Source of the DNA: Bradyrhizobium sp. KBS0727
GTDB lineage: Bacteria; Pseudomonadota; Alphaproteobacteria; Rhizobiales; Xanthobacteraceae
Assembly (NCBI RefSeq): GCF_005937885.2
Contig: NZ_CP042176.1
Location: forward strand, 3,219,501 to 3,283,500
Reading direction: 5' to 3'
Length of the DNA stretch: 64,000 nucleotides
The position numbers were made by a program, and so were the translations under genes. Below are positions 1 to 64,000 of this stretch, one piece after another. The stretch's first letter is position 1, and each line of letters opens with the position of its first letter. The notes beneath the pieces are model-generated. The model saw nothing but the letters and a program-made list of their open reading frames with translations. It made no database searches and had not been told where the DNA came from.

Positions 1-1906
1 CGATGCGCTCCATGTCGAAATGGCCGACGAGGCGGTGCTGATCGGCCCGCCGGCCGCGGCCGAGAGTTATCTGTTGATCGACAAGATCGTCGAGGCTTGC
101 CGCAAGACCGGCGCCCAGGCCGTGCATCCCGGCTACGGCTTCCTGTCCGAGCGCGAATCCTTTCCGCGGGCGCTGGAAGCGGCCGGTGTCGTCTTCATCG
201 GTCCCAATCCCGGCGCCATCGCCGCGATGGGCGACAAGATCGAATCCAAGAAGGCCGCCGCAAAGGCCAATGTCTCGACGGTGCCCGGACATCTCGGAGT
301 GATCGAGGACGAAAAGCATGCGGTGAAGATCGCCGACGAGATCGGCTATCCCGTGATGATCAAGGCCTCCGCCGGCGGCGGCGGCAAGGGGATGCGGATC
401 GCGCATTCGACGTCCGAAGTCGCCGAAGGCTTCAACCTCGCCAAGGCCGAAGCCAAGTCGTCGTTCGGCGACGACCGCGTCTTCATTGAAAAATTCATCG
501 TCGATCCCCGCCACATCGAAATCCAGGTGCTCGGCGACAAGCATGGCAACGTGATCTATCTCGGCGAGCGCGAATGTTCGATCCAGCGCCGCAACCAGAA
601 GGTCATCGAGGAAGCGCCGTCGCCGCTGCTGGATGAGACCACCCGCCGCAAGATGGGCGAGCAGGCGGTGTCGCTGGCGAAAGCGGTCAATTACGATTCC
701 GCGGGCACCGTCGAGTTCGTCGCCGGCCAGGACAAAAGCTTCTACTTCCTGGAGATGAACACCCGTCTGCAGGTCGAGCATCCCGTCACCGAACTGATCA
801 CCGGCATCGACCTCGTCGAGCAGATGATCCGCTCCGCCGCCGGCGAAAAGCTCTCGCTGGCGCAGAAGGACGTCACGCTGACCGGCTGGGCGGTGGAATC
901 GCGCGTCTATGCCGAAGACCCGTTCCGCAATTTCCTGCCCTCGATCGGCCGGCTGGTGAAATACCGTCCGCCGGCGGAAGCCCGCCTCGATGGCATCACC
1001 GTCCGCAACGACACCGGCGTGCAGGAAGGCGGCGAAATCTCGATCTATTACGATCCGATGATTGCGAAGCTGGTCACCCACGCGCCGTCACGCGCAGCCG
1101 CGATCGAGGCGCAATCGACCGCGCTGGATGCCTTCTATATCGACGGCATCCGCCACAACATTCCGTTCCTGTCGGCGCTGATGAGCCATCCGCGCTGGCG
1201 CGAGGGCAAGCTCTCGACCGGATTCATCGCCGAGGAATTCCCGAAAGGGTTTGCCGCGCGTGCGCCGGAGGGCGAGATCGCGCGGCGGCTGGCCGCCGTG
1301 GGCGCTGCGATCGATCACGTGCTCGGCGAGCGCAAGCGACAGATTTCCGGCCAGATGAGCGGCCGGGTGGTGCAGCGCGAGCGCCGCCGCGCGGTGTGGC
1401 TGGGCCGCGAGGAGATCGCGCTTGACGTGGCGCGTGAGGCCGACGGCATCGCGGTGCGCTTCATCGGCGCCGATGGTCTGCCCGGCAACCCGCATCAACT
1501 GGTCTCGACTTGGAGGCCGGGCGAGCCGGTCTGGCAGGGCAGGATCGACGGCCAGTTTGTCGCGATGCAGGTGCGCGCGATTCCCAACGGCATCCGCCTC
1601 GCGCATCAGGGCTTTGAAGTCCCGGTCAACGTCTTCACCGAGGGCGAGGCGGCGTCCGCGCGGCTGATGCCGGTAACGTCGGCTGCGGACACGGGCAAGA
1701 AGCTACTGTGCCCGATGCCCGGCCTCGTGGTCTCGATCGCCGTCAACGAAGGCCAGGAGGTCAAGGCCGGCGAGACGCTCGCGGTGGTCGAGGCGATGAA
1801 GATGCAGAACGTGCTGCGCGCCGAGCGCGACGGCACGGTGAAGAAGATCCACGCTGCCGCCGGCGCGACGCTGGCGGTCGACGCGCTGATCCTGGAGTTT
1901 GCTTAG
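1..1906 (+). CDS. pccA: Propionyl-CoA carboxylase alpha subunit (biotin carboxylase + BCCP), 5' end outside window
   Basis: The reading frame is already open at base 2 and encodes DALHVE before the first internal Met at 20, which matches the conserved N-terminal region of this family, so the true start lies upstream. The product carboxylates biotin with ATP and bicarbonate and passes the carboxyl group to propionyl-CoA on the partner beta subunit, in odd-chain fatty acid and branched amino acid breakdown. Visible are the ATP-grasp glycine loop GGGGKGM (about residue 118 from the Met at 20), the EMNTRLQVEHPVTE block of biotin carboxylases, a beta-barrel linker region as in PccA, and a C-terminal biotinyl domain with AMKMQN, whose central Lys carries biotin. 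The linker favours PccA over methylcrotonyl-CoA carboxylase. The beta subunit is not in the window. Confidence 0.93.
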   Translation, partial: DALHVEMADEAVLIGPPAAAESYLLIDKIVEACRKTGAQAVHPGYGFLSERESFPRALEAAGVVFIGPNPGAIAAMGDKIESKKAAAKANVSTVPGHLGVIEDEKHAVKIADEIGYPVMIKASAGGGGKGMRIAHSTSEVAEGFNLAKAEAKSSFGDDRVFIEKFIVDPRHIEIQVLGDKHGNVIYLGERECSIQRRNQKVIEEAPSPLLDETTRRKMGEQAVSLAKAVNYDSAGTVEFVAGQDKSFYFLEMNTRLQVEHPVTELITGIDLVEQMIRSAAGEKLSLAQKDVTLTGWAVESRVYAEDPFRNFLPSIGRLVKYRPPAEARLDGITVRNDTGVQEGGEISIYYDPMIAKLVTHAPSRAAAIEAQSTALDAFYIDGIRHNIPFLSALMSHPRWREGKLSTGFIAEEFPKGFAARAPEGEIARRLAAVGAAIDHVLGERKRQISGQMSGRVVQRERRRAVWLGREEIALDVAREADGIAVRFIGADGLPGNPHQLVSTWRPGEPVWQGRIDGQFVAMQVRAIPNGIRLAHQGFEVPVNVFTEGEAASARLMPVTSAADTGKKLLCPMPGLVVSIAVNEGQEVKAGETLAVVEAMKMQNVLRAERDGTVKKIHAAAGATLAVDALILEFA

Positions 1907-1924
1907 AGCGAACGGTGGTGAGAC

Positions 1925-2027
1925 CGTCATTCCGGGGCGATGCGAAGCATCGAACTAGGATGTGCAATTGCACATCCGAGAATCTCGAGATTCCGGGTCT
2001 GGTCCTTCGGACCATCCCGGAATGACG
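1925..2027. repeat. Dispersed palindromic intergenic element, family A (copy 1)
   Basis: About 103 bp between pccA and the next gene, bounded by arms CGTCATTCCGGG and CCCGGAATGACG. Inside are the hairpin GGTCCTTCGGACC and a central palindrome around AATCTCGAGATT. This copy also holds a perfect 20-bp palindrome, 1958-1977, with core GTGCAATTGCAC, which the other copy (41142-41223, opposite orientation) lacks. It is non-coding, and the downstream Shine-Dalgarno AAGAGG lies just outside it. Confidence 0.85.
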
Positions 2028-2048
2028 AAGAACAACAAGAGGTAAGCC

Positions 2049-2912
2049 ATGGCCTTCCGGAAACGCCGCGAGGCGCTGCGTTCGATCCTCAACGGTTCCG
2101 GCTGCATCCGGCCGGGCTCCGTCTACGACGCGACCTCGATCCGCATTGCCGAAGACCTCGGCTTCGAGGTCGGCATGTTCGGCGGCTCGGTCGCTTCACT
2201 GGCGGTGCTCGGCGATCCCGACATTGCGCTGATTACGCTCACCGAACTTTGCGAGCAGATGCGCCGGATGTCGCGCGGGGCAGCCTTGCCGGTGCTGGTC
2301 GATGCCGACCACGGTTATGGCAATGCGCTCAATGTCCGCCGTACCGTACAGGAACTCGAAGCCGCCGGTGCTGCCGGCCTGACCATCGAGGACACGCTGC
2401 TGCCGCAGGCGTTCGGGCAGGCCGAGACGCAGTTGATCTCGCGCGAGGAGGGCGTCGGCAAGATGAAGGCCGCGCTCGACGGGCGCAGCGATCCCTCGCT
2501 GGTCATCATCGGGCGCACCGGTGCGGTGTCGATCACGGGCCTTGATGACGCGATCGCGCGGGCGAAGGCCTATGAAGCCACCGGCGTCGACGCGCTGTTC
2601 TTCACCGGCATCAAGGATCGCGGCGAACTGGAGGCGGTCTCGGCCGCGACCCGATTGCCGATCGTGCTCGGTGGCGCGCCCGAATCGATGAGCGAGCTCG
2701 ATTATCTCGCAGGCCTGCGGGTAAGAATCGCGTTGCAGGGCCACGCGCCGTTCGCAGCGGCCACGCAGGCGGTCTACGAGACGCTGAAGGCGCTGCGCGA
2801 GGGCGCATCGCCAAAGAACTTGAAGGGGTTGCCGTCGGCGGAACTGATCAACCGGGCGATGCGCGAAGCCGACACCAAGTCGCGCGCGAACGCATTTCTC
2901 GGACTGAAGTAA
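2049..2912 (+). CDS. Oxaloacetate decarboxylase-type enzyme, isocitrate lyase/PEP mutase superfamily
   Basis: 287 residues, with a good ribosome site (AAGAGG) 7 bases before the ATG. The protein is a single TIM-barrel of the PEP mutase/isocitrate lyase superfamily. Near residue 90 it has [13 protein letters not shown], the metal-binding Asp-x-Asp-x-Gly segment, followed by [10 protein letters not shown] and the GRTGA strand. The usual KKCGH loop of isocitrate lyases is absent; the loop reads LPQAFGQ, as in the short oxaloacetate decarboxylases (EC 4.1.1.112 type) and related lyases. Likely soluble and Mg2+-dependent, acting on oxaloacetate or a similar 2-oxo acid; the exact substrate is inference. 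Its stop is one base from the acyP start, so the two are probably cotranscribed. Confidence 0.82.
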
Positions 2913-2913
2913 C

Positions 2914-3213
2914 ATGAGTGCCGTGGTTCGCCACGTCATGGTTCGCGGCCGCGTGCAGGGCGTCGGTTACCGCGCCTTCGTCGATCATGAGGCGCGGGCG
3001 CGCAATCTCGAAGGCTGGGTGCGCAACCTTAGGGATGGCAGCGTCGAGGCGCTGTTCGCAGGGCCTGCGGACGTGGTTGCGGCCATGATCGCGGCATGCC
3101 GGCGCGGGCCATCGCCTGCGCGAGTCGATGCGATGCAGGAAGAGGCCGGCAATTCCGACGCGCTGAATCTGCGAAGGGCAGGGGAGCGCTTTTCGGTGCT
3201 GCCGACAATCTAG
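2914..3213 (+). CDS. acyP: Acylphosphatase
   Basis: 99 residues, the usual family size. The N-terminal signature GRVQGVGYR (residues 11-19) forms the phosphate-binding loop with the catalytic Arg, and [10 protein letters not shown] supplies the conserved Asn. The enzyme hydrolyses the carboxyl-phosphate bond of acyl phosphates in the cytoplasm. The ATG begins one base after the stop of the upstream lyase gene, so translation is probably coupled. A 46-residue membrane peptide gene follows after 11 bases and may belong to the same transcript. Confidence 0.93.
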
Positions 3214-3224
3214 AGGGTGATCGA

Positions 3225-3365
3225 ATGAAAACGAGGGCTCCGCGACGCGACTGGAGGCGAATCCATCACTCACCGATATTCTGGGTCGGGGTGGTAATGT
3301 GCCTGGCGGCGATCACGATCTACGTGCTTTCGGATGACCTGTCGTGGCGGCCCGGAGCGCACTAG
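3225..3365 (+). CDS. Small single-pass membrane protein, unknown function
   Basis: 46 codons from ATG at 3225 to TAG. A Shine-Dalgarno GAGGG lies 8 bases upstream, and the gene follows acyP by 11 bases. The N-terminus is strongly basic (MKTRAPRRDWRRIHH), then comes one hydrophobic helix of about 19 residues (FWVGVVMCLAAITIYVL) and a short polar tail. The positive-inside rule suggests a cytoplasmic N-terminus. I do not recognise a family. The membrane pattern and ribosome site make it likely to be translated. Confidence 0.6.
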   Translation: MKTRAPRRDWRRIHHSPIFWVGVVMCLAAITIYVLSDDLSWRPGAH

Positions 3366-3381
3366 CTGCCAAGGGAAAGCG

Positions 3382-3534
3382 CTAGAACAATCCCGGACTG
3401 AGGTCGACGCCGTAGGTCATCAGCAGCACGGAGACGAACAGTCCCGCGAGGCAAAACAGCAGAAGCTGCTTGAGGGTTTCGACCTCGCTGACGCTGGCAA
3501 AGGCGCGTGACAGCGGGCGTGCGATAGCAGTCAT
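3382..3534 (-). CDS. Small single-pass membrane protein, unknown function
   Basis: 50 codons starting MTAIARPLSRAF at 3534. GGAGG sits 6 bases upstream of this ATG on the minus strand, which decides the start over a longer in-frame extension. One hydrophobic segment of about 20 residues (LLLFCLAGLFVSVLLMTYGV) is followed by a short C-terminus. It is convergent with the 46-residue membrane peptide gene, their stops 16 bases apart. No family recognised. Confidence 0.6.
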   Translation of the reverse strand: MTAIARPLSRAFASVSEVETLKQLLLFCLAGLFVSVLLMTYGVDLSPGLF

Positions 3535-3647
3535 ATGCGACCTCCATGCTCCTGCGCCCGGCAGTGGCGAATTCGAAGCTAGCGCAGATCGCGGCGGCCG
3601 AATGTGAGCTGGCTCACCTGTCATAAAAATCAGACGGCTGAAGCCGT

Positions 3648-5624
3648 TTACGTGCGGGCGAGGTCGATGCGTTGGCGCGGCTCATTCTGTTCGCCTGCGG
3701 GGCCTTGCGGATCGGGCTGGATCGATGCGGCAGCGACGTATCGCAGGTCAAGCGCGGAATAGACCACGCTGCGGTTACGGCCGAGGCGCTTGGCTTCGTA
3801 GAGCGCGGCGTCGGCTTCCCCGACCAGCACGGATTGGTCGAGCGTGGCTGATGTCCTGGCGGCAATGCCGGCGCTGATGGTGACATAGCCGCGGTTGGCG
3901 GCGGCGTTGGTAATCCCCAGCGCCCGGACGGTCAGCCGGATGGACTCGGCGACCCTTAGCGCGGCGTCCTCCGACGTGTTCGGCAGCACGACCGCGAATT
4001 CCTCGCCGCCGTAGCGGGCCGACAGGCCCGAAACGGCCGCCATCGCGTCGCCGATCACCTTGGCGACGGCCTGCAGGCAGCGGTCGCCGGCCTGGTGTCC
4101 ATAGGTGTCATTGTATCCCTTGAAATTGTCGATATCGAACAGCAGCACGGCGATCTGGTCGCAAGCTTCATATTCCCGGCGCAGGAAACTATCGAAGCTT
4201 CGCCGGTTGGTCAGCCCGGTCAGGCCGTCGGTCGCCGCCAGCTGGGTCAGGCGGCGGTTGAGCAGGTTGACCTCATCCTCCATCCGCTTGCGTTCCGTGA
4301 CGTCGCGGAGCACGCCGACAAACTCCGCTTCAGTCGGATCGTCACTTTGCGATGCCATCTTGAAGTTGATCTCGACCCACGCGATTGAGCCATTGAGGCG
4401 GAACATCCGGAACATCACCGTGCTGACGCGTCCCGGTTCGGCCAGCCGTGCGCTTGCAGTCCTGGAGCTCTCCTTGTCGTCGGGATGGATCAGATCGAAG
4501 CATGATTTGCCGACCAGGTCCTGTGCGCGCAGCCCGAGCACGGGTTCGACCGAATGGGAGACGAAGCGAAGAATGCCGCGGGCATCGATCAGGATGATGA
4601 CGTCGGCGATGTGGTTGGCAAGCAAGCGATAGCGGGCCTCGCTCTCCCGAAGCCTCCGCTCGGTCCGGATACGAAAGCGGAACTGGGACGAGAGCACGGC
4701 GGCGAGCAGGACGATGATACACAACAGCACGCCCGCGACCAGCGCGTCGGTGCGTAACGTCGTCAGCCATCCGGAAAGCAGCCAGTCCTCGGACATCGCT
4801 ACCGTGACGACTACGGGATATTGCGGCGTTTCCTCGTAGCTGAAATATTTCACGATGCCGTCGAAGGGCGAGATAATCTTGTAGGCGCCGACGGAACTCA
4901 GCCGGAGATGCTTTGTGAACAGGTCCGTTTTCGACAGATCCGCGGTCGCATCCGAGTGCGGCCAGCGAATCAGAACGGTCCCGTCGCTCCGGATCAGGGT
5001 GATGCCGCCATCGGGACCGAGCTGGAACAACCGGTAGAAGCCGTTGAAATAGTCGCTGTCGATGGCGGCGGTGAGCACGCCGGCAAAACTGCCGTCCTGG
5101 TGCTCGATGCGTTTGGAAAGCAGGATCGTCGGCCGCCCGGTCAGGCGCGACTGCAGTGGCTCGCTGATGCGCAGCGCCTGGCCGGACGTGTCGCGATGGA
5201 AGATGAAGTATTTGCGGTCGGCATTGTTGTGATGCGGCGTCTGCGGCAGCGACGAATACCGCCACTCGCCGTTGGCGTCGAGCACGCCGATCTCGCGCAA
5301 TTGCGGCAGCGTGGCGACCGTTTCCGCCAGGTATTTGTTGAACCGTTCCGGCAACGGGTCCTGATACCTCAGCAGGCTGACCATGGCGGTCAACGCGATG
5401 TCCGCCGCCTGAATGGTATGGGCGGCGTGCTCGGCCAGCGAGTGGGCGAGGTTTTGAATGTCGGTATTGCCGCGTGCCAGGGTGGCCGTCTTGGCTTCGA
5501 GCGCCTTCCAGACCACGATGCCGACGATGCAGGCGGTCATCACAAGCGCGAAAATGATCACGACCGCTCCCGGCGTAACCCGCCGCAGCGGCCCGCCGGA
5601 ACCGGACTGACCTCGATCGCTCAT
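3648..5624 (-). CDS. Membrane-bound sensor diguanylate cyclase (periplasmic sensor - PAS - GGDEF)
   Basis: 658 residues. A transmembrane helix at about 19-41, a periplasmic double-PAS-like sensor region to about 290, and a second helix near 293-315 are followed by a cytoplasmic PAS domain (about 335-450, ending VLRDVTERKRMEDE) and a GGDEF domain. The active loop is intact (ARYGGEEF, about residue 535), as are the metal-binding DIDNF and the NDTYGHQAGD stretch, so it should make c-di-GMP from two GTP. The inhibitory RxxD motif expected five residues before the loop is missing (SGLS in its place), so product inhibition through that site is not expected. The hybrid kinase gene upstream on the same strand ends 187 bases away. 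The ligand is unknown. Confidence 0.9.
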   Translation of the reverse strand: MSDRGQSGSGGPLRRVTPGAVVIIFALVMTACIVGIVVWKALEAKTATLARGNTDIQNLAHSLAEHAAHTIQAADIALTAMVSLLRYQDPLPERFNKYLAETVATLPQLREIGVLDANGEWRYSSLPQTPHHNNADRKYFIFHRDTSGQALRISEPLQSRLTGRPTILLSKRIEHQDGSFAGVLTAAIDSDYFNGFYRLFQLGPDGGITLIRSDGTVLIRWPHSDATADLSKTDLFTKHLRLSSVGAYKIISPFDGIVKYFSYEETPQYPVVVTVAMSEDWLLSGWLTTLRTDALVAGVLLCIIVLLAAVLSSQFRFRIRTERRLRESEARYRLLANHIADVIILIDARGILRFVSHSVEPVLGLRAQDLVGKSCFDLIHPDDKESSRTASARLAEPGRVSTVMFRMFRLNGSIAWVEINFKMASQSDDPTEAEFVGVLRDVTERKRMEDEVNLLNRRLTQLAATDGLTGLTNRRSFDSFLRREYEACDQIAVLLFDIDNFKGYNDTYGHQAGDRCLQAVAKVIGDAMAAVSGLSARYGGEEFAVVLPNTSEDAALRVAESIRLTVRALGITNAAANRGYVTISAGIAARTSATLDQSVLVGEADAALYEAKRLGRNRSVVYSALDLRYVAAASIQPDPQGPAGEQNEPRQRIDLART

Positions 5625-5811
5625 CTCTCGCCTTGTCGGCCGTGGCCGGCCATTCCAACCGGTGGCTAAACGCGCGCCGGAATCTAACGGCCGAGAGGTG
5701 CCAATGAGGTTAACAGGTCAATCAGGAAAACAACGGAGGAAGGGCCGGCGTTGTTCCTCCGCGCGGAACTGGAACACTTCGGATGAGGGGCCGATCCGCG
5801 ATCGGGATCGA

Positions 5812-7347
5812 TCAGTCTTCGCCCGCCCGCGGCAATTTCGCGATCGCCTGGCTCAACTGGTGAATTTCATAGGGCTTGCGGAGAATGGGAAAATCGCCGC
5901 GCACGCTCGCGGCGGCGTTGCTGTAGCCGGTTGCCAGCAGGATCGGAAGGTCGGGCCGGATCGCCCTCAGGCGGCGCGCCAGGTCAAGCCCGTCTATTTT
6001 GCCCGGCATCACGACGTCGGAGAACACGAGGTCGACTCCGTTGTGCTCGATCGCGCGGAGGGCTGCTTCGGCATCGTCCACGCGGTGGACGGTATAACCG
6101 AGCTGCTCGAGCAGATTGGCGCTGACGGTCGCAACCTCCGGATTGTCTTCGACGAGAAGCACGGTGCCGCTGCCGCCGGTCTCGACGCCATGGCTTTGGT
6201 CGACCGCCGCACTGACATCCTTGCGCGGCAGCAGGATCGTCATCTTCGTGCCCTTGCCGATTTCACTTGCGACCCTGACCGTCCCGCCGGCCTGGTGCGC
6301 GAAACCGTGGACCTGCGAAAGTCCAAGCCCCGTCCCCTTGCCGATCGGCTTGGTCGTGAAGAAGGGATCAAATATCCGGCTCAACACATCCGGTGCGATG
6401 CCTATTCCGGTGTCCGCGACGGAGATGGCGACGTAGTCGCCGGCGCAGGCTTGCTCGTCGAGCGTAAGGTTGTGCGCCGAGATCGCAATGACGCCGCCGC
6501 CGGGCATCGCGTCGCGTGCGTTGACGGTGAGGTTGACCAGTGCCGTCTCGAACTCCGTGACGTCGACGACAACCGGCCAGATGTCCCGCGCGAGGTCGAA
6601 TTGCAGCGTCACGGTGCCGCCGACGCCGGTATTGAGAATCTCGTGCACGGCATTGATCCGGGCGGCGACGTCGATGGCCTCGGGATTGACGCTTTGCCGC
6701 CGCGCGAAGGTCAGTAGCTGGCTGGTGAGAACGGCGCCGCGCTTGGCGGCCGTCTCGATCGCCGTCAGCGCGCGCAGACGTCCGGCTTCGTTGTCGTTGC
6801 CCTTCTTCAGCGTATGAAGACTGCCGCTGATGACCATGAGAAGATTGTTGAAATCGTGCGCCACGCCGCCGGTGAGCTGGCCTAGCGCCTCGAGCTTCTG
6901 CGACTCCGCCAGTTGCTGTTGCATCCGTTCGAGCTTGATCTGGGCCTCGCGGCGCTCGGTGATGTCGCGGGTGATCTTGGCGAAGCCGACGAGCCGGCCT
7001 TGCTCGCGGATGGGGTCGATGACGACGCTGGCCCAGAAGAAGGAGCCGTCCTTGCGGACGCGCCAGCCGTCCTCTTCATAGCGGCCCTGTTCCGCGGCAA
7101 TCCGCAAAGCGCGCTTCGGCTTGCCATTGGCGCGGTCGGCTTCGGTATAAAAGCACGAGAAATGACGGCCCAGAATCTCCGCGGGCGAATAACCCTTGAT
7201 CCGCTGGCCGCCGCTGTTCCAACTGGTGACGATGCCAGTCGGATCCAGCATGTAAAGCGCATAGTCGGCAACACCTTCGACCAAGAGTCGGAAACTACGT
7301 TCGCTCTCGAACAGATCCCGTTGCTGCTGTTTGTCTTTTCCGGACAT
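5812..7347 (-). CDS. PAS-containing hybrid histidine kinase with C-terminal receiver domain
   Basis: 511 residues, no membrane helix, so probably cytoplasmic. Order: PAS domain (about 15-135, ending FAKITRDITERREAQ), a short coiled segment, the dimerisation/phosphoacceptor block GGVAHDFNNLL with His near 163, an ATPase domain (NLTVNARDAMPGGG N-box, DTGIGI, GKGTGLGLS), and a receiver domain with phosphoacceptor Asp near 444 in FSDVVMPG and a conserved Lys in LRKPY. The HDFNNLL type is common among hybrid kinases with fused receivers. The PAS lacks the Cys motif of LOV photosensors. No response regulator gene is adjacent; the diguanylate cyclase downstream on the same strand may be cotranscribed. 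Confidence 0.9.
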   Translation of the reverse strand: MSGKDKQQQRDLFESERSFRLLVEGVADYALYMLDPTGIVTSWNSGGQRIKGYSPAEILGRHFSCFYTEADRANGKPKRALRIAAEQGRYEEDGWRVRKDGSFFWASVVIDPIREQGRLVGFAKITRDITERREAQIKLERMQQQLAESQKLEALGQLTGGVAHDFNNLLMVISGSLHTLKKGNDNEAGRLRALTAIETAAKRGAVLTSQLLTFARRQSVNPEAIDVAARINAVHEILNTGVGGTVTLQFDLARDIWPVVVDVTEFETALVNLTVNARDAMPGGGVIAISAHNLTLDEQACAGDYVAISVADTGIGIAPDVLSRIFDPFFTTKPIGKGTGLGLSQVHGFAHQAGGTVRVASEIGKGTKMTILLPRKDVSAAVDQSHGVETGGSGTVLLVEDNPEVATVSANLLEQLGYTVHRVDDAEAALRAIEHNGVDLVFSDVVMPGKIDGLDLARRLRAIRPDLPILLATGYSNAAASVRGDFPILRKPYEIHQLSQAIAKLPRAGED

Positions 7348-7430
7348 CTGCGCCCCTGTCTAAGGTGCCGAAACGCACAGCGCGTGGATTCGTTCCGACC
7401 GCCTGGCAATTTGTTCTGCCGAAGACGCGG

Positions 7431-8282
7431 CTACCCCGTTGCCGCGCTTCGAAACGTCGCCGCCAGTATCCGCAATGCCGCCAGCTTGGCGGGGTCGCTG
7501 ACCCTGGAATGCAGCATCACTTTCGAGGTTCCAAGTCGCGGCAGCCGCTCGGCCGATCCGATATCGATGAGGCCGGCAGGCGCAATCCGGCGGGCGAGCG
7601 GGGCAACCGCCAGTCCCGCCAGGGCCGCGGCGGCTACGGCCGTGACACCGCCGCCGACAAACGTCTCGTTCCAGGCGATGCCGGCCTTGTCGAGCGCGCG
7701 GACGGCGATCGCGCGCACGCCGCAGGGCGGCGCCAGCGTTGCCAGCCGCAACGGCTCGCCCCGGCGCCGGGCGAAACGCTTGGCGGCGAACCAGCCGAAT
7801 TCATCGACCGTCAGCTTCTCGCCGCCGCGCCGGCTGCCTTCCTGCCGTACCACGATCGCGTCGAGTTCGCCGGCATCGTAGGCATCGACGATCGCGCGCG
7901 AAAAGCCGATCGTGACGTTAAGCGCCAGTTGCGATGACATCGCGTGCAGCCGCTCGAGCAGCGGCACCAGCTCCGGTCCGCCGGCGTGGTCGCTGATCCC
8001 GAGCGACAAAATCTGCCGCGCTGGCTTCTCGCCGGACAATGCGCGGTCGTGCGCCTCCATCAGCGTGCGGGCGTGATGCAGGAATGCCTCGCCGTCGGCG
8101 GTCAGTCCCACCGACCGCGGCGAGCGTTCGACCAGCCGCTTGCCGACCACGGCCTCGAGCCGCTGCAGTTTCAGGCTGACCGAGGCCTGGGTGGTGCCGA
8201 GCGCTTCGGCCGTGCGGGTGAAGCTCTGCAGTTCGGCGACCAGCAAGAAGGCCTGCACGGTATCGATGTCGAGGGTGCTCAT
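7431..8282 (-). CDS. LysR-family transcriptional regulator
   Basis: 283 residues from ATG at 8282 (MSTLDIDTVQAF). A GTG eight codons further up is possible, but the family aligns best from the ATG. Residues 1-62 form the winged helix-turn-helix (SFTRTAEALGTTQASVSLKLQRLE), followed by the linker helix and a two-lobe substrate-binding domain. It is divergent from a tautomerase gene across 121 bases. LysR proteins typically control the divergent neighbour and themselves from the shared region, so the tautomerase is the likely target (inference). Ligand unknown. Confidence 0.9.
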   Translation of the reverse strand: MSTLDIDTVQAFLLVAELQSFTRTAEALGTTQASVSLKLQRLEAVVGKRLVERSPRSVGLTADGEAFLHHARTLMEAHDRALSGEKPARQILSLGISDHAGGPELVPLLERLHAMSSQLALNVTIGFSRAIVDAYDAGELDAIVVRQEGSRRGGEKLTVDEFGWFAAKRFARRRGEPLRLATLAPPCGVRAIAVRALDKAGIAWNETFVGGGVTAVAAAALAGLAVAPLARRIAPAGLIDIGSAERLPRLGTSKVMLHSRVSDPAKLAALRILAATFRSAATG

Positions 8283-8403
8283 GTCATCATGAATAATAGT
8301 TATCACTGTTATGAAGAGAGATAAGATACCAAAATGACGCTGGCAGGTCTAGTTGGAGGTGGCGCGGTCGATAACGCGCGAAGCAAGCCCACGGAGAACG
8401 ATC
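8283..8403. promoter_or_regulatory. Divergent lysR/tautomerase promoter region with A/T-rich near-repeats
   Basis: The 8290-8325 stretch is unusually A/T-rich for this DNA and holds TAGTTATCACTGTTAT with a second TTAT-type half and GATAAGATA nearby. It is the only candidate LysR-type binding region between the two genes. The half-sites are imperfect and no clear T-N11-A palindrome stands out. Confidence 0.35.
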
Positions 8404-8832
8404 ATGCCGCTCATTACCGTCACCTATTCGAGCTTTCGGAAAGCGCCGTCGCTGAAGGCCGAGATTGCGTCCGCCGTCAGCGATCTGACCGCTGACATCC
8501 TGCACAAGGATCCCAGGGTCACGGCGGTTATCGTCAAGTCGGTCGACGCCGCTGACTGGTTCGCCGGCGGCAGGTCGCTCGGGGAACAGAGCCTCGCCAG
8601 CTTCTGGCTCGACGTCCATGTCAGCGAAGGCACCAACACCAAGGACGAGAAGGCGGCCTATCTTGCCGCCGTCTTCAAGCGCATGGGCGAACTGCTCGGG
8701 CCGCTGCATGAAGAGAGCTACGCGCATGTCGACGAGGTCAAAGGCGATGCCTACGGCTTCGGCGGCCTCACCCAGGAGCGTCGCTACATCGCCGGCAAGC
8801 TGGAAGTCGCGCCGCAGAAGGCCGTGGCGTAA
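8404..8832 (+). CDS. Tautomerase-family protein
   Basis: 142 residues from ATG at 8404, with GGAGAA 7 bases upstream. The start is decided by the N-terminal sequence MPLITVTYSS: in this superfamily Pro-1, exposed after Met removal, is the catalytic base, so a longer in-frame start at 8353 would bury it. The chain is about twice the length of a 4-oxalocrotonate tautomerase monomer, as in fused or MSAD-like members. It probably isomerises or hydrates a small enol or ketone; the substrate is not deducible. The divergent LysR gene probably regulates it. Confidence 0.82.
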   Translation: MPLITVTYSSFRKAPSLKAEIASAVSDLTADILHKDPRVTAVIVKSVDAADWFAGGRSLGEQSLASFWLDVHVSEGTNTKDEKAAYLAAVFKRMGELLGPLHEESYAHVDEVKGDAYGFGGLTQERRYIAGKLEVAPQKAVA

Positions 8833-8841
8833 GACCCCACG

Positions 8842-9570
8842 CTAGACCGTCGCTTCCGGCAGGCGCGCGCTCGTCGCGCCGAACACGTCCGCAAAGGCCT
8901 GCCGGAGCGCGACGTCGACGTCATGCATGGTCACGGGAAGGCCGAGATCGACCAGCGAGGTGACGCCGTATCTGACGTCGGTGACGCCGCAGGGCACGAT
9001 CGCCTGGAAATGCGACAGGTCCGGCTCGACATTGATGGCGATGCCGTGGAACGACACCCAGCGCCGCAGGCGTACGCCGATCGCGGCGATCTTGTCTTCA
9101 TGTCCGGCGCCCTTGTCGGGCCGGCGGACCCAGACGCCGACACGATCCTCGCGGCGCTCGCCACGAACGTTGAAGGCATCCAGCGTACGGATGATCCATT
9201 CTTCGAGGCCAGCGACATAGGCGCGCACGTCCGGCCGCCGCTGCTTCAGGTCGAGCATCACATAGGCCACCCGCTGGCCGGGACCGTGATAGGTGAGCTG
9301 GCCGCCGCGTCCGCTGGTGAACAGGGGGAATCGCGGATCGAGCAGGTCGTCCTGCCTGCCGCTGGTCCCGGAGGTGTAGAGCGGCGGATGCTCGAGCAGC
9401 CACACCAGCTCGGACGCCTTTTGATCGGCGATATCGGCGGCGCGGGTTTCCATCGCGGCGACGGCCTCGGGGTAGGGCACGGGATCAGCCTCAATCCGCC
9501 ATTCGACGTCCGCGCCGCCCGGGGGCCGCGCGAAGGTCGTCAAATCAAGGCTTTGGCGGTCATTAACCAT
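8842..9570 (-). CDS. lipB: Lipoyl(octanoyl) transferase
   Basis: 242 residues. LipB moves the octanoyl group from acyl carrier protein to the lipoyl domains of 2-oxoacid dehydrogenases and GcvH. The [12 protein letters not shown] motif, the catalytic Lys in DKIAAIGVR (about residue 160) and the catalytic Cys in IVPCGVTD (about 192) are all present. It is convergent with the tautomerase gene (stops 9 bases apart) and divergent from the fliN-type gene. A CtrA-like box overlaps its start codon, though box position and function fit the other gene better. Confidence 0.95.
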
Positions 9571-9581
9571 TGGCTAACCAT
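9563..9581 (+). promoter_or_regulatory. CtrA-like box upstream of fliN-type gene
   Basis: TTAA-N7-CTAACCAT: the first half is perfect and the second differs from TTAACCAT at one base. The spacing of seven fits the CtrA consensus. It overlaps the lipB start and lies 54 bases before the preferred fliN start. Flagellar class II genes are CtrA targets in Caulobacter, which supports the assignment. Confidence 0.6.
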
Positions 9582-9634
9582 AACGTGGTCAGTTGGAACC
9601 CAACAGATCTAGTTCTCGGTTTGGTGGTTCAGAA

Positions 9635-9877
9635 GTGGCGACCCTCGATAAAGTCAGCGTCGATCTCATGGTGGTGCTCGGCACCACGACAATGCCCGTC
9701 CACCAGGTCATGCGGCTGTCCCGCGGCGCCATCATCGAACTGGACGCCACCGAGGCGGACGAGGTCAAGATCCTCGCCAACAACCTGCCGGTGGCTTCCG
9801 GCGTCGTGCTGGTCGATCGCAACCGTATCGCGGTCGAAGTCAAGCAAATGCTGCCGAAATTGCCGGGTGTTAGGTAG
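9635..9877 (+). CDS. fliN: FliN-type flagellar motor switch protein (SpoA domain)
   Basis: 80 residues from GTG at 9635; the chain is essentially one SpoA/FliN C-terminal domain (VSVDLMVVLGTTTMPVHQVMRLSRGAIIEL, ending VLVDRNRIAVEVKQMLP). FliN forms the C-ring base of the flagellar motor and binds phosphorylated CheY and export proteins. A TTG at 9593 would add 14 residues, but those codons (AGA, TCT, AGT, TTT, GGT, TCA) are unlike the coding DNA here and would start close to or before the transcript expected from the CtrA-like box. No other flagellar gene is nearby, so this is either an isolated fliN or a paralogue. Confidence 0.85.
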   Translation: MATLDKVSVDLMVVLGTTTMPVHQVMRLSRGAIIELDATEADEVKILANNLPVASGVVLVDRNRIAVEVKQMLPKLPGVR

Positions 9878-9975
9878 TTATTTCAGTCGCAAAACCGCCT
9901 TGTCCCCCCATCTCTGATTTGTTACATCGGCGCCGTTGATCCGGCAGGCCTTCATCCTTCCAGCCGGTATCCCAA

Positions 9976-10060
9976 GCGCTCGTGGCGGAATTGGTAGACG
10001 CGCTGCCTTGAGGTGGCAGTGAGTAAAATCGTGGGGGTTCGAGTCCCTCCGAGCGCACCA
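9976..10060 (+). tRNA. tRNA-Leu (anticodon GAG)
   Basis: The acceptor stem GCGCTCG (9976-9982) pairs with CGAGCGC (10050-10056), followed by A and an encoded CCA. The D arm is GCGGAATTGGTAGACGC. The anticodon stem CTGCC/GGCAG encloses the loop TTGAGGT with anticodon GAG at 10010-10012. A long variable arm, as expected for leucine tRNA, precedes the T arm GGGGGTTCGAGTCCCTC. Length is 85 bases. A weak promoter-like TTGTCC-N17-TACATC lies at 9900-9928. Confidence 0.97.
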
Positions 10061-10260
10061 CAAAATCATGCAGTTTGGGTCTAACCCAATCGATTCGGCG
10101 AGCTCACGGGCTTGTCCGCGGCGTCGCGATTCCTTGGGGGCAAGGGGATGTCGAAACCTTACTGTAACACCGTTCGCGTAACCTGACCGGACCCGCCTGC
10201 TGGTGATTCCAGCCCGCTCACCGCAGTTCGGCACTTCCAAGACCATCCCGGAGCACTTGC

Positions 10261-10635
10261 ATGCTGTTTCTGAGCTACGCCTACCGATTCCTGTCCAATT
10301 TCGTGTTCCTGGCGCTGGTCTATCTCGCTCTGAATTTCCTGGAAAAGTACCAGCATCGTGTCGTCGTCGCGGTTCTCGTGCTGGTCTATGCCGGCATGCA
10401 CGCCGCATCGGCGCTGCGTTCGTTCCATTTCTTTCAGCGCATCGAGCGGCTGGAGATTGAGGCGCGCCGCCTGGTGGCTGCCTTGGGCGAGGGGCCCACG
10501 TCGACCTCCGCGCGCAAGCAGATCGTCACGGATGTCAGCGCGCTGCGCCATGCCGGCGAGATGAAGTCGTATATCGACTTGCTGTTTCTCGCTCTCGTCA
10601 TCCTGCTCTGCATCACCAAGATCGTGACGAATTGA
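10261..10635 (+). CDS. Uncharacterised three-helix membrane protein
   Basis: 124 residues from ATG at 10261, with GGAG 7 bases upstream. Hydrophobic segments lie at about 8-25, 33-51 and 105-121; between the second and third is a charged, helical loop (HFFQRIERLEIEARRLVAAL). No motif is recognised. It is convergent with the first polysaccharide deacetylase gene, with 22 bases between stops. Function unknown. Confidence 0.72.
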   Translation: MLFLSYAYRFLSNFVFLALVYLALNFLEKYQHRVVVAVLVLVYAGMHAASALRSFHFFQRIERLEIEARRLVAALGEGPTSTSARKQIVTDVSALRHAGEMKSYIDLLFLALVILLCITKIVTN

Positions 10636-10657
10636 GCCGGGACGCCTTGCTGTTGCG

Positions 10658-12022
10658 CTAGCGCTTCTTCAGGCCGGCAACCCTGACCGAGCGTGGCTTC
10701 TTTTTGCCTTGCACCGCCTGCTTGGGGCCGGCCTGTGCGGCGTGTGGGGCCTGCTGTGCGGCGGGCTTGACGGCCATCTGCCCGCCATGCGCCTGCCGCG
10801 CCAGAGCGCCGCGCGCCTGTCGATGGAACTTGCCGGGCTGCACCGGAGCCAGCTTGGCTGAGGCTTCGGCTTCAAGCGCCGCCTGCGCGGCTTGTTCGGT
10901 GCGGCGCAGGGTTCCCAGCATCGTCACCCCAGTCGATTCCGGAATATTGAACAGGCTCGCGGCCGGAACCGGCAACGCCGCAGCGGCCCCATTTTGTGCG
11001 AGAATCATGTCCCGCGGCCACTGCGTCCTCTGCGCCAGCGGGACGCCACGCATACGGCGGGTCAAGATGCCGAGCTCGGCGTCGCGCCAGTCGAAATCGA
11101 ACCAGGCAGGGGTGGGGAGCGCTGCCGTGGCGGCATAAACGAAATTCGGAATTTTCGGCCAGCGCGAAATCGCCACCGTCTCCGAGGTCGGATGCAACTG
11201 CCATTGCTGCGGCTCGGTCGGGGTTGCCGGCCGTTCCGGCGTCGCCGGCACCACGTGAACGATGCGATAGCCGCGCGCTTTCAGGGTTTGCAGGATCTTG
11301 GGCAGGGCGGCCACCGTGCGCGCCTGGATGTCGTGCAGCAGCAGAATGCCTTTTCCCTTGGCCTCCAGCCGCTGGATCGCGAGATCGTAGACGCGCTGCG
11401 GGGAGACGCGCCGCCAATCGTCGGCCGGAAAATCCGCGCTCCAGACCTGAATCCCCTTGGATTCCGCGTAGGCCTCGATGGCGTCATTGCGGCCGAGGCC
11501 GGGAATGCGGAAGAACGGCGCGGGCGCGGTTCCGTCGGCGAGTGCCGCCGTTACGGAGGCAATGCCATCCTCGATTTCCTTTTGCGCGCGGTCGATCGGC
11601 ATCCGCTGCATGTTCGACGGATGGCTTTGGGTGTGGGTGGCGACGGTGTGGCCGGCGTCCCGGACTTTGCGCACGCCTTCCGGATTGGCCCTGGCCTGTT
11701 GTCCGACCAGGAAGAACGTCGCCTTCGCGCATTGGTCGGCGAGAATTTGCAGAATCTGGTTGCTGTTCTTCGGCAGCGGGCCATCGTCGAAGGTCAGCAC
11801 CACCTCATGATCTCTGAGCGGCAGCGTCTTGGCGTATTGCATGGTGCCGATGATGGGATATTCGCGCGGATCGACCACCAGTGTGCGCGACGTGCCGAGC
11901 GCATCGGGATGGCCGGGGCAATCGGCAGCCAAAGCAGGCCGTGCCGGGATCGAAGCCAGCACGCCCAGGCACAGCGCGGCCGATATCCGGCCCCTGCGCC
12001 CCACACCTACGCTCGCAATCAT
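10658..12022 (-). CDS. Secreted polysaccharide deacetylase with basic C-terminal tail
   Basis: 454 residues. An N-terminal signal sequence (to about ARPALAA, residue 33) precedes a NodB-type deacetylase domain. Metal and catalytic motifs are intact: TFDDGP near 76-81, HTVATHTQSH near 123-132, FFRIPG, ADDW, and ILLLHD. It should remove acyl groups from an envelope or exported polysaccharide in the periplasm. After about residue 275 comes a 180-residue extension ending in Ala/Gln/Pro/Lys-rich, strongly basic sequence (GKKKPRSVRVAGLKKR), which may bind anionic polymer (inference). The next gene upstream on the same strand encodes a shorter paralogue, so the pair arose by tandem duplication. Not a nodulation nodB by context. 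Confidence 0.88.
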   Translation of the reverse strand: MIASVGVGRRGRISAALCLGVLASIPARPALAADCPGHPDALGTSRTLVVDPREYPIIGTMQYAKTLPLRDHEVVLTFDDGPLPKNSNQILQILADQCAKATFFLVGQQARANPEGVRKVRDAGHTVATHTQSHPSNMQRMPIDRAQKEIEDGIASVTAALADGTAPAPFFRIPGLGRNDAIEAYAESKGIQVWSADFPADDWRRVSPQRVYDLAIQRLEAKGKGILLLHDIQARTVAALPKILQTLKARGYRIVHVVPATPERPATPTEPQQWQLHPTSETVAISRWPKIPNFVYAATAALPTPAWFDFDWRDAELGILTRRMRGVPLAQRTQWPRDMILAQNGAAAALPVPAASLFNIPESTGVTMLGTLRRTEQAAQAALEAEASAKLAPVQPGKFHRQARGALARQAHGGQMAVKPAAQQAPHAAQAGPKQAVQGKKKPRSVRVAGLKKR

Positions 12023-12202
12023 AGAACCCCGGCTTCATTCCAAAGTGGACGCAAATTTCTACCTGTAGCGCCATGAATGACGCCTTAACCGTCCGAATTC
12101 CACCCCTAATTTGACCGCTGGTGACGATCCGGACCCAACGGGGCGCGACAGCAACAGGTGGAGTCCGGGTTGCCGGAAAGATGATGCCCAAACAATGAGA
12201 TC

Positions 12203-12234
12203 AGATCATGATCCGATCCATTGCATCATGATCT
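12203..12234. repeat. Inverted repeat overlapping the 3' end of the second deacetylase gene
   Basis: AGATCATGAT (12203-12212) and ATCATGATCT (12225-12234) form a perfect 10-bp inverted repeat with a 12-base spacer; the right arm includes part of the minus-strand stop codon. No T-run follows on the minus strand, so it is a poor terminator. It may be a fragment of a dispersed repeat. Confidence 0.6.
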
Positions 12235-13027
12235 AGCGCGCCTTGTCAGCGACGGTTTTCGGCGGGGCTGCGACCAGATGGACCACGCGGTAGTGATTGT
12301 CGCGGAGGTAGCGCAAGAAGGCCGGCAGCATTGCCGCGGTCTGTGCCTTGGGGTCGTGCAGCAGGATGATGCCCTTGCGGGCGATATTGAGCCGTTCGGT
12401 GAGCAGCTTCAGCTCCTGCTGCGGCGTCATCTTGTTCCAGTCGCTGGCCCAGAGGTCGGCGCCGAACACCGCAATGGCGCGTTTTTCCAGATTGTCGAGC
12501 GTCCGGGGCGTCATTTCGAAGTAGGGGAAGCGAAAGAACGGCGTCGTCGGGGTCGTAGTCGCGGCGCCGTGAAGGGCCGTCTCCACCGCCGCGATGCCCT
12601 TGTCGATCTCGGCGTCGGCAATTTCGGGCTTGGTGTGTTTGAGATTGCGATGGGTCCAGGTGTGATGCCCGATGGTATGGCCCTGGGCCGCCATCGTTCG
12701 CACCAGTTCGGGATGTTCCGAGGCTGATCTTCCGATCAGGAAGAACGTCGCGTGCACGCATTCGTCCGCCAGCGCCTTCAAAATCTTCGAGGTCGTCGCC
12801 GGCCACGGCCCGTCGTCGAAGGTCAGCACCACCTCGTGATCTCCGAGCGGCAATGTCTGCGGAAAGCTCTTCAGGCCCACGCGGGGCGAGGTCGCGGGGT
12901 CGACCGCAAGAATGCGTGAGGTGCCGAGCGCGTCCTTGCGCGCGCAGTCGGTTGCCTGCGCTGCCACGATCGTGGCGAATAAGGCGGCGACGGCCACGCA
13001 CAGCGTCTTGATCGACTTCCCGGTCAT
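12233..13027 (-). CDS. Secreted polysaccharide deacetylase (shorter paralogue)
   Basis: 264 residues with a signal peptide (cleavage probably after AAQAT, about residue 26) and one NodB-type domain. Motifs TFDDGP (about 70), HTIGHHTWTH (about 117-126), FFRFPYF, ADLWASDW and IILLHD are all present, so it is predicted to be an active metal-dependent deacetylase. It shares the CxxKDALGTSR-type opening with the downstream 454-residue paralogue but lacks its long basic tail. The two genes lie 210 bases apart on the same strand. Substrate unknown; peptidoglycan or exported polysaccharide is possible. Confidence 0.87.
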   Translation of the reverse strand: MTGKSIKTLCVAVAALFATIVAAQATDCARKDALGTSRILAVDPATSPRVGLKSFPQTLPLGDHEVVLTFDDGPWPATTSKILKALADECVHATFFLIGRSASEHPELVRTMAAQGHTIGHHTWTHRNLKHTKPEIADAEIDKGIAAVETALHGAATTTPTTPFFRFPYFEMTPRTLDNLEKRAIAVFGADLWASDWNKMTPQQELKLLTERLNIARKGIILLHDPKAQTAAMLPAFLRYLRDNHYRVVHLVAAPPKTVADKAR

Positions 13028-13134
13028 TCCAAGTTCTACATATTTGTCATTGCGCTGGGCATTGCCGATTGGGTAATGCGTGCTGCGATAGCTCAGACGA
13101 GTTCTCTCATTCTGTCAAACCGGCGAGGCGCGGC

Positions 13135-14571
13135 ATGGCCGAGAATATCGACGTGGCCCAACCCGCCAAGGCGCGCGCCGGCGACGCCGCCGTGCTCGAC
13201 CATCTCCAGATGCGGGATCAAGACGGCCAAATCCGTCAGGAATTTGTCGAAGAGATTACGCGTGCCATCCGGGCCGGCGAAGCGCCACAGCTGCGTGAAG
13301 TCGTCGCGGAACTGCACGAGGCCGATCTCGGCGACCTGATCGGTGCGCTTGAACCCGAGGACCGCGTCAATCTGGTCGAATTGACCGGCACGGATTTCGA
13401 CTTCTCGGCGCTGAACGAGGTCGATGACGCCGTCCGCGAGGAAATCCTCGAGGAACTCGAACCGCAAACGGTCGCCGAAGGCGTTCGCGAACTGGAATCC
13501 GACGACGCCGTCGAACTGCTCGAGGGCCTCGACGAGGAGGACCAGGAAGAGATCCTGGAAAAGCTGCCGCCGTCCGAGCGCGACGCGCTGGAGCGCAGCC
13601 TGCTGTATCCGGAAAACTCCGCCGGCCGCCGTATGCAGTCCGAATTCATCGCGGTGCCGCCGGACTGGACCGTGGGGCAGGCGATCGACTACATGCGCGA
13701 CACGCCCGATCTGCCCGACCGCTTTTATGAAATCTACGTGGTCGATTCCGATAAGCACTGGCAGGGCGCGGTGTCGCTTGACGCGCTGTTGCGCGCGCGC
13801 CGCCCGGTCATGATCAGCGATCTCATTGACGAGGACCGCCGTCGCGTTTCGGTGCTGGACGACCAGGAAGAGGTCGCCCGGATGTTCGGCAAATACAATC
13901 TGGTCGCAGCCCCCGTGGTCGATACCACCGACCGTCTGGTCGGCGTCATCACCATCGACGACGTCGTCGACGTCATCGAGGAAGAGGCCGACGAAGACCT
14001 CAAGGCGCTCGGCGGCGTCACCAGCGACGAAGAACTGTCCGACAGCGTCTGGACCATCGCGCGGGCACGGTTCAACTGGCTGCTGGTCAATCTTGCGACG
14101 GCCTTTCTGGCATCCTCCGTGCTCGGCCTGTTCGAGGGCCAGCTCGAGAAGATGGTGGCGCTCGCGGTGCTGGCGCCGATCGTGGCGAGCCAGGGCGGCA
14201 ACGCCGCAACCCAGACCATGACGGTGGCGGTGCGGGCGCTGGCGACCCGCGAACTCGGATCCAAGAATGCCATGCGGGTGGTGATGCGCGAGGCGATGGT
14301 CGGCCTCGTCAACGGGCTCGCGTTTGCCGTGATCACGGGCGTTGCCGCCGTGGCCTGGTTCAAGATCCCCGGCCTCGGCATCGTGATCGGCCTTGCCATC
14401 ATCTGCAACCTGGTCGCCGGCGCGCTTGGTGGCATCCTGATCCCGATGGTGCTGGAGCGGGTTCGCGCCGATCCGGCGGTGGCATCGGGCACCTTCGTCA
14501 CCACCATCACCGACGTGGTCGGCTTCTTCTCGTTTCTCGGCATCGCCACGCTGTGGTTCGGGTTGCAATAG
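13135..14571 (+). CDS. mgtE: Magnesium transporter MgtE
   Basis: 478 residues from ATG at 13135 (MAENIDVAQ); an open frame extends 22 codons further up, but this start fits the family and has GAGG just upstream. The order is the acidic MgtE N-domain of helical repeats (ALEPEDRVNLVE, LLEGLDEEDQEEILEKLPPSER), two CBS domains (about 155-275), and five membrane helices from about 310 to the end with the pore motif PIVASQGGNAATQTM. It is a Mg2+ channel gated by cytoplasmic Mg2+ through the N and CBS domains. No M-box-like leader is evident in the 107 bases upstream. Confidence 0.95.
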   Translation: MAENIDVAQPAKARAGDAAVLDHLQMRDQDGQIRQEFVEEITRAIRAGEAPQLREVVAELHEADLGDLIGALEPEDRVNLVELTGTDFDFSALNEVDDAVREEILEELEPQTVAEGVRELESDDAVELLEGLDEEDQEEILEKLPPSERDALERSLLYPENSAGRRMQSEFIAVPPDWTVGQAIDYMRDTPDLPDRFYEIYVVDSDKHWQGAVSLDALLRARRPVMISDLIDEDRRRVSVLDDQEEVARMFGKYNLVAAPVVDTTDRLVGVITIDDVVDVIEEEADEDLKALGGVTSDEELSDSVWTIARARFNWLLVNLATAFLASSVLGLFEGQLEKMVALAVLAPIVASQGGNAATQTMTVAVRALATRELGSKNAMRVVMREAMVGLVNGLAFAVITGVAAVAWFKIPGLGIVIGLAIICNLVAGALGGILIPMVLERVRADPAVASGTFVTTITDVVGFFSFLGIATLWFGLQ

Positions 14572-14603
14572 GGATACGCGCCAAACCGAAAGACCCATCA
14601 TCG

Positions 14604-14618
14604 TTAAGTGGGCCTTAA
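14604..14618 (+). promoter_or_regulatory. Perfect CtrA full box upstream of HTH gene
   Basis: TTAAGTGGGCCTTAA is exactly TTAA-N7-TTAA and is itself almost palindromic. It lies 39 bases before the start of the HTH-protein gene and 33 bases after the mgtE stop. Confidence 0.65.
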
Positions 14619-14656
14619 GGCGCATCGCCGATCATGTCGGGCCTACGAGGTCGAAC

Positions 14657-15028
14657 ATGCAGCGCCTGCGATTGAAAGCGGACGGACGGATCGTCGAATT
14701 GCGCGACGGGCAGGAGTTTCCGCTTGCGCCGGCGACGTCCGGGCTCGCGTCAGCGATGCCCGGGCTCGCGTCAGCGATGCCCGCCGAGGCTTTGACCGCC
14801 GGGCCCTGCGAAGCCGCCGCGTTACCTGCGGTGCGCGATTTGCGCCGCCGCGCGCGTCTCACCCAAACCGAATTCGCCAGCCGGCTCGGCGTACCCGTCG
14901 AAACCATCCGGAACTGGGAGCAGGGCAAGCGCGCCCCGCGTGGACCGGCACGGGCATTGCTCGCCGTGATCGCCCATTCGCCGGACACCGTGTTCGCGGC
15001 TTTGGCCAGCGAGCCGTCGCCCGCCTAA
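14657..15028 (+). CDS. Cro/C1-type helix-turn-helix protein
   Basis: 123 residues. Residues 1-55 form a low-complexity, Ala-rich N-terminal part containing GLASAMP twice, from a perfect 21-bp tandem duplication. Residues 58-110 hold a Cro/C1-type helix-turn-helix (RDLRRRARLTQTEFASRLGVPVETIRNWEQGKRAPRG), close to the DNA-binding half of HigA/NadS-like antitoxins. No toxin gene is adjacent, so a solitary regulator is more likely. The CtrA box just upstream suggests cell-cycle-linked expression (inference). Targets unknown. Confidence 0.82.
   Translation: MQRLRLKADGRIVELRDGQEFPLAPATSGLASAMPGLASAMPAEALTAGPCEAAALPAVRDLRRRARLTQTEFASRLGVPVETIRNWEQGKRAPRGPARALLAVIAHSPDTVFAALASEPSPA
14740..14781 (+). 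repeat. 21-bp perfect tandem repeat, two copies, inside HTH gene
   Basis: The unit CGGGCTCGCGTCAGCGATGC plus C occurs at 14740-14760 and 14761-14781 without mismatch. It encodes the duplicated heptapeptide GLASAMP and keeps the frame, so it is probably a recent slippage event and may vary in copy number among strains. Confidence 0.9.
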
Positions 15029-15112
15029 TTCTTCCGCTGCGCCCGAAGACGCCGCGAGTTGGCACCGCTGCCGCGGCGGCTCATAATGGGCGCTCGATGT
15101 GAGAGTACCCGT

Positions 15113-15931
15113 ATGAATTTTGTCGAGGCCAATGGCGCGAAAATTCCGGCGATCGGGCTGGGCACCTGGGAATTGCGCGGGCGGACCTGCGCGCGCCTCG
15201 TCGAGCAGGCGCTGCGGCTCGGCTATCGCCATGTCGATACCGCGCAGGCCTACGACAACGAGCGCGAGGTAGGAGACGGCCTGCGCGCCTCCGGCGTGAA
15301 GCGGGACGAGATATTCCTCACCACCAAGATCTGGACCACCCACTTCAAGCCGAACGATCTTGAGCGATCCGCCAAGGAGAGCCTGGCAAGGCTGCGCCTG
15401 ACCGAGGTCGACCTGCTGCTGCTGCATTGGCCGAACCCGCAGGTGCCGCTCGCCGACACGCTGGGCGCGCTGGCGCGGGTCAAGAGCCAAGGCTTGGCGC
15501 GCCATATCGGCGTGTCCAATTTCACGGTGGCGCTGATCGAGGAGGCGGTCGCGGTATGTCCGGAGCCGCTGGTGTGCGACCAGGTCGAGTATCATCCCTA
15601 TCTCGACCAGACCAAGGTCAGGGAGGCCTGCGCGCAGCACGGCATGGCTGTCGTGGCCTATAGCCCGGTCGCCAAGGGCCGCATCAAGAACGACCGCGCG
15701 CTGTTGCGGATCGGCGATCGCTACCGCAAGACCGCGGCGCAGGTTTGCCTGCGCTGGCTGGTGCAGCAGAATGTCGTGGCGATCCCGCGAACGTCGAAAC
15801 TGGAACGGCTGTCGGAGAACATCGAGATCTTCGATTTCGAACTGTTCGAGGACGACATGAAAGCGATTTCCGCCATGGGACGCGCCGACGGCCGGCTCAC
15901 CAATTTCGGTTTCGCGCCGAAATGGGATTGA
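15113..15931 (+). CDS. Aldo/keto reductase
   Basis: 272 residues from ATG at 15113 (MNFVEANGAKIPAIGLGTW); longer in-frame starts exist but add non-conserved sequence. It is an NADPH-dependent TIM-barrel reductase with the catalytic tetrad visible: Asp and Tyr in DTAQAYDNE (about 44-52), Lys in LTTKIW, and His in LLLLHWP. The cofactor-binding C-terminal segment IPRTSKLERLSENIEIFDFEL is typical of the AKR5/DkgA-like group. It probably reduces small carbonyls such as methylglyoxal or diketogluconate-like compounds; the substrate is not deducible. Confidence 0.92.
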   Translation: MNFVEANGAKIPAIGLGTWELRGRTCARLVEQALRLGYRHVDTAQAYDNEREVGDGLRASGVKRDEIFLTTKIWTTHFKPNDLERSAKESLARLRLTEVDLLLLHWPNPQVPLADTLGALARVKSQGLARHIGVSNFTVALIEEAVAVCPEPLVCDQVEYHPYLDQTKVREACAQHGMAVVAYSPVAKGRIKNDRALLRIGDRYRKTAAQVCLRWLVQQNVVAIPRTSKLERLSENIEIFDFELFEDDMKAISAMGRADGRLTNFGFAPKWD

Positions 15932-15971
15932 GGCAAAAAGCCAAAAAGGCAAAAAGCCAAAGGGGATTGAG
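15924..15971 (+). repeat. Short tandem and flanking direct repeats between two genes
   Basis: GGGATTGAG at 15924-15932 and 15963-15971 flanks two 16-base copies of AGGCAAAAAGCCAAA plus one variable base (15931-15946, 15947-15962). The first GGGATTGA includes the aldo/keto reductase stop codon. Each AGGC/GCC pair can form a small hairpin. This looks like local slippage duplication at the gene end. Confidence 0.8.
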
Positions 15972-16033
15972 TGACGGCCGCGCCGGGCGCTATGCTGGCG
16001 GTCTGGGGAAACATCGAAACTTGTTCGGGTACG

Positions 16034-16894
16034 ATGAACCTGCGGCGGATCATACCCACCGACATCACGGTATCGGCGATCGTTCATCTGTCGCTGTTGG
16101 CATTGCTGTTGCTGTTTTCCGAGGTGCATCAATTCGGCTCGGTGACCGCCGAGCCGATCGAGGTCAATATCGTCGCGCCTCAGGACATTCCGCAAACGCC
16201 GGCGACAGAGAAACAGCCGGAGCCGGTTCCGACGCCAACGCCGCTGCCTGATTTTTCCCTGCTCGATAGCAAGCCTGAAACGCCGAGCCCGGCTCAGCCG
16301 GCGGCAAAGCCAGGGGCGGCCGAGCGGCAGCAGAAGCAGGCCGCGCTGGCTGCGCCGCCCGCGGCCCAACCGCTGCCCGCCGCTCAACCGCAGTCGGCAG
16401 CCCAGCCGCCGCAACAGGCCGCGCCGGCCTACAAACAGCTCGAGCCTGACCTGACGCTCAAATATCAGGTGATGCTGGGCTTGCCGCCGGATCTCTCGCC
16501 GACCCTGCCTGCCGCGCCATCAGCGCCGCAGGCCAGCGCCAAGGGCGATGACAATTTCGACGCCGCGGCGACGCAGGATGCCGACGTCGCTTCCAGCGCC
16601 GTCGCCGCATTCCGGCGTCATCTCAGGACCTGCCTGAAATTGCCGCCTTCGCTGGCGGCGTCCGACGACGTCAGGGTCAAGCTGCGCGTGATGATGACGC
16701 AGCAGGGAAGGCTGGCCGCCGATCCGATCCTGATCGAGGCCAGCGCTTCAATGAAAGGGCCGCTGCTGATGCAGGGCGCTGTCAAAGCACTGGAGGCCTG
16801 CCAGCCCTATTCGATGCTGCCGGCAGACCGTTACGGCGAATGGAAGATACTCGATCTCAGCTTCACGCCGCAGGATTTCGGCGGCGCGTCGTAG
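16034..16894 (+). CDS. TolA-like envelope protein
   Basis: 286 residues from ATG at 16034 (MNLRRIIPTDITVSA); a GTG at 15971 would add 21 residues but has no better ribosome site. One N-terminal membrane helix (IVHLSLLALLLLFSEV, about 17-32), a long Pro/Ala/Gln-rich linker spanning the periplasm (about 45-175), and a C-terminal globular domain (about 190-285) with two Cys (LRTCLKLP, EACQPY) and a WKILDLSFTP ending. This is the layout of TolA/TonB-type energy-coupling proteins, and the C-terminus resembles the alphaproteobacterial TolA domain. No tolQ, tolR, tolB or pal is in the window, so it is probably a stand-alone paralogue. Confidence 0.78.
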   Translation: MNLRRIIPTDITVSAIVHLSLLALLLLFSEVHQFGSVTAEPIEVNIVAPQDIPQTPATEKQPEPVPTPTPLPDFSLLDSKPETPSPAQPAAKPGAAERQQKQAALAAPPAAQPLPAAQPQSAAQPPQQAAPAYKQLEPDLTLKYQVMLGLPPDLSPTLPAAPSAPQASAKGDDNFDAAATQDADVASSAVAAFRRHLRTCLKLPPSLAASDDVRVKLRVMMTQQGRLAADPILIEASASMKGPLLMQGAVKALEACQPYSMLPADRYGEWKILDLSFTPQDFGGAS

Positions 16895-16911
16895 AGCGCG
16901 ATGACCGTTCT

Positions 16912-17961
16912 CTAGCGGTCGAGCGAAATCTGATAGCGTTCGGCGATCGCCATCAACTGGTTCCAGGTTTCTTCCTCAACCTCGATGCCGTTTTTGATGC
17001 GCTCGGCGCGCGCGATACGTTCGGGCTCGCCGGCCACCAGGACCGGGAGGTCCGGATCGGAAGGCCTGGCCGATTTCACCCAGCCGATCATGGCGTCGAT
17101 CTCGGCCAGCATGCTGTCGCGCGTGGAAAGCCGGGCAGGGTCGATGACGATGCTCAGCATGCCGTTGATGATGCCGCGCTCGGGCGGTGTGTTGGTTGTC
17201 ACGCTTGCCGAGCCGACAATGGCACCGGCCAACAGTTCGCACACCAGCGCCAGACCGGAGCCCTTGTGTTCGCCAAACGGCAGCACGACGCCGCGTGGCT
17301 CGGTGTACATGACGGCGGGATCGCTCGTCGGCTGGCCGGCATGATCGAGCAGTGCGCCGTCAAGCATCGGCTTGCCGGCATTGTGCGCCACGCGCACCTT
17401 TCCGAGCGCGACGCGGCTGGTGGCGAAATCGAGCAAAATCGGCTCGTTGCTGGCTGTGCCGGGAATAGCGATGCAGACCGGATTGGTCAGGAAACGCCCC
17501 TCGCGTCCGCGGAAGGGGGCAACCGGTGGCGGGCCCGATGCGACGTTGACGAAGTGCAGCGCCACCATGCCCGCGCGGGCGGCAATCTCGCCATAGGTGC
17601 CGACGCGACCGATGTGGTGCGCGTTGCGCAATCCATTGACCGCGACGCCATGCTGTTTGGCGGCCCCGATCGCCCACTCGACCGCCTGGCGGGCGACTAC
17701 CTGGCCGTAGCCGGCATGCGCATCCCATACCGAGATCGTCCCGGTGTCCGAGACGATTTCCGGCGCCTGGTTGACCTTGAGCGTACCGGCCTCGAAATCG
17801 CGCACATAGGCAACCAGCATCCCGACGCCATGGCTGTCATGGCCGCGCAGGTTTGCCTCAACCAGATGTTCGGCAACGATGGCCGCTTCCGCAGGCGTAC
17901 TGCCGCCGGCGGCGACGATGCGGTTTGCAAACGTGCGCAGCCTGGCGTGGTCGATAATCAT
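16912..17961 (-). CDS. Malate/lactate/ureidoglycolate dehydrogenase family (Ldh2) oxidoreductase
   Basis: 349 residues, with a good Shine-Dalgarno (GGGAGAG) before the ATG at 17961. The Ldh2 family fold is shown by the early signature LRGHDSHGVGML (about 38-49), the NAHHIGRVGTYGEIAARAG block containing the catalytic His, and the TNPVCIAIPG and LLDFATS strands. Members reduce 2-oxo acids to 2-hydroxy acids with NAD(P)H; malate, sulfolactate or ureidoglycolate are possible. No transport or purine genes flank it, so the substrate stays open. It is convergent with the TolA-like gene. Confidence 0.88.
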   Translation of the reverse strand: MIIDHARLRTFANRIVAAGGSTPAEAAIVAEHLVEANLRGHDSHGVGMLVAYVRDFEAGTLKVNQAPEIVSDTGTISVWDAHAGYGQVVARQAVEWAIGAAKQHGVAVNGLRNAHHIGRVGTYGEIAARAGMVALHFVNVASGPPPVAPFRGREGRFLTNPVCIAIPGTASNEPILLDFATSRVALGKVRVAHNAGKPMLDGALLDHAGQPTSDPAVMYTEPRGVVLPFGEHKGSGLALVCELLAGAIVGSASVTTNTPPERGIINGMLSIVIDPARLSTRDSMLAEIDAMIGWVKSARPSDPDLPVLVAGEPERIARAERIKNGIEVEEETWNQLMAIAERYQISLDR

Positions 17962-17994
17962 GTTCTCTCCCTTTTTTCTTCTTGATTGCTCACT

Positions 17995-18672
17995 CTATTT
18001 TTCCATCGCCTTCCAGGCGTTCGACGCAAATTGCCTGCGCCAGGTCACGATGACAACCATGGCCGTGGTCACGAACAGCACCCACGGACTGACGAACCAG
18101 CCGAGATAGCCGAGCGCAAAGAAGAACGAGCGCTGGCCGCGGTTGAAGTGCTGGCCGGCGGATTCGAACAGCCGGGTAGTGCGCATCACATGTGCTTCCG
18201 CTTCCGGCGTATCGCTTTGCGAGGCCGGCGGCATCGCTCCGAGCAGGATCGCGACATAGTTGAACAGGCGATAGGCCCAGGAGAATTTGAAGAAGGCGTA
18301 GATGAAGATCAGGATCAGCCCGACGCATTTGACTTCCCACAGGGCGGGCGAGGGGCTGAGATCGATCGGCAGCGTGCCAAGCACAGCCAAGGCATCGTTG
18401 GTGGCGCGCAGCAGCGCCAGGCCGCCGCCGATCGCAATCAGGCTAGAGGAGGCGAAGAAGGCCGTGCCGTTTTGCAGCGAGGCCATGATCTGCATGTCGA
18501 CCATGCGCGTCTCGCGATGCAGCAGATTCCGGATCCAGACCTCGCGATAGATGTGCATGCGGGCGGACAGGCTGTCGCGCCCGTAGGCGGTCCGCTCCAG
18601 CGTGAAGGCATACACCGTCCACTCCATGACGAAGAAGCCGACGGCGGCGATATCGAGCCAATATCCGCGCAT
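17995..18672 (-). CDS. DUF599 membrane protein
   Basis: 225 residues, ATG at 18672 preceded by AAGGAAGG. Four hydrophobic segments are visible (about 3-23, 67-90, 113-135 and 195-213). The HRETRMVDMQIMASLQNGTAFFASSSL stretch and FVSPWVLF near the C-terminus are typical of the DUF599 family. It lies 33 bases upstream of the Ldh2-type gene on the same strand, so the two may form an operon. Function unknown. Confidence 0.8.
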   Translation of the reverse strand: MRGYWLDIAAVGFFVMEWTVYAFTLERTAYGRDSLSARMHIYREVWIRNLLHRETRMVDMQIMASLQNGTAFFASSSLIAIGGGLALLRATNDALAVLGTLPIDLSPSPALWEVKCVGLILIFIYAFFKFSWAYRLFNYVAILLGAMPPASQSDTPEAEAHVMRTTRLFESAGQHFNRGQRSFFFALGYLGWFVSPWVLFVTTAMVVIVTWRRQFASNAWKAMEK

Positions 18673-18781
18673 GTTGCCTTCCTTATCGATCGCCGAGTCT
18701 TGTCGATGTTATGCCGATGTACAGGTTGAACGCCTGCGGCGCACTATGGCAAGATGGCCTCCCAACAGGATTTTCCTTGAA

Positions 18782-19435
18782 ATGTTGAAACTCGTCATCG
18801 GTAACAAGAACTATTCGTCATGGTCGATGCGGCCGTGGCTGGCGCTGCGCGCCAACAACATCCCGTTCGAGGAAGTTTTCATCCCGCTCTACACCGGTAA
18901 GGCCGACAAGGACCGAATCCTGAGCGTTTCGCATTCGGGCAAGGTGCCGGCGCTGATCGACGGCGACGTCACGGTGTGGGATTCGCTGGCGATCATCGAG
19001 TACCTTGCCGAGAAATTCCCGCAAGCGAAACTGTGGCCGGCAGACCGCGCCCGGCGTGCGCATGCGCGCTCGATCTCGGCGGAGATGCATTCGGGCTTCA
19101 TGCCGCTGCGTAACGAATGCGGCATGAACCTGCATCGACCGGTCGGCGCCGTCAAACTATCGGAGGACGCGCTGGCCAATGTGACGCGGGTTCAGGAGAT
19201 CTGGGCAGATTGCCATCGGCGTTACGGCAACGAGGGCTCGTTCCTGTTCGGCGCCTTCGGCGGCGCAGACGCTATGTTCGCGCCTGTCGTGCACCGGTTT
19301 CGCACCTATGCGATCGAGGTGAAGGGCGATGCGCGGCACTATTTCGAGGCGATGACGGCGAACGCGGCCTTTCAGCAATGGACCCGCGAGGGGCTGGCCG
19401 AGACAATCCGGATCGAGCGATTCGAGACGGTCTGA
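18782..19435 (+). CDS. Glutathione S-transferase family protein
   Basis: 217 residues from ATG at 18782 (MLKLVIGNKNYSSWSMRPWLAL). The thioredoxin-like N-domain carries the YSSWSMRPW active-site region with Ser (about 12-20), the cis-Pro motif SGKVPALID, and DSLAIIEYLAE for the glutathione gamma-glutamyl group; an all-helical C-domain follows from about 90. The opening is typical of the YfcF/Zeta-like bacterial branch. It probably conjugates or reduces electrophiles in the cytoplasm; the substrate is unknown. Confidence 0.92.
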   Translation: MLKLVIGNKNYSSWSMRPWLALRANNIPFEEVFIPLYTGKADKDRILSVSHSGKVPALIDGDVTVWDSLAIIEYLAEKFPQAKLWPADRARRAHARSISAEMHSGFMPLRNECGMNLHRPVGAVKLSEDALANVTRVQEIWADCHRRYGNEGSFLFGAFGGADAMFAPVVHRFRTYAIEVKGDARHYFEAMTANAAFQQWTREGLAETIRIERFETV

Positions 19436-19527
19436 GACCCGCTTTGTGACGTCATCACCGCTTGACGGAGCGCCGGTAAAGCAGTCTGAATCCGTCACCG
19501 GCGTTTGCCGGACGAAAGGACGCGACC

Positions 19528-19896
19528 ATGGGAATTCTCGATTCACTGGAAAATTCGGATGCGTTCAAGGGCATGCTCGGTCAGCTCGAAGCTGCCGTGG
19601 TTCCGGTGGTGCTGGGCGAGGTGCTCGGCAATGGCGGCCAGGGCGGATTGTCGGCGATCGTCGCCAAGCTCCAGCAGGCCGGCCTCGGCGATCAGGTCAA
19701 ATCCTGGCTCGGCAACGGCCAGAACCTGCCGATAACGGCCGAGCAACTGCAGCAGGTGCTCGGTAGCGACACCGTCAAGCAGCTCGCGGCGCGCTTCAAC
19801 ATTCCGGTCGACCAGCTCGCCAAGGTGCTGGCGCAGCAGCTCCCGACCGCCGTCGACCATGCCAGCCCGGACGGCAGGCTGCCGCACACCGCCTGA
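19528..19896 (+). CDS. YidB family (DUF937) protein
   Basis: 122 residues, AAAGGA upstream of the ATG. The sequence is Gln/Gly/Leu-rich with the family pattern: a Gly-rich segment (VLGNGGQGGLSAIVAKLQQAGLGDQVKSWLGNGQN) followed by ITAEQLQQVLGSDTVKQLAARFNIPVDQLAKVLAQQLP and VDHASPDGRLP. No signal or membrane segment. Members are widespread in proteobacteria and have no defined role. The stop codon lies within a small hairpin, 19895-19912 (GACCGCG/CGCGGTC), without a T-run. Confidence 0.88.
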   Translation: MGILDSLENSDAFKGMLGQLEAAVVPVVLGEVLGNGGQGGLSAIVAKLQQAGLGDQVKSWLGNGQNLPITAEQLQQVLGSDTVKQLAARFNIPVDQLAKVLAQQLPTAVDHASPDGRLPHTA

Positions 19897-20105
19897 CCGC
19901 GAAATCGCGGTCTGGATGGGGGCCATGCGGATTCCAACGGCCCCCCGGATTGTCTTATATCCTTCTGAAAACGCTTGGAAATCTGCGTGTGTTCCGGGTC
20001 CCGATGTTGCTGGCTTTTGGCGCCTTCGGTGTGCTAGGTTGACGCGGGGTTCTCAAGTCGGCCGAAAGCTAGCGGGACCGTGAGCGCGGCCGGCGTTCTT
20101 GCGTG

Positions 20106-20309
20106 ATGGAGAGGGCGTTGAAGCATAAGTACTCCGTTGGAGAGACTGTCTATTTTACTGCCAGCAACGTTGCCCGTCCGGCCGCCACCGGCACCTATGA
20201 GGTGATCCGGCTGCTTCCGACCGATGGCGACGATTGTCAGTATCGCATCAAAAGCTCGACCGAAGCTTTCGAACGGGTCGCCAAGGAAAGCCAGCTCGCG
20301 ATTTCCTGA
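20106..20309 (+). CDS. Conserved small hypothetical protein
   Basis: 67 residues from ATG at 20106; a GTG one codon earlier (20103) is an alternative. The chain starts basic (MERALKHKYSVGETVYF), then reads like a small beta-barrel (YEVIRLLPTDGDDCQYRIKSSTEAFERVAKESQLA). I recall similar short proteins from rhizobial genomes, without assigned function. Balanced composition and a consistent beta pattern support a real gene. Isolated between two gaps. Confidence 0.65.
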   Translation: MERALKHKYSVGETVYFTASNVARPAATGTYEVIRLLPTDGDDCQYRIKSSTEAFERVAKESQLAIS

Positions 20310-20462
20310 GACTATCATGGGCTGGCAGCCGGCTGACGGTTCCACTTTCGACCGCCGTCAAAAGGCCCCGTTCGCAGAAAAATTCTGGCGAAGGTTGAAT
20401 GCCGCCGAATGCGCATTCGCCTTCGACGATCGTGTTTTATGCTGCGTTGAGGGACACCGCGC

Positions 20463-21437
20463 ATGAACTGGGCCTGGGCTTCGTCGCTGGATCAAATCTG
20501 GCGCTCACCGACGTTTCCGATGTGGCTGACACTGGCTGCGGCGGGATTTTTCGGCATCATCGTTCTGATCACGCTGTTGCGGGCGGAGAAATCCGTGGCC
20601 AACGGGGCGCTGACGGTCATCACGCTGCTGGCGATCGGCGTTGCGGTGGCCGCGACCATCCGGGGCTTCGGGCCGGACGGGCAGACCGCTTCCGCCCAAG
20701 CCCGCAACGTCTCGCCGGTGCGCGCGGGGTTGCCGCAGCTTTCCTGCATCGACGACCTCGCCGGCGATGCCGTGCTGAACGCCTGCGAGAAGGCATTGTT
20801 CGGTTCCGCTGAATCCTCCGCCGCGGCCGTTGCCTATGCGGCCTCCCTGATTACGCAACTGGTCGAGACCAGCGATGCCGCCGCCGACGGCAAGAATCCA
20901 AGTTCCGAATTTCTGACGCTGCGCCGCGCGGTCGAGCGCGATCGTTATGGGCTGATGGCCTATGTGCTGATGGCGCGCGACCATTGCACGCCGCAGGCCT
21001 GTCCGGCGTTTCGTTCGCTGGCCGATAGCCGGCAGGTCGCGGGCAACATGGACGAGCGCGTCTATGAAAACCTGATCACGCGTTACGCGCCGTCGTGGAA
21101 CGCGCCGGTCCAGGCCGGGGCGGGGCTGGTGGCGGCGTTGCCGCCGTCGATGCCCACCGGCAAGCCCACCAACGCTGAATTTCCGACCGCGGCTTCGACG
21201 CCTGCGGTCAGCATCATGGCGCCGGAGCCTGGGCCCGGCGCGGCCAAGCCTGCAGCGGCAACCGCCGCCGGAGTACCCGCGCCGGCACCGCGTCCGGCGG
21301 CTGCGACAGCACCCGCGGCCCCCAAGAAGCAGGCGGCGGCGAAGCGAGCCCCTGCCGCTGCGGCGCCGGTACAGATCGCGCCAGCCGCTCCGGCTGCGCC
21401 AGCGCCCGCGCCCGCCAATGCGCCTTCGAATGAATGA
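20463..21437 (+). CDS. Uncharacterised membrane-anchored protein with Ala/Pro-rich tail
   Basis: 324 residues. Two hydrophobic helices lie near the N-terminus (about 20-39 and 49-66), then a folded region (about 80-220) with four Cys (SCIDDL, NACEKAL, DHCTPQACPAF) that could form disulfides, and a final 110 residues of Ala/Pro low complexity. The order suggests a periplasmic domain tethered to the inner membrane with a flexible tail. No family is recognised. The DUF1489 gene follows by 41 bases on the same strand. Confidence 0.72.
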   Translation: MNWAWASSLDQIWRSPTFPMWLTLAAAGFFGIIVLITLLRAEKSVANGALTVITLLAIGVAVAATIRGFGPDGQTASAQARNVSPVRAGLPQLSCIDDLAGDAVLNACEKALFGSAESSAAAVAYAASLITQLVETSDAAADGKNPSSEFLTLRRAVERDRYGLMAYVLMARDHCTPQACPAFRSLADSRQVAGNMDERVYENLITRYAPSWNAPVQAGAGLVAALPPSMPTGKPTNAEFPTAASTPAVSIMAPEPGPGAAKPAAATAAGVPAPAPRPAAATAPAAPKKQAAAKRAPAAAAPVQIAPAAPAAPAPAPANAPSNE

Positions 21438-21460
21438 TCATTTGCAAAGTTAACGCAGGC

Positions 21461-21476
21461 CGCTAAACCGTTAGCG
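21461..21476 (+). promoter_or_regulatory. Hairpin directly before DUF1489 start codon
   Basis: CGCTAA-ACCG-TTAGCG is a perfect 6-bp stem with a 4-base loop ending two bases before the ATG at 21479. No Shine-Dalgarno is visible in front of that ATG. The hairpin could limit initiation or mark a leaderless or coupled start. Confidence 0.45.
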
Positions 21477-21478
21477 TA

Positions 21479-21919
21479 ATGGCGCTTCATATTCTCAAGC
21501 TTGCGGTCGGGTGCGAGTCGGTCAAGGAACTCCGGGGCTGGGTCGCCGAACGGATGGCGACGGCCAAGAAAAAGGGCCTGCCGCTTCGGCACGTCCACGT
21601 CACGCGGATGACGCCGAAGCGCGACGAGGAAATCCTGGCGGGCGGCTCGCTCTACTGGGTGATCAAGGGCGAAATTGCCGCGCGCGAAAAGATCATCGCA
21701 ATCGAGCCTTTCCGCGACAAGGATGGCATCGGACGTTGCCGCCTGGTGATGCAGCCGAAGGTCATCGCCGTCTCGCCGCGGCCGATGCGGCCGTTCCAGG
21801 GCTGGCGCTATCTGAAAGAGGATGCCGCGCCTCCCGACCTGACCAAATCCGCCGCCGCCGGCGTCGCCGCGATGCCGGAACCGATGCGCCGGGAATTGCG
21901 TGATCTCGGACTGCTGTAG
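21479..21919 (+). CDS. DUF1489 family protein
   Basis: 146 residues, the usual family length. The sequence opens MALHILKLAVGCESVKELRGW, with conserved RHVHVTRMTPKRDEEILAGGSLYWVIKGEI and RPFQGWRYLKEDAAPPDL near the end. The family is confined largely to alphaproteobacteria and has no assigned biochemical role. No signal or membrane segment, so probably cytoplasmic. The ATG is preceded by a small hairpin rather than a ribosome site. Confidence 0.88.
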   Translation: MALHILKLAVGCESVKELRGWVAERMATAKKKGLPLRHVHVTRMTPKRDEEILAGGSLYWVIKGEIAAREKIIAIEPFRDKDGIGRCRLVMQPKVIAVSPRPMRPFQGWRYLKEDAAPPDLTKSAAAGVAAMPEPMRRELRDLGLL

Positions 21920-21931
21920 CGGGATTAGTTG

Positions 21932-22693
21932 CTACAGCGACGCCGAGGTCACGATCCGCAGCCGAAGCCATTCCGACGCCGGCAGTTCGGTCTGACGGTG
22001 GGATTCCGAATTGCGGTCGACGATGTCGAGCAGTTCGGTGTCGACGCCCATGTCGCGCAGGTAGATCCGATAGAGTTCGCCAAATCGCACCGACAGGCCC
22101 TGTCGCCGTTCCTCGCTGACATTGGGCGCCAGCCGGTTGTGAATTTCCATGCCGCTCAAGATCATCTTGGTGCCGGGCGGCAGGCTACGATGGACCCCGC
22201 CGGCCAGCGTCAGCACGCAGGCGAGGTCGCAGGGCGCGTCCGGCGCCTTCAGTTTCGCATCCAGCGGCCCGCCCGGACGCTTCAGCGCAAAGCAATCCTC
22301 CTCGCTTTTTCCATGGCAGGCTTCGACCTCGGTCGAACCGGCCGTGGTGTCGACGCCTCGGGCGCGCAGGATCCGGCCAAGGCTGATGGCGACGTTGAGA
22401 TTGGACTCGCCCCGACTATGGATGATCACCGGAAGCTTGCGCCCGGCCTGACGGTCGAGGATCGCAATCAGTCGCTTGTGGGTATCCCACTGGACGGTGC
22501 CTTCGGCGGCGATCCATTCCGAGCAGCCCGGTCCGCAGGCGCCCTCAGGTCCATGCGCGACATAAAAGATCATGGCATCGATCGGCGAACCGATACCGCC
22601 GACTGCCGGCCGGTGCGGGTCTTGCGCCTGGGCGATGCCGGCGAAGGCCATTAGTCCGCCGAAGATAATCGCAGTTAGGGACCACGCGCCCAT
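21932..22693 (-). CDS. Predicted periplasmic ClpP/crotonase-fold protein lacking the catalytic Ser
   Basis: 253 residues from ATG at 22693 (MGAWSLTAIIFGG), chosen because AGGAG lies 9 bases upstream; an in-frame start at 22738 has no ribosome site. A signal peptide ends near AGIAQAQ (residue 24). The body follows the periplasmic ClpP-like layout (COG3904 type): PVIIHSRGES, then LNVAISLGRILRARGVDT, a Cys-rich insert (EACHGKSEEDC), and APCDLACVLTLAGGVHRSLPPG. In active relatives the last block carries a Ser before the Ala-Cys helix; here it reads CDLAC. At least six Cys suggest disulfides. Probably a binding or structural protein rather than a protease. Confidence 0.6.
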   Translation of the reverse strand: MGAWSLTAIIFGGLMAFAGIAQAQDPHRPAVGGIGSPIDAMIFYVAHGPEGACGPGCSEWIAAEGTVQWDTHKRLIAILDRQAGRKLPVIIHSRGESNLNVAISLGRILRARGVDTTAGSTEVEACHGKSEEDCFALKRPGGPLDAKLKAPDAPCDLACVLTLAGGVHRSLPPGTKMILSGMEIHNRLAPNVSEERRQGLSVRFGELYRIYLRDMGVDTELLDIVDRNSESHRQTELPASEWLRLRIVTSASL

Positions 22694-22772
22694 GCTCGCC
22701 GCTCCTGATAAATCCCTATCCGAGGATATTCCGTCCAAGGATTGCGCCGGGCAAGCGGGACACCTGCAATTT

Positions 22773-23624
22773 CTAGATTCCGATATTGTCGATCAGCCGG
22801 GTCTTGCCGAGCCTCGCCGCGACCAGGATCCGCACCGGTCCGTCTTTTGCCGAGGCGATCGGCGCCAGCGTCTCGGCATGCCGGGCTTCGAAATAGTCCA
22901 GCACGAAGCCCGCCTGGGTGACCAGTTCCCGGCCGGTGGCCATCGCGATCTCACACGCCTCGCCGGCCTTCACCCGCTTGGCGGCTTCCTTCATGGCGCG
23001 ATAGAGCACAGGTGCGGTCTGCCGTTCCTCCGGCGACAGGTAGACGTTGCGCGACGACATCGCGAGCCCATCGCGTTCCCGCACGGTGCGTGAGCCGACC
23101 ACCCGGACGCCGAGGTCGAGATCCCCGGCCATTTGCGTCACGACCCGCAACTGCTGGAAATCCTTCTCGCCGAAGATCGCAACATCCGGCCGGCACTGGG
23201 TGAACAGCTTGCCGACCACGGTGGCGACGCCGCCGAAGAAGTGCGGGCGGAAGCGATCCTCGAGGCCAGCGACGGCCGGTCCCTCCGGCACGATCCGGGT
23301 CGCGAAGCCTTCCGGATACATCGCCTTGACGTCGGGGTTCCAGATCAGGTCGACCTTCTCGGCGGCGAGCCTGGCAACGTCGGCCTTCCAGGTGCGCGGG
23401 TAGGAACCAAAATCCTCCGTCGGCGCGAACTGGGTCGGGTTCACGAAGATCGAGACGACGACTTTCTGGGCACGACGTTTGGCGAGGTGAACCAGCGACA
23501 CATGGCCATCATGGAGCGCTCCCATGGTTGGCACCAGCGCAATCGCGGCCTTTCTGGCGCGTAAGGCTTCAAGCGCGCGGCGCAATGCGGGAACGGTGCG
23601 GACAACCATGGGACTTCGCGACAT
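22773..23624 (-). CDS. panC: Pantothenate synthetase
   Basis: 283 residues, usual length. PanC joins pantoate and beta-alanine with ATP in pantothenate synthesis in the cytoplasm. The nucleotidyl-transferase signature [14 protein letters not shown] (about 32-45), [13 protein letters not shown], the GEKDFQQL segment and the MSSRNVYLS loop, which is the KMSKS-like ATP site, are all intact. It is divergent from mipZ across 335 bases. A second Met five codons in is an alternative start. panB is not in the window. Confidence 0.97.
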
Positions 23625-23959
23625 CTGGGCTCGATCTCTCTGCGGTATTCCTGGGGGAGTGTACTCAGGGGTGTGCTTGGGAGTGTTCTTGCGGCCTGCC
23701 GACCATATAAGGCCCAGCCATTGCCGCCAAGGTAACTCGCAAGGTAACTCGAATCGTATTCAGGGACGGCTGGTCTGCGGCAGGTGAGGTGGCCGTCCTG
23801 GTTGGTGCGCGCCAACCAAGCGGTTGCGAGGGGAAGCGCGCGTTGCGCGCCTTACGGATTCATCATTAAGGCGGGCGGAGTGCGATTTGGAAGCGTCACC
23901 GCGCATTTCACTTGACCGCAGCCGCGCGTGATTTGAAGATATCGCGCGGGGATCAAGCG
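23625..23959. other. panC/mipZ divergent intergenic region with 12-bp tandem repeat
   Basis: 335 bases without a convincing gene. CAAGGTAACTCG occurs twice in direct tandem at 23728-23739 and 23740-23751. A G/T-rich stretch of loose repeats (GGGGTGTGCTTGGGAGTGTT) lies at 23673-23690, and a GCGCGC-rich patch near 23838-23850. Promoters for both genes must lie here, but I cannot place them. No CtrA full box is seen. Confidence 0.5.
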
Positions 23960-24883
23960 ATGTTGCTACAAGCGAGTCAGAGTCAGTCCGGTTCGGCACA
24001 CGTCGTGGTGCTGGGCAACGAGAAGGGCGGTTCGGGAAAGTCCACCACCGCCCTGCACATTGCTGTCGCGCTGATGAAGGCCGGACAGCGCGTCGCCACC
24101 ATAGATCTCGACTGTCGCCAGCAGAGTTTCACCCGCTATATCGGCAACCGCGGCGCCTGGGCGCGTCGCACCGGGCTCGATCTCGAAATTCCCGTGCACT
24201 ACTGCATCAAGCTCGGCGAGACGATGCAGATCGCCGACAACGAAAATTCCGAGTTCCAGCAGTTCATGGAGGCGGTCAGCACCGTCGAGCGCGCCTTCGA
24301 TTTCATCGTCATCGATACGCCGGGATCGGACTCCTATCTGATGCGGCTTGCGCATTCGATGGCCGACACGCTGGTGACGCCGATCAACGACAGTTTCCTC
24401 GACTTCGACGTGCTCGGCACCGTCGATCCCGCCACCTATTCCGTGACCGGCGAGAGCCATTACGCCGAGATGGTGCGTGACGCCAGGCGCAAGCGTCGCC
24501 AACTCGACGGCGCCACCACCGACTGGATCGTGGTGCGCAACCGCCTGTCGATGATCGGGTCGCGCAACAAGCAACTCGTCGCCGACAGCCTGAAGGATCT
24601 TTCGCTGCGGCTCGGGTTCCGCTCGATCGATGGCTTCGCCGAACGGGTGGTCTACCGCGAGTTCTTCCCGCGCGGGCTCACCGCGCTCGACGACCTCGAC
24701 GAGGCGACGCTCGGCACGCGGCCGAGCCTTGGCCACGTCACGGCGCGCGAGGAAGTCACGAGCCTGCTGCGCCAGCTCAAGCTGCCGCTCGACGAGCGCG
24801 GCCGTCGCCGCGCCGCCAACCGCGCCGAATGGTTCACCCAGGTCGACAAGCCGCTCGAAATCCACGACATCATCAGCGCCTAG
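23960..24883 (+). CDS. mipZ: Division-site positioning ATPase MipZ
   Basis: 307 residues from ATG at 23960; a TTG at 23912 would add 16 residues. It is a ParA/MinD-type P-loop ATPase with deviant Walker A GNEKGGSGKSTTALH (about 20-34), switch region DLDCRQQSFTRYIGNR and Walker B FIVIDTPGSD. MipZ binds the ParB-origin complex, forms a pole-to-midcell gradient and blocks FtsZ polymerisation, so the Z ring forms at midcell. The length and the DLDCRQQ and RNRLS motifs distinguish it from ParA and MinD. It adds to the cell-cycle genes divK and pleD elsewhere in the window. Confidence 0.93.
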   Translation: MLLQASQSQSGSAHVVVLGNEKGGSGKSTTALHIAVALMKAGQRVATIDLDCRQQSFTRYIGNRGAWARRTGLDLEIPVHYCIKLGETMQIADNENSEFQQFMEAVSTVERAFDFIVIDTPGSDSYLMRLAHSMADTLVTPINDSFLDFDVLGTVDPATYSVTGESHYAEMVRDARRKRRQLDGATTDWIVVRNRLSMIGSRNKQLVADSLKDLSLRLGFRSIDGFAERVVYREFFPRGLTALDDLDEATLGTRPSLGHVTAREEVTSLLRQLKLPLDERGRRRAANRAEWFTQVDKPLEIHDIISA

Positions 24884-24905
24884 CGTTTTCGCAAGAAAAC
24901 ACGTC
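24884..24905 (+). terminator. Small hairpin after mipZ, possible minimal family E element
   Basis: GTTTTC-GCAA-GAAAAC directly follows the mipZ stop, then ACGTC. The stem is 6 bp with a GCAA tetraloop and no T-run. The arms match the ends of the GCGTTTTC...GAAAACGCGTC repeats at 38589 and 43441, so this may be an internally deleted copy. Confidence 0.45.
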
Positions 24906-24921
24906 CAGGCAGCGTGCGCCA

Positions 24922-26001
24922 TCAGGGCTGGATAACCGTCATCTTGAACGGACCGCTGTTGGCGGCGGCGTGCGTCACGGCTTCGTTGGCGTGGTCCAGA
25001 TCAAATGCGGTGACTTCGAAATGATCCAGGTTCACGAGACCTGAGCGAATCAGGCCGGTCATCAGCACGGCTGCATGCGGCGGATACATCCATTGGCCGT
25101 GAAGGGTGATGCAGTTCCGCATCATCCAGGGGTAGGGCAGGTCGAGACCGGCGCCGCCCTGCATGCCGACGCCGCCCATCAGCGCGATGCGTCCATGGGG
25201 CCGCACCGCCAGGATGGCGGTCCGCACTTGGATGGCGGTGGCGGCGGGCGGCAGGATGTCGAGCACGCAGTCGATCGGACCGGGCGAGGCCTGCATGATC
25301 CGCGCGCGATCGTCGTCCTCGTGGCCCTGCATCGTTACGGTTCGAACGCGCGCGCCGAACCGCCGCGCCAGGTCGCCGAGCGCCTTTTCGTTGCGGCCGG
25401 TGGCGATGACGCATTGCGCGCCCATCCCGAGCGCGACGGCGACAGCCGCGGAACCGAAGCCGCCGGTGGCGCCGTTGACGAGCACGGTTTCTCCCGGCTG
25501 CAGCCCGGCGGCGAGGAAGCCGCCATAGGGCACCAGCAGTGTGCCGAGCGCGCACCAGCGGCCGGCGTCCTTGGCATCGATCTCGCCGATCGCGACGACG
25601 TTCTCGGTCGGCAGCCGCATCTGTTCGGCCCAGGCGCCGTCATGGAAATATCGGTGCAGCTTGAGCCCGCCTTCGCTGCCGCCGGTCAGCCCCTGCAACA
25701 TGATGTCGGGCGCCCTCGCATTGTCGCGCGAGCGCACGGTCGGATCGCAATAGACCCAGTCGCCGGGACGAAGCCGGGTCGCGTCAGGACCGGTGGCGCG
25801 GACGCGGCCGATGCCGCCGGGGCCGAACACGACGGGCAGTTCCAGCAGGTAGTTTCGCGCGCCGCTGAGTACCTCGTTGGCGTAGGACAGAACCCGGCTC
25901 GCCGCGACATCGACGATCACCTCGCCGCTTCCGAGCTCCGGGTCGGCCACGGTTTCGATGGCGAGTGGCGATCCGAATGATTTCAAGACGGCAGCCTTCA
26001 T
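24922..26001 (-). CDS. Zinc-type/quinone oxidoreductase-like alcohol dehydrogenase (MDR superfamily)
   Basis: 359 residues from ATG at 26001 (MKAAVLKSFGSPLAIE), with AGGAG 6 bases upstream. The GroES-like N-domain is followed by a Rossmann domain with the NAD(P) loop LVNGATGGFGSAAVAVALGMGA (about 178-199), as in MDR reductases. The usual GHE zinc ligands and Cys cluster of zinc alcohol dehydrogenases are not evident in the N-domain (ASRVLSYANEVLSG), so it is probably a zinc-free member. The substrate is unknown. It is divergent from an HTH regulator across a palindromic operator candidate. Confidence 0.85.
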   Translation of the reverse strand: MKAAVLKSFGSPLAIETVADPELGSGEVIVDVAASRVLSYANEVLSGARNYLLELPVVFGPGGIGRVRATGPDATRLRPGDWVYCDPTVRSRDNARAPDIMLQGLTGGSEGGLKLHRYFHDGAWAEQMRLPTENVVAIGEIDAKDAGRWCALGTLLVPYGGFLAAGLQPGETVLVNGATGGFGSAAVAVALGMGAQCVIATGRNEKALGDLARRFGARVRTVTMQGHEDDDRARIMQASPGPIDCVLDILPPAATAIQVRTAILAVRPHGRIALMGGVGMQGGAGLDLPYPWMMRNCITLHGQWMYPPHAAVLMTGLIRSGLVNLDHFEVTAFDLDHANEAVTHAAANSGPFKMTVIQP

Positions 26002-26073
26002 GGGGCACTCCTGCTTTGCGTTCTCTGGCGGAGGCCGCATTCTCGCAGGCTTCACCCGGGCAGCAAGACCTGG

Positions 26074-26091
26074 TATTATCCTAGGATTATA
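26074..26091. promoter_or_regulatory. Palindromic operator candidate between oxidoreductase and HTH regulator
   Basis: TATTATCCTAGGATTATA is an 18-bp palindrome with one mismatched pair, centred on CCTAGG, in the 114-base gap between divergent genes. It lies 72 bases from the oxidoreductase start and 24 bases before the regulator ATG. Its A/T-rich arms stand out from the surrounding DNA. Confidence 0.6.
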
Positions 26092-26115
26092 AAACCCTGC
26101 CGACGAGGCCTGCCC

Positions 26116-26901
26116 ATGACCGACGTGATGACGAATTCCAGGCAAGGCGAACTCGGCGACTTCCTGCGGTCGCGGCGGGACAAGCTGACGCCGAAGGCGG
26201 TCGGTCTGCCGGACGGGCGACGACGGCGAACGCCGGGCTTGCGTCGGGAGGAGGTGGCCGACCTCGCCGGCATCGGCGTCGACTGGTACATCCGGCTCGA
26301 GCAGGGACGTTCCGTCAGTCCCTCCGCGGCGACGATCAACGCGCTGGCCCGCGCGCTGCGGCTTTCCAGGGCCGAGCACCGGCATTTGAAGGAGTTGACG
26401 GAAACCACCGACCGGCGCGCCTTCGTCCGCGAGACCGTTCCGCCGGCGGTCCGGCGCACCGTCGAAGCCCTGAACCAGCCGGCCTATATCACCGGCCGGC
26501 GCTGGGACGTGCTGGCCTGGAACGAGGCCGCCGACGAAATCTTCGGCTTCAGCCAGATCGCCGATGCCGATCGCAACAGTCTGGTGACCGTGCTGACCAA
26601 GCCGGCATCAAGGCGGTTGTTCGGGGCATCATGGGCCGACGTGGCAAGGCGCATGGTCGCCCAGTTTCGGGCGACCCATGATCTGTGGGCCGGCGATCCC
26701 GCCTTCCGTGACCTGCTGGCGCGCTTGCGGGACGGCTGTCCTGAATTCACGGGCTGGTGGGAGACGCACGATATCAGCGGTATTGCTGCCGGCCACAAAT
26801 CCATCAGCCATCCCAAGAAGGGGCGGTTGAAGCTGGAATATGCGAGTTTCCAGGCCAACGACGATCCGGCGCTGAAGCTCGTCATCTACACCCCGGTCTG
26901 A
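26116..26901 (+). CDS. XRE-family regulator with MmyB-like ligand-binding domain
   Basis: 261 residues. The N-terminal helix-turn-helix carries the branch signature LGDFLRSRRDKLTPKAVGL and TPGLRREEVADLAGIGVDWYIRLEQGR (about residues 13-65). From about 105 comes the MmyB-like PAS-fold domain (WDVLAWNEAADEIFGF, GRLKLEYASFQANDDPALKLVIYTP), which in relatives holds a fatty-acid-like ligand. It is divergent from the MDR oxidoreductase, its likely target. Autoregulation through the 26074-26091 palindrome is plausible (inference). Confidence 0.92.
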   Translation: MTDVMTNSRQGELGDFLRSRRDKLTPKAVGLPDGRRRRTPGLRREEVADLAGIGVDWYIRLEQGRSVSPSAATINALARALRLSRAEHRHLKELTETTDRRAFVRETVPPAVRRTVEALNQPAYITGRRWDVLAWNEAADEIFGFSQIADADRNSLVTVLTKPASRRLFGASWADVARRMVAQFRATHDLWAGDPAFRDLLARLRDGCPEFTGWWETHDISGIAAGHKSISHPKKGRLKLEYASFQANDDPALKLVIYTPV

Positions 26902-26949
26902 ATATCCGTATTCTTGCGGGGGCAGAGGCAACGGACCGCGAACAGCTGC

Positions 26950-26974
26950 GGAACAAGTCGGTCGGGACGCCGTT
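26950..26974 (+). promoter_or_regulatory. EcfG-type general stress promoter candidate
   Basis: GGAAC (26950-26954), then 16 bases, then CGTT (26971-26974): an exact match to the EcfG sigma-factor promoter of alphaproteobacteria. Transcription would start near 26982, giving a leader of about 220 bases before the alpha/beta hydrolase gene. Nothing else on this strand could use it. Confidence 0.6.
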
Positions 26975-27113
26975 TTCATTAAAATTCTATCTGATGACCG
27001 AACCGAGCGTTGGTTGGGGCCGTCGTAAGGGGAGGAATGGAGAACTGAGCAGGTGCACAATGAATGGGTGCGCCGCACAATGATCAGGCGGTCAATTCAC
27101 AACATTTGGACTT

Positions 27114-27135
27114 TATGTCACGCCGCTGTGACATA
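27114..27135. promoter_or_regulatory. 8-bp inverted repeat upstream of alpha/beta hydrolase gene
   Basis: TATGTCAC-GCCGCT-GTGACATA: perfect 8-bp arms with a 6-base spacer, 70 bases before the ATG. This is the size and spacing of a dimer operator, but I cannot name the protein. A weaker TGCGCCGCACAA lies about 45 bases upstream. The rest of the 303-base gap holds the EcfG-type promoter and no clear gene. Confidence 0.5.
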
Positions 27136-27204
27136 TATCATCTCCAAGGGACCGAAGAGTCTCAAAGGTAAAGTGACCCCTCTGGTGGGGCGCCGAGGAA
27201 GAAT

Positions 27205-28089
27205 ATGAAACGTGGAATTACCGTTCTGCTTTCACTCTCCGTGCTACTCACGCTTGCGTACTTTACCGCGAGCAAGTGGGCTATCCGACATGAGACGATT
27301 TCGTTCCATGATCCGGCGCGCGACAACCGGCTGGTGGCGGTCGATATCGCGGTTCGATGGGACAAGGAAATGCAGGCCGATGCCGGCATGATCTCCTTGC
27401 CGGTCACAATCATCAACCACGGCAATACCGTCAAGCACACCGAGTATTCGTTCCTGGCCAACGTCTTTGCGGCGCGCGGCTATCTCGTGATCAGCCCCCA
27501 GCATGACCTGCCGACCGACCCGCCGATGGTGACCAAGGTCGGTGAAATCTATGTCGGCCGCCTGCCGCAGATCGAGCGCGGCGTCGCCAACATCCATTTC
27601 GCCATCAGGGAAATGAAAAAGATCCAGCCCAACGCCGACTACGGCCGGGTGACCATGGTCGGACATTCGATGGGCGGCGACATCACGATGTATTTCGCCA
27701 AACAATATCCCGACGAAATCAAGAAGGTCGTGACGCTGGATAATCTCCGCGTGCCGTTCCTGACCGAGGGCAAGTTCAAGATCCTGTCGTTCCGCTCGCA
27801 TGATACCGAGTTCAAGCCGGACCCGGGCGTCATTCCCGATGAGGATGAGTGCGAGAAGGCCGGCATCACCGTCGTGAATACCGCCTTCCAGCATAACGAC
27901 ATGCGCGACACCGGACCGGACGCGGCCAAGACCTCGATCCAGACCATGCTCGACAAGTTCCTGGAAGATACCGACAGCAGCGCGCTGAAGCCGGTGCCGA
28001 CCAAAGTGCCTGATGTGCTGACTATCAGCCCGGGACCGGTGCCGCTCGCGAGCAATTCGGCGCCGTCCAACAAACCGGTCGCCAACTAG
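27205..28089 (+). CDS. Membrane-anchored or secreted alpha/beta hydrolase
   Basis: 294 residues. An N-terminal hydrophobic helix (ITVLLSLSVLLTLAYFTA, about 4-21) is a signal or anchor. The alpha/beta hydrolase core shows VTIINHGNTVKHTEY (oxyanion region), the nucleophile elbow MVGHSMGGDITMYFA with Ser near 154, and a late His in FQHNDMRDTG. The C-terminal 40 residues are Pro/Ser/Ala-rich. Probably an esterase, lipase or depolymerase acting at the envelope; the substrate is unknown. The upstream EcfG-type promoter suggests induction in stress or stationary phase (inference). Confidence 0.82.
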   Translation: MKRGITVLLSLSVLLTLAYFTASKWAIRHETISFHDPARDNRLVAVDIAVRWDKEMQADAGMISLPVTIINHGNTVKHTEYSFLANVFAARGYLVISPQHDLPTDPPMVTKVGEIYVGRLPQIERGVANIHFAIREMKKIQPNADYGRVTMVGHSMGGDITMYFAKQYPDEIKKVVTLDNLRVPFLTEGKFKILSFRSHDTEFKPDPGVIPDEDECEKAGITVVNTAFQHNDMRDTGPDAAKTSIQTMLDKFLEDTDSSALKPVPTKVPDVLTISPGPVPLASNSAPSNKPVAN

Positions 28090-28200
28090 GCTCCCGAACC
28101 AACGTCCGGAGCTGGTTGATCGGTGCTGAATCGAGACCGGATACATTGACCGCTGTCTGGCGCCGTCCCACATAAGGGGAACTGCGGATAGCGAGAGTCC

Positions 28201-28971
28201 ATGGCCGGCGAACCCATCAAACCGAAATCGGCAGGCGACGTCGCGTCGGCGAAGACCCCGGAAGCGCGCAAAGGCAATCCATTGCCGGAAGCGAAGCCGT
28301 CGGCGGCCGAGGATATCGCCGCCTTTGTCGCCAAGGCACGCGCGATGTCGCCGCACCGCGCCGGCGCCAGGGGACGGCTGGTGTTTGCGCTCGACGCCAC
28401 CATGAGCCGGCAGCCGACCTGGGATATGGCCTGCGCACTGCAAGCCGACATGTTCCGCGAGGCGGCTTCGCTCGGCAGCCTCGACATCCGCCTCGTCTAT
28501 TACCGCGGCCTCAACGAATGCCGCGCCACGGGGTGGATTTCCGACTCCACGCAGCTCGCGAAATTGATGAGCAAGATCGACTGCCAGGGCGGCAGCACCC
28601 AGATCGGCAAGGTGCTGTCGGAAGCGCGGCGCGAGGCGGTCGCATCCGCCGTGCGCGCGGTCGTGTTTGTCGGCGACGCCATGGAGGAACAGGTCGACGA
28701 CCTCTGCACCAAGGCCGGCGAGCTCGGCTTGCTCAAGGTGCCGGTATTCATGTTTCAGGAAGGTCACGACGCTGCGGCCGAACAGGCGTTCCGCGAGATC
28801 GCGCGGCTCACCGGCGGCGCATGGTGCCGGTTCGATCCCGGCGCCGCGGCGCAATTGCGCGAATTGCTGCGCGCGGCCGCAGCCTACGCCGCCGGTGGGC
28901 GCGAAGCACTGATGGCGCTGTCGAAGACCGCAAGCGGCGCGGCCAAGCTGATCGGGCAGATGAAGTCGTGA
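28201..28971 (+). CDS. VWA-domain protein of unknown function
   Basis: 256 residues with no signal peptide. After a Lys/Pro-rich N-terminus (about 1-35) comes a von Willebrand factor A fold: metal-site motif FALDATMSRQ (about 62-71; DxTxS in place of DxSxS), LDIRLVYYRG, the Thr loop GGSTQIGKVL, VVFVGDAMEE, and VPVFMFQEG with a terminal ARLTGGAWCRFDPGAA. Such intracellular VWA proteins usually scaffold complexes through a metal-dependent site. A J-domain membrane protein gene follows by 46 bases, so the two probably form an operon. Confidence 0.82.
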   Translation: MAGEPIKPKSAGDVASAKTPEARKGNPLPEAKPSAAEDIAAFVAKARAMSPHRAGARGRLVFALDATMSRQPTWDMACALQADMFREAASLGSLDIRLVYYRGLNECRATGWISDSTQLAKLMSKIDCQGGSTQIGKVLSEARREAVASAVRAVVFVGDAMEEQVDDLCTKAGELGLLKVPVFMFQEGHDAAAEQAFREIARLTGGAWCRFDPGAAAQLRELLRAAAAYAAGGREALMALSKTASGAAKLIGQMKS

Positions 28972-29017
28972 TGCGCGCCGTTATGCATTTTGTCGCCGAT
29001 GCTACTATATTGGACGG

Positions 29018-29746
29018 ATGCCAACCCTGATTGCCGGCGTTGTCGCCGTTGTCGTTCTCTACTCGCTGCTGCAGATGTTCCGTGCGGCCAATCCGGTCGT
29101 GCTTGCGCGCGTCATCAAGATCGGGGGCGGCGTCGTGGCGCTGGCAGTCGCGGCCTTTACCGGGTTGCGGGGCGAATTGGCGGTGGCAATCCCGCTCGGC
29201 ATTTTCGGCGCGGGGCTGCTCGGCTGGTCGCCGTTCGGTCCCGGTGGCTTCAGCAGTATCGGCGGGATGTTCGGCGGCGGAACGCAGCGCTCGTCGGGGC
29301 AGGGCTCGCGCGTGCGTTCGCAATTTCTCGACATGAGCCTCGATCACGACAGCGGCGAACTGTCGGGCCGGATCGTGGACGGGCCGGATGCCGGCCGCTC
29401 GCTCGACGAGTTCGACCTCGCCGGGCTGATCGCGATGATGCCGGGCTTCGACGCCGAGAGCGTCGCCTTACTTGAAAGCTATCTTGACCGCCGGTTTCCC
29501 GCCTGGCGTCAAAACGCGCAGGGCGACGCGGCAGGGGGGCAGCGCCGCGCGGCGTCGGGCGGCAAAATGACGGACGAGGAGGCTTACCAGATCCTTGGCC
29601 TGCAGCCGGGGGCGGGGCGTGACGACATCAGCCGGGCGCATCGCGCCCTGATGAAGAAACTGCATCCCGACCAGGGGGGCTCTACGTACCTCGCCGCCCG
29701 TGTAAACGAGGCCAAGGATACTTTGCTTCGCACGCATCTCAGCTAA
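29018..29746 (+). CDS. Membrane-anchored J-domain (DnaJ-like) co-chaperone
   Basis: 242 residues. The N-terminal helix (TLIAGVVAVVVLYSLLQMF, 3-21) and a further pair of hydrophobic segments (about 35-70) anchor the protein. A Gly-rich stretch (FGPGGFSSIGGMFGGG) is followed by a soluble region and a C-terminal J domain (about 188-240) with the essential KKLHPDQGG (HPD) loop. It should stimulate DnaK ATPase at the inner membrane, comparable to DjlA or TIM14-like proteins. It follows the VWA gene, probably in the same operon; the pairing suggests a chaperone recruited to a VWA-scaffolded client (inference). Confidence 0.87.
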   Translation: MPTLIAGVVAVVVLYSLLQMFRAANPVVLARVIKIGGGVVALAVAAFTGLRGELAVAIPLGIFGAGLLGWSPFGPGGFSSIGGMFGGGTQRSSGQGSRVRSQFLDMSLDHDSGELSGRIVDGPDAGRSLDEFDLAGLIAMMPGFDAESVALLESYLDRRFPAWRQNAQGDAAGGQRRAASGGKMTDEEAYQILGLQPGAGRDDISRAHRALMKKLHPDQGGSTYLAARVNEAKDTLLRTHLS

Positions 29747-29971
29747 CTCCGGCTTACGCTACCAACGCAACAAACCGAGAGTTGCTTCCGTCCAGTTCTC
29801 TGATTGACGCCCCATATCGCCCGCCGTTGCCCGGCGTGGTCGATCCTCTTCTTCAAAACTTAACCGTAAAGTCTTGACGAGAAGTTTTCGCGGAGCCGAA
29901 TTGCGGCATTCGGCCGGTCGGCGCGATCAATTCCGGGGCAGGCTTTCGCGTGAAGGCGCTCCGGAAAACGA

Positions 29972-30000
29972 CAAAGCCGGCGCTTGCGGCGCCGGCTTTG
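29972..30000. terminator. Bidirectional terminator hairpin
   Basis: CAAAGCCGGCGC (29972-29983), loop TTGCG, GCGCCGGCTTTG (29989-30000): a perfect 12-bp stem between the convergent J-domain and carboxypeptidase genes. Flanking A and T residues give a weak tail on both strands. The other 225 bases of the gap show nothing else clear. Confidence 0.75.
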
Positions 30001-30021
30001 CGATTTCGAGCGAAATAACGA

Positions 30022-31890
30022 TCAGTTGCGGACGGTGATGCAGGAAATGTCGGCGCGCTTCAGCGTCTTGCAGACTGCTTCGGCCTGATCGCGCTCGAGG
30101 CCGGCGAAACGGGCACGGAACAGTTTGCGGTTGTCCTTGGCGACGACAGGCTCGGTGAAGGGGTCGGCCTTGCTCAGCAGGGCCGAAGCCTTGCTGCGGG
30201 CGAGGTCGATGCGCTGCTTGGCTTCGCCTTCGCTTTCCAGCGCGCCAACCTGGATGATCCAGCCGGTATGGGTTACGGCCGGAGCGACCGGCTTGATCGC
30301 GTCGTTCTGGGCGCGGGGCGCCGGATCGGCATAGGCCAGAGCTTGAGAAGAATTGGCTTGGGAAGAACTGGCCTGCGCAGAGCTGGCTTTCGAAGCGGCG
30401 GCCTGAGACGGGGCGGAGGCCACGCTGGAGGCGGGCAGGACGCCGAGCACGCCTTGCCCGGTGCCGTGATTGGCGGGCTGCGGCGGCATCTCGACCCGGG
30501 CCATTTCGGCCTTGTTGGTCTCGGTCGCTCTCGCCACCACGGCGCTGGAGGTCTCGGCGATTTCGGAGCGGGCCGGAATGGTGCTGGTGATCGGCGGCGC
30601 CGGCTGCGACGGGCCGGCGGATGCGAGCTTCATCGATCCTGCCTTGACCTGCACGGTCTTGACCTTGACCGGCTTCATCGGCTCGGCGGAGCCGGGGATC
30701 GCCGCGATCTGCTGGGTCTGGATCACGCCGCTGGTAAATTGTGCGGGCTCGGGCTTGGCTTGCGGCTCGAGCTTGGCCGGCGGCGGGGGCAGGGCCGCGG
30801 CGGCCGCCGCCATCAGTGAGGGCTTTGCAACCGGGCGTGCTGCGGCTTGCGCCGCCATTCCCGGCTCGGAGGCAGCGATCGCGCCATTGACCTGAGCCAT
30901 CTCAGTCGGCCGGGAAGCGGCTTCGGCCTCGGCCACGTCGGTATTGGCGTCGGCGGGGTTACGCTCGGTGATTGCGGCAACGGTGCGCCTGGTCGCGCCC
31001 TTTTCGAGGTTCTCGGCGAGCAGGTTGCGCATGATGGCGTCGCGCGAACCGCCGCTGCGGCCGCCCAGCACCACGCCGACCAGGTGGCGGTTGCCGCGGC
31101 GCATCGAGGTCACGAGGTTGAAGCCCGAGGCTCGGGTGTAACCGGTCTTGATGCCATCGACGCCTTCGACATTGCCGAGCAGGCGATTGTGGTTGCGGAT
31201 GGCCTGGCCGTGATAGTTGAACACCGAGGTCGAGAAGTAACGGTAGTAGCGCGGGAAGCGATCCTGGATCGCGCGGCCGAGGGTGGCCTGGTCGCGCGCC
31301 GTCGTTACCTGTTCGTCGTTGGGCAGGCCCGAGGCGTTGCGATAGGTCGTCTTGGTCATGCCGAGTGCGCGCGCCTTGCGCGTCATCATCTTGGCGAAGT
31401 CGTCTTCATCGCCGCCGATCGCTTCGGCGATCACGACGGCTGCGTCGTTGGCCGAGCGCGTGACGAGACCCTTGATGGCGTCTTCGACCTTGATGGTCTG
31501 GCCCGGGCGCAGGCCGAGCTTGGTCGGCGCCTGTTCGGAAGCGTGCTCGGACACGTCCATTTCGGTGTCGAGGTTCATCTTGTTGGCTTCGAGACGCTCG
31601 AACAGCAAATAGAGCGTCATGATCTTGGTCAGCGAGGCCGGGTGACGGCTGCCGTCGGGGTTGTTCGAGGTCAGCACCGCACCGGAATTGCCGTCGACGA
31701 TGATCGACGAAAATTGCGGGCTGTAGCTCTCGCTCGCAACGTGGCTGCGGTGATGGCTGGCGACGTGGCGATGCCGGTAGCGGCGCGCTTCGGCGCTGTC
31801 GCTCGTGATGAGGATCGCCGTCGTGAAGGTAGCCAGTCCGAGAACGCAAACTCGCAAGGTGCGCGAGGAAGCCAAGGTTGTGCGAAGCAT
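30022..31890 (-). CDS. D-alanyl-D-alanine carboxypeptidase with C-terminal SPOR domain
   Basis: 622 residues. The signal peptide ends near SAEARR (about 35). The S11 penicillin-binding domain has SxxK in PASLTKIM (about 86-89), SxN in TRSANDAAV (about 146-148) and KTG in GIKTGYTRASG (about 249), so it can trim the terminal D-Ala of peptidoglycan stem peptides. A very long Ala/Pro/Ser linker (about 330-535) leads to a SPOR domain (WIIQVGALESEGEAKQRI to the end), which binds denuded glycan at division sites. Location is periplasmic. The stretch ASSAQASSSQANSSQA in the linker is built from short imperfect repeats. A DacF/Dac-type role in septal remodelling is inferred. Confidence 0.93.
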   Translation of the reverse strand: MLRTTLASSRTLRVCVLGLATFTTAILITSDSAEARRYRHRHVASHHRSHVASESYSPQFSSIIVDGNSGAVLTSNNPDGSRHPASLTKIMTLYLLFERLEANKMNLDTEMDVSEHASEQAPTKLGLRPGQTIKVEDAIKGLVTRSANDAAVVIAEAIGGDEDDFAKMMTRKARALGMTKTTYRNASGLPNDEQVTTARDQATLGRAIQDRFPRYYRYFSTSVFNYHGQAIRNHNRLLGNVEGVDGIKTGYTRASGFNLVTSMRRGNRHLVGVVLGGRSGGSRDAIMRNLLAENLEKGATRRTVAAITERNPADANTDVAEAEAASRPTEMAQVNGAIAASEPGMAAQAAARPVAKPSLMAAAAAALPPPPAKLEPQAKPEPAQFTSGVIQTQQIAAIPGSAEPMKPVKVKTVQVKAGSMKLASAGPSQPAPPITSTIPARSEIAETSSAVVARATETNKAEMARVEMPPQPANHGTGQGVLGVLPASSVASAPSQAAASKASSAQASSSQANSSQALAYADPAPRAQNDAIKPVAPAVTHTGWIIQVGALESEGEAKQRIDLARSKASALLSKADPFTEPVVAKDNRKLFRARFAGLERDQAEAVCKTLKRADISCITVRN

Positions 31891-32170
31891 TTACTTCCCC
31901 GTCCCATTTCTATCTTGATCACCGGTTCGTGAGGCAAAATTGTGCCCGACGACCCCCGGTGTTTTCCTGCTCGAAGTGCCGATCCGGCCAAAACGCTAGG
32001 CCCGGTCGGCCGATCAGGCCGCTCTTCTAGCTAAGGTGCTGTTCACAAACAGCTTTCATGCTGCCTGTCGGAAGGCGAACAAGTCCAAGAATCAGGTTAG
32101 GCGGAGCGAGTTTCCAAAAGCTTAACGAACCGTTGCGTAACACCCCGGGGTTCTCAGCAAATTGACCGTA

Positions 32171-32221
32171 TTTGTGCGGCGCACAAAATTCCTTGACTTC
32201 ATTGTGCACTGCACATATAGA
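32171..32221 (+). promoter_or_regulatory. Phasin promoter with two PhaR-like operators
   Basis: TTGACT (32193-32198), 17 bases, TATAGA (32216-32221) is a good vegetative promoter about 70 bases before the phasin ATG. TTTGTGC-GGC-GCACAAA (32171-32187) is a perfect 7-bp inverted repeat just upstream of -35. TTGTGC-ACT-GCACAT (32202-32216) lies between -35 and -10. Both have the TGC-N3-GCA core that PhaR/PhbF repressors recognise. The rest of the 401-base gap up to the carboxypeptidase start shows nothing assignable. Confidence 0.72.
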
Positions 32222-32291
32222 AGTCGTGTCAGGGAGCCGGGACCTCCCGGCAATCGGTTTTGCACACGTTCAGTCTGGGAAAAAGGACTCC

Positions 32292-32633
32292 ATGATGGTC
32301 AAGGTTGAAGACATTCAGAACTACGGAAAAGAGCATCTCGAATCGGTTGCCGCTTCCGCGAGCAACCTGCAGAGCGGCGTTCAGGCGATCGCAACCGCCT
32401 ATGGCGATTACGCCAAGAAGTCGTTCGAAGACACCAAGTCGTTTGTTGAAAAGTTGTCCGGCGTGAAGTCGGTGGACAAGGTGCTGGAAGTGCAGACCGA
32501 GTTCGCGCGTTCGGCCTACGAGACCTTCGTCGCCGAGTCGCAGAAGATTGCCGGCCTCTACACCGATCTCGCCAAGCAGACCTTCAAGCCCTACGAGGGC
32601 CTGGTCGCGAAGTTGGTTCCGGCTGCGCAGTAA
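32292..32633 (+). CDS. Phasin family protein
   Basis: 113 residues from ATG at 32292 (a second ATG follows at once); AAAAGGAC lies 5-12 bases upstream. The amphipathic, Ala/Lys/Gln-rich helical sequence fits phasins: VEDIQNYGKEHLESVAASASNLQSGVQAIATAYGDYAKKSFEDTKS and EVQTEFARSAYETFVAESQKIAGLYTDLAKQTFKP. Phasins coat polyhydroxyalkanoate granules and control their number and size. The promoter carries two PhaR-like sites, so expression probably rises when granules titrate the repressor. A strong terminator follows. Confidence 0.92.
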   Translation: MMVKVEDIQNYGKEHLESVAASASNLQSGVQAIATAYGDYAKKSFEDTKSFVEKLSGVKSVDKVLEVQTEFARSAYETFVAESQKIAGLYTDLAKQTFKPYEGLVAKLVPAAQ

Positions 32634-32662
32634 TCTCCGCAAGCGCTCTGTTCGCCCAAATC

Positions 32663-32693
32663 AAAAAGCCCGGCCGTTACGGCCGGGCTTTTT
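32663..32693. terminator. Intrinsic terminator between phasin and tadG-like genes
   Basis: AAAAAGCCCGGCC (32663-32675), loop GTTAC, GGCCGGGCTTTTT (32681-32693): a perfect 13-bp stem with A and T runs, so it should work in both directions for the two convergent genes. Confidence 0.92.
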
Positions 32694-32717
32694 CGTGGGC
32701 GTCGATGCTTGCGGCGG

Positions 32718-34070
32718 TTATTTCGCGACGCGCAGCTTGGCGAGCGACGTGCCGATCGAATTGAACACGGACAGCGTCTGGTTGGCGCTGGTCACCATGA
32801 AGAATTTGTCAGGACTACTGGCGCAATTTTGCAGTACCGTCGAGGTCGGATCGGCCGGCGAGCTGGTGTTGACCTGAATGGTGTAGACCGTAACGCTGGC
32901 GGCCTTGGCGTTGGTGCACAGGATACTCTGGCGGACATCAATCGAGGCCGCATCGGTGTACCAGCGGTCCTGCGTGTTCAGACCGTCCGACAGCAGAATG
33001 ATCGCGTCCTTGTAGGTGTATGCCGGATCCTTGGCCGGCGCGTTGAGCGGTGCCGTCTGAGCCAGCGACTGCCAGGCCCACGCCATGCCGATGGCCTGGT
33101 TGGTGTTGCCGTTCGGGGTCATGGTGTCGATCAGCGCCTTCAGATTGGTCCAGTTGTAGCTGAGCGGCATCAAGGCAATTGGGCACGCACTCCACTGTTC
33201 CGCCGGGAACAGTGTGTTGACGTTCGACGCCGTCGGCGCGGTATTGAGCGTGTCGAAACCCGGATTGGTCGAGTCTTTGTCGCGGTCCCAAACGCAGCCG
33301 TTCCAAGTATTGTGGTTGGCTGGTGTCCAGGTTTTGCCGTTAGCTTGGCAGGTCGACTGCTTTTTGTAGGTATTATTGCTGCACTTGCCGTTGATCGTGT
33401 CCCAGGTTGTGAAGTCGACCCAATACTGATTGTAATTGCTGGCGCCGACGTTGACGTCCTTGGCGAAGGGAATGATCGAAATGTAGACGTCGCCGGTCGT
33501 TTTGGCGAGCGCGCTGAGCTGATCGATCAGGCTCTTGGCCGCGGTCTGCAGCGCGCCGATCTTGCCGTCCTGGGCCATCGATCCCGTGTTGTCGAGCGCC
33601 ATCGCCACGCGCATGCGCACGTTGCCCCAGGCCGAGGTCGAATTGGTACTGAAGCCGAGGCTCGGGAAGCCCGCGATCTTCATGAAGTCGGTCGTCACGC
33701 TGCCGGAGCCGCTCAACAGGATCGTCGAACCACTGCCGGCTGCGGCCGTGTAGGTCGCGCTGACCGCGACCGACTTGGCGTCCTTATTGGTGTAGAGCGC
33801 ATTGAAATAGGCCGTTGCCTTCGTGCTGATCTGCGAGGTCGTGATGGTGCCGTCGGTCAGGTCCTTGCCCAGCATCAGGGCGGTGGAGTCGAGCGCCGCC
33901 TGCATCGCCGAGCGGGCGGCGTTGGCGCGGGTATAGTCGATCGCGGCCCCGACGAAGCTGATGAGCGGCACCGCGGCAACCGCAAACATCACTGCGAAAT
34001 TACCCTGGTTGGCACCCGCGAACCGGCAGGTTGCCGCGCGAATGCGGCTGAAAATGGTGGTATCGAGCAT
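32718..34070 (-). CDS. TadG-like pilus-assembly protein with VWA domain
   Basis: 450 residues. The N-terminal TadE/TadG helix (NFAVMFAVAAVPLISFVGAAIDYTRA, about 24-49) is followed by a pilin-like region and a VWA domain with a full metal site DNTGSM (about 160-165), TNQAIGMAWAWQSL, and DAIILLSDGLNTQ. A 60-residue insert, rich in Asn, Lys, Thr and Cys (about 220-280), interrupts the VWA fold. TadG-type proteins are inner-membrane parts of Flp/Tad pilus systems. No other tad gene is in the window, so it is an orphan copy. It is convergent with the phasin gene. Confidence 0.87.
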   Translation of the reverse strand: MLDTTIFSRIRAATCRFAGANQGNFAVMFAVAAVPLISFVGAAIDYTRANAARSAMQAALDSTALMLGKDLTDGTITTSQISTKATAYFNALYTNKDAKSVAVSATYTAAAGSGSTILLSGSGSVTTDFMKIAGFPSLGFSTNSTSAWGNVRMRVAMALDNTGSMAQDGKIGALQTAAKSLIDQLSALAKTTGDVYISIIPFAKDVNVGASNYNQYWVDFTTWDTINGKCSNNTYKKQSTCQANGKTWTPANHNTWNGCVWDRDKDSTNPGFDTLNTAPTASNVNTLFPAEQWSACPIALMPLSYNWTNLKALIDTMTPNGNTNQAIGMAWAWQSLAQTAPLNAPAKDPAYTYKDAIILLSDGLNTQDRWYTDAASIDVRQSILCTNAKAASVTVYTIQVNTSSPADPTSTVLQNCASSPDKFFMVTSANQTLSVFNSIGTSLAKLRVAK

Positions 34071-34576
34071 TACTTTTCACCGCAATGTGGTTTCTGCGGT
34101 CATTTCCGCTTGGGTCGCTAAACAGCAGGTAAACCGGTTCCAAAAAAAACGCTTCAAAGACCGCGCATGGGCGAATCGGGCGCCGATAGCGCCTGCTATC
34201 CTCAATGGGGGCTAAACGGGCAGGCACCTTCCTTTGTCAAACCCGACAGAAACGATTAACCTTGGGCGGATCGCCGGGCCTTAGAATCGGGCCGGTCGCG
34301 GGTCGCCACGGCTTTCGTTTATGCGCTTGCGGGGACGCGGTGCCGGACCCATATTCCAGAAGCCGATCCGGCCGCCGATCCGGTCAATGGGTCGGACCGG
34401 GAGCGGCGATCCGGGACGCTGCCGGGTACCTTGCGACGGCCGCATGGGCCTGTGGCGGGGTGCCGGGATACGCGGACTGGTTTTCCCTGGGGATTTCGAA
34501 CGCCTGAGCCATGTTGCAGTTAACTTTCAAAGCCCGTTCGTCCGCGCCGGCGATGCCAGCCGCTTTTGCTCCCCGA
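34071..34576. other. 506-base intergenic region between tadG-like gene and clpS
   Basis: I see no convincing gene. The middle (34340-34480) is very GC-rich, with direct copies of GCCGATCCGG near 34362 and 34374 and a 7-bp GACCCAT/ATGGGTC pair enclosing them. An alternative in-frame ATG for clpS at 34511 lies here but adds codons unlike the neighbouring genes. Both promoters must lie in the region; none is clear. Confidence 0.4.
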
Positions 34577-34909
34577 ATGAGCAATGACGAGAACCGCAAT
34601 CCCGGCACCAATGGGCCGTCGACGTCGGTCATCACCAAGGTCAAGCCGAAGACCAAGCGTCCGAACCTGTATCGCGTGCTGATTCTGAACGACGACTACA
34701 CGCCGATGGAGTTCGTGGTCCACGTGCTGGAGAAGTTCTTCCAGAAGGACGCCGAAGCAGCCACCAAGATCATGCTGCACGTCCATCACCACGGGATCGG
34801 CGAGTGTGGCGTGTTTACCTACGAGATTGCCGAGACCAAAGTGACGCAGGTGATGGATTTCGCGCGCAAGCACCAGCACCCGCTGCAATGCGTGATGGAA
34901 AAGAAATAG
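34577..34909 (+). CDS. clpS: ATP-dependent Clp protease adaptor ClpS
   Basis: 110 residues from ATG at 34577 ([13 protein letters not shown]). A start at 34511 would add 22 residues with atypical codons. ClpS binds N-degron substrates and hands them to ClpAP. The hallmark [25 protein letters not shown] (residues about 31-55) contains the N-degron pocket (NDDYT, Met), followed by [20 protein letters not shown]. The ClpA gene follows 255 bases downstream on the same strand, the usual alphaproteobacterial order. Confidence 0.96.
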
Positions 34910-35164
34910 CCGCGCATGACCGCCGACCCGGCCGAAAAAGGAACGGGTCTTGCATTGATTTGTTGATGAAGGCCTGCGGCATTCCCAGTAGTTTCTCGGG
35001 GGTGTCCGCCGTTCCGGTGGTGCCTGAATCTAGAGGAAAACCACTTTAGCGGAGCCGGTCTTTCGCCACGATCGGACGTAACTATATGACAGGGGATGAC
35101 GAAGGTTGTTGTTGCCCAACCGGGTAATGGCGATCATGATGACCGGGGGCCATAGAGGACGCGA

Positions 35165-37585
35165 ATGCCAACTTTTTCCCAAAGCCTTGAACAATCTCTG
35201 CATCGTGCGCTGGCGATTGCAAACGAGCGTCATCATCAGTATGCGACGCTCGAACACCTTCTGCTGTCGTTGATCGATGACTCGGATGCGGCGGCGGTGA
35301 TGCGTGCCTGCAGCGTCGATCTCGACAAGCTGCGCACCAGCCTCGTCAACTATCTCGAGACCGAATTCGAAAATCTGGTGACTGACGGCGCCGATGACGC
35401 CAAGCCGACTGCCGGCTTCCAGCGCGTGATCCAGCGCGCCGTGATTCACGTTCAGTCCTCCGGTCGCGAAGAAGTGACCGGCGCCAACGTGCTGATCGCG
35501 ATCTTCGCGGAGCGCGAAAGCCATGCCGCCTATTTCCTGCAGGAGCAGGACATGACGCGGTACGACGCGGTCAACTACATCAGCCACGGCATCGCCAAGC
35601 GGCCCGGTGTCTCCGAGGCGCGGCCGGTTCGCGGCGTCGACGAGGAAACCGAGACCAAGGGCAACGACGACTCCAAGAAGAAGGGGGAGGCGCTCGATAC
35701 CTATTGCGTCAACCTCAACAAGAAGGCGCGCGACGGCAAGATCGATCCGGTGATCGGGCGCAATGCCGAGATCAACCGCGCCATCCAGGTATTGTGCCGC
35801 CGGCAGAAGAACAATCCGCTGTTCGTAGGTGAAGCCGGCGTCGGCAAGACCGCGATCGCGGAAGGGCTTGCCAAGCGCATTGTCGATTCCGAAGTGCCGG
35901 AAGTCCTGGCCGCGGCCACCGTGTTCTCGCTCGACATGGGCACGCTGCTCGCAGGCACGCGCTATCGCGGCGATTTCGAAGAACGGCTGAAGCAGGTGCT
36001 GAAGGAACTGGAGGCGCATCCGAACGCCATCCTGTTCATCGACGAAATCCACACCGTGATCGGCGCCGGCGCCACCTCCGGCGGCGCGATGGATGCATCG
36101 AACCTGCTCAAGCCGGCGCTGGCTTCGGGCACGATCCGCTGCATGGGGTCGACCACCTACAAGGAATACCGTCAGCACTTCGAGAAGGACCGCGCGCTGG
36201 TGCGCCGGTTCCAGAAGATCGACGTCAACGAGCCGACGGTGGAAGACGCCATCGCGATCCTCAAGGGCCTGAAACCCTATTTCGAGGATTACCACCGGCT
36301 GAAATACACCAACGAGGCGATCGAAGCCGCGGTGCAGTTATCGTCGCGCTACATCCATGATCGCAAGCTGCCCGACAAGGCGATCGACGTGATCGACGAG
36401 TCAGGCGCGGCGCAGATGCTGGTTGCCGAGAACAAGCGCAAGAAGACCATCGGCATCAAGGAAATCGAGACCACGATCGCGACCATGGCGCGGATTCCGC
36501 CCAAGACCGTGTCGAAGGACGATGCCGAGGTGCTGAAGCATCTCGAAACGACCCTGAAGCGCGTGGTGTTCGGCCAGGACAAGGCGATCGAAGCGCTTTC
36601 GGCGTCGATCAAGCTGTCGCGGGCGGGCTTGCGCGAACCGGAAAAGCCGATCGGCTCCTACCTGTTCTCGGGTCCGACCGGCGTCGGCAAGACCGAAGTC
36701 GCCAAACAGCTCGCGGCGTCGCTCGGCGTCGAGCTGATCCGGTTCGACATGTCCGAATATATGGAGCGGCACACCGTGTCGCGCCTGATCGGCGCGCCTC
36801 CCGGCTATGTCGGCTTCGACCAGGGAGGCCTGTTGACCGACGGCGTCGATCAGCACCCGCATTGCGTGGTGCTGCTCGACGAAATCGAGAAGGCGCATCC
36901 GGATCTCTACAACGTGCTGCTGCAGATCATGGATCACGGCCGGCTCACCGACCATAACGGCAAGCAGGTCAACTTCCGTAACGTGATCCTGATCATGACG
37001 ACGAACGCCGGCGCGGCCGACCTCGCGCGTCAGGCCTTCGGCTTCACGCGCAGCAAGCGGGAAGGCGACGACCACGAAGCCATCAACCGGCAGTTTGCGC
37101 CCGAGTTCCGCAATCGTCTGGATGCGATCGTGTCGTTCGCCCATCTCAATGTCGATGTCATCGGCATGGTGGTCGAGAAGTTCGTCCTCCAGCTCGAGGC
37201 TCAACTGGCCGACCGCGACGTCACCATCGAACTGTCGGAGCCTGCCAAGGCCTGGCTGATCGAGCGCGGCTACGACGAGCAGATGGGCGCACGGCCGATG
37301 GCCCGCGTGATCCAGGAGCACATCAAGAAGCCGCTGGCGGATGAAGTGCTGTTCGGTCACCTCAAGGGCGGTGGCCATGTCCGGGTCATCCTGGTCAAGG
37401 ACGAGGCGAGCGCCGAGGCCAAGGATGAGGCGAAGGACAAGATCGGTTTCGAGTTCGTCGAAGGGCCGGTCACGCCGAAGCCGGAAAAGCTGCCCGGCAC
37501 GCGCAAGCGCAAGCCGAAGTCGGGCGGACCAAACGGAGGCGGTTCCAAGGGCCCGGCCTCCCGAGGCCCGCTGGTCAAGGTCTGA
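35165..37585 (+). CDS. clpA: ATP-dependent Clp protease ATP-binding subunit ClpA
   Basis: 806 residues. The N-domain (1-145) is followed by two AAA+ modules: Walker [10 protein letters not shown] (about 222) and GPTGVGKTE (about 502), with Walker B LFIDEIH and VVLLDEIEK. The ClpP-docking loop reads AFGFTRSK, an alphaproteobacterial variant of IGL/IGF. The chain is about 45 residues longer than the E. coli protein because of a Lys/Gly/Pro-rich C-terminal tail. It unfolds substrates delivered by ClpS and feeds ClpP. Three 16-bp repeats and a terminator follow. Confidence 0.97.
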
Positions 37586-37596
37586 TCGGCTGAGAT

Positions 37597-37644
37597 AGCG
37601 AACTGCCAATCTAGCGAATTGCAAATCTGGCGAATTGAAAGGCC
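37597..37644 (+). repeat. Three imperfect 16-bp tandem repeats after clpA
   Basis: AGCGAACTGCCAATCT (37597-37612), AGCGAATTGCAAATCT (37613-37628) and GGCGAATTGAAAGGCC (37629-37644). The first two differ at 2 of 16 positions; the third keeps the first half only and runs into the terminator stem. They lie between the clpA stop and its terminator. Confidence 0.75.
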
Positions 37645-37671
37645 GGCGTGTCGCAAGACCGCCGGCTTTTT
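37638..37671 (+). terminator. clpA terminator
   Basis: GCCGGCG (37642-37648) pairs with CGCCGGC (37660-37666), extended by AAA/TTT pairs, with an 11-base loop and TTTTT at 37667-37671. This is a standard intrinsic terminator on the plus strand. Confidence 0.88.
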
Positions 37672-37718
37672 GCTGCGCGGCCGGCGCCGATCCCGGACCG
37701 GCGCGCGGTCGTTCCTCG

Positions 37719-37733
37719 TTAACCGTCTGTTAG
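37719..37733 (+). promoter_or_regulatory. CtrA-like box before the decayed GGDEF gene
   Basis: TTAACCGTCTGTTAG fits TTAA-N7-TTAA with one mismatch in the last base. It lies 28 bases before the first usable ATG of the pseudogene, the right distance for an activator of that gene. Confidence 0.45.
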
Positions 37734-37760
37734 CAATAGGCGCGACTCCAGTTTCTGAAC

Positions 37761-38582
37761 TTGAGGATGCGAAGGTTCTGGGGCGTGACGGACGAGCAGG
37801 CCGCCGCGCATCCATCCTATTCCTCGCTGATCAGGAGTTCGCCGCATTCGGACGATCGCGGCATGACGCCGGCTGAGCTGAATGCGTTCTCCGACAGCCG
37901 GGTTGCCGCAGTCCGCGACGGCAGCGAATCGTTACGGGATCTGCAAACCACCGACGGCCGCCACATCCGCGCACTGTTCGGTGCAGAAAAACGGCGGCCG
38001 AATGCTGACCTATTGCGATGTGACCGATCTGGTTCACAACGCGCAGCAGATGGAGACGCTTGCGACCATCGATTCGATGACGGGTCTGTGCAACCGGCGG
38101 CATTTTCTGGCGCTGGCCGCCGCGGAGTGGAGCCGCTTTCAACGCTATTACCGGCCGCTGTCCGTTCTGATGATCGCCGTCGACCACTTCAAGTCGGTCA
38201 ACGACCGTTACGGACACGCCGTCGGTGACGAAGCGCTGATAGCGGTCGCCAATGCCTGTACGGAAGGCAAGCGAACCTCCGATATCGTGGGCCGGCTAGG
38301 CGGCGAGGAATTTGCGATGCTGTTGCCGGAGACCGATCTCGACCAGGCCAGGATCGTGGCGGAACGGATTCGCAAGCGCGTCGCTGCCGATCGTTGATGG
38401 CTCACGCGGTCCACTTCAACGTCACGGCCAGTGTCGGCTTTGCGGCCGCGACCGTCAGCATGTCGGGATTTGAGGCTTTGCTGAACGCGGCAGACCAGGC
38501 GCTTTATCAGGCCAAGGAGCAGGGCCGGAACCGGATCGTAGCATGGTCGCCGCCACCGGCCGCGAAACTTGCCGCGGAATAA
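37761..38582 (+). pseudogene. Decayed PAS-GGDEF diguanylate cyclase, two frameshifts
   Basis: Three consecutive reading-frame pieces make one protein. Piece 1 (37761 to about 37974) is PAS-like: FWGVTDEQAAAHPSYSSL to TDGRHIRA. Piece 2 (about 37975-38394) continues CSVQKNGGRMLTYCDVTDL, then TIDSMTGLCNRRHF and GRLGGEEFAMLLPE. Piece 3 (38394-38582) completes the GGDEF domain (FNVTASVGFAA to ALYQAKEQGRNRIVAW). The joins need a one-base insertion or two-base loss near 37975 and a one-base loss near 38394. The metal-binding Asp expected in LMIDVDHF is Ala (codon 38176-38178), and the N-terminus begins mid-PAS. Multiple lesions argue for true decay rather than one sequencing error. Confidence 0.85.
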
Positions 38583-38588
38583 TCCATA

Positions 38589-38638
38589 GCGTTTTCAAGC
38601 GAAGTGGATACCGGTTCGCGTTAAGAAAACGCGTCAAA
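38589..38638. repeat. Dispersed palindromic element, family E (copy 1)
   Basis: GCGTTTTC ... GAAAACGC encloses AAGCGAAGTGGATACCGGTT and ends in GTCAAA. It lies between the decayed GGDEF gene and the convergent pilZ gene. A longer relative is at 43441-43529 and a related core on the opposite strand at 58821-58871. Confidence 0.8.
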
Positions 38639-38645
38639 TAAGGCT

Positions 38646-39002
38646 CTACCGATCGCTCAGCAGTTCCTGGATACGGCGCTGCAACTGGCGCTTCTTGATT
38701 TCGCTCTTGCGCAGCCGCTCCTCGAGATCGGAGACCGGGGCGGCGGGGCTTTCCGCCCGAAAGGCAACGCCGACAAAATTGTCGCGCCACCAGATCACTT
38801 TGGCCAGGAACGAGCGGCCCTTGCGCGCGATGCGCAGCGATATCTGCTCCTTCGGCAGCGTGACGGCATTGCTGAATTCGATGGTCGCGCCGTGGTCGGA
38901 GATGTTGCGGACGATGCAGTCGCGCGTTGCGCCGCGCTCGCCGATTTCGGCGACGCCGCCATACATCACCTTGTTGCGCGCGCTCTGGCGTCGGTCCGGC
39001 AT
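38646..39002 (-). CDS. PilZ-domain c-di-GMP-binding protein
   Basis: 118 residues, a single PilZ domain plus a helical tail. Both c-di-GMP motifs are intact: RRQSAR near residue 4-9 (RxxxR) and NISDHGA near 33-39 (N-x-S-x-x-G). The C-terminal 30 residues (SDLEERLRKSEIKKRQLQRRIQELLSD) form a likely coiled coil for dimerisation or partner contact. No catalytic domain, so it acts as an effector. It is convergent with the decayed GGDEF gene. Upstream lies a 12-bp palindrome. Confidence 0.92.
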   Translation of the reverse strand: MPDRRQSARNKVMYGGVAEIGERGATRDCIVRNISDHGATIEFSNAVTLPKEQISLRIARKGRSFLAKVIWWRDNFVGVAFRAESPAAPVSDLEERLRKSEIKKRQLQRRIQELLSDR

Positions 39003-39081
39003 TGATTAATCTCCCAGCAATCGGGGAGACTTTTACGCGGCTTTGTTCCCCGCGTAAGGCCGACCTAAGCAAAATGCGCCG

Positions 39082-39097
39082 TTAACGTAAATTTACG
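39082..39097. promoter_or_regulatory. Palindrome and CtrA-like half upstream of pilZ gene
   Basis: CGTAAATTTACG (39086-39097) is a perfect 12-bp palindrome, and TTAACGTAAATTTAC (39082-39096) fits TTAA-N7-TTAA with one mismatch. It lies about 80 bases upstream of the PilZ start. Confidence 0.4.
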
Positions 39098-39157
39098 GCA
39101 GATGTTATCGGGCGCATTTTGCGACGGCTGGGGCGCGTACGCCGCGGGCGGTCCGGC

Positions 39158-40060
39158 TCACACGGTGACCTTGGCGTGGATCGGCGCCACCGGACGCCGC
39201 GCCTCGCCGGGCTCCAGGACGAAGCGCTGGTCGAGCGAATACCAGGGGGCCGCAAGGCCTTCGCCGGAAGGCTCGTCGTGACGCCGATAGTCGCCGATCA
39301 GCGCGCGGGTGACGCCAAACTGCACGTCGGAATCAAGATGCTCGTCGTCAGGCGAGTAGATTTGCGAGATCATCGTTTTGAAGCCGGGCTTGTAGATCAT
39401 GAAGTGCAGGTGGGCCGGCCGGTAATGGTGGCGGCGGGTCGCCCGGACCAGATCGCCGACGGGCCCGTCGATCGGGATCGGATATCCGGCCGGCTTCACG
39501 CTCAGGAACTGAAAGCGGCCGGACGCGTCGGTCATGAAGCGTCCGCGCAGGTTCATCTCGGCCTGCGCCGGGTCCTGGTTCTCGTACAGTCCTTCCGGTG
39601 ATGAGTGCCAGACGTCGACCTCGGCGCCCGCCACCGGAACGCCCTCCCGGTCGGTGACGCGGACGTCCACGGCGAGCCCGGGTCCCGGCGTGGGCGAACG
39701 CATCAGCGTATCGCCGCTGGCGCACATCGGCTGGTCGTCGCGCCAGAACGGACCCAGCAGGTTCGCCTGGGTTTCGGTCTGGCCGTTATCGCCGTTGTTG
39801 AGCAGGCAAACCAGCGCGGATACGCCGAGCGAGCCCGCCATCAGCACCACCTCGTTGTGCGAAGGGGTGGTCTTCTGGCCCATCGCCGCGATGATCCGCA
39901 CAGCCTCCTGAAACTCCCGTTCGCTGAGGCGGACCTCGCGCACGAAGCCGTGCAGGTGCCGCACCAGCGCCAGCAGGATTTCACGCAGGCGCGGGTCCTC
40001 GGTGCGGCCAAACGCTTCAATGACGGCGTCGGTGACCGCGGCCTGGTTTTCGATGATCAT
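39158..40060 (-). CDS. Intradiol ring-cleavage dioxygenase (catechol/hydroxyquinol type)
   Basis: 300 residues. An N-terminal helical dimerisation domain (about 1-100) precedes the catalytic beta-sandwich. The non-haem Fe(III) ligands are visible: Tyr in PEGLYENQD, then Tyr, His, His in HHYRPAHLHF (about residues 219-228). It should split catechol-type rings between the hydroxyls to muconates. Length and the LLGPFWRDDQP motif favour the catechol or hydroxyquinol 1,2-dioxygenase branch over protocatechuate 3,4-dioxygenase. No other aromatic-degradation gene adjoins it, so the natural substrate is uncertain. Confidence 0.9.
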   Translation of the reverse strand: MIIENQAAVTDAVIEAFGRTEDPRLREILLALVRHLHGFVREVRLSEREFQEAVRIIAAMGQKTTPSHNEVVLMAGSLGVSALVCLLNNGDNGQTETQANLLGPFWRDDQPMCASGDTLMRSPTPGPGLAVDVRVTDREGVPVAGAEVDVWHSSPEGLYENQDPAQAEMNLRGRFMTDASGRFQFLSVKPAGYPIPIDGPVGDLVRATRRHHYRPAHLHFMIYKPGFKTMISQIYSPDDEHLDSDVQFGVTRALIGDYRRHDEPSGEGLAAPWYSLDQRFVLEPGEARRPVAPIHAKVTV

Positions 40061-40165
40061 GGTTCACCCCGTGGCCTCCGCTCTCATCTGCGCGCCATTA
40101 TTGTCGTTAAAAGTTGGACGGCGCCTTCAGGTGTCAAGCTCGATCCGGTACTCTAGATAGACCAC

Positions 40166-41134
40166 ATGCGATCAGTCCATCCCATCCGCGCCATCCTGTG
40201 CCTCGCCGGGATGGTGTTGTGGCAGTCGCAGGCGCTGGCGGAGGATACGCCCCCCGCATTGGCCGGCATCGCCCGGCCGAGTGTCGAGGAATTGGCGATC
40301 CCGCTGCAAAAGCCGGCCGAGGCGGCGCGCGAAAGCGAAGCGCGCGAGGCGATGTGCCTGATGATCGAATCGGCGGCGAGAGCGGCCAGCCTGCCGCTGG
40401 AATTTTTCGCGCGGGTGATCTGGCAGGAGAGCCGCTTTCAGCCCGATGCGGTGGGCCCGGTGACGCGGAGCGGCGCGCGCGCCCAGGGCATCGCGCAGTT
40501 CATGCCGGGAACCGCCAGCGAGCGCCGGCTGCTCGATCCCTTCGATCCCGTGCAGGCGCTGCCGAAATCCGCCGAATTTCTCGGCGAGTTGCGCAGCCAG
40601 TTCGGCAATCTCGGGCTGGCGGCGGCGGCCTACAATGCCGGGCCGCGGCGGGTGCAGGAATGGCTCGCAGGCTCAGGCCCGATGCCGCAGGAAACCCGCA
40701 ACTACGTTTCGGCCATCACCGGCTCCACGGTGGAGGACTGGCGAGAGGCAGGACGCAGCGGCAAGATACCCGAGCGCGCGGGGACATCGAGCTGCCGCGA
40801 ACTGATGGCGCTGCTCCGGCGCGCGCCGAATCCGTTCGTGACCGGGCTCGAACAGCATATCACGTTGGCCGCCGCCAAACTGTGGGGCGTGCAGCTCGCG
40901 GCCGGCTTCAGTCGCGACAAGGCGCTGGCGATGTATGCGCGAGCGATGAATCGGCTCAGCGGCGTGATCGGCGATCAGGATCCGAGCCTGCTCTCATCGG
41001 TCATGCGCAACCGCGGCACGCGATTGTTCTACCAGGTGCGGATCGGCGCCGACACGCGCCCCGCGGCCGACGACCTCTGCAACCGCATCCGCCGCGCGGG
41101 CGGAGCGTGCTTCGTGCTGCGAAACCGGGCGTGA
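40166..41134 (+). CDS. Lytic transglycosylase with SPOR-like C-terminus
   Basis: 322 residues. The signal peptide ends near SQALAE (about 26). The SLT (goose-lysozyme-like) domain lies at about 65-190: catalytic Glu in IWQESRFQPDAVG, GIAQFMPGTA, and GLAAAAYNAGPRRV. It cleaves the glycan strand to 1,6-anhydro-muropeptides in the periplasm. The last 35 residues (RLFYQVRIGADTRPAADDLCNRIRRAGGACFVLRN) resemble a SPOR half-domain, a feature shared with the carboxypeptidase at 30022-31890. It is divergent from the dioxygenase gene. Confidence 0.9.
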   Translation: MRSVHPIRAILCLAGMVLWQSQALAEDTPPALAGIARPSVEELAIPLQKPAEAARESEAREAMCLMIESAARAASLPLEFFARVIWQESRFQPDAVGPVTRSGARAQGIAQFMPGTASERRLLDPFDPVQALPKSAEFLGELRSQFGNLGLAAAAYNAGPRRVQEWLAGSGPMPQETRNYVSAITGSTVEDWREAGRSGKIPERAGTSSCRELMALLRRAPNPFVTGLEQHITLAAAKLWGVQLAAGFSRDKALAMYARAMNRLSGVIGDQDPSLLSSVMRNRGTRLFYQVRIGADTRPAADDLCNRIRRAGGACFVLRNRA

Positions 41135-41141
41135 TTTGTCC

Positions 41142-41223
41142 CGTCATTCCGGGATGGTCCGAAGGACCAGACCCGGAATCTCGAGATTCCGGGTTCGATA
41201 CTGCGCATCGCCCCGGAATGACG
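41142..41223. repeat. Dispersed palindromic element, family A (copy 2)
   Basis: 82 bases with arms CGTCATTCCGGG and CCCGGAATGACG, hairpin GGTCCGAAGGACC, and a perfect 22-bp palindrome at 41172-41193 centred on CTCGAG. Same family as 1925-2027, in the opposite orientation and without its 20-bp insert palindrome. It lies between the transglycosylase and azlC genes. Confidence 0.88.
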
Positions 41224-41331
41224 TTGTGAAGTTGTCGTCGCCTGCATAACTGCCCTGATCCTCCACTTGCTTGACGCCACCTGCTTTCCCCAGCCCTATG
41301 CCATCGACGACTCACACCTCATTCGGTCCCC

Positions 41332-42069
41332 GTGGCGCTACCTCCACTCGACTCCCAGAGATGGCAAAGCTCGCTTCGCGCGTTCGGCTGGGGCATGCGG
41401 TGCACCGGCTCGACGGTGCTCGCGCTGGTGCTGTTCGTCACCTATATCGGCATCGGCGCGCTGTCCCACGATACGCATTTCAGCCTGGCCTGGGCGCTGA
41501 CGGCCACGCTTCTGGTATGGGCGGGGCCGGCGCAGATCATTCTGATCTCGACGCTCGGTTCCGGCGCGACCGTCGTGCAGGCGGCCATCGCCGTGACCGT
41601 CACCGCGATCAGGCTGTTTCCGATGGTGGTGTCGGTGCTGCCGATGACGCGGACGCCGACCACCAAGCGGCGACACCTCATTCTGGTCGCGCATTTCATT
41701 GCCGTCACGATGTGGGTGGAATGCTATCGCTTTCTGCCGCAGGTGCCACGCGAACGGCGAATTGCTTTCGTGCACGGGCTCGGCACCGGCCTGGTGTGCA
41801 TCGGCCTGACGGCAACGACGATCGGCTATCTGCTGGCCGCCAACCTGTCGCAGCTGTTTGCCGCCGCGATCCTGCTATTGACGCCGCTGGCGTTTCTGTT
41901 TTCCACCGCACGCAACTCCCGGGAAGTGGCCGACGTCGTGGCATTGGTGCTCGGACTGGTGCTGTATCCGGTGGCGTCGATGATGAACAGCGGCGTCGAT
42001 ATCCTCGTCAGCGGCGTGGTCGCCGGCACCGTCGCCTATGGCGTTCACCGATGGAAGGCGCGCGCATGA
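41332..42069 (+). CDS. azlC: AzlC-family branched-chain amino acid exporter subunit
   Basis: 245 residues from GTG at 41332; an ATG at 41395 is possible but would cut the conserved FGWGMRCTG segment. About eight hydrophobic helices. Motifs typical of AzlC: TYIGIGALSHDTHF, LVWAGPAQIIL (the AGPAQ signature, about 65-75), and MVVSVLPMTRTP. AzlC and AzlD together export branched-chain amino acids or toxic analogues such as azaleucine. The stop overlaps the azlD start. Confidence 0.9.
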   Translation: MALPPLDSQRWQSSLRAFGWGMRCTGSTVLALVLFVTYIGIGALSHDTHFSLAWALTATLLVWAGPAQIILISTLGSGATVVQAAIAVTVTAIRLFPMVVSVLPMTRTPTTKRRHLILVAHFIAVTMWVECYRFLPQVPRERRIAFVHGLGTGLVCIGLTATTIGYLLAANLSQLFAAAILLLTPLAFLFSTARNSREVADVVALVLGLVLYPVASMMNSGVDILVSGVVAGTVAYGVHRWKARA

Positions 42070-42410
42070 GCGACTTCATCGGCGATTGGCACGCGCTGTT
42101 GGTCCTGCTGGTCGCGGGCGTCCTTCCCAACCAGATATGGCGCATGCTCGGACTCTGGTTCGGTGGCGGGCTCGACGAGGGTTCGGAATTGCTGGTGTGG
42201 GTGAGGGCGGTCGCGACCGCCGTTCTGGCCGGTGTCATCGCCCAAATCGTGGTGCAGCCGCCCGGCGCGTTGGCGAGTGTGCCCGACTGGCTGCGCTATA
42301 GCGCGGTCGTGGCGGGCTTTGCGGCGTTCATGCTGTCGCGGAAATCGATCTTTGCCGGCGTGGTTGCCGGCGAGATCGTCATGCTGGCGGGCAAATGGTG
42401 GCTCGGTTGA
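42066..42410 (+). CDS. azlD: AzlD-family branched-chain amino acid exporter subunit
   Basis: 114 residues from ATG at 42066, overlapping the azlC stop by four bases (ATGA). It has four hydrophobic segments and the AzlD opening pattern LLVAGVLPNQIWRMLGLWFG; the N-terminal half resembles AzlD pore-subunit partners. The overlap implies coupled translation with azlC and formation of one exporter. Confidence 0.87.
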   Translation: MSDFIGDWHALLVLLVAGVLPNQIWRMLGLWFGGGLDEGSELLVWVRAVATAVLAGVIAQIVVQPPGALASVPDWLRYSAVVAGFAAFMLSRKSIFAGVVAGEIVMLAGKWWLG

Positions 42411-42467
42411 TTGCAGCGGCGACATAATGCGGTACTCTCGGACATAAGAAAATTCAGGGGGAACGGC

Positions 42468-43439
42468 ATGAATTGGCGCACCTTATCGGCTCTGGCTTGC
42501 GGCCTGGCGCTGGCCGCGCCGCAAGGCCACGCGGCGGAATATCCGACGCGCGCGATCAAGCTGATCGTGCCCTATGCCGCGGGTGGACCGACCGACGTGC
42601 TCGGCCGCATGATCGGCGATTATCTCGGCCGCGACCTCAAACAGACGGTAGTGGTCGAGAACAAGGCCGGTGCGCAGGGCGCGATCGGCGCCGAAGCTGC
42701 GGCGCGCTCCGAACCCGACGGCTACACGCTGTTCTTTACGGCGGCTTCGCTGTTCGTGCTCAATCCGCAGCTCTACAAGAAGCTGCCGTATGATGCCGAC
42801 AAGGATTTCCGGATGCTGGCCGTCATCACCGATCTGCCGGTTCTCATGGAGATTCACCCCTCCGTGCCGGCCAAGACGGTTGCGGAGTTCGTGGCCTACG
42901 CCAGGCAAAATCCCGGCAAACTCAATTTCGGATCGGCCGGCACCGGCGGCACCACCCATCTTGCCGGCGAGATGTTCAAGCAGATGGCCGGCGTCGACAT
43001 GGTTCATGTCGCCTACAAGGGCGCAGGTCCGGCGCTGACCGATTTGCTGTCCGGCAATATCCAGTTGATGTTCGATACGCTCGGCACCGCGCTGCCGCCG
43101 GTCAAGGCCGGACTGCTGCGGCCGCTCGCGGTCAGTTCGGCGCAGCGCATCGCGGAGCTGCCCGACGTGCCGACCATGGCCGAGAGCGGCTATCCCGATT
43201 ATGCCGTCAGCGTCTGGTACGGCGTCGCCGCGCCGTCTAAAGTGCCTGGCGATGTCGTGCAAAAACTCAAGGCCAGTCTCGACCGCGCCTTGAGCGATGA
43301 CACGTTCCGCGCCGCGCTCGACAAGGTAGGCTTCACGCCGCTGCGCCCGAAGAGCCAGGCCGAGATCGACAAATTCGTGACAACCGATCGCGCGCGGTGG
43401 GCCGCCGTGATCAAGGCCCTCAACATCTCACTGGATTAG
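42468..43439 (+). CDS. Tripartite tricarboxylate transporter-type (Bug family) solute-binding protein
   Basis: 323 residues from ATG at 42468, with AGGGGG 8 bases upstream. The signal peptide ends near GHAAEYPTR (about 24). The Bug signature is clear: IKLIVPYAAGGPTDVLGRMIGDYL, VVVENKAGAQGAIG, LNFGSAGTGGTTHLAGEMFK, and VAYKGAGPALTDLLSG. It binds a carboxylate-like ligand in the periplasm. Membrane partners TctA and TctB are not in the window, as is usual for orphan Bug proteins. A palindromic element starts directly after the stop. Confidence 0.92.
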   Translation: MNWRTLSALACGLALAAPQGHAAEYPTRAIKLIVPYAAGGPTDVLGRMIGDYLGRDLKQTVVVENKAGAQGAIGAEAAARSEPDGYTLFFTAASLFVLNPQLYKKLPYDADKDFRMLAVITDLPVLMEIHPSVPAKTVAEFVAYARQNPGKLNFGSAGTGGTTHLAGEMFKQMAGVDMVHVAYKGAGPALTDLLSGNIQLMFDTLGTALPPVKAGLLRPLAVSSAQRIAELPDVPTMAESGYPDYAVSVWYGVAAPSKVPGDVVQKLKASLDRALSDDTFRAALDKVGFTPLRPKSQAEIDKFVTTDRARWAAVIKALNISLD

Positions 43440-43440
43440 T

Positions 43441-43529
43441 GTTTTCGAGCGAAGTGGGTACCGGTTCGCATAGCAATCAAGTTTACGCAGATAGCGTAGA
43501 CTTATCTGCGGTAGAAAACGCGTCAAAAC
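43441..43529. repeat. Dispersed palindromic element, family E (copy 2, with inserted hairpin)
   Basis: GTTTTCGAGCGAAGTGGGTACCGGTT at the left (43441-43466) and GAAAACGCGTCAAAAC at the right are shared with the 38589 element. Between them sits an extra stretch of about 40 bases holding CGCAGATA (43486-43493) and TATCTGCG (43503-43510), an 8-bp stem. It ends 16 bases before the trmO start. Confidence 0.82.
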
Positions 43530-43545
43530 GCAAGAGCATCAAGTC

Positions 43546-44037
43546 ATGGTTCGGGAAAGTGAACTCCGCGACGGCGAACTCACCGTCGATATGCCACCGG
43601 CCCGCGATGCCGGCCTCGTCTTCATCGGCCGCATCCGCACGCCGTGGACCTCGCGCCTGGAGACGCCACGGCAGGGTCGCCACGACGGTCCGGTCTGTCG
43701 CCTCGAGATTTTCGAGCCCTGGGTGCCCGCGATCAAGGGTGTCGATTTCTATTCCAATCTCGAAGTGATCTACTGGCTGCATCTGTCGCGGCGCGACCTG
43801 GTGCTGCAGAGCCCGAAGAACAACCAGAAAACGCGCGGCACGTTCTCGCTGCGCTCGCCGGTGCGGCCCAATCCGATCGCCACCTCGATCGTCAAGCTGG
43901 TCGGGATCGAGGGCAATGTGGTCCTGGTGCGCGGCCTGGATTGCCTCGACGAGACGCCGCTACTGGATCTGAAACCCGATCGCTGCGAATTCACGCCGCT
44001 GGCGCCCCCGCAGGCCGGAGATTTCGAGACGGAGTGA
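43546..44037 (+). CDS. trmO: tRNA (N6-threonylcarbamoyladenosine37-N6)-methyltransferase, TsaA/TrmO family
   Basis: 163 residues. The single TsaA beta-barrel domain begins [20 protein letters not shown] and contains the motif [21 protein letters not shown], in which RPNPI binds S-adenosylmethionine, and ends with [10 protein letters not shown]. TrmO adds a methyl group to t6A37 in tRNAs that read ACY codons. The preceding palindromic element lies very close, and no ribosome site is evident before the ATG. An inverted repeat separates it from the convergent HIT gene. Confidence 0.88.
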
Positions 44038-44044
44038 TTGATTT

Positions 44045-44156
44045 GTAGCCTGGATGAGCGAAGCGACATCCGGGGCCATTGTGAGACGGGTCCCGGATTT
44101 CGCGGAGCCTGTCATCGGGCGCGCATTCGCGCGACCCGTTGGCTCATCCGGGCTAC
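44045..44156. repeat. Dispersed palindromic element, family B
   Basis: GTAGCCTGGATGAGC (44045-44059) pairs with GCTCATCCGGGCTAC (44142-44156), 14 of 15 matched. Inside are AGCGACATCCGGG and GCGCGCATTCGCGCG. It lies between convergent trmO and the HIT gene. Confidence 0.85.
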
Positions 44157-44168
44157 GAGGTCTCGACT

Positions 44169-44591
44169 CTACCCCAGCGCCGCGATCAGCTTGGTTGCGT
44201 TGTCTTCCAGCACCTTGACGTCTTCCTTGCGACTGGCCGGCGGCAGCAGGGCGACGCCGTCATGGCGCGGCATCACATGCATGTGCAGGTGGAACACCAC
44301 CTGTCCGCCGGCGGCTTCGTTGAACTGCTGCACGGTAATGCCGTCGGCATTGAAGGCCTTCATCGCCGCTGCAGCGATCTTGTGGGCGCCGCGCGCGACA
44401 TGGGCATAGTCGTCCGGCTTGATGTCGAGGATGTTGCGGGCAAGTGCCTTGGGGATGACAAGCGTGTGGCCGGGCGAACGCGGCATGATGTCGAGGAAGG
44501 CCAGCACGTGCTCGTCCTCATAGACCTTGTGGCAGGGAAACTCGCCGCGCAGGATCTTTGCGAAGATGTTGTTGGTGTCATAGGCGGGCAT
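44169..44591 (-). CDS. HIT-family nucleotide hydrolase/transferase
   Basis: 140 residues, AAGGGA 8 bases before the ATG. The histidine-triad motif VVFHLHMHVMPRH (about 97-109) is complete, after the usual N-terminal IFAKILRGEFPCHKVYEDEHVLAFLDIMPRSPGHTLVIPK. HIT proteins hydrolyse AMP- or GMP-linked compounds such as adenosine phosphoramidate or dinucleoside polyphosphates. It follows the FemAB-like gene on the same strand by 51 bases and may be the last gene of that operon. Confidence 0.94.
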   Translation of the reverse strand: MPAYDTNNIFAKILRGEFPCHKVYEDEHVLAFLDIMPRSPGHTLVIPKALARNILDIKPDDYAHVARGAHKIAAAAMKAFNADGITVQQFNEAAGGQVVFHLHMHVMPRHDGVALLPPASRKEDVKVLEDNATKLIAALG

Positions 44592-44642
44592 GGCGTCTTC
44601 CCTTCACGTTTCGTCTCGATCTCATTTCGGTAGCAGAACGGG

Positions 44643-45890
44643 TCAGGCCTCGTCGACGGCCTTGCGGAATGGTCCGGCTTCGGTCAGTTCGCGTCCGACC
44701 TCGGCCACATAGGCGCGTTCGCGCTTCAGGTAATCCGCAATGGCCCGCCGCAGGTCGGGATCAGCGATGTAATGCGCGGAGTAGGTGGTTTGCGGCAGGT
44801 AGCCGCGCGCCAGCTTGTGCTCGCCTTGCGCGCCGGCTTCCACCGTTTTCAGGCCGCGTTCGATCGCAAACTCGATGGCCTGGTAGTAGCAGACCTCGAA
44901 ATGCAGGAACGGGTGGTGCTCGACCGCGCCCCAGTTGCGGCCAAACAGCGCGTCCGAGCCGATGAAATTGATGGCGCCGGCAATCCAGCGGCCATTTCGT
45001 TTGGCCATCACCAGCAGCACGTCCCGGCTCATGCTCTCGCCGATCAGCGAGAAGAAGCTTCGGGTGAGATACGGCCGGCCCCATTTGCGCGAACCGGTCT
45101 CCATATAGAATTCGAAGAACGCGTCCCACGCGTCCTCGGTGATATCAGCCCCGGTCAGCCGGTGGATCGTGATGCCGGAGGCCAGCGCCTCGCGCCGTTC
45201 GCGCTTGATCGCCTTGCGATGGCGCGAATTCAGCGTGGCGAGGAAATCGTCAAACGTCTCGTAGCCGCCATTGCGCCAGTGGAACTGCTGGTCGTTGCGC
45301 TGCAGGAAGCCGTGCTCGCCCAAAAACTTCGCTTCGGCTTCGGGCGCAAAGGTCACATGGACGGAGGAGGCGTTGGTGGCATTGCACAGTGCCATCAGTC
45401 CGCTCGCCAGCGCCGTGCCGATCCGCTCGTGGTCGACACCGCCGCGGATCAACAGCCGCGGCCCGGTGGCGGGCGTGAACGGCACCGAAGCCTGCAGTTT
45501 CGGGTAATAGCGGCCGCCGGCGCGCTCATAGGCATCGGCCCAGCCGCGGTCGAAGACATATTCGCCTTGGGAATGCGATTTCAGATAGCAGGGCACGACA
45601 CCGACGATGGCGCCATCGAGCCTTGCCAGAAGATGCCGCGGACCCCAGCCGGTGCGCGCGCAGGCCGAACCGGAGGCTTCGGCGGCCGCGAAAAAAGCGT
45701 GAGAAACGAATGGGTTATAGCCAGGCTTTGCATCGGCAGACGAGCAGCCTTGCGCGCCAGGTGAAGCCAGGGTGTCGAGATTTTCAAGGCTGGCGGGATC
45801 AGGACGCGGATTGGCGCAGGCGTCCCAATCCTCAGCCTTGATGTCGCTGGCGGAGCGGACGGCTTCGAGGGTGATTTCGGATAACGCCAT
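44643..45890 (-). CDS. FemAB/GNAT-like acyltransferase (peptidoglycan-recognition/COG3146 type)
   Basis: 415 residues from ATG at 45890 (MALSEITLEAV). The frame stays open to 46022, inside the upstream gene, but the shorter start fits the family. The fold is two tandem GNAT-like lobes: VGVVPCYLKSHSQGEYVFDRGWADAYERAG, FHWRNGGYETFDDFLATLNSRHRKAIKRERREA, then NFIGSDALFGRNWGAVEHHPFLHFEVCYYQAIEFAIERGL and QGEHKLARGYLP. Related proteins were described as peptidoglycan or acyl-transfer enzymes of unknown acceptor. No signal peptide, so cytoplasmic. It stands in a row with ridA, a glycerophosphodiesterase gene and the HIT gene. Confidence 0.85.
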   Translation of the reverse strand: MALSEITLEAVRSASDIKAEDWDACANPRPDPASLENLDTLASPGAQGCSSADAKPGYNPFVSHAFFAAAEASGSACARTGWGPRHLLARLDGAIVGVVPCYLKSHSQGEYVFDRGWADAYERAGGRYYPKLQASVPFTPATGPRLLIRGGVDHERIGTALASGLMALCNATNASSVHVTFAPEAEAKFLGEHGFLQRNDQQFHWRNGGYETFDDFLATLNSRHRKAIKRERREALASGITIHRLTGADITEDAWDAFFEFYMETGSRKWGRPYLTRSFFSLIGESMSRDVLLVMAKRNGRWIAGAINFIGSDALFGRNWGAVEHHPFLHFEVCYYQAIEFAIERGLKTVEAGAQGEHKLARGYLPQTTYSAHYIADPDLRRAIADYLKRERAYVAEVGRELTEAGPFRKAVDEA

Positions 45891-45996
45891 CGAGAATTCA
45901 GACCGGTCCCGTCGTGCAATCAGCCGGCGCGTATGGCGACCAACCCTCTGAAAGATCGTGCATTGCAGCGACGACTTCAAGTCCGCCGCGAGCGGA

Positions 45997-46755
45997 TCAG
46001 GTTCCCGGCAGAAAGCCTTCAAAGATCATCTGGTCGGCATATCGGGCGGCGCGCGCGCGCTGTTCCGGCGTGCGCACGGTCCAGCTCAGCAGCGGCAGGC
46101 CGAAGACGTTGCGGGCGATCCAGGGCGCTACCGCCGGCAGCTCGTTGACCCAATAGGCGACGAAATGCGGCCGGGTGCGGAACGCATGGCGCAAATGCGT
46201 CATGCCCCGGCGCTGCTCGGCTGACGCTTCCGGCCATTCGGCCTCGGTATATTCGTGCTCGGCGACGATGCCGCGGACGAGCTGGGGCATGAGCTCCCGG
46301 AGCGCCATCACTTGGTCGGGATCAAAGGACATGCCGACCGCCGGTCCCGAATAGCCGCCGAGCACCTCCGCCATTCGCTTCACCAGTCTGCGGTCGCCGT
46401 CAAAATGGCTCTTCACCTCGATCACCAGCGGCACGCGGCCGGCGACCAGTGTGCAGAGGTCGCCGAGCGTGATCATCCGCTCGTCCGTGTTCTTGAACCT
46501 GACCGCCTTGAGTTCGGCCGCGGTCTTGCCGCGCAACGCGCCGGAACCTTCGGTGAGGCGTCCGAGCGCGTCGTCGTGATGTACCATCGCTTCGCCATCC
46601 GCGCTGAGCTGGATGTCGCATTCGATCGCGAAATTCGCGTTGACGGCGGCCAGGGCGGCCGCCGGCATGTTCTCGATGATGCCGCGCGCGACATCATGCA
46701 GGCCGCGGTGAGCGACCGGCCGCGCCGTCAGCCAATCCGGGGCGCGCACCGCCAC
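45997..46755 (-). CDS. Glycerophosphodiester phosphodiesterase
   Basis: 252 residues from GTG at 46755, 9 bases after the ridA stop, so translation is likely coupled. The TIM-barrel GDPD motif is intact: VAHRGLHD with catalytic His (about 15-22), NANFAIECDIQLSADGEAMVHHDDALGRLT with metal Glu and Asp and the second His, VPLVIEVKSHF, and LPLLSWTVRTPEQ at the end. It hydrolyses glycerophosphodiesters from lipid turnover to glycerol-3-phosphate and an alcohol. No signal peptide is seen, so it acts in the cytoplasm. Confidence 0.92.
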   Translation of the reverse strand: MAVRAPDWLTARPVAHRGLHDVARGIIENMPAAALAAVNANFAIECDIQLSADGEAMVHHDDALGRLTEGSGALRGKTAAELKAVRFKNTDERMITLGDLCTLVAGRVPLVIEVKSHFDGDRRLVKRMAEVLGGYSGPAVGMSFDPDQVMALRELMPQLVRGIVAEHEYTEAEWPEASAEQRRGMTHLRHAFRTRPHFVAYWVNELPAVAPWIARNVFGLPLLSWTVRTPEQRARAARYADQMIFEGFLPGT

Positions 46756-46764
46756 CGCTCCGCT

Positions 46765-47232
46765 TTAGGATACCTCGAAGATGCCGTCGACTTCGACGGC
46801 GGCGTCGGAGGGCAGGGAGGCGACGCCGACGGTGGTACGGGCATGGCGGCCCTTGTCGCCGAAGGCCTCAACCATCAGGTCGGAAGCGCCGTTCAGTACC
46901 TTGGGACCGTCGAGGAAATCGGGCGCTGAGTTGATGAAGCCGCCGAGCCGTACCACCCGCACCACCTTGTCGAGATCGCCCAGCGCCGCCTTGACCTGCG
47001 CCAGCAGGTTGACGCCGCAACCCTTTGCGGCGTGGTAGCCTTGTTCGATCGTGACGCCGGCGCCGAGCTTGCCCTTGGCGATGAGCTTGCCTTCGCCGTC
47101 GGCGCAAACCTGGCCCGAAACGAACAGCAGATTTCCGGTGCGGACGAAGCCGACGTAATTGGCCATGGCGGCGCGGGGCTCCGGCAGGGTGATGCCTTGT
47201 GCCGCCAGCTTCTGTTCGACCGTACCCGCCAT
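46765..47232 (-). CDS. RidA family (YjgF/YER057c/UK114) protein
   Basis: 155 residues, GGACGG 6 bases before the ATG. The family fold is indicated by YVGFVRTGNLLFVSGQVCADGEGKL, NLLAQVKAALGDLDKVVRVVRLGGFINSAPDF, and ARTTVGVASLPSDAAVEVDGIFEV. The canonical RidA Arg that binds the imine carboxylate should be in the ARTTVGV strand, where it is present. RidA enzymes hydrolyse reactive enamines and imines from PLP enzymes. It is the first gene of the minus-strand run with GDPD, the FemAB-like gene and HIT. Confidence 0.9.
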   Translation of the reverse strand: MAGTVEQKLAAQGITLPEPRAAMANYVGFVRTGNLLFVSGQVCADGEGKLIAKGKLGAGVTIEQGYHAAKGCGVNLLAQVKAALGDLDKVVRVVRLGGFINSAPDFLDGPKVLNGASDLMVEAFGDKGRHARTTVGVASLPSDAAVEVDGIFEVS

Positions 47233-47369
47233 GTTTCCGTCCCCGATTGGTTTGACTGTTTCTGTGCCTGATCAGGCGCATTGTTTCGCGCATCGCGCCG
47301 TCTGTTGCAAGCGAGGGCGAAAGGGCGTCGCGTGCCGATAATCACGCCGAAATCGCTGAAAAACGTGGC

Positions 47370-47409
47370 AGGGCGGCGTCAAAATACTACGTTTTCGTGA
47401 AGCCGCCCT
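47370..47409. promoter_or_regulatory. Inverted repeat upstream of eipB
   Basis: AGGGCGGC (47370-47377) and GCCGCCCT (47402-47409) form a perfect 8-bp stem with a 24-base loop holding AAAATACTACGTTTTC. It ends 62 bases before the eipB start. It could be a leader hairpin or a terminator-like structure; the loop is long for a terminator. Confidence 0.4.
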
Positions 47410-47471
47410 AGTTGCGACGCAATAGAGCCGTCACTAATGTAACGAATCTCCCATCGAGGAAAAAACAGAAC

Positions 47472-48338
47472 ATGGCCAGCTCGCTCCCGATTCCGGTCCG
47501 CGCTTTGGTGTTCTCGGTTGCCGCCACCTTCGGAGCCGCGTTCACCCACGTGCCGGCGGTCGCCGCCGCCGGCGGGCCGTTTCTCTCCCATCAGGCGCTG
47601 TATGAATTGAGCCTCGTGAAGTCGCGCGGCTCCAACGCCATCAGCAACGCGCGCGGGCGGATCCTCTACAATTTCTCCGGCAGTTCCTGCGAGGGATACA
47701 CCTCGGAATTCCGTCAGGTGTCGGAACTCGACAGCGGCGAGGGCAAGCTGACGCTGAGCGATTTGCGCTCGTCCTCCTGGGAGGACGCGGCCGGCAAGAG
47801 CTATCGCTTCAAGATCGATACAAGGATGAACGATAGCGATTCCACGCCCGTCGATGGCGTGGCCGAGCGCGTCGGCGATCACATTACGGTCAAGCTGAAG
47901 CAGCCGGTGACGAAGACATTCAACCTCGACGGCAAAGTAGTGTTCCCGACGGAGCAGATCCAACACATCATCGCCGCGGCCCGCGAAGGCAAGTCGGTGC
48001 TGGAGCTCACAGTCTATGACGGCTCCGACAACGGCGAAAAGGTCTACAATACGCTGTCCGTCATCGGACAGCCGATCCCGGGCACCCGCAACATCGCCTC
48101 GCCCGATCCTTCCACCGCCAACGATCAGATGAAGACGCTGACGCGCTGGCCGGTCACCGTCAGCTATTACGACCGCGACGCCAAGTCCAAGGACGGCGAG
48201 CAAACGCCGGTCTATGCGATGTCGTTCGAGCTGTTCGAGAATGGCGTCTCCCGCGCACTGGTGCTCGACTACAACGACTTCGTGATCTCGGGCGCGATGG
48301 GCAAATTCGACGTCAAGGATTCCAAGCCGTGTAAGTGA
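47472..48338 (+). CDS. eipB: Cell envelope integrity protein EipB (DUF1849)
   Basis: 288 residues from ATG at 47472, with GAGGAAAAAA upstream. The signal peptide ends near VAAAGGPF (about 36). The DUF1849 body has FLSHQALYELSLVKSRGSNAISNARGRILYNFSG and the two Cys known to form a disulfide in EipB: SGSSCEGY (about residue 75) and the C-terminal DSKPCK. EipB is an eight-stranded spiral beta-sheet periplasmic protein needed for envelope integrity in Brucella. The gene is transcribed toward a strong hairpin and convergent dinB. Confidence 0.92.
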   Translation: MASSLPIPVRALVFSVAATFGAAFTHVPAVAAAGGPFLSHQALYELSLVKSRGSNAISNARGRILYNFSGSSCEGYTSEFRQVSELDSGEGKLTLSDLRSSSWEDAAGKSYRFKIDTRMNDSDSTPVDGVAERVGDHITVKLKQPVTKTFNLDGKVVFPTEQIQHIIAAAREGKSVLELTVYDGSDNGEKVYNTLSVIGQPIPGTRNIASPDPSTANDQMKTLTRWPVTVSYYDRDAKSKDGEQTPVYAMSFELFENGVSRALVLDYNDFVISGAMGKFDVKDSKPCK

Positions 48339-48367
48339 CGTTCAGGGCGCAAAGCGCCCTGAACGTC
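48337..48367. terminator. Strong hairpin at the eipB 3' end
   Basis: GACGTTCAGGGCGC (48337-48350), loop AAA, GCGCCCTGAACGTC (48354-48367): a perfect 14-bp stem that begins at the last base pair of the eipB stop. No T-run follows, so it may protect the mRNA 3' end or be part of the repeat element that follows. Confidence 0.6.
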
Positions 48368-48451
48368 ATGCGCGGGCTTGACCCGCGTATCCACGTCTTT
48401 GGTGCTGCACGAAGAAAGACGTGGATGGCCGGGTCAAGCCCGGCCATGACG
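48364..48451. repeat. Dispersed palindromic element, family C
   Basis: CGTCATGCGCGGGCTTGACC at the left and GGTCAAGCCCGGCCATGACG at the right are outer arms; inside, ATCCACGTCTTT pairs with AAAGACGTGGAT around a loop. 88 bases between convergent eipB and dinB. Confidence 0.88.
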
Positions 48452-48461
48452 AAGGATGGAT

Positions 48462-49769
48462 TTACTCCTCCTCTTCATCCTCTTCTTTCTCCGGCCCCTC
48501 ATACGCAATGCCCCGGATCACGGCGGCATTGCCGAACTTCTTCCGAAGATTATCCATCGCCCGTTCGGCGTGGGCCGAGCGGCGGTCGAGCATGTCTGAA
48601 TCCTCGGCCTGGGCGCCCGGGCGCAGCGCGCTGACTCCGGTGCCCATCAGGCGAAAGGACGTGCCGTCGATCTCCCTGGCCAGCATCTCTCGCGACACCG
48701 CAAAGATTTTCGCGGCGAGCTGGGTCGGTGTCTGGATCGATTGCGAGCGGGTGCGCTGGCGGAAATCGGCGGTCTTCAGTTTCAGCGTGATGGTGAGGCC
48801 TGAAAGTTCGCTGCTTTTCAGCCGCGAGGACACTTTCTCCGACAGCCGCCACAGCAATTTTTCCAGCGTGGCGAAGTCCTTGATGTCCTTCTCGAAGGTG
48901 GTTTCGTTGGAGATGGTCTTGGCGCCGCGATCGGCCACCACCAGGCGCTCGTCGATACCGCGCGCCAGCCGCCACAGCCTGCGGCCTTCCGTGCCGAACT
49001 GCTTCATCAGTTCGACCTCGTCGGCGCGCTGCAGATCGGCGATGGTGCGAAAACCCCGCTGCTGCAGTTTTTCCTGCGTGGCAGGCCCGACGCCGTAGAT
49101 GAAGCCGACCGGTCTGTCGGCCAGCATCTCGCGGGCCTCGTCCTGGTCGAGGGCTGCAAAGCCGCGCGGCTTGTCGAGATCGGAGGCGATCTTGGCGAGG
49201 AACTTGTTGCAGGACAGGCCGACGGACACGGTGATGCCGATGTCGCGCTCGACGTCACGGGCAAAGCGCGCCAGCACCTTGGCCGGGATCATGCCGTGGA
49301 CGCGCTGGGTGCCGGAAAGGTCGAGAAACGCCTCGTCGATCGACAACGGTTCGACCAGCGGCGTCAGCGTCTGCATGGCGTGGCGCACCTCGCGGCCGAC
49401 CCGGACGTATTTTGCCATGTCGGGCCGGATCACGACCGCCTGGGGGCAAAGCGCCAGCGCCTTGAACATCGGCATCGCCGAACGCACGCCGAAGGTCCGG
49501 GAGATGTAGCAGGCCGCCGACACCACCCCGCGCTTGCCGCCGCCGATGATGACGGGTTTGTCGGCGATAGCGGGGTTGTCGCGCTTTTCGACGGTGGCAT
49601 AGAACGCGTCGCAGTCGATATGGGCCAGCGTCAACGAGGGCAGAGCGCGGTGGCGGACCAGCCGGGGCGAGCCGCATTTGCCGCATCGGATGGCCTTGAT
49701 GTCGAGGTCGCCGAAGCAATCCCGGCAAAAGCAGCGCGGACCGTCAAGTGCCGGCGCCGGCGCGCTCAC
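48462..49769 (-). CDS. dinB: DNA polymerase IV (Y family) with N-terminal zinc-ribbon
   Basis: 435 residues. Before the polymerase domain lies CFCRDCFGDLDIKAIRCGKCGSPRL (about 13-37), a CxxC...CxxC zinc-ribbon-like extension. The Y-family palm motifs are intact: IDCDAFYATVEKRDNP (about 51-66) and EPLSIDEAFLDLSGT (catalytic Asp and Glu, about 140-155); VGLSCNKFLAKIASDLDKP, GVGPATQEKLQQRGF and the little-finger domain follow. The tail ends in EKEEDEEEE rather than a QLxLF clamp motif. It performs translesion synthesis. The start overlaps the DUF3572 stop, so it is the second gene of a two-gene operon. No LexA-like box was found. Confidence 0.95.
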   Translation of the reverse strand: MSAPAPALDGPRCFCRDCFGDLDIKAIRCGKCGSPRLVRHRALPSLTLAHIDCDAFYATVEKRDNPAIADKPVIIGGGKRGVVSAACYISRTFGVRSAMPMFKALALCPQAVVIRPDMAKYVRVGREVRHAMQTLTPLVEPLSIDEAFLDLSGTQRVHGMIPAKVLARFARDVERDIGITVSVGLSCNKFLAKIASDLDKPRGFAALDQDEAREMLADRPVGFIYGVGPATQEKLQQRGFRTIADLQRADEVELMKQFGTEGRRLWRLARGIDERLVVADRGAKTISNETTFEKDIKDFATLEKLLWRLSEKVSSRLKSSELSGLTITLKLKTADFRQRTRSQSIQTPTQLAAKIFAVSREMLAREIDGTSFRLMGTGVSALRPGAQAEDSDMLDRRSAHAERAMDNLRKKFGNAAVIRGIAYEGPEKEEDEEEE

Positions 49770-50065
49770 GGCACGTCGCGCTCCCAGTCCGGGTCGCCCA
49801 GCACCTGGCGGGCGGCGGCGACGTTGGTCGGGTGGAGTTGCGAGGCGTCGGCAAAGGCCTTCACGGTTGCGTCATCGCGCATGACGAAATCGAGCACGGA
49901 TGCCAAAAATTGCGGATTGGCGGCGGCGGTTCGCAGCGTCTCCGGGCCCAAGCCGCTTTCAGCCAGAAATAGCCCCAGCCGCTCGGGATCGCCGGCGACG
50001 AAGGTCAGCGCTTGAATCGCAACGATTTCAGCTACTTCGCGGGGGGTGTGAACAGGCTTTTTCAA
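49766..50065 (-). CDS. DUF3572 family protein
   Basis: 99 residues. All-helical, with no signal or membrane helix: TPREVAEIVAIQALTFVAGDPERLGLFLAESGLGPETLRTAAANPQFLASVLDFVMRDDATVKAFA and DPDWERDVP at the end, the family pattern. The start is 251 bases from divK, on the opposite strand. Its stop overlaps dinB by four bases, so the two are cotranslated. Role unknown; the fixed link to dinB suggests DNA repair (inference). Confidence 0.85.
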   Translation of the reverse strand: MKKPVHTPREVAEIVAIQALTFVAGDPERLGLFLAESGLGPETLRTAAANPQFLASVLDFVMRDDATVKAFADASQLHPTNVAAARQVLGDPDWERDVP

Positions 50066-50316
50066 CAGGCGGTTTGCCTTTCCGTTAACTTATGGGCTCT
50101 ACTTTGAAACCATCATGCCCGAGTCTGCGGAGTGTGTTCAAGCAAGTGAAAACCGCTTTGCAGAAAGAAGGCACGTGGGTTTAACGGGTTAGAGCGAATC
50201 TGACGCTAGTTTGATTTCACTTTTCGACAAGGGCGGCGGCGGTGCAGGGCGCACCGAAAGGCCAGGCCCGGTCGTTGCGGTTGTAGTTACGTTTCCTGGG
50301 GCAAGGGAGGGACGGG

Positions 50317-50682
50317 ATGGCCAAAACCGTCCTGATCGTCGAGGACAACGAGCTCAATATGAAGCTCTTTCGCGATCTGTTGGAAGCGCACGGCTATCAG
50401 ACCTCGGGCACCAGCAATGGTTTCGAGGCGCTCGATCTCGTCCGCAAGCTTCGCCCCGACCTGATCCTGATGGATATCCAGCTGCCGCAGGTATCCGGCC
50501 TCGAAGTGACGCGCTGGATCAAGGACGATCCGGAACTGCGCGCCATTCCGGTGGTCGCGGTGACCGCCTTCGCGATGAAGGGCGACGAGGAACGCATCCG
50601 CGAGGGCGGCTGCGAGGCGTATTTGTCCAAACCAATTTCGGTCGGCAAGTTTATTGAAACGGTGCGACGTTTTATCGGGTAG
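50317..50682 (+). CDS. divK: Single-domain response regulator DivK
   Basis: 121 residues, GGGAGGGAC 5 bases before the ATG. One receiver domain with acid pocket VEDNELNMK, phosphoacceptor Asp in [13 protein letters not shown] (about residue 53), Thr in [12 protein letters not shown] and Lys in YLSKPIS. DivK is a polar phosphoprotein that controls DivJ/PleC and, through DivL, the CtrA pathway in asymmetric division. It is followed at 12 bases by pleD, the standard alphaproteobacterial operon. Confidence 0.97.
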
Positions 50683-50694
50683 GAGTGAGTTTGG

Positions 50695-52068
50695 ATGTCT
50701 GCGCGTATCCTGGTCGTCGATGATGTTCCCGCCAACGTCAAGCTGCTGGAAGCCCGTCTGTCGGCCGAATATTTCGACGTGCTGACCGCTGCCAACGGTG
50801 CCCAGGCGCTGGACGTGTGTTCGCGCGCCGAATGCGACATCATCCTGCTCGACGTCATGATGCCCGACATGGACGGTTTCGAGGTTTGCCGCCGGCTGAA
50901 GTCCAACCCGGCCACGCATTACATTCCGGTGGTGATCGTCACGGCGCTGGACAGCGCGGCCGATCGCGTCCGCGGGCTCGAGGCAGGCGCCGACGATTTC
51001 CTGACCAAGCCGGTGTCCGACGTTGTGCTGATCGCGCGCGTCCGTTCATTGACGCGGCTGAAGATGATGACCGACGAGCTGCGCATGCGCGCCATCACCT
51101 CGCTGGAAATCGGCATGGAGGCACCGGAGCGCAGCGCCGTCGCCGACAAGGGCCTCGGCGGACGAATCCTGCTGGTCGACGACCGGCCGTCGTCCTACGA
51201 GCGGCTGGCGCCGATCCTTGCCGCCGAGCACACCGTCGATGTCGAGACCAATCCGGCGGAAGCACTGTTTCATGCCGCCGACGGCAACTACGACCTGCTG
51301 ATCGTCTCGCTCAGCCTGGAGAACTATGACGGGCTGCGGCTGTGCAGCCAGGCGCGCTCCCTGGAGCGTACCCGCCAGATGCCGATCCTTGCTATTTCCG
51401 ATGCCGACAACAACACGCGGCTGCTGCGCGGGCTTGAAATCGGCGTCAACGATTACCTGCTGCGCCCGGTCGACAAGAACGAGCTGCTGGCGCGGGCGCG
51501 CACCCAGATCCGCAAGCGGCGCTACACCGACCATCTGCGCGACAATGTGCAGAACTCGATCGAAATGGCGATCACCGACGCGCTGACCGGGCTGCATAAT
51601 CGCCGCTACATGGAAAGCCATCTGCAGACGCTGGCCGAGCAGGCCTCGAGCCGCGGCAAGCCTCTGGCGCTGATGATCATCGACATCGATTTCTTCAAGG
51701 CCATCAACGACAATTACGGTCACGACGCCGGCGACGACGTGCTGCGCGAATTTGCGGTGCGGATCCGCAAGTCGATTCGCGGCATCGATCTGGCTTGCCG
51801 CTACGGCGGCGAGGAATTCGTCATCGTGATGCCGGAAACCGACCTTCACGTCGCCGGCATGGTGGCGGAACGGCTGCGCCGCTCGATCGCCGGCGAGACT
51901 TTCGCCGTCAACAAGGGCGCCAAGCGCATCGAGGTCACGATCTCGATCGGGCTGACGACGCTGGAGCGCAAGGGCGAGCCGGTCGCCGACGTGCTGAAAC
52001 GCGCCGACACCGCGCTGTACCGTGCCAAGCACGACGGCCGCAACCGGGTGGTTTCCGCGGCGGCGTAG
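50695..52068 (+). CDS. pleD: Response regulator diguanylate cyclase PleD
   Basis: 457 residues. Receiver 1 (1-120) has the phosphoacceptor Asp in IILLDVMMPDMDG (about 53). Receiver 2 (about 155-275) has Ser where the Asp would be (LLIVSLSLENYDG), the usual adaptor form. The GGDEF domain (about 295-455) has DIDFFK, the loop CRYGGEEF (about 368), and the inhibitory RGID site five residues before it. PleD makes c-di-GMP on phosphorylation and dimerisation at the stalked pole, and is product-inhibited. AGGAGTG precedes the ATG; operon with divK. Confidence 0.97.
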   Translation: MSARILVVDDVPANVKLLEARLSAEYFDVLTAANGAQALDVCSRAECDIILLDVMMPDMDGFEVCRRLKSNPATHYIPVVIVTALDSAADRVRGLEAGADDFLTKPVSDVVLIARVRSLTRLKMMTDELRMRAITSLEIGMEAPERSAVADKGLGGRILLVDDRPSSYERLAPILAAEHTVDVETNPAEALFHAADGNYDLLIVSLSLENYDGLRLCSQARSLERTRQMPILAISDADNNTRLLRGLEIGVNDYLLRPVDKNELLARARTQIRKRRYTDHLRDNVQNSIEMAITDALTGLHNRRYMESHLQTLAEQASSRGKPLALMIIDIDFFKAINDNYGHDAGDDVLREFAVRIRKSIRGIDLACRYGGEEFVIVMPETDLHVAGMVAERLRRSIAGETFAVNKGAKRIEVTISIGLTTLERKGEPVADVLKRADTALYRAKHDGRNRVVSAAA

Positions 52069-52098
52069 CCGTTGTCCCCGCGAATGCAAGGACAACGG
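52069..52098. terminator. Hairpin after pleD
   Basis: CCGTTGTCC (52069-52077) pairs perfectly with GGACAACGG (52090-52098), with a 12-base loop. It starts right after the pleD stop and lies between convergent genes. The plus-strand tail AAGTCGCTG has no T-run, so efficiency is doubtful. Confidence 0.55.
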
Positions 52099-52109
52099 AA
52101 GTCGCTGCG

Positions 52110-53327
52110 TCAGGCGACGGCCCTGGCGCCTTGTTTGACGGCCTCATACGCTAGCCGCTTGAACTCGAACGAGAACGGATGGACGAACGCCATCTGGCGC
52201 TGTGCCATCATCACGCCGGCCATGTTGCGCTTCGGCGAGATCCACCATTGCGTGCCGGCCACGCCGCCCCAATAGAATTCGCCTGACGCATCGGGATGAT
52301 CGAACGCCGAGGGCTTCAGGATGAGCCCGCCGGCCAACCCATGCGCCTTGCCGGGCTGTTCGCCCATCATGGCAAAGCGGATCCACTGGCCATCGGGCAA
52401 CTGGTTGGTCATCATCTGCGCGATCGTCTCCGGCTTGAGCAGGGTACGGCCGCCGGGCAACAGGCTTCGGATCAACGCGACCATATCGGGCATTGTCGAG
52501 ACCAGACCACCACCGCCATTGAGCCTTGCGACAGGGTGCAGATAGGCGCCGGGGAAGGGCGCATTGTCGGTACGGGTGAGGCCCGGCTTCATCGGCTCCA
52601 TCAGGTCGGCGCCGGCGTAATACGCTACCAGCCGTCCCTGATCTTTCTCCGGAACGACGAAGCCGGTATCGACCATGCCCAGCGGATCGAGGATCCGGGC
52701 CTTGATGAACGTATCAAAACTCTGGCCGCTGATGACTTCGACCAACCGTGCCACCACGTCGATCGCGAGCGAGTATTCCCATGACGTCCCCGGCTGATAG
52801 ATCAGCGGCAGGTCGGCCAGCACGTCTACCATCTGCGCCAGCGTGGTCATGGGATTGTGGACGCCGCGCTCGTTGAGCGCCTTGAAGATGATGGTGCCGG
52901 GATCGAAAAAGCCGTAGCTCAGACCGGAGCTGTGGCTCAGGAGCTGACGGATCGTGATCGAGCTCTTCGCCGGTTCGGTGTCATCCAGCGAGGTCGCGCC
53001 AGGGCGTAACACCTTCCGATTTCCAAGCTGCGGAATATACTTCTCGATGGGATCATCAAGTCCGAATTTTCCTTCCTCGAACAGCAGCAGCGCCGCGCAG
53101 GAGGTGATCAGCTTGGTGTTGGAAAAAACCCGGAAAATATGGTCGGTGCGAAGAGGCGTCTGCGCTTCCTTGTCGGCCCATCCGACGCAGTTCACGTCCA
53201 CCAGATCCCGGCCGACCATCACCGCCCAGGAAATGCCGGACAGCAGGTTGCCGTCGATATAGCGCTGCATGGCCGCACGTGCCGGGTTGAAGTCGTAACC
53301 ATCAGCGGTCACTTTCAGGTCTTCCAT
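52110..53327 (-). CDS. Serine hydrolase of the beta-lactamase (class C/EstB) family
   Basis: 405 residues, with no clear signal peptide, so probably cytoplasmic. The SxxK motif is FSNTKLIT (about 68-73), the Tyr motif WEYSLAIDVV (about 177-186), and a third block WGGVAGTQWWISPKRNMAGVMMAQR near the end. The Tyr motif is YSL rather than YxN, which favours an esterase or D-aminopeptidase-like role over a beta-lactamase. The surrounding LLSHSSGLSYGFF and LLFEEGKFGLDDPIEKYIPQL are typical of the EstB/PBP4-like group. Substrate unknown. Confidence 0.88.
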   Translation of the reverse strand: MEDLKVTADGYDFNPARAAMQRYIDGNLLSGISWAVMVGRDLVDVNCVGWADKEAQTPLRTDHIFRVFSNTKLITSCAALLLFEEGKFGLDDPIEKYIPQLGNRKVLRPGATSLDDTEPAKSSITIRQLLSHSSGLSYGFFDPGTIIFKALNERGVHNPMTTLAQMVDVLADLPLIYQPGTSWEYSLAIDVVARLVEVISGQSFDTFIKARILDPLGMVDTGFVVPEKDQGRLVAYYAGADLMEPMKPGLTRTDNAPFPGAYLHPVARLNGGGGLVSTMPDMVALIRSLLPGGRTLLKPETIAQMMTNQLPDGQWIRFAMMGEQPGKAHGLAGGLILKPSAFDHPDASGEFYWGGVAGTQWWISPKRNMAGVMMAQRQMAFVHPFSFEFKRLAYEAVKQGARAVA

Positions 53328-53426
53328 GGTGTTTCCTCTGCTGCCGCTTTCTTGTGGCTGAGGTACCTACCACATGGCCACACTGAATGGCCACGGCCCA
53401 AGGTTGGAGGGTCACGGGTAAAGAGT

Positions 53427-54098
53427 TCAAATCGGGGAGGATGGCCGAGGCCTTTTCGTCGCAGGGTGCGGCTTCGGTGCGACTGCACCGCTGCCGACCT
53501 TCACCCCGGCATTCTCCAGCAGCACCGCCGCGGCTTGCTTGGCCGCGCGCGCCATCGCGGGGTCGTTGCGGACGAGGTCCTGGGCGATCGAGCCGTCAAC
53601 CAGCAAAGCGAGCTGTGTTGCCAATCCCTCGGCATCGGCGACGCCGAGCTCTAGCAGCAGATCGCGGAACCATAGCCTTCGGCTTTCCTTGAAGGCGACC
53701 GCGATCTTGCGCACCGATTGGTCCTCGCTGCCGAGTTCGGCGACCGCGTTGACGAACGGGCAGCCGCGAAAATCCTTGGCCGAGAATCGCCGTTCCAGCG
53801 AATCGAAAGTACCGAGAATCTGTTCGGCGGGCGGTTTCTCCGATGGCCGCGGCGCCACGAAGCGCCGCGCCAGATAGGCCGAGATCAGCGCGTCCTTTGA
53901 CGGAAAATGATTGTAGAGCGTGCGCTTGCTGATGCCGATTTCGGCCGCGATGGTGTCGACGCCGACAGCGCGAATCCCCTGCAGGTAGAACAGCCTGTCC
54001 GCGGTTTCCAGGATCCGGTCCTTCATGGCAGGCTTTTGCATTGCAGGCTTTTGCATCGAAGGTTTTGGCGTGGAGGTTTTGGTGTGCGGGGGTGGCAT
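53427..54098 (-). CDS. TetR-family transcriptional regulator
   Basis: 223 residues from ATG at 54098. The N-terminus is Pro/Lys-rich with the duplicated MQKPA units (from a 15-base direct repeat near 54027-54056), and three further Met are possible starts; homology begins at KDRILETADRLFYLQG (about residue 26). The helix-turn-helix reads GVDTIAAEIGISKRTLYNHFPSKDALI. A C-terminal ligand domain follows, with a basic tail. It is divergent from an MFS transporter with a palindromic operator between them, the usual TetR repression circuit. Confidence 0.92.
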   Translation of the reverse strand: MPPPHTKTSTPKPSMQKPAMQKPAMKDRILETADRLFYLQGIRAVGVDTIAAEIGISKRTLYNHFPSKDALISAYLARRFVAPRPSEKPPAEQILGTFDSLERRFSAKDFRGCPFVNAVAELGSEDQSVRKIAVAFKESRRLWFRDLLLELGVADAEGLATQLALLVDGSIAQDLVRNDPAMARAAKQAAAVLLENAGVKVGSGAVAPKPHPATKRPRPSSPI

Positions 54099-54122
54099 GC
54101 GAATCCGCGAGGTCGGTTGGCC

Positions 54123-54167
54123 TTGACAGCAGGACCACTCTATATCCTATTTACACAGGTCTGTGTA
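54123..54167. promoter_or_regulatory. MFS promoter with TetR-type operator
   Basis: TTGACA (54123-54128) is a perfect -35; an A/T-rich stretch near 54141-54151 (TATATCCTATTT) follows, though the -10 spacing is uncertain. TACACAG-GT-CTGTGTA (54152-54167) is a perfect 7-bp inverted repeat with a 2-base centre, the size of a TetR-family operator, placed to block initiation. Confidence 0.72.
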
Positions 54168-54232
54168 CCCATTTCAGACGCCAAATGCAGGACGCGCCTT
54201 TCGTGCCGCGGCCCCAAGGGAGAATAAGAACA

Positions 54233-55465
54233 ATGCCCCTGCTGCAAGTCCTGCGCCCCACGCTGCCCATCCTGATCGGCGCCTCGCTGATGCTGACGCT
54301 GAGCATGGGCCTGCGGCAATCGCTCGGCATCTTCATGCAGCCGCTGACTCATGACATCGGCATATCGGTCTCCGACTTCACGCTGGCGATTGCCGTGCAA
54401 AACCTCGCCTGGGGTTTTCTCCAGCCGCTCGCCGGCGCGATGACGGTGCGTTATGGCTTTCGCAGCATCATGGTGATCGGCTCGTTGTTTTACATCGCTG
54501 GCCTGACGTTGATGGCGGGCGCGCACGGCTTTCTCAGCGTCATGATCGGTGGCGGCGTGCTGATCGGCATGTCGCTGGCCTGCACCGCGGCGGCGATTGC
54601 GATGTCGGTCGCAGCGCGCGCGGTGCCGGCGACGGTGCGCAGCACAGTGATGGGCCTGGTGTCAGGGGCGGGATCGCTCGGCGCCCTGTTGTCGGCGCCG
54701 CTCGGGCAGATCCTGAATGAAGGCTATGGGTGGCGCGTGGGCCTTGCAGGGTTCGTGGTGCTGGCGCTGGCGATGATTCCCGCGGCCTGGTTTGCCGGCG
54801 GCGTCGACCGGATTCCGCTGCCGAAGCCGGCGTCGGACGACATCGGTAACACCTCGGCCAGCGTCGCGGTCAAGGTCGCATTCTCCAACCCGTCCTTCGT
54901 GGTGATGACCTGCGCCTATTTCGTCTGCGGCATGCAGCTCGTCTTCCTCACCACGCATCTGCCGTCCTATCTGGCGATCTGTGGCATGGACCCGATGCTG
55001 AGCGCGCAGACGCTCGGCATGATCGGTGGCTTCAACGTGCTCGGCAGTATCTTCTTCGGCTGGGCCGGCCAGCGCTGGAACAAGCTGGCGCTGCTCGGCG
55101 GCATCTACATCGTCCGTTCCATCGCGCTTGCCTGGTACTTCACGTTGCCGCCGACGCCGGCCACGACATTGCTGTTCGGCGCCATCATGGGTTTCCTGTG
55201 GATGGGCGTTGGGCCGCTGGTGGCGGGTGCGGTCGCCGAAATGTTCGGCCTGAAATGGCAGGCGATGATCCAGGGGCTCGCCTTCATGAGCCATCAGCTC
55301 GGCAGCTTCCTCGGCGCCTTCGGCGGCGGGGTGCTGTACGACCAGCTGGGCTCCTACACCATGGCCTGGCGCATCGGCGTCGCGCTGGGTCTCGCCGGTG
55401 GAATCATCCAGGTCGCATTCGCGCTGATCCGGCCGAGCGGGCCGCCGCTGTTGCGAACGGCGTAA
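54233..55465 (+). CDS. Major facilitator superfamily transporter
   Basis: 410 residues from ATG at 54233 (MPLLQVLRPTLP), with AAGGGAGA upstream; the open frame runs on to 54041 but only this start matches the family. Twelve hydrophobic helices. The RYGFRSIMVIG loop fits the MFS A-motif position. The style resembles OFA/CynX-like organic anion transporters; the substrate is unknown. The divergent TetR gene and operator suggest it is induced by its own substrate, possibly an efflux function. A hairpin follows the stop. Confidence 0.9.
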   Translation: MPLLQVLRPTLPILIGASLMLTLSMGLRQSLGIFMQPLTHDIGISVSDFTLAIAVQNLAWGFLQPLAGAMTVRYGFRSIMVIGSLFYIAGLTLMAGAHGFLSVMIGGGVLIGMSLACTAAAIAMSVAARAVPATVRSTVMGLVSGAGSLGALLSAPLGQILNEGYGWRVGLAGFVVLALAMIPAAWFAGGVDRIPLPKPASDDIGNTSASVAVKVAFSNPSFVVMTCAYFVCGMQLVFLTTHLPSYLAICGMDPMLSAQTLGMIGGFNVLGSIFFGWAGQRWNKLALLGGIYIVRSIALAWYFTLPPTPATTLLFGAIMGFLWMGVGPLVAGAVAEMFGLKWQAMIQGLAFMSHQLGSFLGAFGGGVLYDQLGSYTMAWRIGVALGLAGGIIQVAFALIRPSGPPLLRTA

Positions 55466-55491
55466 GGCTGACCCGGAGGTAGCTTAAAAAG

Positions 55492-55519
55492 AGGCAGTGG
55501 AAAGTGCTGCCTGCGTTTT
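55492..55519 (+). terminator. Terminator-like hairpin after MFS gene
   Basis: AGGCAG (55492-55497) pairs with CTGCCT (55507-55512) with a 9-base loop, followed by GCGTTTT. It lies 26 bases after the MFS stop. The short T-run makes it a moderate terminator. Confidence 0.6.
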
Positions 55520-55592
55520 AAGCAATTGTGCCGTTAAAAGCGGCAGAAAACCAGAACGCCTTCGCACGGGAAGCCAAAAATCGATGATAATT

Positions 55593-55610
55593 CATTTGGT
55601 TAACCGAATG
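55593..55610. promoter_or_regulatory. Palindrome in the amtB upstream region
   Basis: CATTTGGTTAACCGAATG: 18 bp with one mismatched pair, centred on GTTAAC. It lies about 380 bases before amtB and 107 bases before a small open frame. I cannot name the binding protein. The rest of the 524-base gap holds the small open frame and the sigma-54-like promoter. Confidence 0.4.
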
Positions 55611-55716
55611 CCTTCGATGGCATGAATCTTGTCTGACCAAGGTTAAGAATCGGGTTCGGGAAACGTCATCGACATCGTCCGCCCTTGGTTGAACGTCAGG
55701 GGAAGGCAGGTAGTTC

Positions 55717-55908
55717 ATGAGGCTGGCAGCCGCCAATCCCCAGCCATTTCAACTCGACGTTGCCGCGACGTCGAGCATCCCGAGTCTTTTGCCCAAAATC
55801 GGCGTTGATCCTGCCGTCGCCGCTCTAGGCACCGGACGGTTCATGCGCGCCATTCAAGACAGTCTCAGAAACAAACTAAAGGGCGCACCAATTTTCGCAT
55901 CGTGCTGA
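55717..55908 (+). CDS. Doubtful small open frame before amtB
   Basis: 63 codons (MRLAAANPQPFQLDVAATSSIPSLLPKIGVDPAVAALG and so on). AAGGCAGG 7 bases before the ATG is a usable ribosome site, which is the main support. No recognisable domain and no membrane helix. The sequence does not resemble GlnK, which often precedes amtB. It ends one base before the sigma-54-like element of amtB, so it is not cotranscribed from that promoter. Confidence 0.3.
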   Translation: MRLAAANPQPFQLDVAATSSIPSLLPKIGVDPAVAALGTGRFMRAIQDSLRNKLKGAPIFASC

Positions 55909-55924
55909 TGGCGCGCCGTTCGCA
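55909..55924 (+). promoter_or_regulatory. Sigma-54-like -24/-12 promoter for amtB
   Basis: TGGCGCGCCGTTCGCA has GG at 55910-55911 and GC at 55922-55923, the invariant GG-N10-GC spacing; the -24 half TGGC is exact and the -12 half TTCGC differs from TTTGC at one base. Transcription would begin near 55935, 55 bases before the amtB ATG. Nitrogen-controlled amtB genes usually use RpoN and NtrC. Confidence 0.55.
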
Positions 55925-55989
55925 TTCGCATGGGAGAGATCGACAAAGTGGCTGGGTAAACCTTCACCGACATCCGTAGGAGAGAGACG

Positions 55990-57381
55990 ATGGGACACTG
56001 GAAATACACGTGCCAAAGACTCGCGCCTTTCGTGGTTGCACTCTTGGGGATTGCGCTTTTCTGCATGCTGTTCGGTGACATCGCGCTCGCGGAAGACGCG
56101 GGGCCGCCAGCCTGCGGTGGCAAGATTCTCGAGAAGTGTACACCCAACTCCGGCGATACCGCATGGATGCTGACGTCGGTCGCGCTCGTCTTGATGATGA
56201 CCGTTCCGGGTCTCGGCCTGTTCTATGGTGGCATGGTGCGCAAGAAGAACGTGGGCGACACGGTGATGACCAGCTTTGCCGTCACCTGCCTCGTCACCAT
56301 TCTGTTCGCGCTCTTTACCTACAGTATGGCGTTTCGCGCCGGCTCGCCGTTCATCGGGGGCCTGGATAGGATGTTCTTGAAGGACATCCTGAGCGACATC
56401 GGCAAGGGAGGTATCGGCAATCCCAATCCGCTCGCCGCGACCATTCCTGAGAGCGTGTACATCTGCTTTCAGATGACGTTCGCCATCATTACGCCAGCGT
56501 TGATCGCCGGCGCGTTTGCCGAGCGGATGAAGTTCTCGGCCATGCTCTGGTTCATCGGCCTGTGGGCAATTTTCGTCTATGCGCCGATTGCGCACTGGGT
56601 CTGGGGACCCGACGGCATCTTCTCCGCCGGCAACGACGCCGCGTGGGTGAAAGTGCTGGATTTCGCCGGCGGCACTGTCGTGCATATCAACGCCGGTGTT
56701 GCTGGGCTGATGTGCGCGATCATGCTTGGCAAACGGAAAGAAACCGGGCCGGCGCACAACATGGTGCTCACCTTCATCGGCGCCTCCCTGTTGTGGGTTG
56801 GCTGGTTCGGATTCAACGCCGGCTCCGCCGTGACCGCGGGCATGCAAGCCGGAATGGCGATGCTGGTAACCCAGATTGCTACCGCAGTTGCCGGCTTTAC
56901 CTGGATGCTGGTGGAATGGGCGCTGAAGGGCAAGCCGACCGTCGTCGGCATCTGCTCGGGCGCGGTCGCCGGCCTTGTCGCGATTACGCCGGCTTCCGGC
57001 TTCGTCGGGCCGGTCGGCGCCTTCGCCATCGGAATCGCGGCAGGCGTCTTCTGCTACTGGGGGTGCACCGGCTTGAAGCGCTTGTTCAGCTATGACGACG
57101 CGCTGGATTGTTTCGGCGTTCATGCGATCGGCGGCATCGTCGGGGCGCTTCTGACCGGGGTGTTCGCGGTCGAGCAATACGGTGGAACCCCAGGCGCTCT
57201 GGAGGGTAACGTTGGACAGTTCTTCAACCAATGCATCGGGGTGGCCACCGTTTTCGTTTATGACGCCGTCGTCAGCCTGATCATCCTTTTCGTGGTCAAG
57301 ATGTTCGTCGGTCTTCGCGTGACGCAAGACATCGAGCGGGAAGGGCTGGACCTCGCGCTGCACGGAGAAGTCGTGCAATAA
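55990..57381 (+). CDS. amtB: Ammonium transporter
   Basis: 463 residues. AGGAGAGAGAC precedes the ATG. A cleavable signal peptide (to about LAEDAG, 38) is followed by eleven helices. The twin His are present: VVHINAG (about 236) and FGVHAIGGIVG (about 381), with the Phe gate in the AFAERMKFSAMLWF stretch and Trp in WFGFNAGSAV. It conducts NH3/NH4+ into the cytoplasm as a trimer. No glnK is linked, which is unusual for amtB. A hairpin (57409-57427, GCCGGCG/CGCCGGC) follows the stop without a T-run. Confidence 0.95.
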   Translation: MGHWKYTCQRLAPFVVALLGIALFCMLFGDIALAEDAGPPACGGKILEKCTPNSGDTAWMLTSVALVLMMTVPGLGLFYGGMVRKKNVGDTVMTSFAVTCLVTILFALFTYSMAFRAGSPFIGGLDRMFLKDILSDIGKGGIGNPNPLAATIPESVYICFQMTFAIITPALIAGAFAERMKFSAMLWFIGLWAIFVYAPIAHWVWGPDGIFSAGNDAAWVKVLDFAGGTVVHINAGVAGLMCAIMLGKRKETGPAHNMVLTFIGASLLWVGWFGFNAGSAVTAGMQAGMAMLVTQIATAVAGFTWMLVEWALKGKPTVVGICSGAVAGLVAITPASGFVGPVGAFAIGIAAGVFCYWGCTGLKRLFSYDDALDCFGVHAIGGIVGALLTGVFAVEQYGGTPGALEGNVGQFFNQCIGVATVFVYDAVVSLIILFVVKMFVGLRVTQDIEREGLDLALHGEVVQ

Positions 57382-57559
57382 TATAGAGTCAAGGCAGCGT
57401 CCTGCAGCGCCGGCGTTCATCGCCGGCCGTTGTGGAAAAAAAGCTGCCCCTGAACCGGGCTGGAAACGATCGAGGCGGCCAAAACCTCGATGGGGGTGTT
57501 GGGTCCAGCCAGTTCTAACTACTTTACTGCTCGCGGTGATCACTCGGCGAGGAGATCAC

Positions 57560-57688
57560 ATGAACTGGTTCTATTGGAACACAGCTTGGTCGCTGTTCTT
57601 CAGCCTCGTTTGGTTCATGACCATCACGCATAATCCCGAAGCGCGGATCTCTGATGCGCATTTGCGCGATGAGGCCTTCGGCGGCTGA
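57560..57688 (+). CDS. Small membrane protein downstream of amtB, unknown function
   Basis: 42 codons from ATG at 57560; GAGGAG lies 5 bases upstream, one of the best ribosome sites in the window. The sequence begins MNWFYWNTAWSLFFSLVWFMTIT, an aromatic-rich membrane segment (about residues 2-22), then a polar tail, HNPEARISDAHLRDEAFGG. It lies 178 bases after amtB on the same strand and could be cotranscribed or independent. No family recognised. Size, ribosome site and membrane pattern support a real gene. Confidence 0.55.
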   Translation: MNWFYWNTAWSLFFSLVWFMTITHNPEARISDAHLRDEAFGG

Positions 57689-57786
57689 ATGAAGACCTAC
57701 GTTACAAAGCGGATCGGGCCGATACCACGGACGCCCGAGCGCTCTTCGCCGTGCCAACCTGTCCCGAGACATCGCGACGGGCTAGT

Positions 57787-58317
57787 CTAGCTCCGATAGA
57801 AGCGCCACATCCTGAGGAATGTTCGGTGGATCACATCCGGCGGCTGATCGAACGGCTCCAGACTGATCCGCAAGGCGCCATTGTGGTCCATGCGCCAAGG
57901 TAGGCGCATCAGCAGGCGATAGATTGGCTGCTTGCGCCAATCGACGACGAGAGCGCTGCGGAGCGGTGCGTTGAGCACAATCTGCAGCTCATGGACCGTC
58001 ATCGCCCGCTCGGCGATCTGAACGACATCGATGCGCTCGATGGCCCGCCAGCGTATCAATCCGAAGGCCTGGATGAAGATGCCATATTGATTGGCGCCGA
58101 TGGTCGGCCGCCCGGTCTCCAGCAGGGGGATGTTGTAGTAGGTGAAGCTGGCCGCTGCCACGGCAGGCAATGACCAATAGATGGCGCCGGTGATCCAGGT
58201 GGCCGTGCAGAATATCGCAGCCAGCGCAGCACTGATGTAGACGGGAAAGTAGATGTCTTCGCGCACATAGGCGACCGAGTAGCCACCGGCATTTCGCTCG
58301 TCCAGGGTTGCGCTCAT
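57787..58317 (-). CDS. Uncharacterised membrane protein, possible PH-like domain
   Basis: 176 residues. Two hydrophobic helices (about 27-46 and 48-62) form an N-terminal hairpin, followed by a beta-rich soluble part: TGRPTIGANQYGIFIQAFGLIRWRAIERIDVV is reminiscent of bacterial PH-like domains, and ALRISLEPFDQPPDVIHRTFLRMWRFYRS ends the chain. Probably an inner-membrane protein with a cytoplasmic domain. Convergent with the small gene at 57560. Function unknown. Confidence 0.65.
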   Translation of the reverse strand: MSATLDERNAGGYSVAYVREDIYFPVYISAALAAIFCTATWITGAIYWSLPAVAAASFTYYNIPLLETGRPTIGANQYGIFIQAFGLIRWRAIERIDVVQIAERAMTVHELQIVLNAPLRSALVVDWRKQPIYRLLMRLPWRMDHNGALRISLEPFDQPPDVIHRTFLRMWRFYRS

Positions 58318-58462
58318 GTGAACCCGATGCCCAGGGCCTACCAGAGAGGCACAAGTCGGCGCGGCGGAATCGCTTAACTCAACACGGTGTTCGGAAACCG
58401 GTTCCCGAGCGAGGATAACAGTGCGCGGGTCCTGGTGCCACCTTGCGGGTGGCGGGCCGCAA

Positions 58463-58490
58463 AATGAAAACGGGGCCGCAAGGCCCCGTT
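58463..58490 (-). terminator. rpmG terminator (minus strand)
   Basis: On the plus strand AACGGGGCC (58469-58477), loop GCAA, GGCCCCGTT (58482-58490): a 9-bp stem. On the minus strand it is followed by TTTTCATTTT, so it terminates rpmG 24 bases after its stop. Confidence 0.88.
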
Positions 58491-58514
58491 GAACTCAGTA
58501 CCATGCCAGCGGTC

Positions 58515-58682
58515 TTACTTGATCTTCGATTCCTTGAACTCGACGTGCTTGCGCGCGACCGGATCGTACTTCTTCTTGACCAGCTTGTCGGTCATGGTGC
58601 GCGAATTCTTCTTGGCGACGTAATAGAAGCCGGTATCCGCCGTGGAAACGAGCTTGACCTTGATGGTGACCGCTTTGGCCAT
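58515..58682 (-). CDS. rpmG: 50S ribosomal protein L33
   Basis: 55 residues, the usual length for the zinc-free form. [55 protein letters not shown] is the standard L33 (split here by position: residues 1-20 carry [20 protein letters not shown]). No CxxC pair, so this is the C-minus paralogue type. GAGG lies 8 bases before the ATG at 58682; an in-frame extension of 44 codons upstream is not conserved. A terminator follows. Confidence 0.97.
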
Positions 58683-58820
58683 GTTCGGAACCTCAAAAAT
58701 GGGGGTGTCAGGCGCCGGCCAAATCGGCCTGCATTTGCCGCGCAACCTACCGTCGATCCGCCCAAAGTCAAGGTTTTCGGGGCAAAAACCAGCCTGATTC
58801 CGGGTGGAATCCATGCTTTT

Positions 58821-58871
58821 GCGCGTATTCTGATCGCAAAACCGGTACCCACTTTTGTGGAATAGGCGCGC
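58821..58871. repeat. Dispersed palindromic element related to family E
   Basis: GCGCGTATTC ... GAATAGGCGCGC encloses GATCGCAAAACCGGTACCCA. The core CCGGTACCCACTT is the complement of AAGTGGGTACCGG in the 43441 element. The right arm reaches the stop codon of the LLM monooxygenase gene. Confidence 0.7.
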
Positions 58872-60196
58872 TAGGCCTCAAAGAACCGGTTTTTCGGCCG
58901 CGGCAGCCCCAAATTCTCCCGCAACGTCCGGCCCTCATATTCTTTGCGGAAAATCCCGCGCTTCTGCAGTTCCGGCACAACCTTGTCGACGAAATCATCC
59001 AGGCCCGCGGGCAGGAACGGGAACATGATGTTGAAGCCGTCGCTGCCGCGGCTGGTTAGCCATTCCTCCATCTGGTCGGCGATGGTCACGGGCGTGCCGA
59101 CAAAGGAGAGCCCGCCATAGCCGCCGACGCGTTGCGCGAGCTGGCGCACCGTCAGCTTGTCGCGGGCGGCGGCGTCGACGAGGCGCTGGCGACCGCTCTT
59201 GCTGGCATTGGTCTCGGGGATCGGCGGCAACTGCCCATCGGGGTCGAAGCCGGAGGCGTCGGTGCCGAGCTGGACCGACAACGAGGCGATGGCGCTGTCG
59301 TAGTGCACCATGCTGTCGAGTTTCGCGCGCTTCTCCTTGGCCTCTTCGACGCTGTCGCCAACCACGACGAAGGCGCCGGGCAGGATCTTCAGGTGCTCGG
59401 GATCGCGGCCGATCTTTTCCATGCGCCCCTTGATGTCGGCATAGAGCTTCTGGCTGTCGGCAAGGCTGCCACCGCCGGTGAACACGGCTTCCGCGGTTTC
59501 GGCCGCAAGCTGCTTGCCGTCCTCGGATGCGCCGGCCTGCACGATCAACGGCCAGCCCTGAACGGGGCGGGCGATGTTGAGCGGGCCACGGACGGAAAGA
59601 TATTTTCCCTTGTGGTTGAGCACGTGCATCTTGGCGGGATCGAAATACAGGCCCTGTTCGACGTCGCGCACGAAGGCGTCGTCGGCGAAGGAATCCCACA
59701 GGCCCGTAACGACGTCATAGAATTCACGCGCCCGCTTGTAGCGCTCGGCGTGCTCCATATGGTCGTCGAGCCCGAAATTCAGCGCGGCGTCCGGATTGGA
59801 GGTGGTGACGATATTCCATCCGGCACGGCCGCCAGAGATGTGATCGAGGGAAGCAAAGCGGCGGGCGACATGATAGGGCTCGTCGAACGTCGTCGATCCC
59901 GTTGCGATCAGGCCGATATGTTCGGTGGCGCCGGCCAGCGCCGACAGCAGCGTGAACGGCTCGAACGAGGTCACGGTGTGGCTGCGTTTCAGCGCATTGA
60001 CCGGCATGTTCAGCACGGCCAGATGGTCGGCCATAAAGAAGGCGTCGAACTTTCCGGCCTCCAGTTTCTGGATCAGTTTCTTGATATGCGGGAAATTGAA
60101 ATTGGCATCGGGCCACGCGCCCGGATAACGCCACGCGCCGGTGTGGATAGAGACCGGCCGCATGAACGCGCCGAGCTTGAGTTGCCGCTTCGCCAT
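58871..60196 (-). CDS. LLM-class flavin-dependent monooxygenase (NtaA/SnaA/DszA type)
   Basis: 441 residues from ATG at 60196 ([11 protein letters not shown]); an ATG three codons earlier (60205) is an alternative. It shows the bacterial luciferase-like TIM barrel and the family opening [24 protein letters not shown], then [63 protein letters not shown], the NtaA/DszA signature. It uses FMNH2 from a separate reductase to oxidise small molecules such as aminopolycarboxylates or sulfonates. No reductase is adjacent, and the substrate is unknown. The stop region overlaps a palindromic element. Confidence 0.9.
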
Positions 60197-60314
60197 TTGC
60201 CCCATTCCGAACTGTTATTGTTGGGACAGAGATAGGGATGCGAACAAGACGGCGCTATCCGGATAGCCCGAAAAGAATATTGCAATTTGAGGGATGTCCG
60301 CAGGACGTTTTCAG

Positions 60315-60399
60315 CGTCATTGCGAGCGAAGCGAAGCAATCCATCGCGCGGCAGAAGCAAGAATGGATTGCTGCGTCGCTCACGCTCCTCGCAATGACG
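60315..60399. repeat. Dispersed palindromic element, family D
   Basis: CGTCATTGCGAG (60315-60326) pairs with CTCGCAATGACG (60388-60399), and GCAATCCA with TGGATTGC inside. 85 bases between the LLM gene and the NUDIX gene. Confidence 0.9.
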
Positions 60400-60408
60400 G
60401 TCGGAGGC

Positions 60409-61146
60409 TTACGCCCCCAGCACGTCCTTCTGCATCTTGCCGCCGTAGAAATGGAAGAACGGCACTGGCGCGTCGTGGTGCAGCGGACCGGTGGCGAGGC
60501 GGCGGTCGAGCTCGGCCAGCACGTTCTTGGTCATGGCATGGGCATCGGCCAACGGCTTGGAGCCGATCTCGACCCAGACCAGCTCCACCAGCTCGGCATC
60601 GGGATGAATCACGCCCTCGACGCGATGGGCGATCGCGGATGCATCCGCGGTGAAGAAGCGGGTGTCGAAGCGGCGGACGCGGCCGGGCGGGGTGATCGCA
60701 CGCGCAATCAGGAACAGGCTGGACGGATCGGGCAGCAGACCCGCGTCGCTGAACGGCTTCCAGGCGCCTTCGAGCGTCACCTTCGTGTCGACCTTGCGGC
60801 CGAGGCAGAGGCCGGTTTCCTCGCAGGCTTCACGAATCGCGGCGACCGCGAGCGCGCGTGCGCGCGAAGCTGCGATCTTGGGGCTGCCCTTGAGCAGGTT
60901 GGACTCAAGCTCCGGCGTAATCGGGGCGGCGACGGGGACGCGGTTGTCTGACTTGTCGACGCGGCCGCCGGGAAACACGAACTTGCCCGGCATGAACACC
61001 ACATTGTCGTGGCGCTTGCCGACCAGCACCTTGGGCTTTTCCCCGGAACGATCGATCAGGATCAGTGTCGCCGCGTCTTTCGGCCGGAAATAGGGATGAT
61101 GGTCGGCTTCTTTTTCTTCCTTGGGCGCCGTCGCAGCTTCGGTCAT
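60409..61146 (-). CDS. NUDIX hydrolase with extended loop (NUDT19-like)
   Basis: 245 residues from ATG at 61146 (MTEAATAPKEE), preferred because GGGGATGGA precedes it; an ATG five codons up (61161) has no ribosome site. The NUDIX box starts KFVFPGGRVD and ends REACEETG (about 107-114), with an insert of about 30 residues between them, a trait of the NUDT19/RP2-like branch, whose members cleave acyl-CoA or related diphosphates. Soluble. It follows the DUF983 gene by 37 bases on the same strand and is probably cotranscribed. Confidence 0.87.
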   Translation of the reverse strand: MTEAATAPKEEKEADHHPYFRPKDAATLILIDRSGEKPKVLVGKRHDNVVFMPGKFVFPGGRVDKSDNRVPVAAPITPELESNLLKGSPKIAASRARALAVAAIREACEETGLCLGRKVDTKVTLEGAWKPFSDAGLLPDPSSLFLIARAITPPGRVRRFDTRFFTADASAIAHRVEGVIHPDAELVELVWVEIGSKPLADAHAMTKNVLAELDRRLATGPLHHDAPVPFFHFYGGKMQKDVLGA

Positions 61147-61183
61147 TCCATCCCCGTTCATGCTTTTGTTATTGGTGGTTTAG

Positions 61184-61624
61184 CTAGACGGGAGGAACGT
61201 CGCTAGGGGCATTCTCGTCAAACCCGTGCATGCGCATCGCCCATTGGAAGCCGACCACGGCGCCCTTGACCGGTTGCAGCAGCGCCAGCGATGCAATCAA
61301 TGTGACCGGCAGGTAGATCGAAAGCTGCAGCCATACCGGCGGCGCGTAATCGGTTTCGATCCATAGGATAACCGGTACCAGGATGTGGCCGACAATGATG
61401 ATCACGAGATAGGCCGGCAAATCGTCGGCGCGGTGCGGCGTGTAGTCGAGCCCGCACACCGAGCAGTTGTTGTCCACCTTCAGGAAGGCGCGAAACAGCT
61501 TGCCTTCGCCGCAGCGCGGGCACCGGCAGCGAAAGCCGCGTTTCATCGCGGTCCATAGGTCGCGCTTTTCGCCCTTCACGGAATCCTGGCTCCAGACTGC
61601 CGTCGCGGTGCTCACCGTTACCAT
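61184..61624 (-). CDS. DUF983 membrane protein
   Basis: 146 residues. A zinc-ribbon of two CxxC pairs, CRCPRCGEGKLF (about 33-44) and NNCSVCGLDY (about 52-61), precedes two membrane helices (about 70-92 and 96-115). GAGAGGC lies 6 bases before the ATG, and the gene overlaps the rnr stop by 7 bases, so translation is coupled. Function unknown; the family occurs with rnr in many alphaproteobacteria. Confidence 0.9.
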   Translation of the reverse strand: MVTVSTATAVWSQDSVKGEKRDLWTAMKRGFRCRCPRCGEGKLFRAFLKVDNNCSVCGLDYTPHRADDLPAYLVIIIVGHILVPVILWIETDYAPPVWLQLSIYLPVTLIASLALLQPVKGAVVGFQWAMRMHGFDENAPSDVPPV

Positions 61625-63999
61625 GATTTGCCTCTCTTCGATTTGCCGGATTTGGATTTACCCGGCTTGAACTTTACGGACTTCCCTTTGCCAGACTTGC
61701 CCTTGCCGAACTTGCCTTTGCCGGGCGCGCCGGCCTTGTCGTTCGGGCTGCGGCCTGGACGCGCTTTCGACGGCTTTGTCGACGCTCGCGATCCGTCACG
61801 TTTTCTGCCGCGCGGAATGGACTTACCTTCCGACAACAGCTCGAACCGCAACGCGCCGGCTACTGGTGCTGCTTCTACCAGACGCACGTCGACAACGTCA
61901 CCCAGCCGATGCATGGCACCGCTGCGTGTGCCGATGAGCGCATGGCGCGTCTCGTCGTAGTTGAAATACTCGGTGCCGAGCGTGCGGATCGGGATCAGCC
62001 CGTCTGCGCCGGTTTCGCTGAGTTTGACGAACAGCCCGGCGCGGGTGACGCCGGAAATGCGGCCCTGGAAGCTCGCGCCGATGCGATCGGCGAGGAAATG
62101 CGCGATCAGGCGGTCCGCGGTCTCGCGTTCCGCCTTCATGGCGCGACGTTCTGTCACGGAAATTTGGGCTGCGACTTCGCCAAGGGTTTCCAGCGTCTCG
62201 GTTTCCGGCAGCGCGCCTTCGCCGAGGCCGAGCGCCCGGATCAGCGCGCGATGCACGATCAGATCCGCGTATCGCCTGATAGGCGAAGTGAAATGCGCGT
62301 AGCGGCGCAGGTTGAGGCCGAAATGGCCGTAATTCTCCGCCGAATATTCCGCCTGCGCCTGCGAGCGCAACACCACTTCGTTCACCAGCGGTTCGTAGTC
62401 CTCGCCGCGAACTTGGCCCAGCACGCGATTGAACAGCGCAGGGCGCAGCGCGCCGGCCTTTGCGAACGGCAGATCGAGCGTCTTGAGGAATTCCGCGAGG
62501 TTATGCACCTTCTCCTGCGACGGTTCGTCGTGCACCCGGTAGATCAGCGGCAGCGCCTTCTTTTCAAGCATCTCGGCTGCGGCGACGTTGGCAAGGATCA
62601 TGAACTCTTCGATCAGCTTATGTGCGTCCAGCCGCTCCGGCACGACGACGCGATCGACGGTGCCGTCGGCTTTCAACAAAATCTTGCGTTCGGGCAGATC
62701 GAGATCGAGCGGATCGCGTTCGTCACGGGCGAGTTTGACCAGCGCATAGGCCGCATAGAGCGGCTTGAGGATCGGCTCGAGCAGAGGGCCCGTGGTGTCG
62801 TCGGGCCGGCCGTCGATGGCAGCCTGTGCCTGCGCGTAGTTGAGCTTCGCGGCCGAGCGCATCAGCACGCGATGAAAACTGTGCGATCGCTTGCGGCCGT
62901 CACTGCCGATCACCATCCGCACCGCGAGCGCGCCGCGCGGCTCGCCCGGCACCAGCGAACAGAGATCGTTGGAGATGCGCTCGGGCAACATCGGCACCAC
63001 GCGATCGGGGAAATACACCGAATTGCCGCGCGTCAGCGCATCGCGGTCCAGCGCCGAGCCCGGCCGCACGTAGAAGGCAACGTCGGCGATGGCGACATGG
63101 ACGATATAGCCGCCCTTGTTGCTCGGATCCGGATCGGGCGCGGCATGCACCGCGTCGTCGTGATCCTTGGCGTCGGGCGGATCGATGGTCACGAGCGGCA
63201 GGTCGCGCCAGTCCTCGCGGCCCTTCAAGGTCGCGGGCTGCGCATCCTCGGCCTCGCGCAACGCTGACGGTGAAAACACCTGCGGGATTTCATGGGCGTG
63301 GATCGCGATCAGGCTGACGGCTTTCTCGGTCGCGAGCGAGCCGAGCCGCTCCTTCACCTTGCCCGACGCCAGTCCATAGCCGCGCGTGCGCACGAGATCG
63401 ACGCTGACAAGGTCGCCGTCCTCGGCGCCGCCGGTGTCGTCTTTCGCGATATTCAGTTCGCGGCCGGCCTGCTTCTTGTCGACGGGAACGAGACGGCCGC
63501 CGCCGGCGGGCAAAGCGCGGAAGATACCGAGCAGGCGGGTACGGGCGTGATCGATGACCTTGATGACGCGCCCGCGATAGGGCGTGCCGTCGTTGTCACC
63601 GGTCTTTTCGATGCGCAGCAGCGCGCGGTCGCCGACGCCGGCGGCGGTGCCGGGTTGCGGTCGGCGCGGAACGTGGATGTGGATTTTCGGGGCGGGTCCG
63701 TCCTGCTCGGTATCCCACTCGGTGGGAACCGCGAGCAGTTCGCCGTCGGTGTCGCGGCCGGTGATATCGGCCATCACGGTCGGGGGAAGGGCTGCCGGCT
63801 CCAGAATTTTGCGGCCGCGCTTGGCGACCGAGCCGTCATCGGCGAGCTCGCGCAGGATCTGCTTCAGCGCGACGCGGTCGGCGTTCTTCAGGCCGAACTC
63901 GCGCGCGATCTCGCGCGTGCCGATCTTGCCGGGATTCGCGCGGATGAAGGCGACGATGGCGTCCCGGCTCGGAAAACCACTGTCGTGCTTCTTGTTCAC
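61618..63999 (-). CDS. rnr: Ribonuclease R, start at or beyond window edge
   Basis: 793 residues from GTG at 63999, one base inside the window, so the true start may lie outside. Order: N-terminal helix-turn-helix (VAFIRANPGKIGTREIAREFGLKNADRVALK), cold-shock domain, RNB catalytic domain with the acidic motif VTIDPPDAKDHDDAVHA (about 270-286), ISNDLCSLVPGEPRGA and HFTSPIRRYADLIVHRAL, S1 domain (about 650-720), and a 75-residue basic tail of GK(S/G) repeats (KGKFGKGKSGKGKS and so on). It is a processive 3'-5' exoribonuclease that degrades structured RNA. It overlaps the DUF983 start by 7 bases. Confidence 0.95.
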   Translation of the reverse strand: MNKKHDSGFPSRDAIVAFIRANPGKIGTREIAREFGLKNADRVALKQILRELADDGSVAKRGRKILEPAALPPTVMADITGRDTDGELLAVPTEWDTEQDGPAPKIHIHVPRRPQPGTAAGVGDRALLRIEKTGDNDGTPYRGRVIKVIDHARTRLLGIFRALPAGGGRLVPVDKKQAGRELNIAKDDTGGAEDGDLVSVDLVRTRGYGLASGKVKERLGSLATEKAVSLIAIHAHEIPQVFSPSALREAEDAQPATLKGREDWRDLPLVTIDPPDAKDHDDAVHAAPDPDPSNKGGYIVHVAIADVAFYVRPGSALDRDALTRGNSVYFPDRVVPMLPERISNDLCSLVPGEPRGALAVRMVIGSDGRKRSHSFHRVLMRSAAKLNYAQAQAAIDGRPDDTTGPLLEPILKPLYAAYALVKLARDERDPLDLDLPERKILLKADGTVDRVVVPERLDAHKLIEEFMILANVAAAEMLEKKALPLIYRVHDEPSQEKVHNLAEFLKTLDLPFAKAGALRPALFNRVLGQVRGEDYEPLVNEVVLRSQAQAEYSAENYGHFGLNLRRYAHFTSPIRRYADLIVHRALIRALGLGEGALPETETLETLGEVAAQISVTERRAMKAERETADRLIAHFLADRIGASFQGRISGVTRAGLFVKLSETGADGLIPIRTLGTEYFNYDETRHALIGTRSGAMHRLGDVVDVRLVEAAPVAGALRFELLSEGKSIPRGRKRDGSRASTKPSKARPGRSPNDKAGAPGKGKFGKGKSGKGKSVKFKPGKSKSGKSKRGKSW

Positions 64000-64000
64000 T

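Follow-up and report, generated by a model that had tools for sequence, protein, structure and literature searches.

CtrA is the cell-cycle master regulator in these bacteria, and CtrA regulons vary widely across alphaproteobacteria. Here we ask whether a small helix-turn-helix (HTH) gene of Bradyrhizobium sp. KBS0727 belongs to this network. A sequence-only reading of the window (the whole 64-kb stretch of DNA that was analysed) had noted a CtrA box ahead of a solitary Cro/C1-type regulator without a toxin partner, and had proposed that this could be an undescribed CtrA-network regulator. The features of the locus are as follows.

13135..14571, + strand: mgtE, Mg2+ transporter gene, upstream neighbour (Pfam MgtE, MgtE_N, CBS)
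14604..14618, + strand: predicted CtrA box TTAA-N7-TTAA, TTAAGTGGGCCTTAA, an exact match (invariant core of the conservation footprint, N7-specific family-wide)
14630..14635, + strand: -10-like hexamer GATCAT, with the invariant A (14631) placed at -11 (inferred assignment)
14642, + strand: predicted transcription start (±1), 24 nt past the box end with a 15-nt leader (from the A at -11 and the 23-24 nt rule)
14647..14650, + strand: Shine-Dalgarno-like GAGG (read from the sequence)
14657..15028, + strand: orphan XRE/HigA-type HTH regulator, 123 aa (ORF, Pfam, alignments, AlphaFold model, PDB neighbours)
15059-15087: sigma-70-like promoter TTGGCA-N17-CATAAT, 10/12, just ahead of the aldo/keto reductase gene (promoter scan)
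15113..15931, + strand: aldo/keto reductase gene, downstream neighbour (Pfam)

The predicted CtrA box in the window and in the host genome

The exact TTAA-N7-TTAA box that the sequence-only reading had described is present at 14604-14618 and is the only one in the window, where 0.03 would be expected; shuffling the window sequence produced the pattern in 3 of 100 shuffles. The claimed distance of 39 bases to the ATG at 14657 is correct by subtraction, with 38 bases intervening. Across the complete 7.3-Mb Bradyrhizobium genome the pattern occurs 41 times, compared with 23 matches for the N8, N9 and N10 spacings together (~8 per spacing), an approximately 5-fold enrichment of the N7 spacing; 16 relatives carry between 23 and 52 N7 sites per genome. 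The reversed pattern AATT-N7-AATT also has 41 matches in the host genome, but this control carries no information, since AATT pairs far outnumber TTAA pairs there (148 versus 23 at N8-10), and the N8-10 spacing controls were used in its place. The counts by themselves would allow some 8 of the 41 boxes in the genome to be chance matches; a lone box therefore proves little, and conservation decides.

The host genome encodes ctrA at 6,100,540, and its product is 94% identical to Caulobacter CtrA over 204 aa. Genes near the 41 boxes were called on 3-kb segments by a simple ORF finder, which placed boxes upstream of minC (with minD next), a flagellin gene, flgB, rlpA and an N-acetylmuramoyl-L-alanine amidase gene, as well as an rmuC-like gene, a polysaccharide export gene and a histidine kinase gene. 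At one flagellin gene (L086, G000:C1:4783184-4783233), three TTAA-N7-TTAA boxes, overlapping or adjacent to one another, lie within 50 bp ahead of the gene, and a second flagellin gene adjoins. The classes represented by minC, flagellin, flgB, rlpA, the amidase and the histidine kinase are known to be controlled by CtrA; in S. meliloti, for instance, CtrA targets minCD directly (PMC4433202). Because the boxes precede such classes, TTAA-N7-TTAA can be taken as a functional CtrA signal of the host genome, judging from gene content. No common -10 at a matching distance was seen among the other 40 genomic boxes, as expected if some of the genes are activated, others repressed and others divergent; this lends no extra support.

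Conservation of the gene and its box

Of 147 genomes of the genus, 145 carry an orthologue of the HTH gene, among them all 137 of high quality. Absence of the box in relatives had been named in advance as the finding that would count against the proposal; the box is instead retained. Among 80 named loci, every one of the 67 titled Bradyrhizobium has a box without mismatch in the 200 bp upstream. Within the host family (GTDB Xanthobacteraceae), 164 non-redundant upstream regions contain 104 perfect N7 sites and 43 with one mismatch, so that 147 of the 164 have at most one mismatch; the other spacings from 3 to 12 yield 0-1 perfect sites each in the same regions, and shuffled upstream sequences gave 0.15 perfect sites, or 3.05 when up to one mismatch was allowed. 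One further locus with a box, of Bradyrhizobium type, comes from a record titled Frankia sp. RB7 (L161, JAUEPE010000045.1), which is probably mislabelled or contaminated.

Anchoring 102 non-redundant upstream regions on the box revealed a sharply bounded footprint. The first half-site carries 1.80 bits and the second 1.97, the 11-bp spacer behind the second half-site 0.85 and the -10-like hexamer 1.2, compared with 0.12-0.23 for the outer flanks. In more distant genera the site takes the form TTAACC-N5-TTAACCAT, which, at the level of sequence, matches the published CtrA consensus: TTAACCAT is the form cited for Caulobacter CtrA sites (PMC6180460), and the Hyphomonas CtrA ChIP-seq motif is TTAA-N7-TTAAC (PMC7200025). 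The family-wide upstream scan found no good box in three distant genera (g3, g9 and g34).

The mismatched sites deserve separate consideration. All five Nitrobacter loci have a single mismatch, TTCA in the first half-site (TTCA-N7-TTAA); the variant lies ~40 nt ahead of the ATG in L044, L147 and the other Nitrobacter loci and is kept as such in several further genera. We considered TTCA-N7-TTAA as a general CtrA variant and rejected it, as 17 genomes hold 369 such sites against 389 per control spacing (N8-10), and the Nitrobacter-type sites consequently stay without explanation. For the same reason, nothing counts more heavily against a simple CtrA reading than the fixation of the TTCA half-site in Nitrobacter and other genera, which may represent either a weak, tuned site or a change in how CtrA acts there.

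Promoter geometry

At mapped CtrA-activated promoters, the CtrA site lies near -35 and ends 23-24 nt before the transcription start, and an A at -11 is invariant (PMC6180460). Across the 102 upstream regions, column +27, counted from the box start, is always A and column +31 always T. If the A of column 27 is taken as -11, the start falls at column 38, which corresponds to 14642 and lies 24 nt past the box end; the resulting spacing, predicted from sequence, fits that of published CtrA-activated promoters. GATCAT matches TATAAT poorly, and the G published at -4 has no match in this promoter. The box and the -10-like hexamer are the only conserved promoter elements in these regions, with no other strong one between the -10 and the ATG.

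A predicted orphan XRE regulator of the host family

The Cro/C1-type assignment of the sequence-only reading is borne out by Pfam, which matches residues 59-106 to HTH_31 and HTH_3 (1e-8 each), with scores above the gathering thresholds (35.3 versus 23 and 35.7 versus 27 bits for HTH_3/HTH_31). The protein consists of an N-terminal motif, MQRLRLKADGRIVELRDGxE (aa 1-25), a variable linker (aa 26-57) and the HTH (aa 58-118). Both ends are invariant among aligned relatives, including the stretch RLKADGRIVE..DG.E, and the linker differs in length; in the host gene, a 21-bp tandem repeat (14732-14783, 2.5 copies, 93%) encodes GLASAMP repeats in the linker. In the AlphaFold model (mean pLDDT 77), three strands form the N-terminal block (pLDDT about 80) and a disordered linker leads to five helices, with the HTH above 90. 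The nearest solved structures are Atu1735 (2ppx; 47% identity, TMt 0.84) and the HigA2 antitoxin C-terminal domain.

This C-terminal HTH resembles those of HigA2/MqsA-type antitoxins (PDB 5j9i, 5jaa, 3fmy) and of Atu1735 in both fold and sequence. Unlike these antitoxins, however, the protein has no toxin gene beside it, carries the RLKADGRIVE motif, for which Pfam and NCBIfam yielded no match, and falls below the family cut-offs of NadS (NF041265; 44.4 against 60 bits) and MqsA (35.7 against 61.8 bits, though the HTH domain is similar). As candidate orthologues outside the host family we rejected the order-wide matches examined, which share the HTH only and have neither the RLKADGR motif nor the box; since they lack the N-terminal motif, the full-length protein appears restricted to the host family.

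The gene stands alone between mgtE and the aldo/keto reductase gene, in agreement with the claim that it is solitary and without a toxin partner. Among 80 related loci, mgtE precedes the gene in 69, and the aldo/keto reductase gene follows it in at least 54. Because a separate sigma-70-like promoter precedes the aldo/keto reductase gene, transcription of the HTH gene is probably monocistronic.

Small XRE factors have been tied to CtrA and to development before. XrpA of Cereibacter sphaeroides is likewise an XRE regulator of about 120 aa linked to the CtrA network (PMC11999139), but its HTH is N-terminal rather than C-terminal, and it is a repressor upstream of ctrA that is expressed by RpoN3, whereas the gene described here apparently lies downstream of CtrA. 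Caulobacter StaR, RtrA/B and CdxA/B are small XRE factors of an alphaproteobacterial developmental network that are alike in kind; RtrA/B and CdxA/B differ in being controlled by SpdR-RtrC and in repressing hfiA and gafYZ (PMC10688885).

Interpretation of the conserved element

We consider it likely that 14604-14642 is a CtrA-activated promoter driving a monocistronic orphan XRE gene whose product serves as a second-tier transcription factor, and very probable, as a prediction, that CtrA activates the HTH gene, whose product is an uncharacterised orphan XRE regulator. The conservation of the box and the promoter geometry together support, at the level of prediction, the earlier proposal of an undescribed network member. 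Phosphorylated CtrA would occupy TTAA-N7-TTAA in place of a -35 element and would recruit RNA polymerase to the -10-like GATCAT, activating rather than repressing the gene. Transcription of this small (HigA/MqsA-like) gene would then take place during the period of CtrA activity, which by analogy falls late in the cell cycle, and the HTH protein would bind DNA as a second-tier transcription factor. As at the CtrA-activated promoters of Caulobacter and Rhodobacter sphaeroides fla2 (PMC6180460), a full site would cover -35, with 23-24 nt between it and the inferred start, an A at the inferred -11 and a short predicted leader; the differences are that the gene encodes an orphan XRE regulator, that the G at -4 is missing and that the first half-site is TTCA in some genera.

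The best of the rival explanations is that the conserved element is the HTH protein's own operator and not a CtrA site at all. Autoregulation is common among XRE/HigA regulators, and some Bradyrhizobium sites read CGTTAA-N7-TTAACG, an inverted repeat. A dyad test nevertheless did not favour this operator, as inverted-repeat matches were near chance (1.31 and 1.40 of 5, versus 1.25 expected with equal base use). Outside Bradyrhizobium, moreover, the flanks form a direct repeat (TTAACC...TTAACCAT), sites with exactly N7 are over-represented across the genome and mark genes of cell division and the flagellum, and a second strongly conserved element between the -10 and the ATG is lacking; we therefore regard an autoregulatory operator as unlikely. 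A coincidental, functionless match has even less to recommend it: although neighbouring spacings predict some chance boxes in the genome, as noted above, this one is perfect in all Bradyrhizobium loci inside unconserved flanks, and the footprint, the family-wide spacing test and the shuffles rule out a chance origin, to which we assign a negligible probability.

The remaining rivals accept a bound regulator. CtrA could bind the box and repress the HTH gene, as it does with certain targets, minCD of S. meliloti among them (PMC4433202); repressing sites, however, are described as half sites over the -10 (PMC6180460), whereas here a full site would lie over -35 at 23-24 nt from the inferred start, and repression is accordingly quite improbable. 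Another OmpR-family or unrelated activator might instead use the promoter, with the TTAA pair a coincidence of its own motif. The TTCA variant, kept in Nitrobacter and other genera and not enriched in a CtrA-like manner genome-wide, speaks for such an activator, but the form in distant genera is the CtrA consensus itself and the second half-site is nearly invariant, which leaves this reading slightly more improbable still.

Within the preferred reading, activation by CtrA, a more specific role may be postulated. SciP in Caulobacter is a CtrA-dependent feedback repressor, and by this model the HTH protein could be a lineage-specific second-tier cell-cycle repressor under CtrA that acts back on ctrA itself or on targets of CtrA, derived from a toxin-antitoxin-type HTH whose toxin-binding part was swapped for RLKADGRIVE. 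We offer this suggestion tentatively and consider it rather doubtful.

Significance

Our search of the main texts of open-access papers found no description of the HTH gene, and a full-text literature search found no mapped CtrA regulon for Bradyrhizobium. In its main text, a 2010 comparative survey of CtrA (PMC2877005) mentions neither Bradyrhizobium nor Rhodopseudomonas, and the text of a Bradyrhizobium start-site map (PMC4842269) makes no mention of CtrA. CtrA targets and XRE factors are known kinds of gene, and this member is undescribed as far as the open-access literature goes. A single-copy regulator found in every high-quality genus genome sampled, together with its box and -10-like hexamer, is a concrete candidate for a second-tier node. 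If the prediction is true, it would extend the cell-cycle circuit in soybean-nodulating bacteria and their relatives, with a bearing on CtrA-linked bacteroid differentiation, and would provide a case in which an antitoxin-type HTH was recruited into cell-cycle control.

Follow-up and report, generated by a model that had tools for sequence, protein, structure and literature searches.

The phasin locus and its promoter

The DNA analyzed here, called the window, is a stretch of 64,000 nucleotides from a Bradyrhizobium-type genome of 7.3 Mb. Its features of interest (Table 1) center on a promoter that lies between two divergent genes, one encoding a D-Ala-D-Ala carboxypeptidase and the other, directly downstream, a phasin. 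The protein scores 89.4 bits against PF09361 (cut-off 24.9) and is 93% identical to its nearest relatives; NCBIfam phasin models also match it, under their cut-offs. A search of a plasmid collection returned no match. Within the same window, a sequence resembling those discussed below, GGGTGCGCCGCACAA, occurs at 27066-27080, about 125 bp upstream of an alpha/beta hydrolase gene; its 12-mer TGCGCCGCACAA occupies 27069-27080.

Table 1. Features of the phasin locus, in positions of the window
Feature	Position	Strand	Basis and remarks
Alpha/beta hydrolase gene	27205-28089		PF00561; by reading of the ORF list, the phasin gene is four ORFs away
D-Ala-D-Ala carboxypeptidase gene	30022-31890	-	PF00768
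Distal predicted PhaR operator, TTTGTGC-GGC-GCACAAA	32171-32187	.	Read directly; upstream of -35
-35, TTGACT	32193-32198	+	Read directly; 5/6; conserved in the anchored set (columns 21-26)
Proximal predicted PhaR operator, TTGTGC-ACT-GCACAT	32202-32216	.	Read directly; in the spacer, touching -10
-10, TATAGA	32216-32221	+	Read directly; predicted -10; 4/6; spacer 17
Leader hairpin, GCCGGG-ACCT-CCCGGC	32236-32251	+	GC-rich; close to the 5' end of the leader
Phasin gene, 113 aa	32292-32633	+	PF09361, E = 1.9e-25; ATG at 32292 or 32295; assigned as PhaP1 orthologue
Probable intrinsic terminator of the phasin gene, AAAAAGCCCGGCCG-TTA-CGGCCGGGCTTTTT	32663-32693	+	Seen in the sequence; ends approximate

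The promoter is accompanied by two palindromes with the core TGC-N3-GCA, which an earlier note on this DNA had likened to the core of PhaR and PhbF repressors (PhbF being that of Herbaspirillum). The note had described the distal palindrome as a perfect 7-bp inverted repeat beside a good -35, and that is what is found: TTTGTGC (32171-32177) and GCACAAA (32181-32187) enclose GGC, and the site matches TTGTGC-N3-GCACAA in 12 of 12 positions. The proximal palindrome, with arms TTGTGC (32202-32207) and GCACAT (32211-32216) around ACT, is perfect over only 5 bp (TGTGC/GCACA), its outer T/T being unpaired. It had been placed inside the promoter spacer, and its sequence and place are as described, except that its last base is also the first base of the -10, so the site is not wholly within the spacer. 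The two 15-mers, TTGTGCGGCGCACAA (32172-32186) and TTGTGCACTGCACAT (32202-32216), start 30 bp apart with the -35 between them. If the sites are counted as 12-mers, as in published work (32175-32186 and 32205-32216), the -35 sits 6 bp from each. The consensus derived from PhaR footprints in B. diazoefficiens, TGCRNYGCASMA, is matched by the distal site in 12 of 12 positions and by the proximal site in 11 of 12 on the plus strand and 12 of 12 on the minus strand.

A simple promoter scan returned TTGACC/CAAAAT (32162-32189) in place of TTGACT/TATAGA, which it missed because it requires T as the last base of the -10. The scan's candidate was rejected, as its -35 columns reach about 0.1-0.4 bits when the anchored relatives are compared, whereas TTGACT is conserved.

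The 5' ends of phasin leaders form a stem of at least 6 in 50 of 70 distinct sequences, as against 102 of 1400 shuffles. RNAalifold found no consensus hairpin in 72 distinct leaders (energy -0.9, covariation term positive). Some variants of the leader hairpin preserve pairing (GTCGGC/GCCGAC). The probable terminator downstream of the gene is not among the entries of a pattern scan of the window.

Conservation of the operator pair

Of 81 Bradyrhizobium-group promoters, 80 retain both operators by a rule demanding at least 9/12 at each site; the promoters are those of the window and of the 80 loci that ranked best among 218 relatives. Control pieces from the loci gave 0 of 3632. The single promoter that fails (L057) has a shifted proximal core. 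The distance between sites is nearly fixed, at 30 in 53 promoters, 29 in 20, 31 in 6, and 32 in 1. Within the 53 promoters with spacing 30, the distal arms average 1.96 bits and the proximal arms 1.66, against 0.38 for 45 upstream columns, a contrast that is exaggerated, since the set was anchored on detected sites and the upstream sequence was not realigned. In 78 of 81 rows, a -35-like hexamer lies 5-7 bp past the distal 15-mer and 2-5 bp ahead of the proximal one, by a search that is biased in that it picks the best hexamers. In the other three rows (L060, L070, and L081) the anchor fell on the proximal site, and these rows too hold both sites.

The proximal site is the more variable of the two. 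Its outer edge is asymmetric across relatives, mostly CTA or CAT, as expected if that edge must serve the -10 as well. Also, in 18 of the 81 promoters, mostly from a B. elkanii-like group (L024, L040, L042, L043, L046, L048-L056, L058, L059, L061, and L063), its second half is GCG (GCGATA or GCGGTA) and not GCA, and there the distal site is near perfect.

The pair extends beyond the genus. In a survey of the family covering 69 of the 103 other genomes with a match, 52 of 69 promoters have it, 4 of them from the same genus. Among other genera of the family, the count is 48 of 65 promoters, in 23 of 29 genera. The remaining 17 of the 69 lack the pair by the rule used, and PhaR is present in all 17 genomes. 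Testing the co-occurrence of the pair with PhaR over the 69 genomes gave nothing and is uninformative, because 68 of the 69 encode PhaR. The exception (G152) has no PhaR match yet has both sites; perhaps there is a gap in the assembly.

Rarity of the pair

The core by itself says little. TGC-N3-GCA occurs 42 times in the window as compared with 31.7 +/- 5.6 in shuffles, i.e. near background, and the genome has no excess of the single 12-mer YGCRNYGCACAA (27+24, versus 27+27 for the reversed control pattern). On these grounds the core alone was set aside as evidence. The longer pattern TGTGC-N3-GCACA is found at 8 places in the 7.3-Mb genome (control pattern, 2), and the pair is rarer still: in Markov-random sequence, the number of pairs expected per 64 kb, with both sites at 11/12 or better and 25-36 bp apart, is 7.8e-6 if the model is trained on the window and 2.2e-5 if it is trained on the intergenic stretch. 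One might suppose from the background level of the bare core that functionless inverted repeats happen to stand beside a promoter. With about 1e-5 pairs expected per 64 kb, and with the pair conserved in nearly every promoter of the Bradyrhizobium group, that supposition deserves practically no credence.

Comparison with known PhaR-regulated promoters

The paired arrangement of operators is already published. In B. diazoefficiens USDA110, where the PhaR consensus was derived, PhaR gives DNase I footprints at two sites in the phaP1 (bll5155) promoter, 6 bp upstream and 6 bp downstream of the -35; in a phaR mutant, phaP1 expression rises from 215.67 to 10,738.12 RPKM, about 50-fold, and PHB abolishes the binding of PhaR in vitro (PMC6201568). 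The two boxes are described elsewhere as 17 nt apart, on both sides of the -35, with the proximal one overlapping the -10, and both were mutated, either mutation weakening binding (PMC10888616). The promoter in the window is alike in having two boxes around the -35, the proximal over the -10, the same consensus, a phasin gene, and a hydrolase gene with a box nearby. It differs in the 18 nt between its 12-mers and in bases of the central three and of the proximal outer edge.

The boxes of phaP1 are given as TGCGACGCACAA at -101 and TGCGTTGCACTA at -72 (PMC10888616, Table 1), and one of the relatives considered here (L092) carries both at exactly these positions. Also, bll5160, an alpha/beta hydrolase gene that is activated by PhaR and has a PhaR box, is five locus numbers from bll5155 (PMC6201568). 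The hydrolase gene near the phasin gene in the window thus shows a synteny that agrees with orthology. Judged by geometry, the site sequences of relatives, and neighboring genes, the phasin gene of the window is the orthologue of USDA110 phaP1. The second phaP1 box appears in the literature in three forms, TGCGTCGCACAA in the text of PMC6201568, TGCAACGCACAA in its Table 2, and TGCGTTGCACTA in PMC10888616; TGCAACGCACAA and TGCGTTGCACTA fit one site on opposite strands, and TGCGTCGCACAA is the distal site on the other strand.

The studied genome has a single PhaR gene (PF07879, 2.7e-30; TIGR01848, 152.8 bits, cut-off 109.45), which adjoins an ORF that by eye is thiolase-like. A sequence search of the PDB found no relative of PhaR. 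Since TGC-N3-GCA is short and common, the palindromes might in principle serve another regulator that recognizes it, PhaR playing no part in the studied strain. This seems very improbable, considering that the footprints and the box mutations on the orthologous promoter were done with PhaR (PMC6201568, PMC10888616) and that the genome encodes the protein. The earlier identification of the sites as PhaR-type operators is thus borne out by their fit to the consensus, the conservation of the pair, the PhaR gene, and the footprints on the orthologue.

Similar arrangements are known further afield. In S. meliloti, the -35 of phaP1 and that of phaP2 are each flanked by two palindromes that are bound by PhaR (AniA), and the shifts disappear when the palindromes are mutated; the site offset is 18 bp in phaP1 and 28 bp in phaP2, compared with 30 bp in the window (PMC12542648). 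The proximal site of phaP2, TTGTGCAGTGCACATAGA, resembles the proximal site of the window plus the -10, and each S. meliloti pair includes one site with less perfect arms (PMC12542648). In Paracoccus denitrificans and Rhodobacter sphaeroides, PhaR recognizes TGC-rich boxes, so that a repeated TGC element recognized by PhaR is common to these two and the window (cited in PMC10888616).

Either S. meliloti copy alone is enough for binding in EMSA (PMC12542648), so a requirement for both sites is not general. Together with the lesser conservation of the proximal site and its GCG half in 18 of 81 promoters, this might mean that one site alone matters for repression, the other being a relic or shaped mainly by the constraints on promoter sequence. 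In the Bradyrhizobium group, however, conservation in the arms of the two sites greatly exceeds that of the upstream flank, and mutation of either USDA110 box weakened binding (PMC10888616), which makes a single effective site unlikely.

The proposed switch

The interpretation that we favor, with a probability of about 0.94, is that the promoter in the window is a phaP1-type phasin promoter under the PHB-sensing repressor PhaR. The sites, their geometry, their conservation, and the presence of PhaR in the genome are established here. By analogy with the orthologue, PhaR of the studied strain would be expected to bind both sites, to repress the gene, and to be released by PHB. In the absence of PHB, PhaR would occupy both palindromes, which lie around the -35 at a distance of about three helical turns from each other, and would keep RNA polymerase off the -35 and the first part of the -10. 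Together the sites take in the sequence around the -35 and extend to the -10, so bound PhaR should exclude the polymerase. Once PHB granules form, PhaR would bind the polymer and leave the DNA, and phasin would be made until the granules are coated, when PhaR would again be free to repress. These last steps, release by PHB and renewed repression upon coating, follow from published work on the orthologue (PMC6201568). The tight repression released by granules that the earlier note had predicted is therefore documented for the orthologue and would apply to the studied strain by extension.

PhaR of B. diazoefficiens is mainly a tetramer in solution (PMC10888616). With the near-fixed spacing of 29-31 bp, the two sites look toward nearly the same side of the helix, an arrangement that would suit one tetramer gripping both, and perhaps a single PhaR tetramer bridges the pair.

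The phasin promoter by itself, a well conserved and ordinary switch, alters no existing view. What the survey adds is that the operator pair footprinted at phaP1 in one soybean symbiont occurs generally in its family, at nearly fixed spacing, so that PhaR control of phasin may be predicted from sequence. The spacing rule also yields a new candidate target, urtA.

A second pair upstream of urtA and other sites in the genome

The earlier note had proposed looking through the genome for further pairs ahead of other pha genes. The relaxed pair pattern occurs at only two places in the whole 7.3-Mb genome (control, 0): the phasin promoter, which accounts for two of the three rows returned, one for each strand, and a region flanked by a permease-like gene and by urtA (TIGR03407), a gene of a urea ABC transporter. 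Three of the seven other phasin-like genes (L002, L003, and L007) have TGCRNYGCA upstream of or near the start, and phaR itself is preceded by weak matches to YGCRNYGCR, in keeping with the weak autoregulation of phaR reported for USDA110 (PMC6201568).

The urtA pair (L197, G000:C1:2221169-2221211, with L013) consists of TTTTGCGGTGCA and TGTGCACTGCACAA, 32 bp apart. Both sites are present in 26 of 30 loci of the genus (30 of the 34 matches were examined), and a looser score finds them in 5 of 16 other loci of the family. Compared with phasin promoters, the urtA pair has a less perfect distal site. The stretch between the sites is conserved too, and so another regulator may be involved. A link between PhaR and urea uptake is named in none of the titles and abstracts shown for ten of the 613 papers matched by a literature search, nor does PMC6201568 have words beginning with urea or urt. 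In S. meliloti, the urease subunits UreA and UreB fall in module 1, which holds proteins repressed by PhaR (PMC12542648), and this may bear on the case of urtA in a suggestive way. From its sites, urtA is possibly a candidate target of PhaR. Perhaps, then, a TGC-N3-GCA pair about three turns apart marks high-affinity PhaR control throughout the family, and the level of PHB directly gates urea uptake through PhaR, a tentative proposal that we consider somewhat doubtful. If it were true, carbon storage would be linked to nitrogen scavenging via PhaR at urtA.

The six places with TGTGC-N3-GCACA apart from the phasin promoter (L009, L010, L011, L012, L013, and L016) include one (L009) that lies inside an ORF. 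At L012 (1501-1513), the pattern is within a longer palindrome, CAATTCTTGTGCGCCGCACAAGAATTG, perhaps a terminator and not an operator. L010 precedes an ORF that resembles a response regulator.
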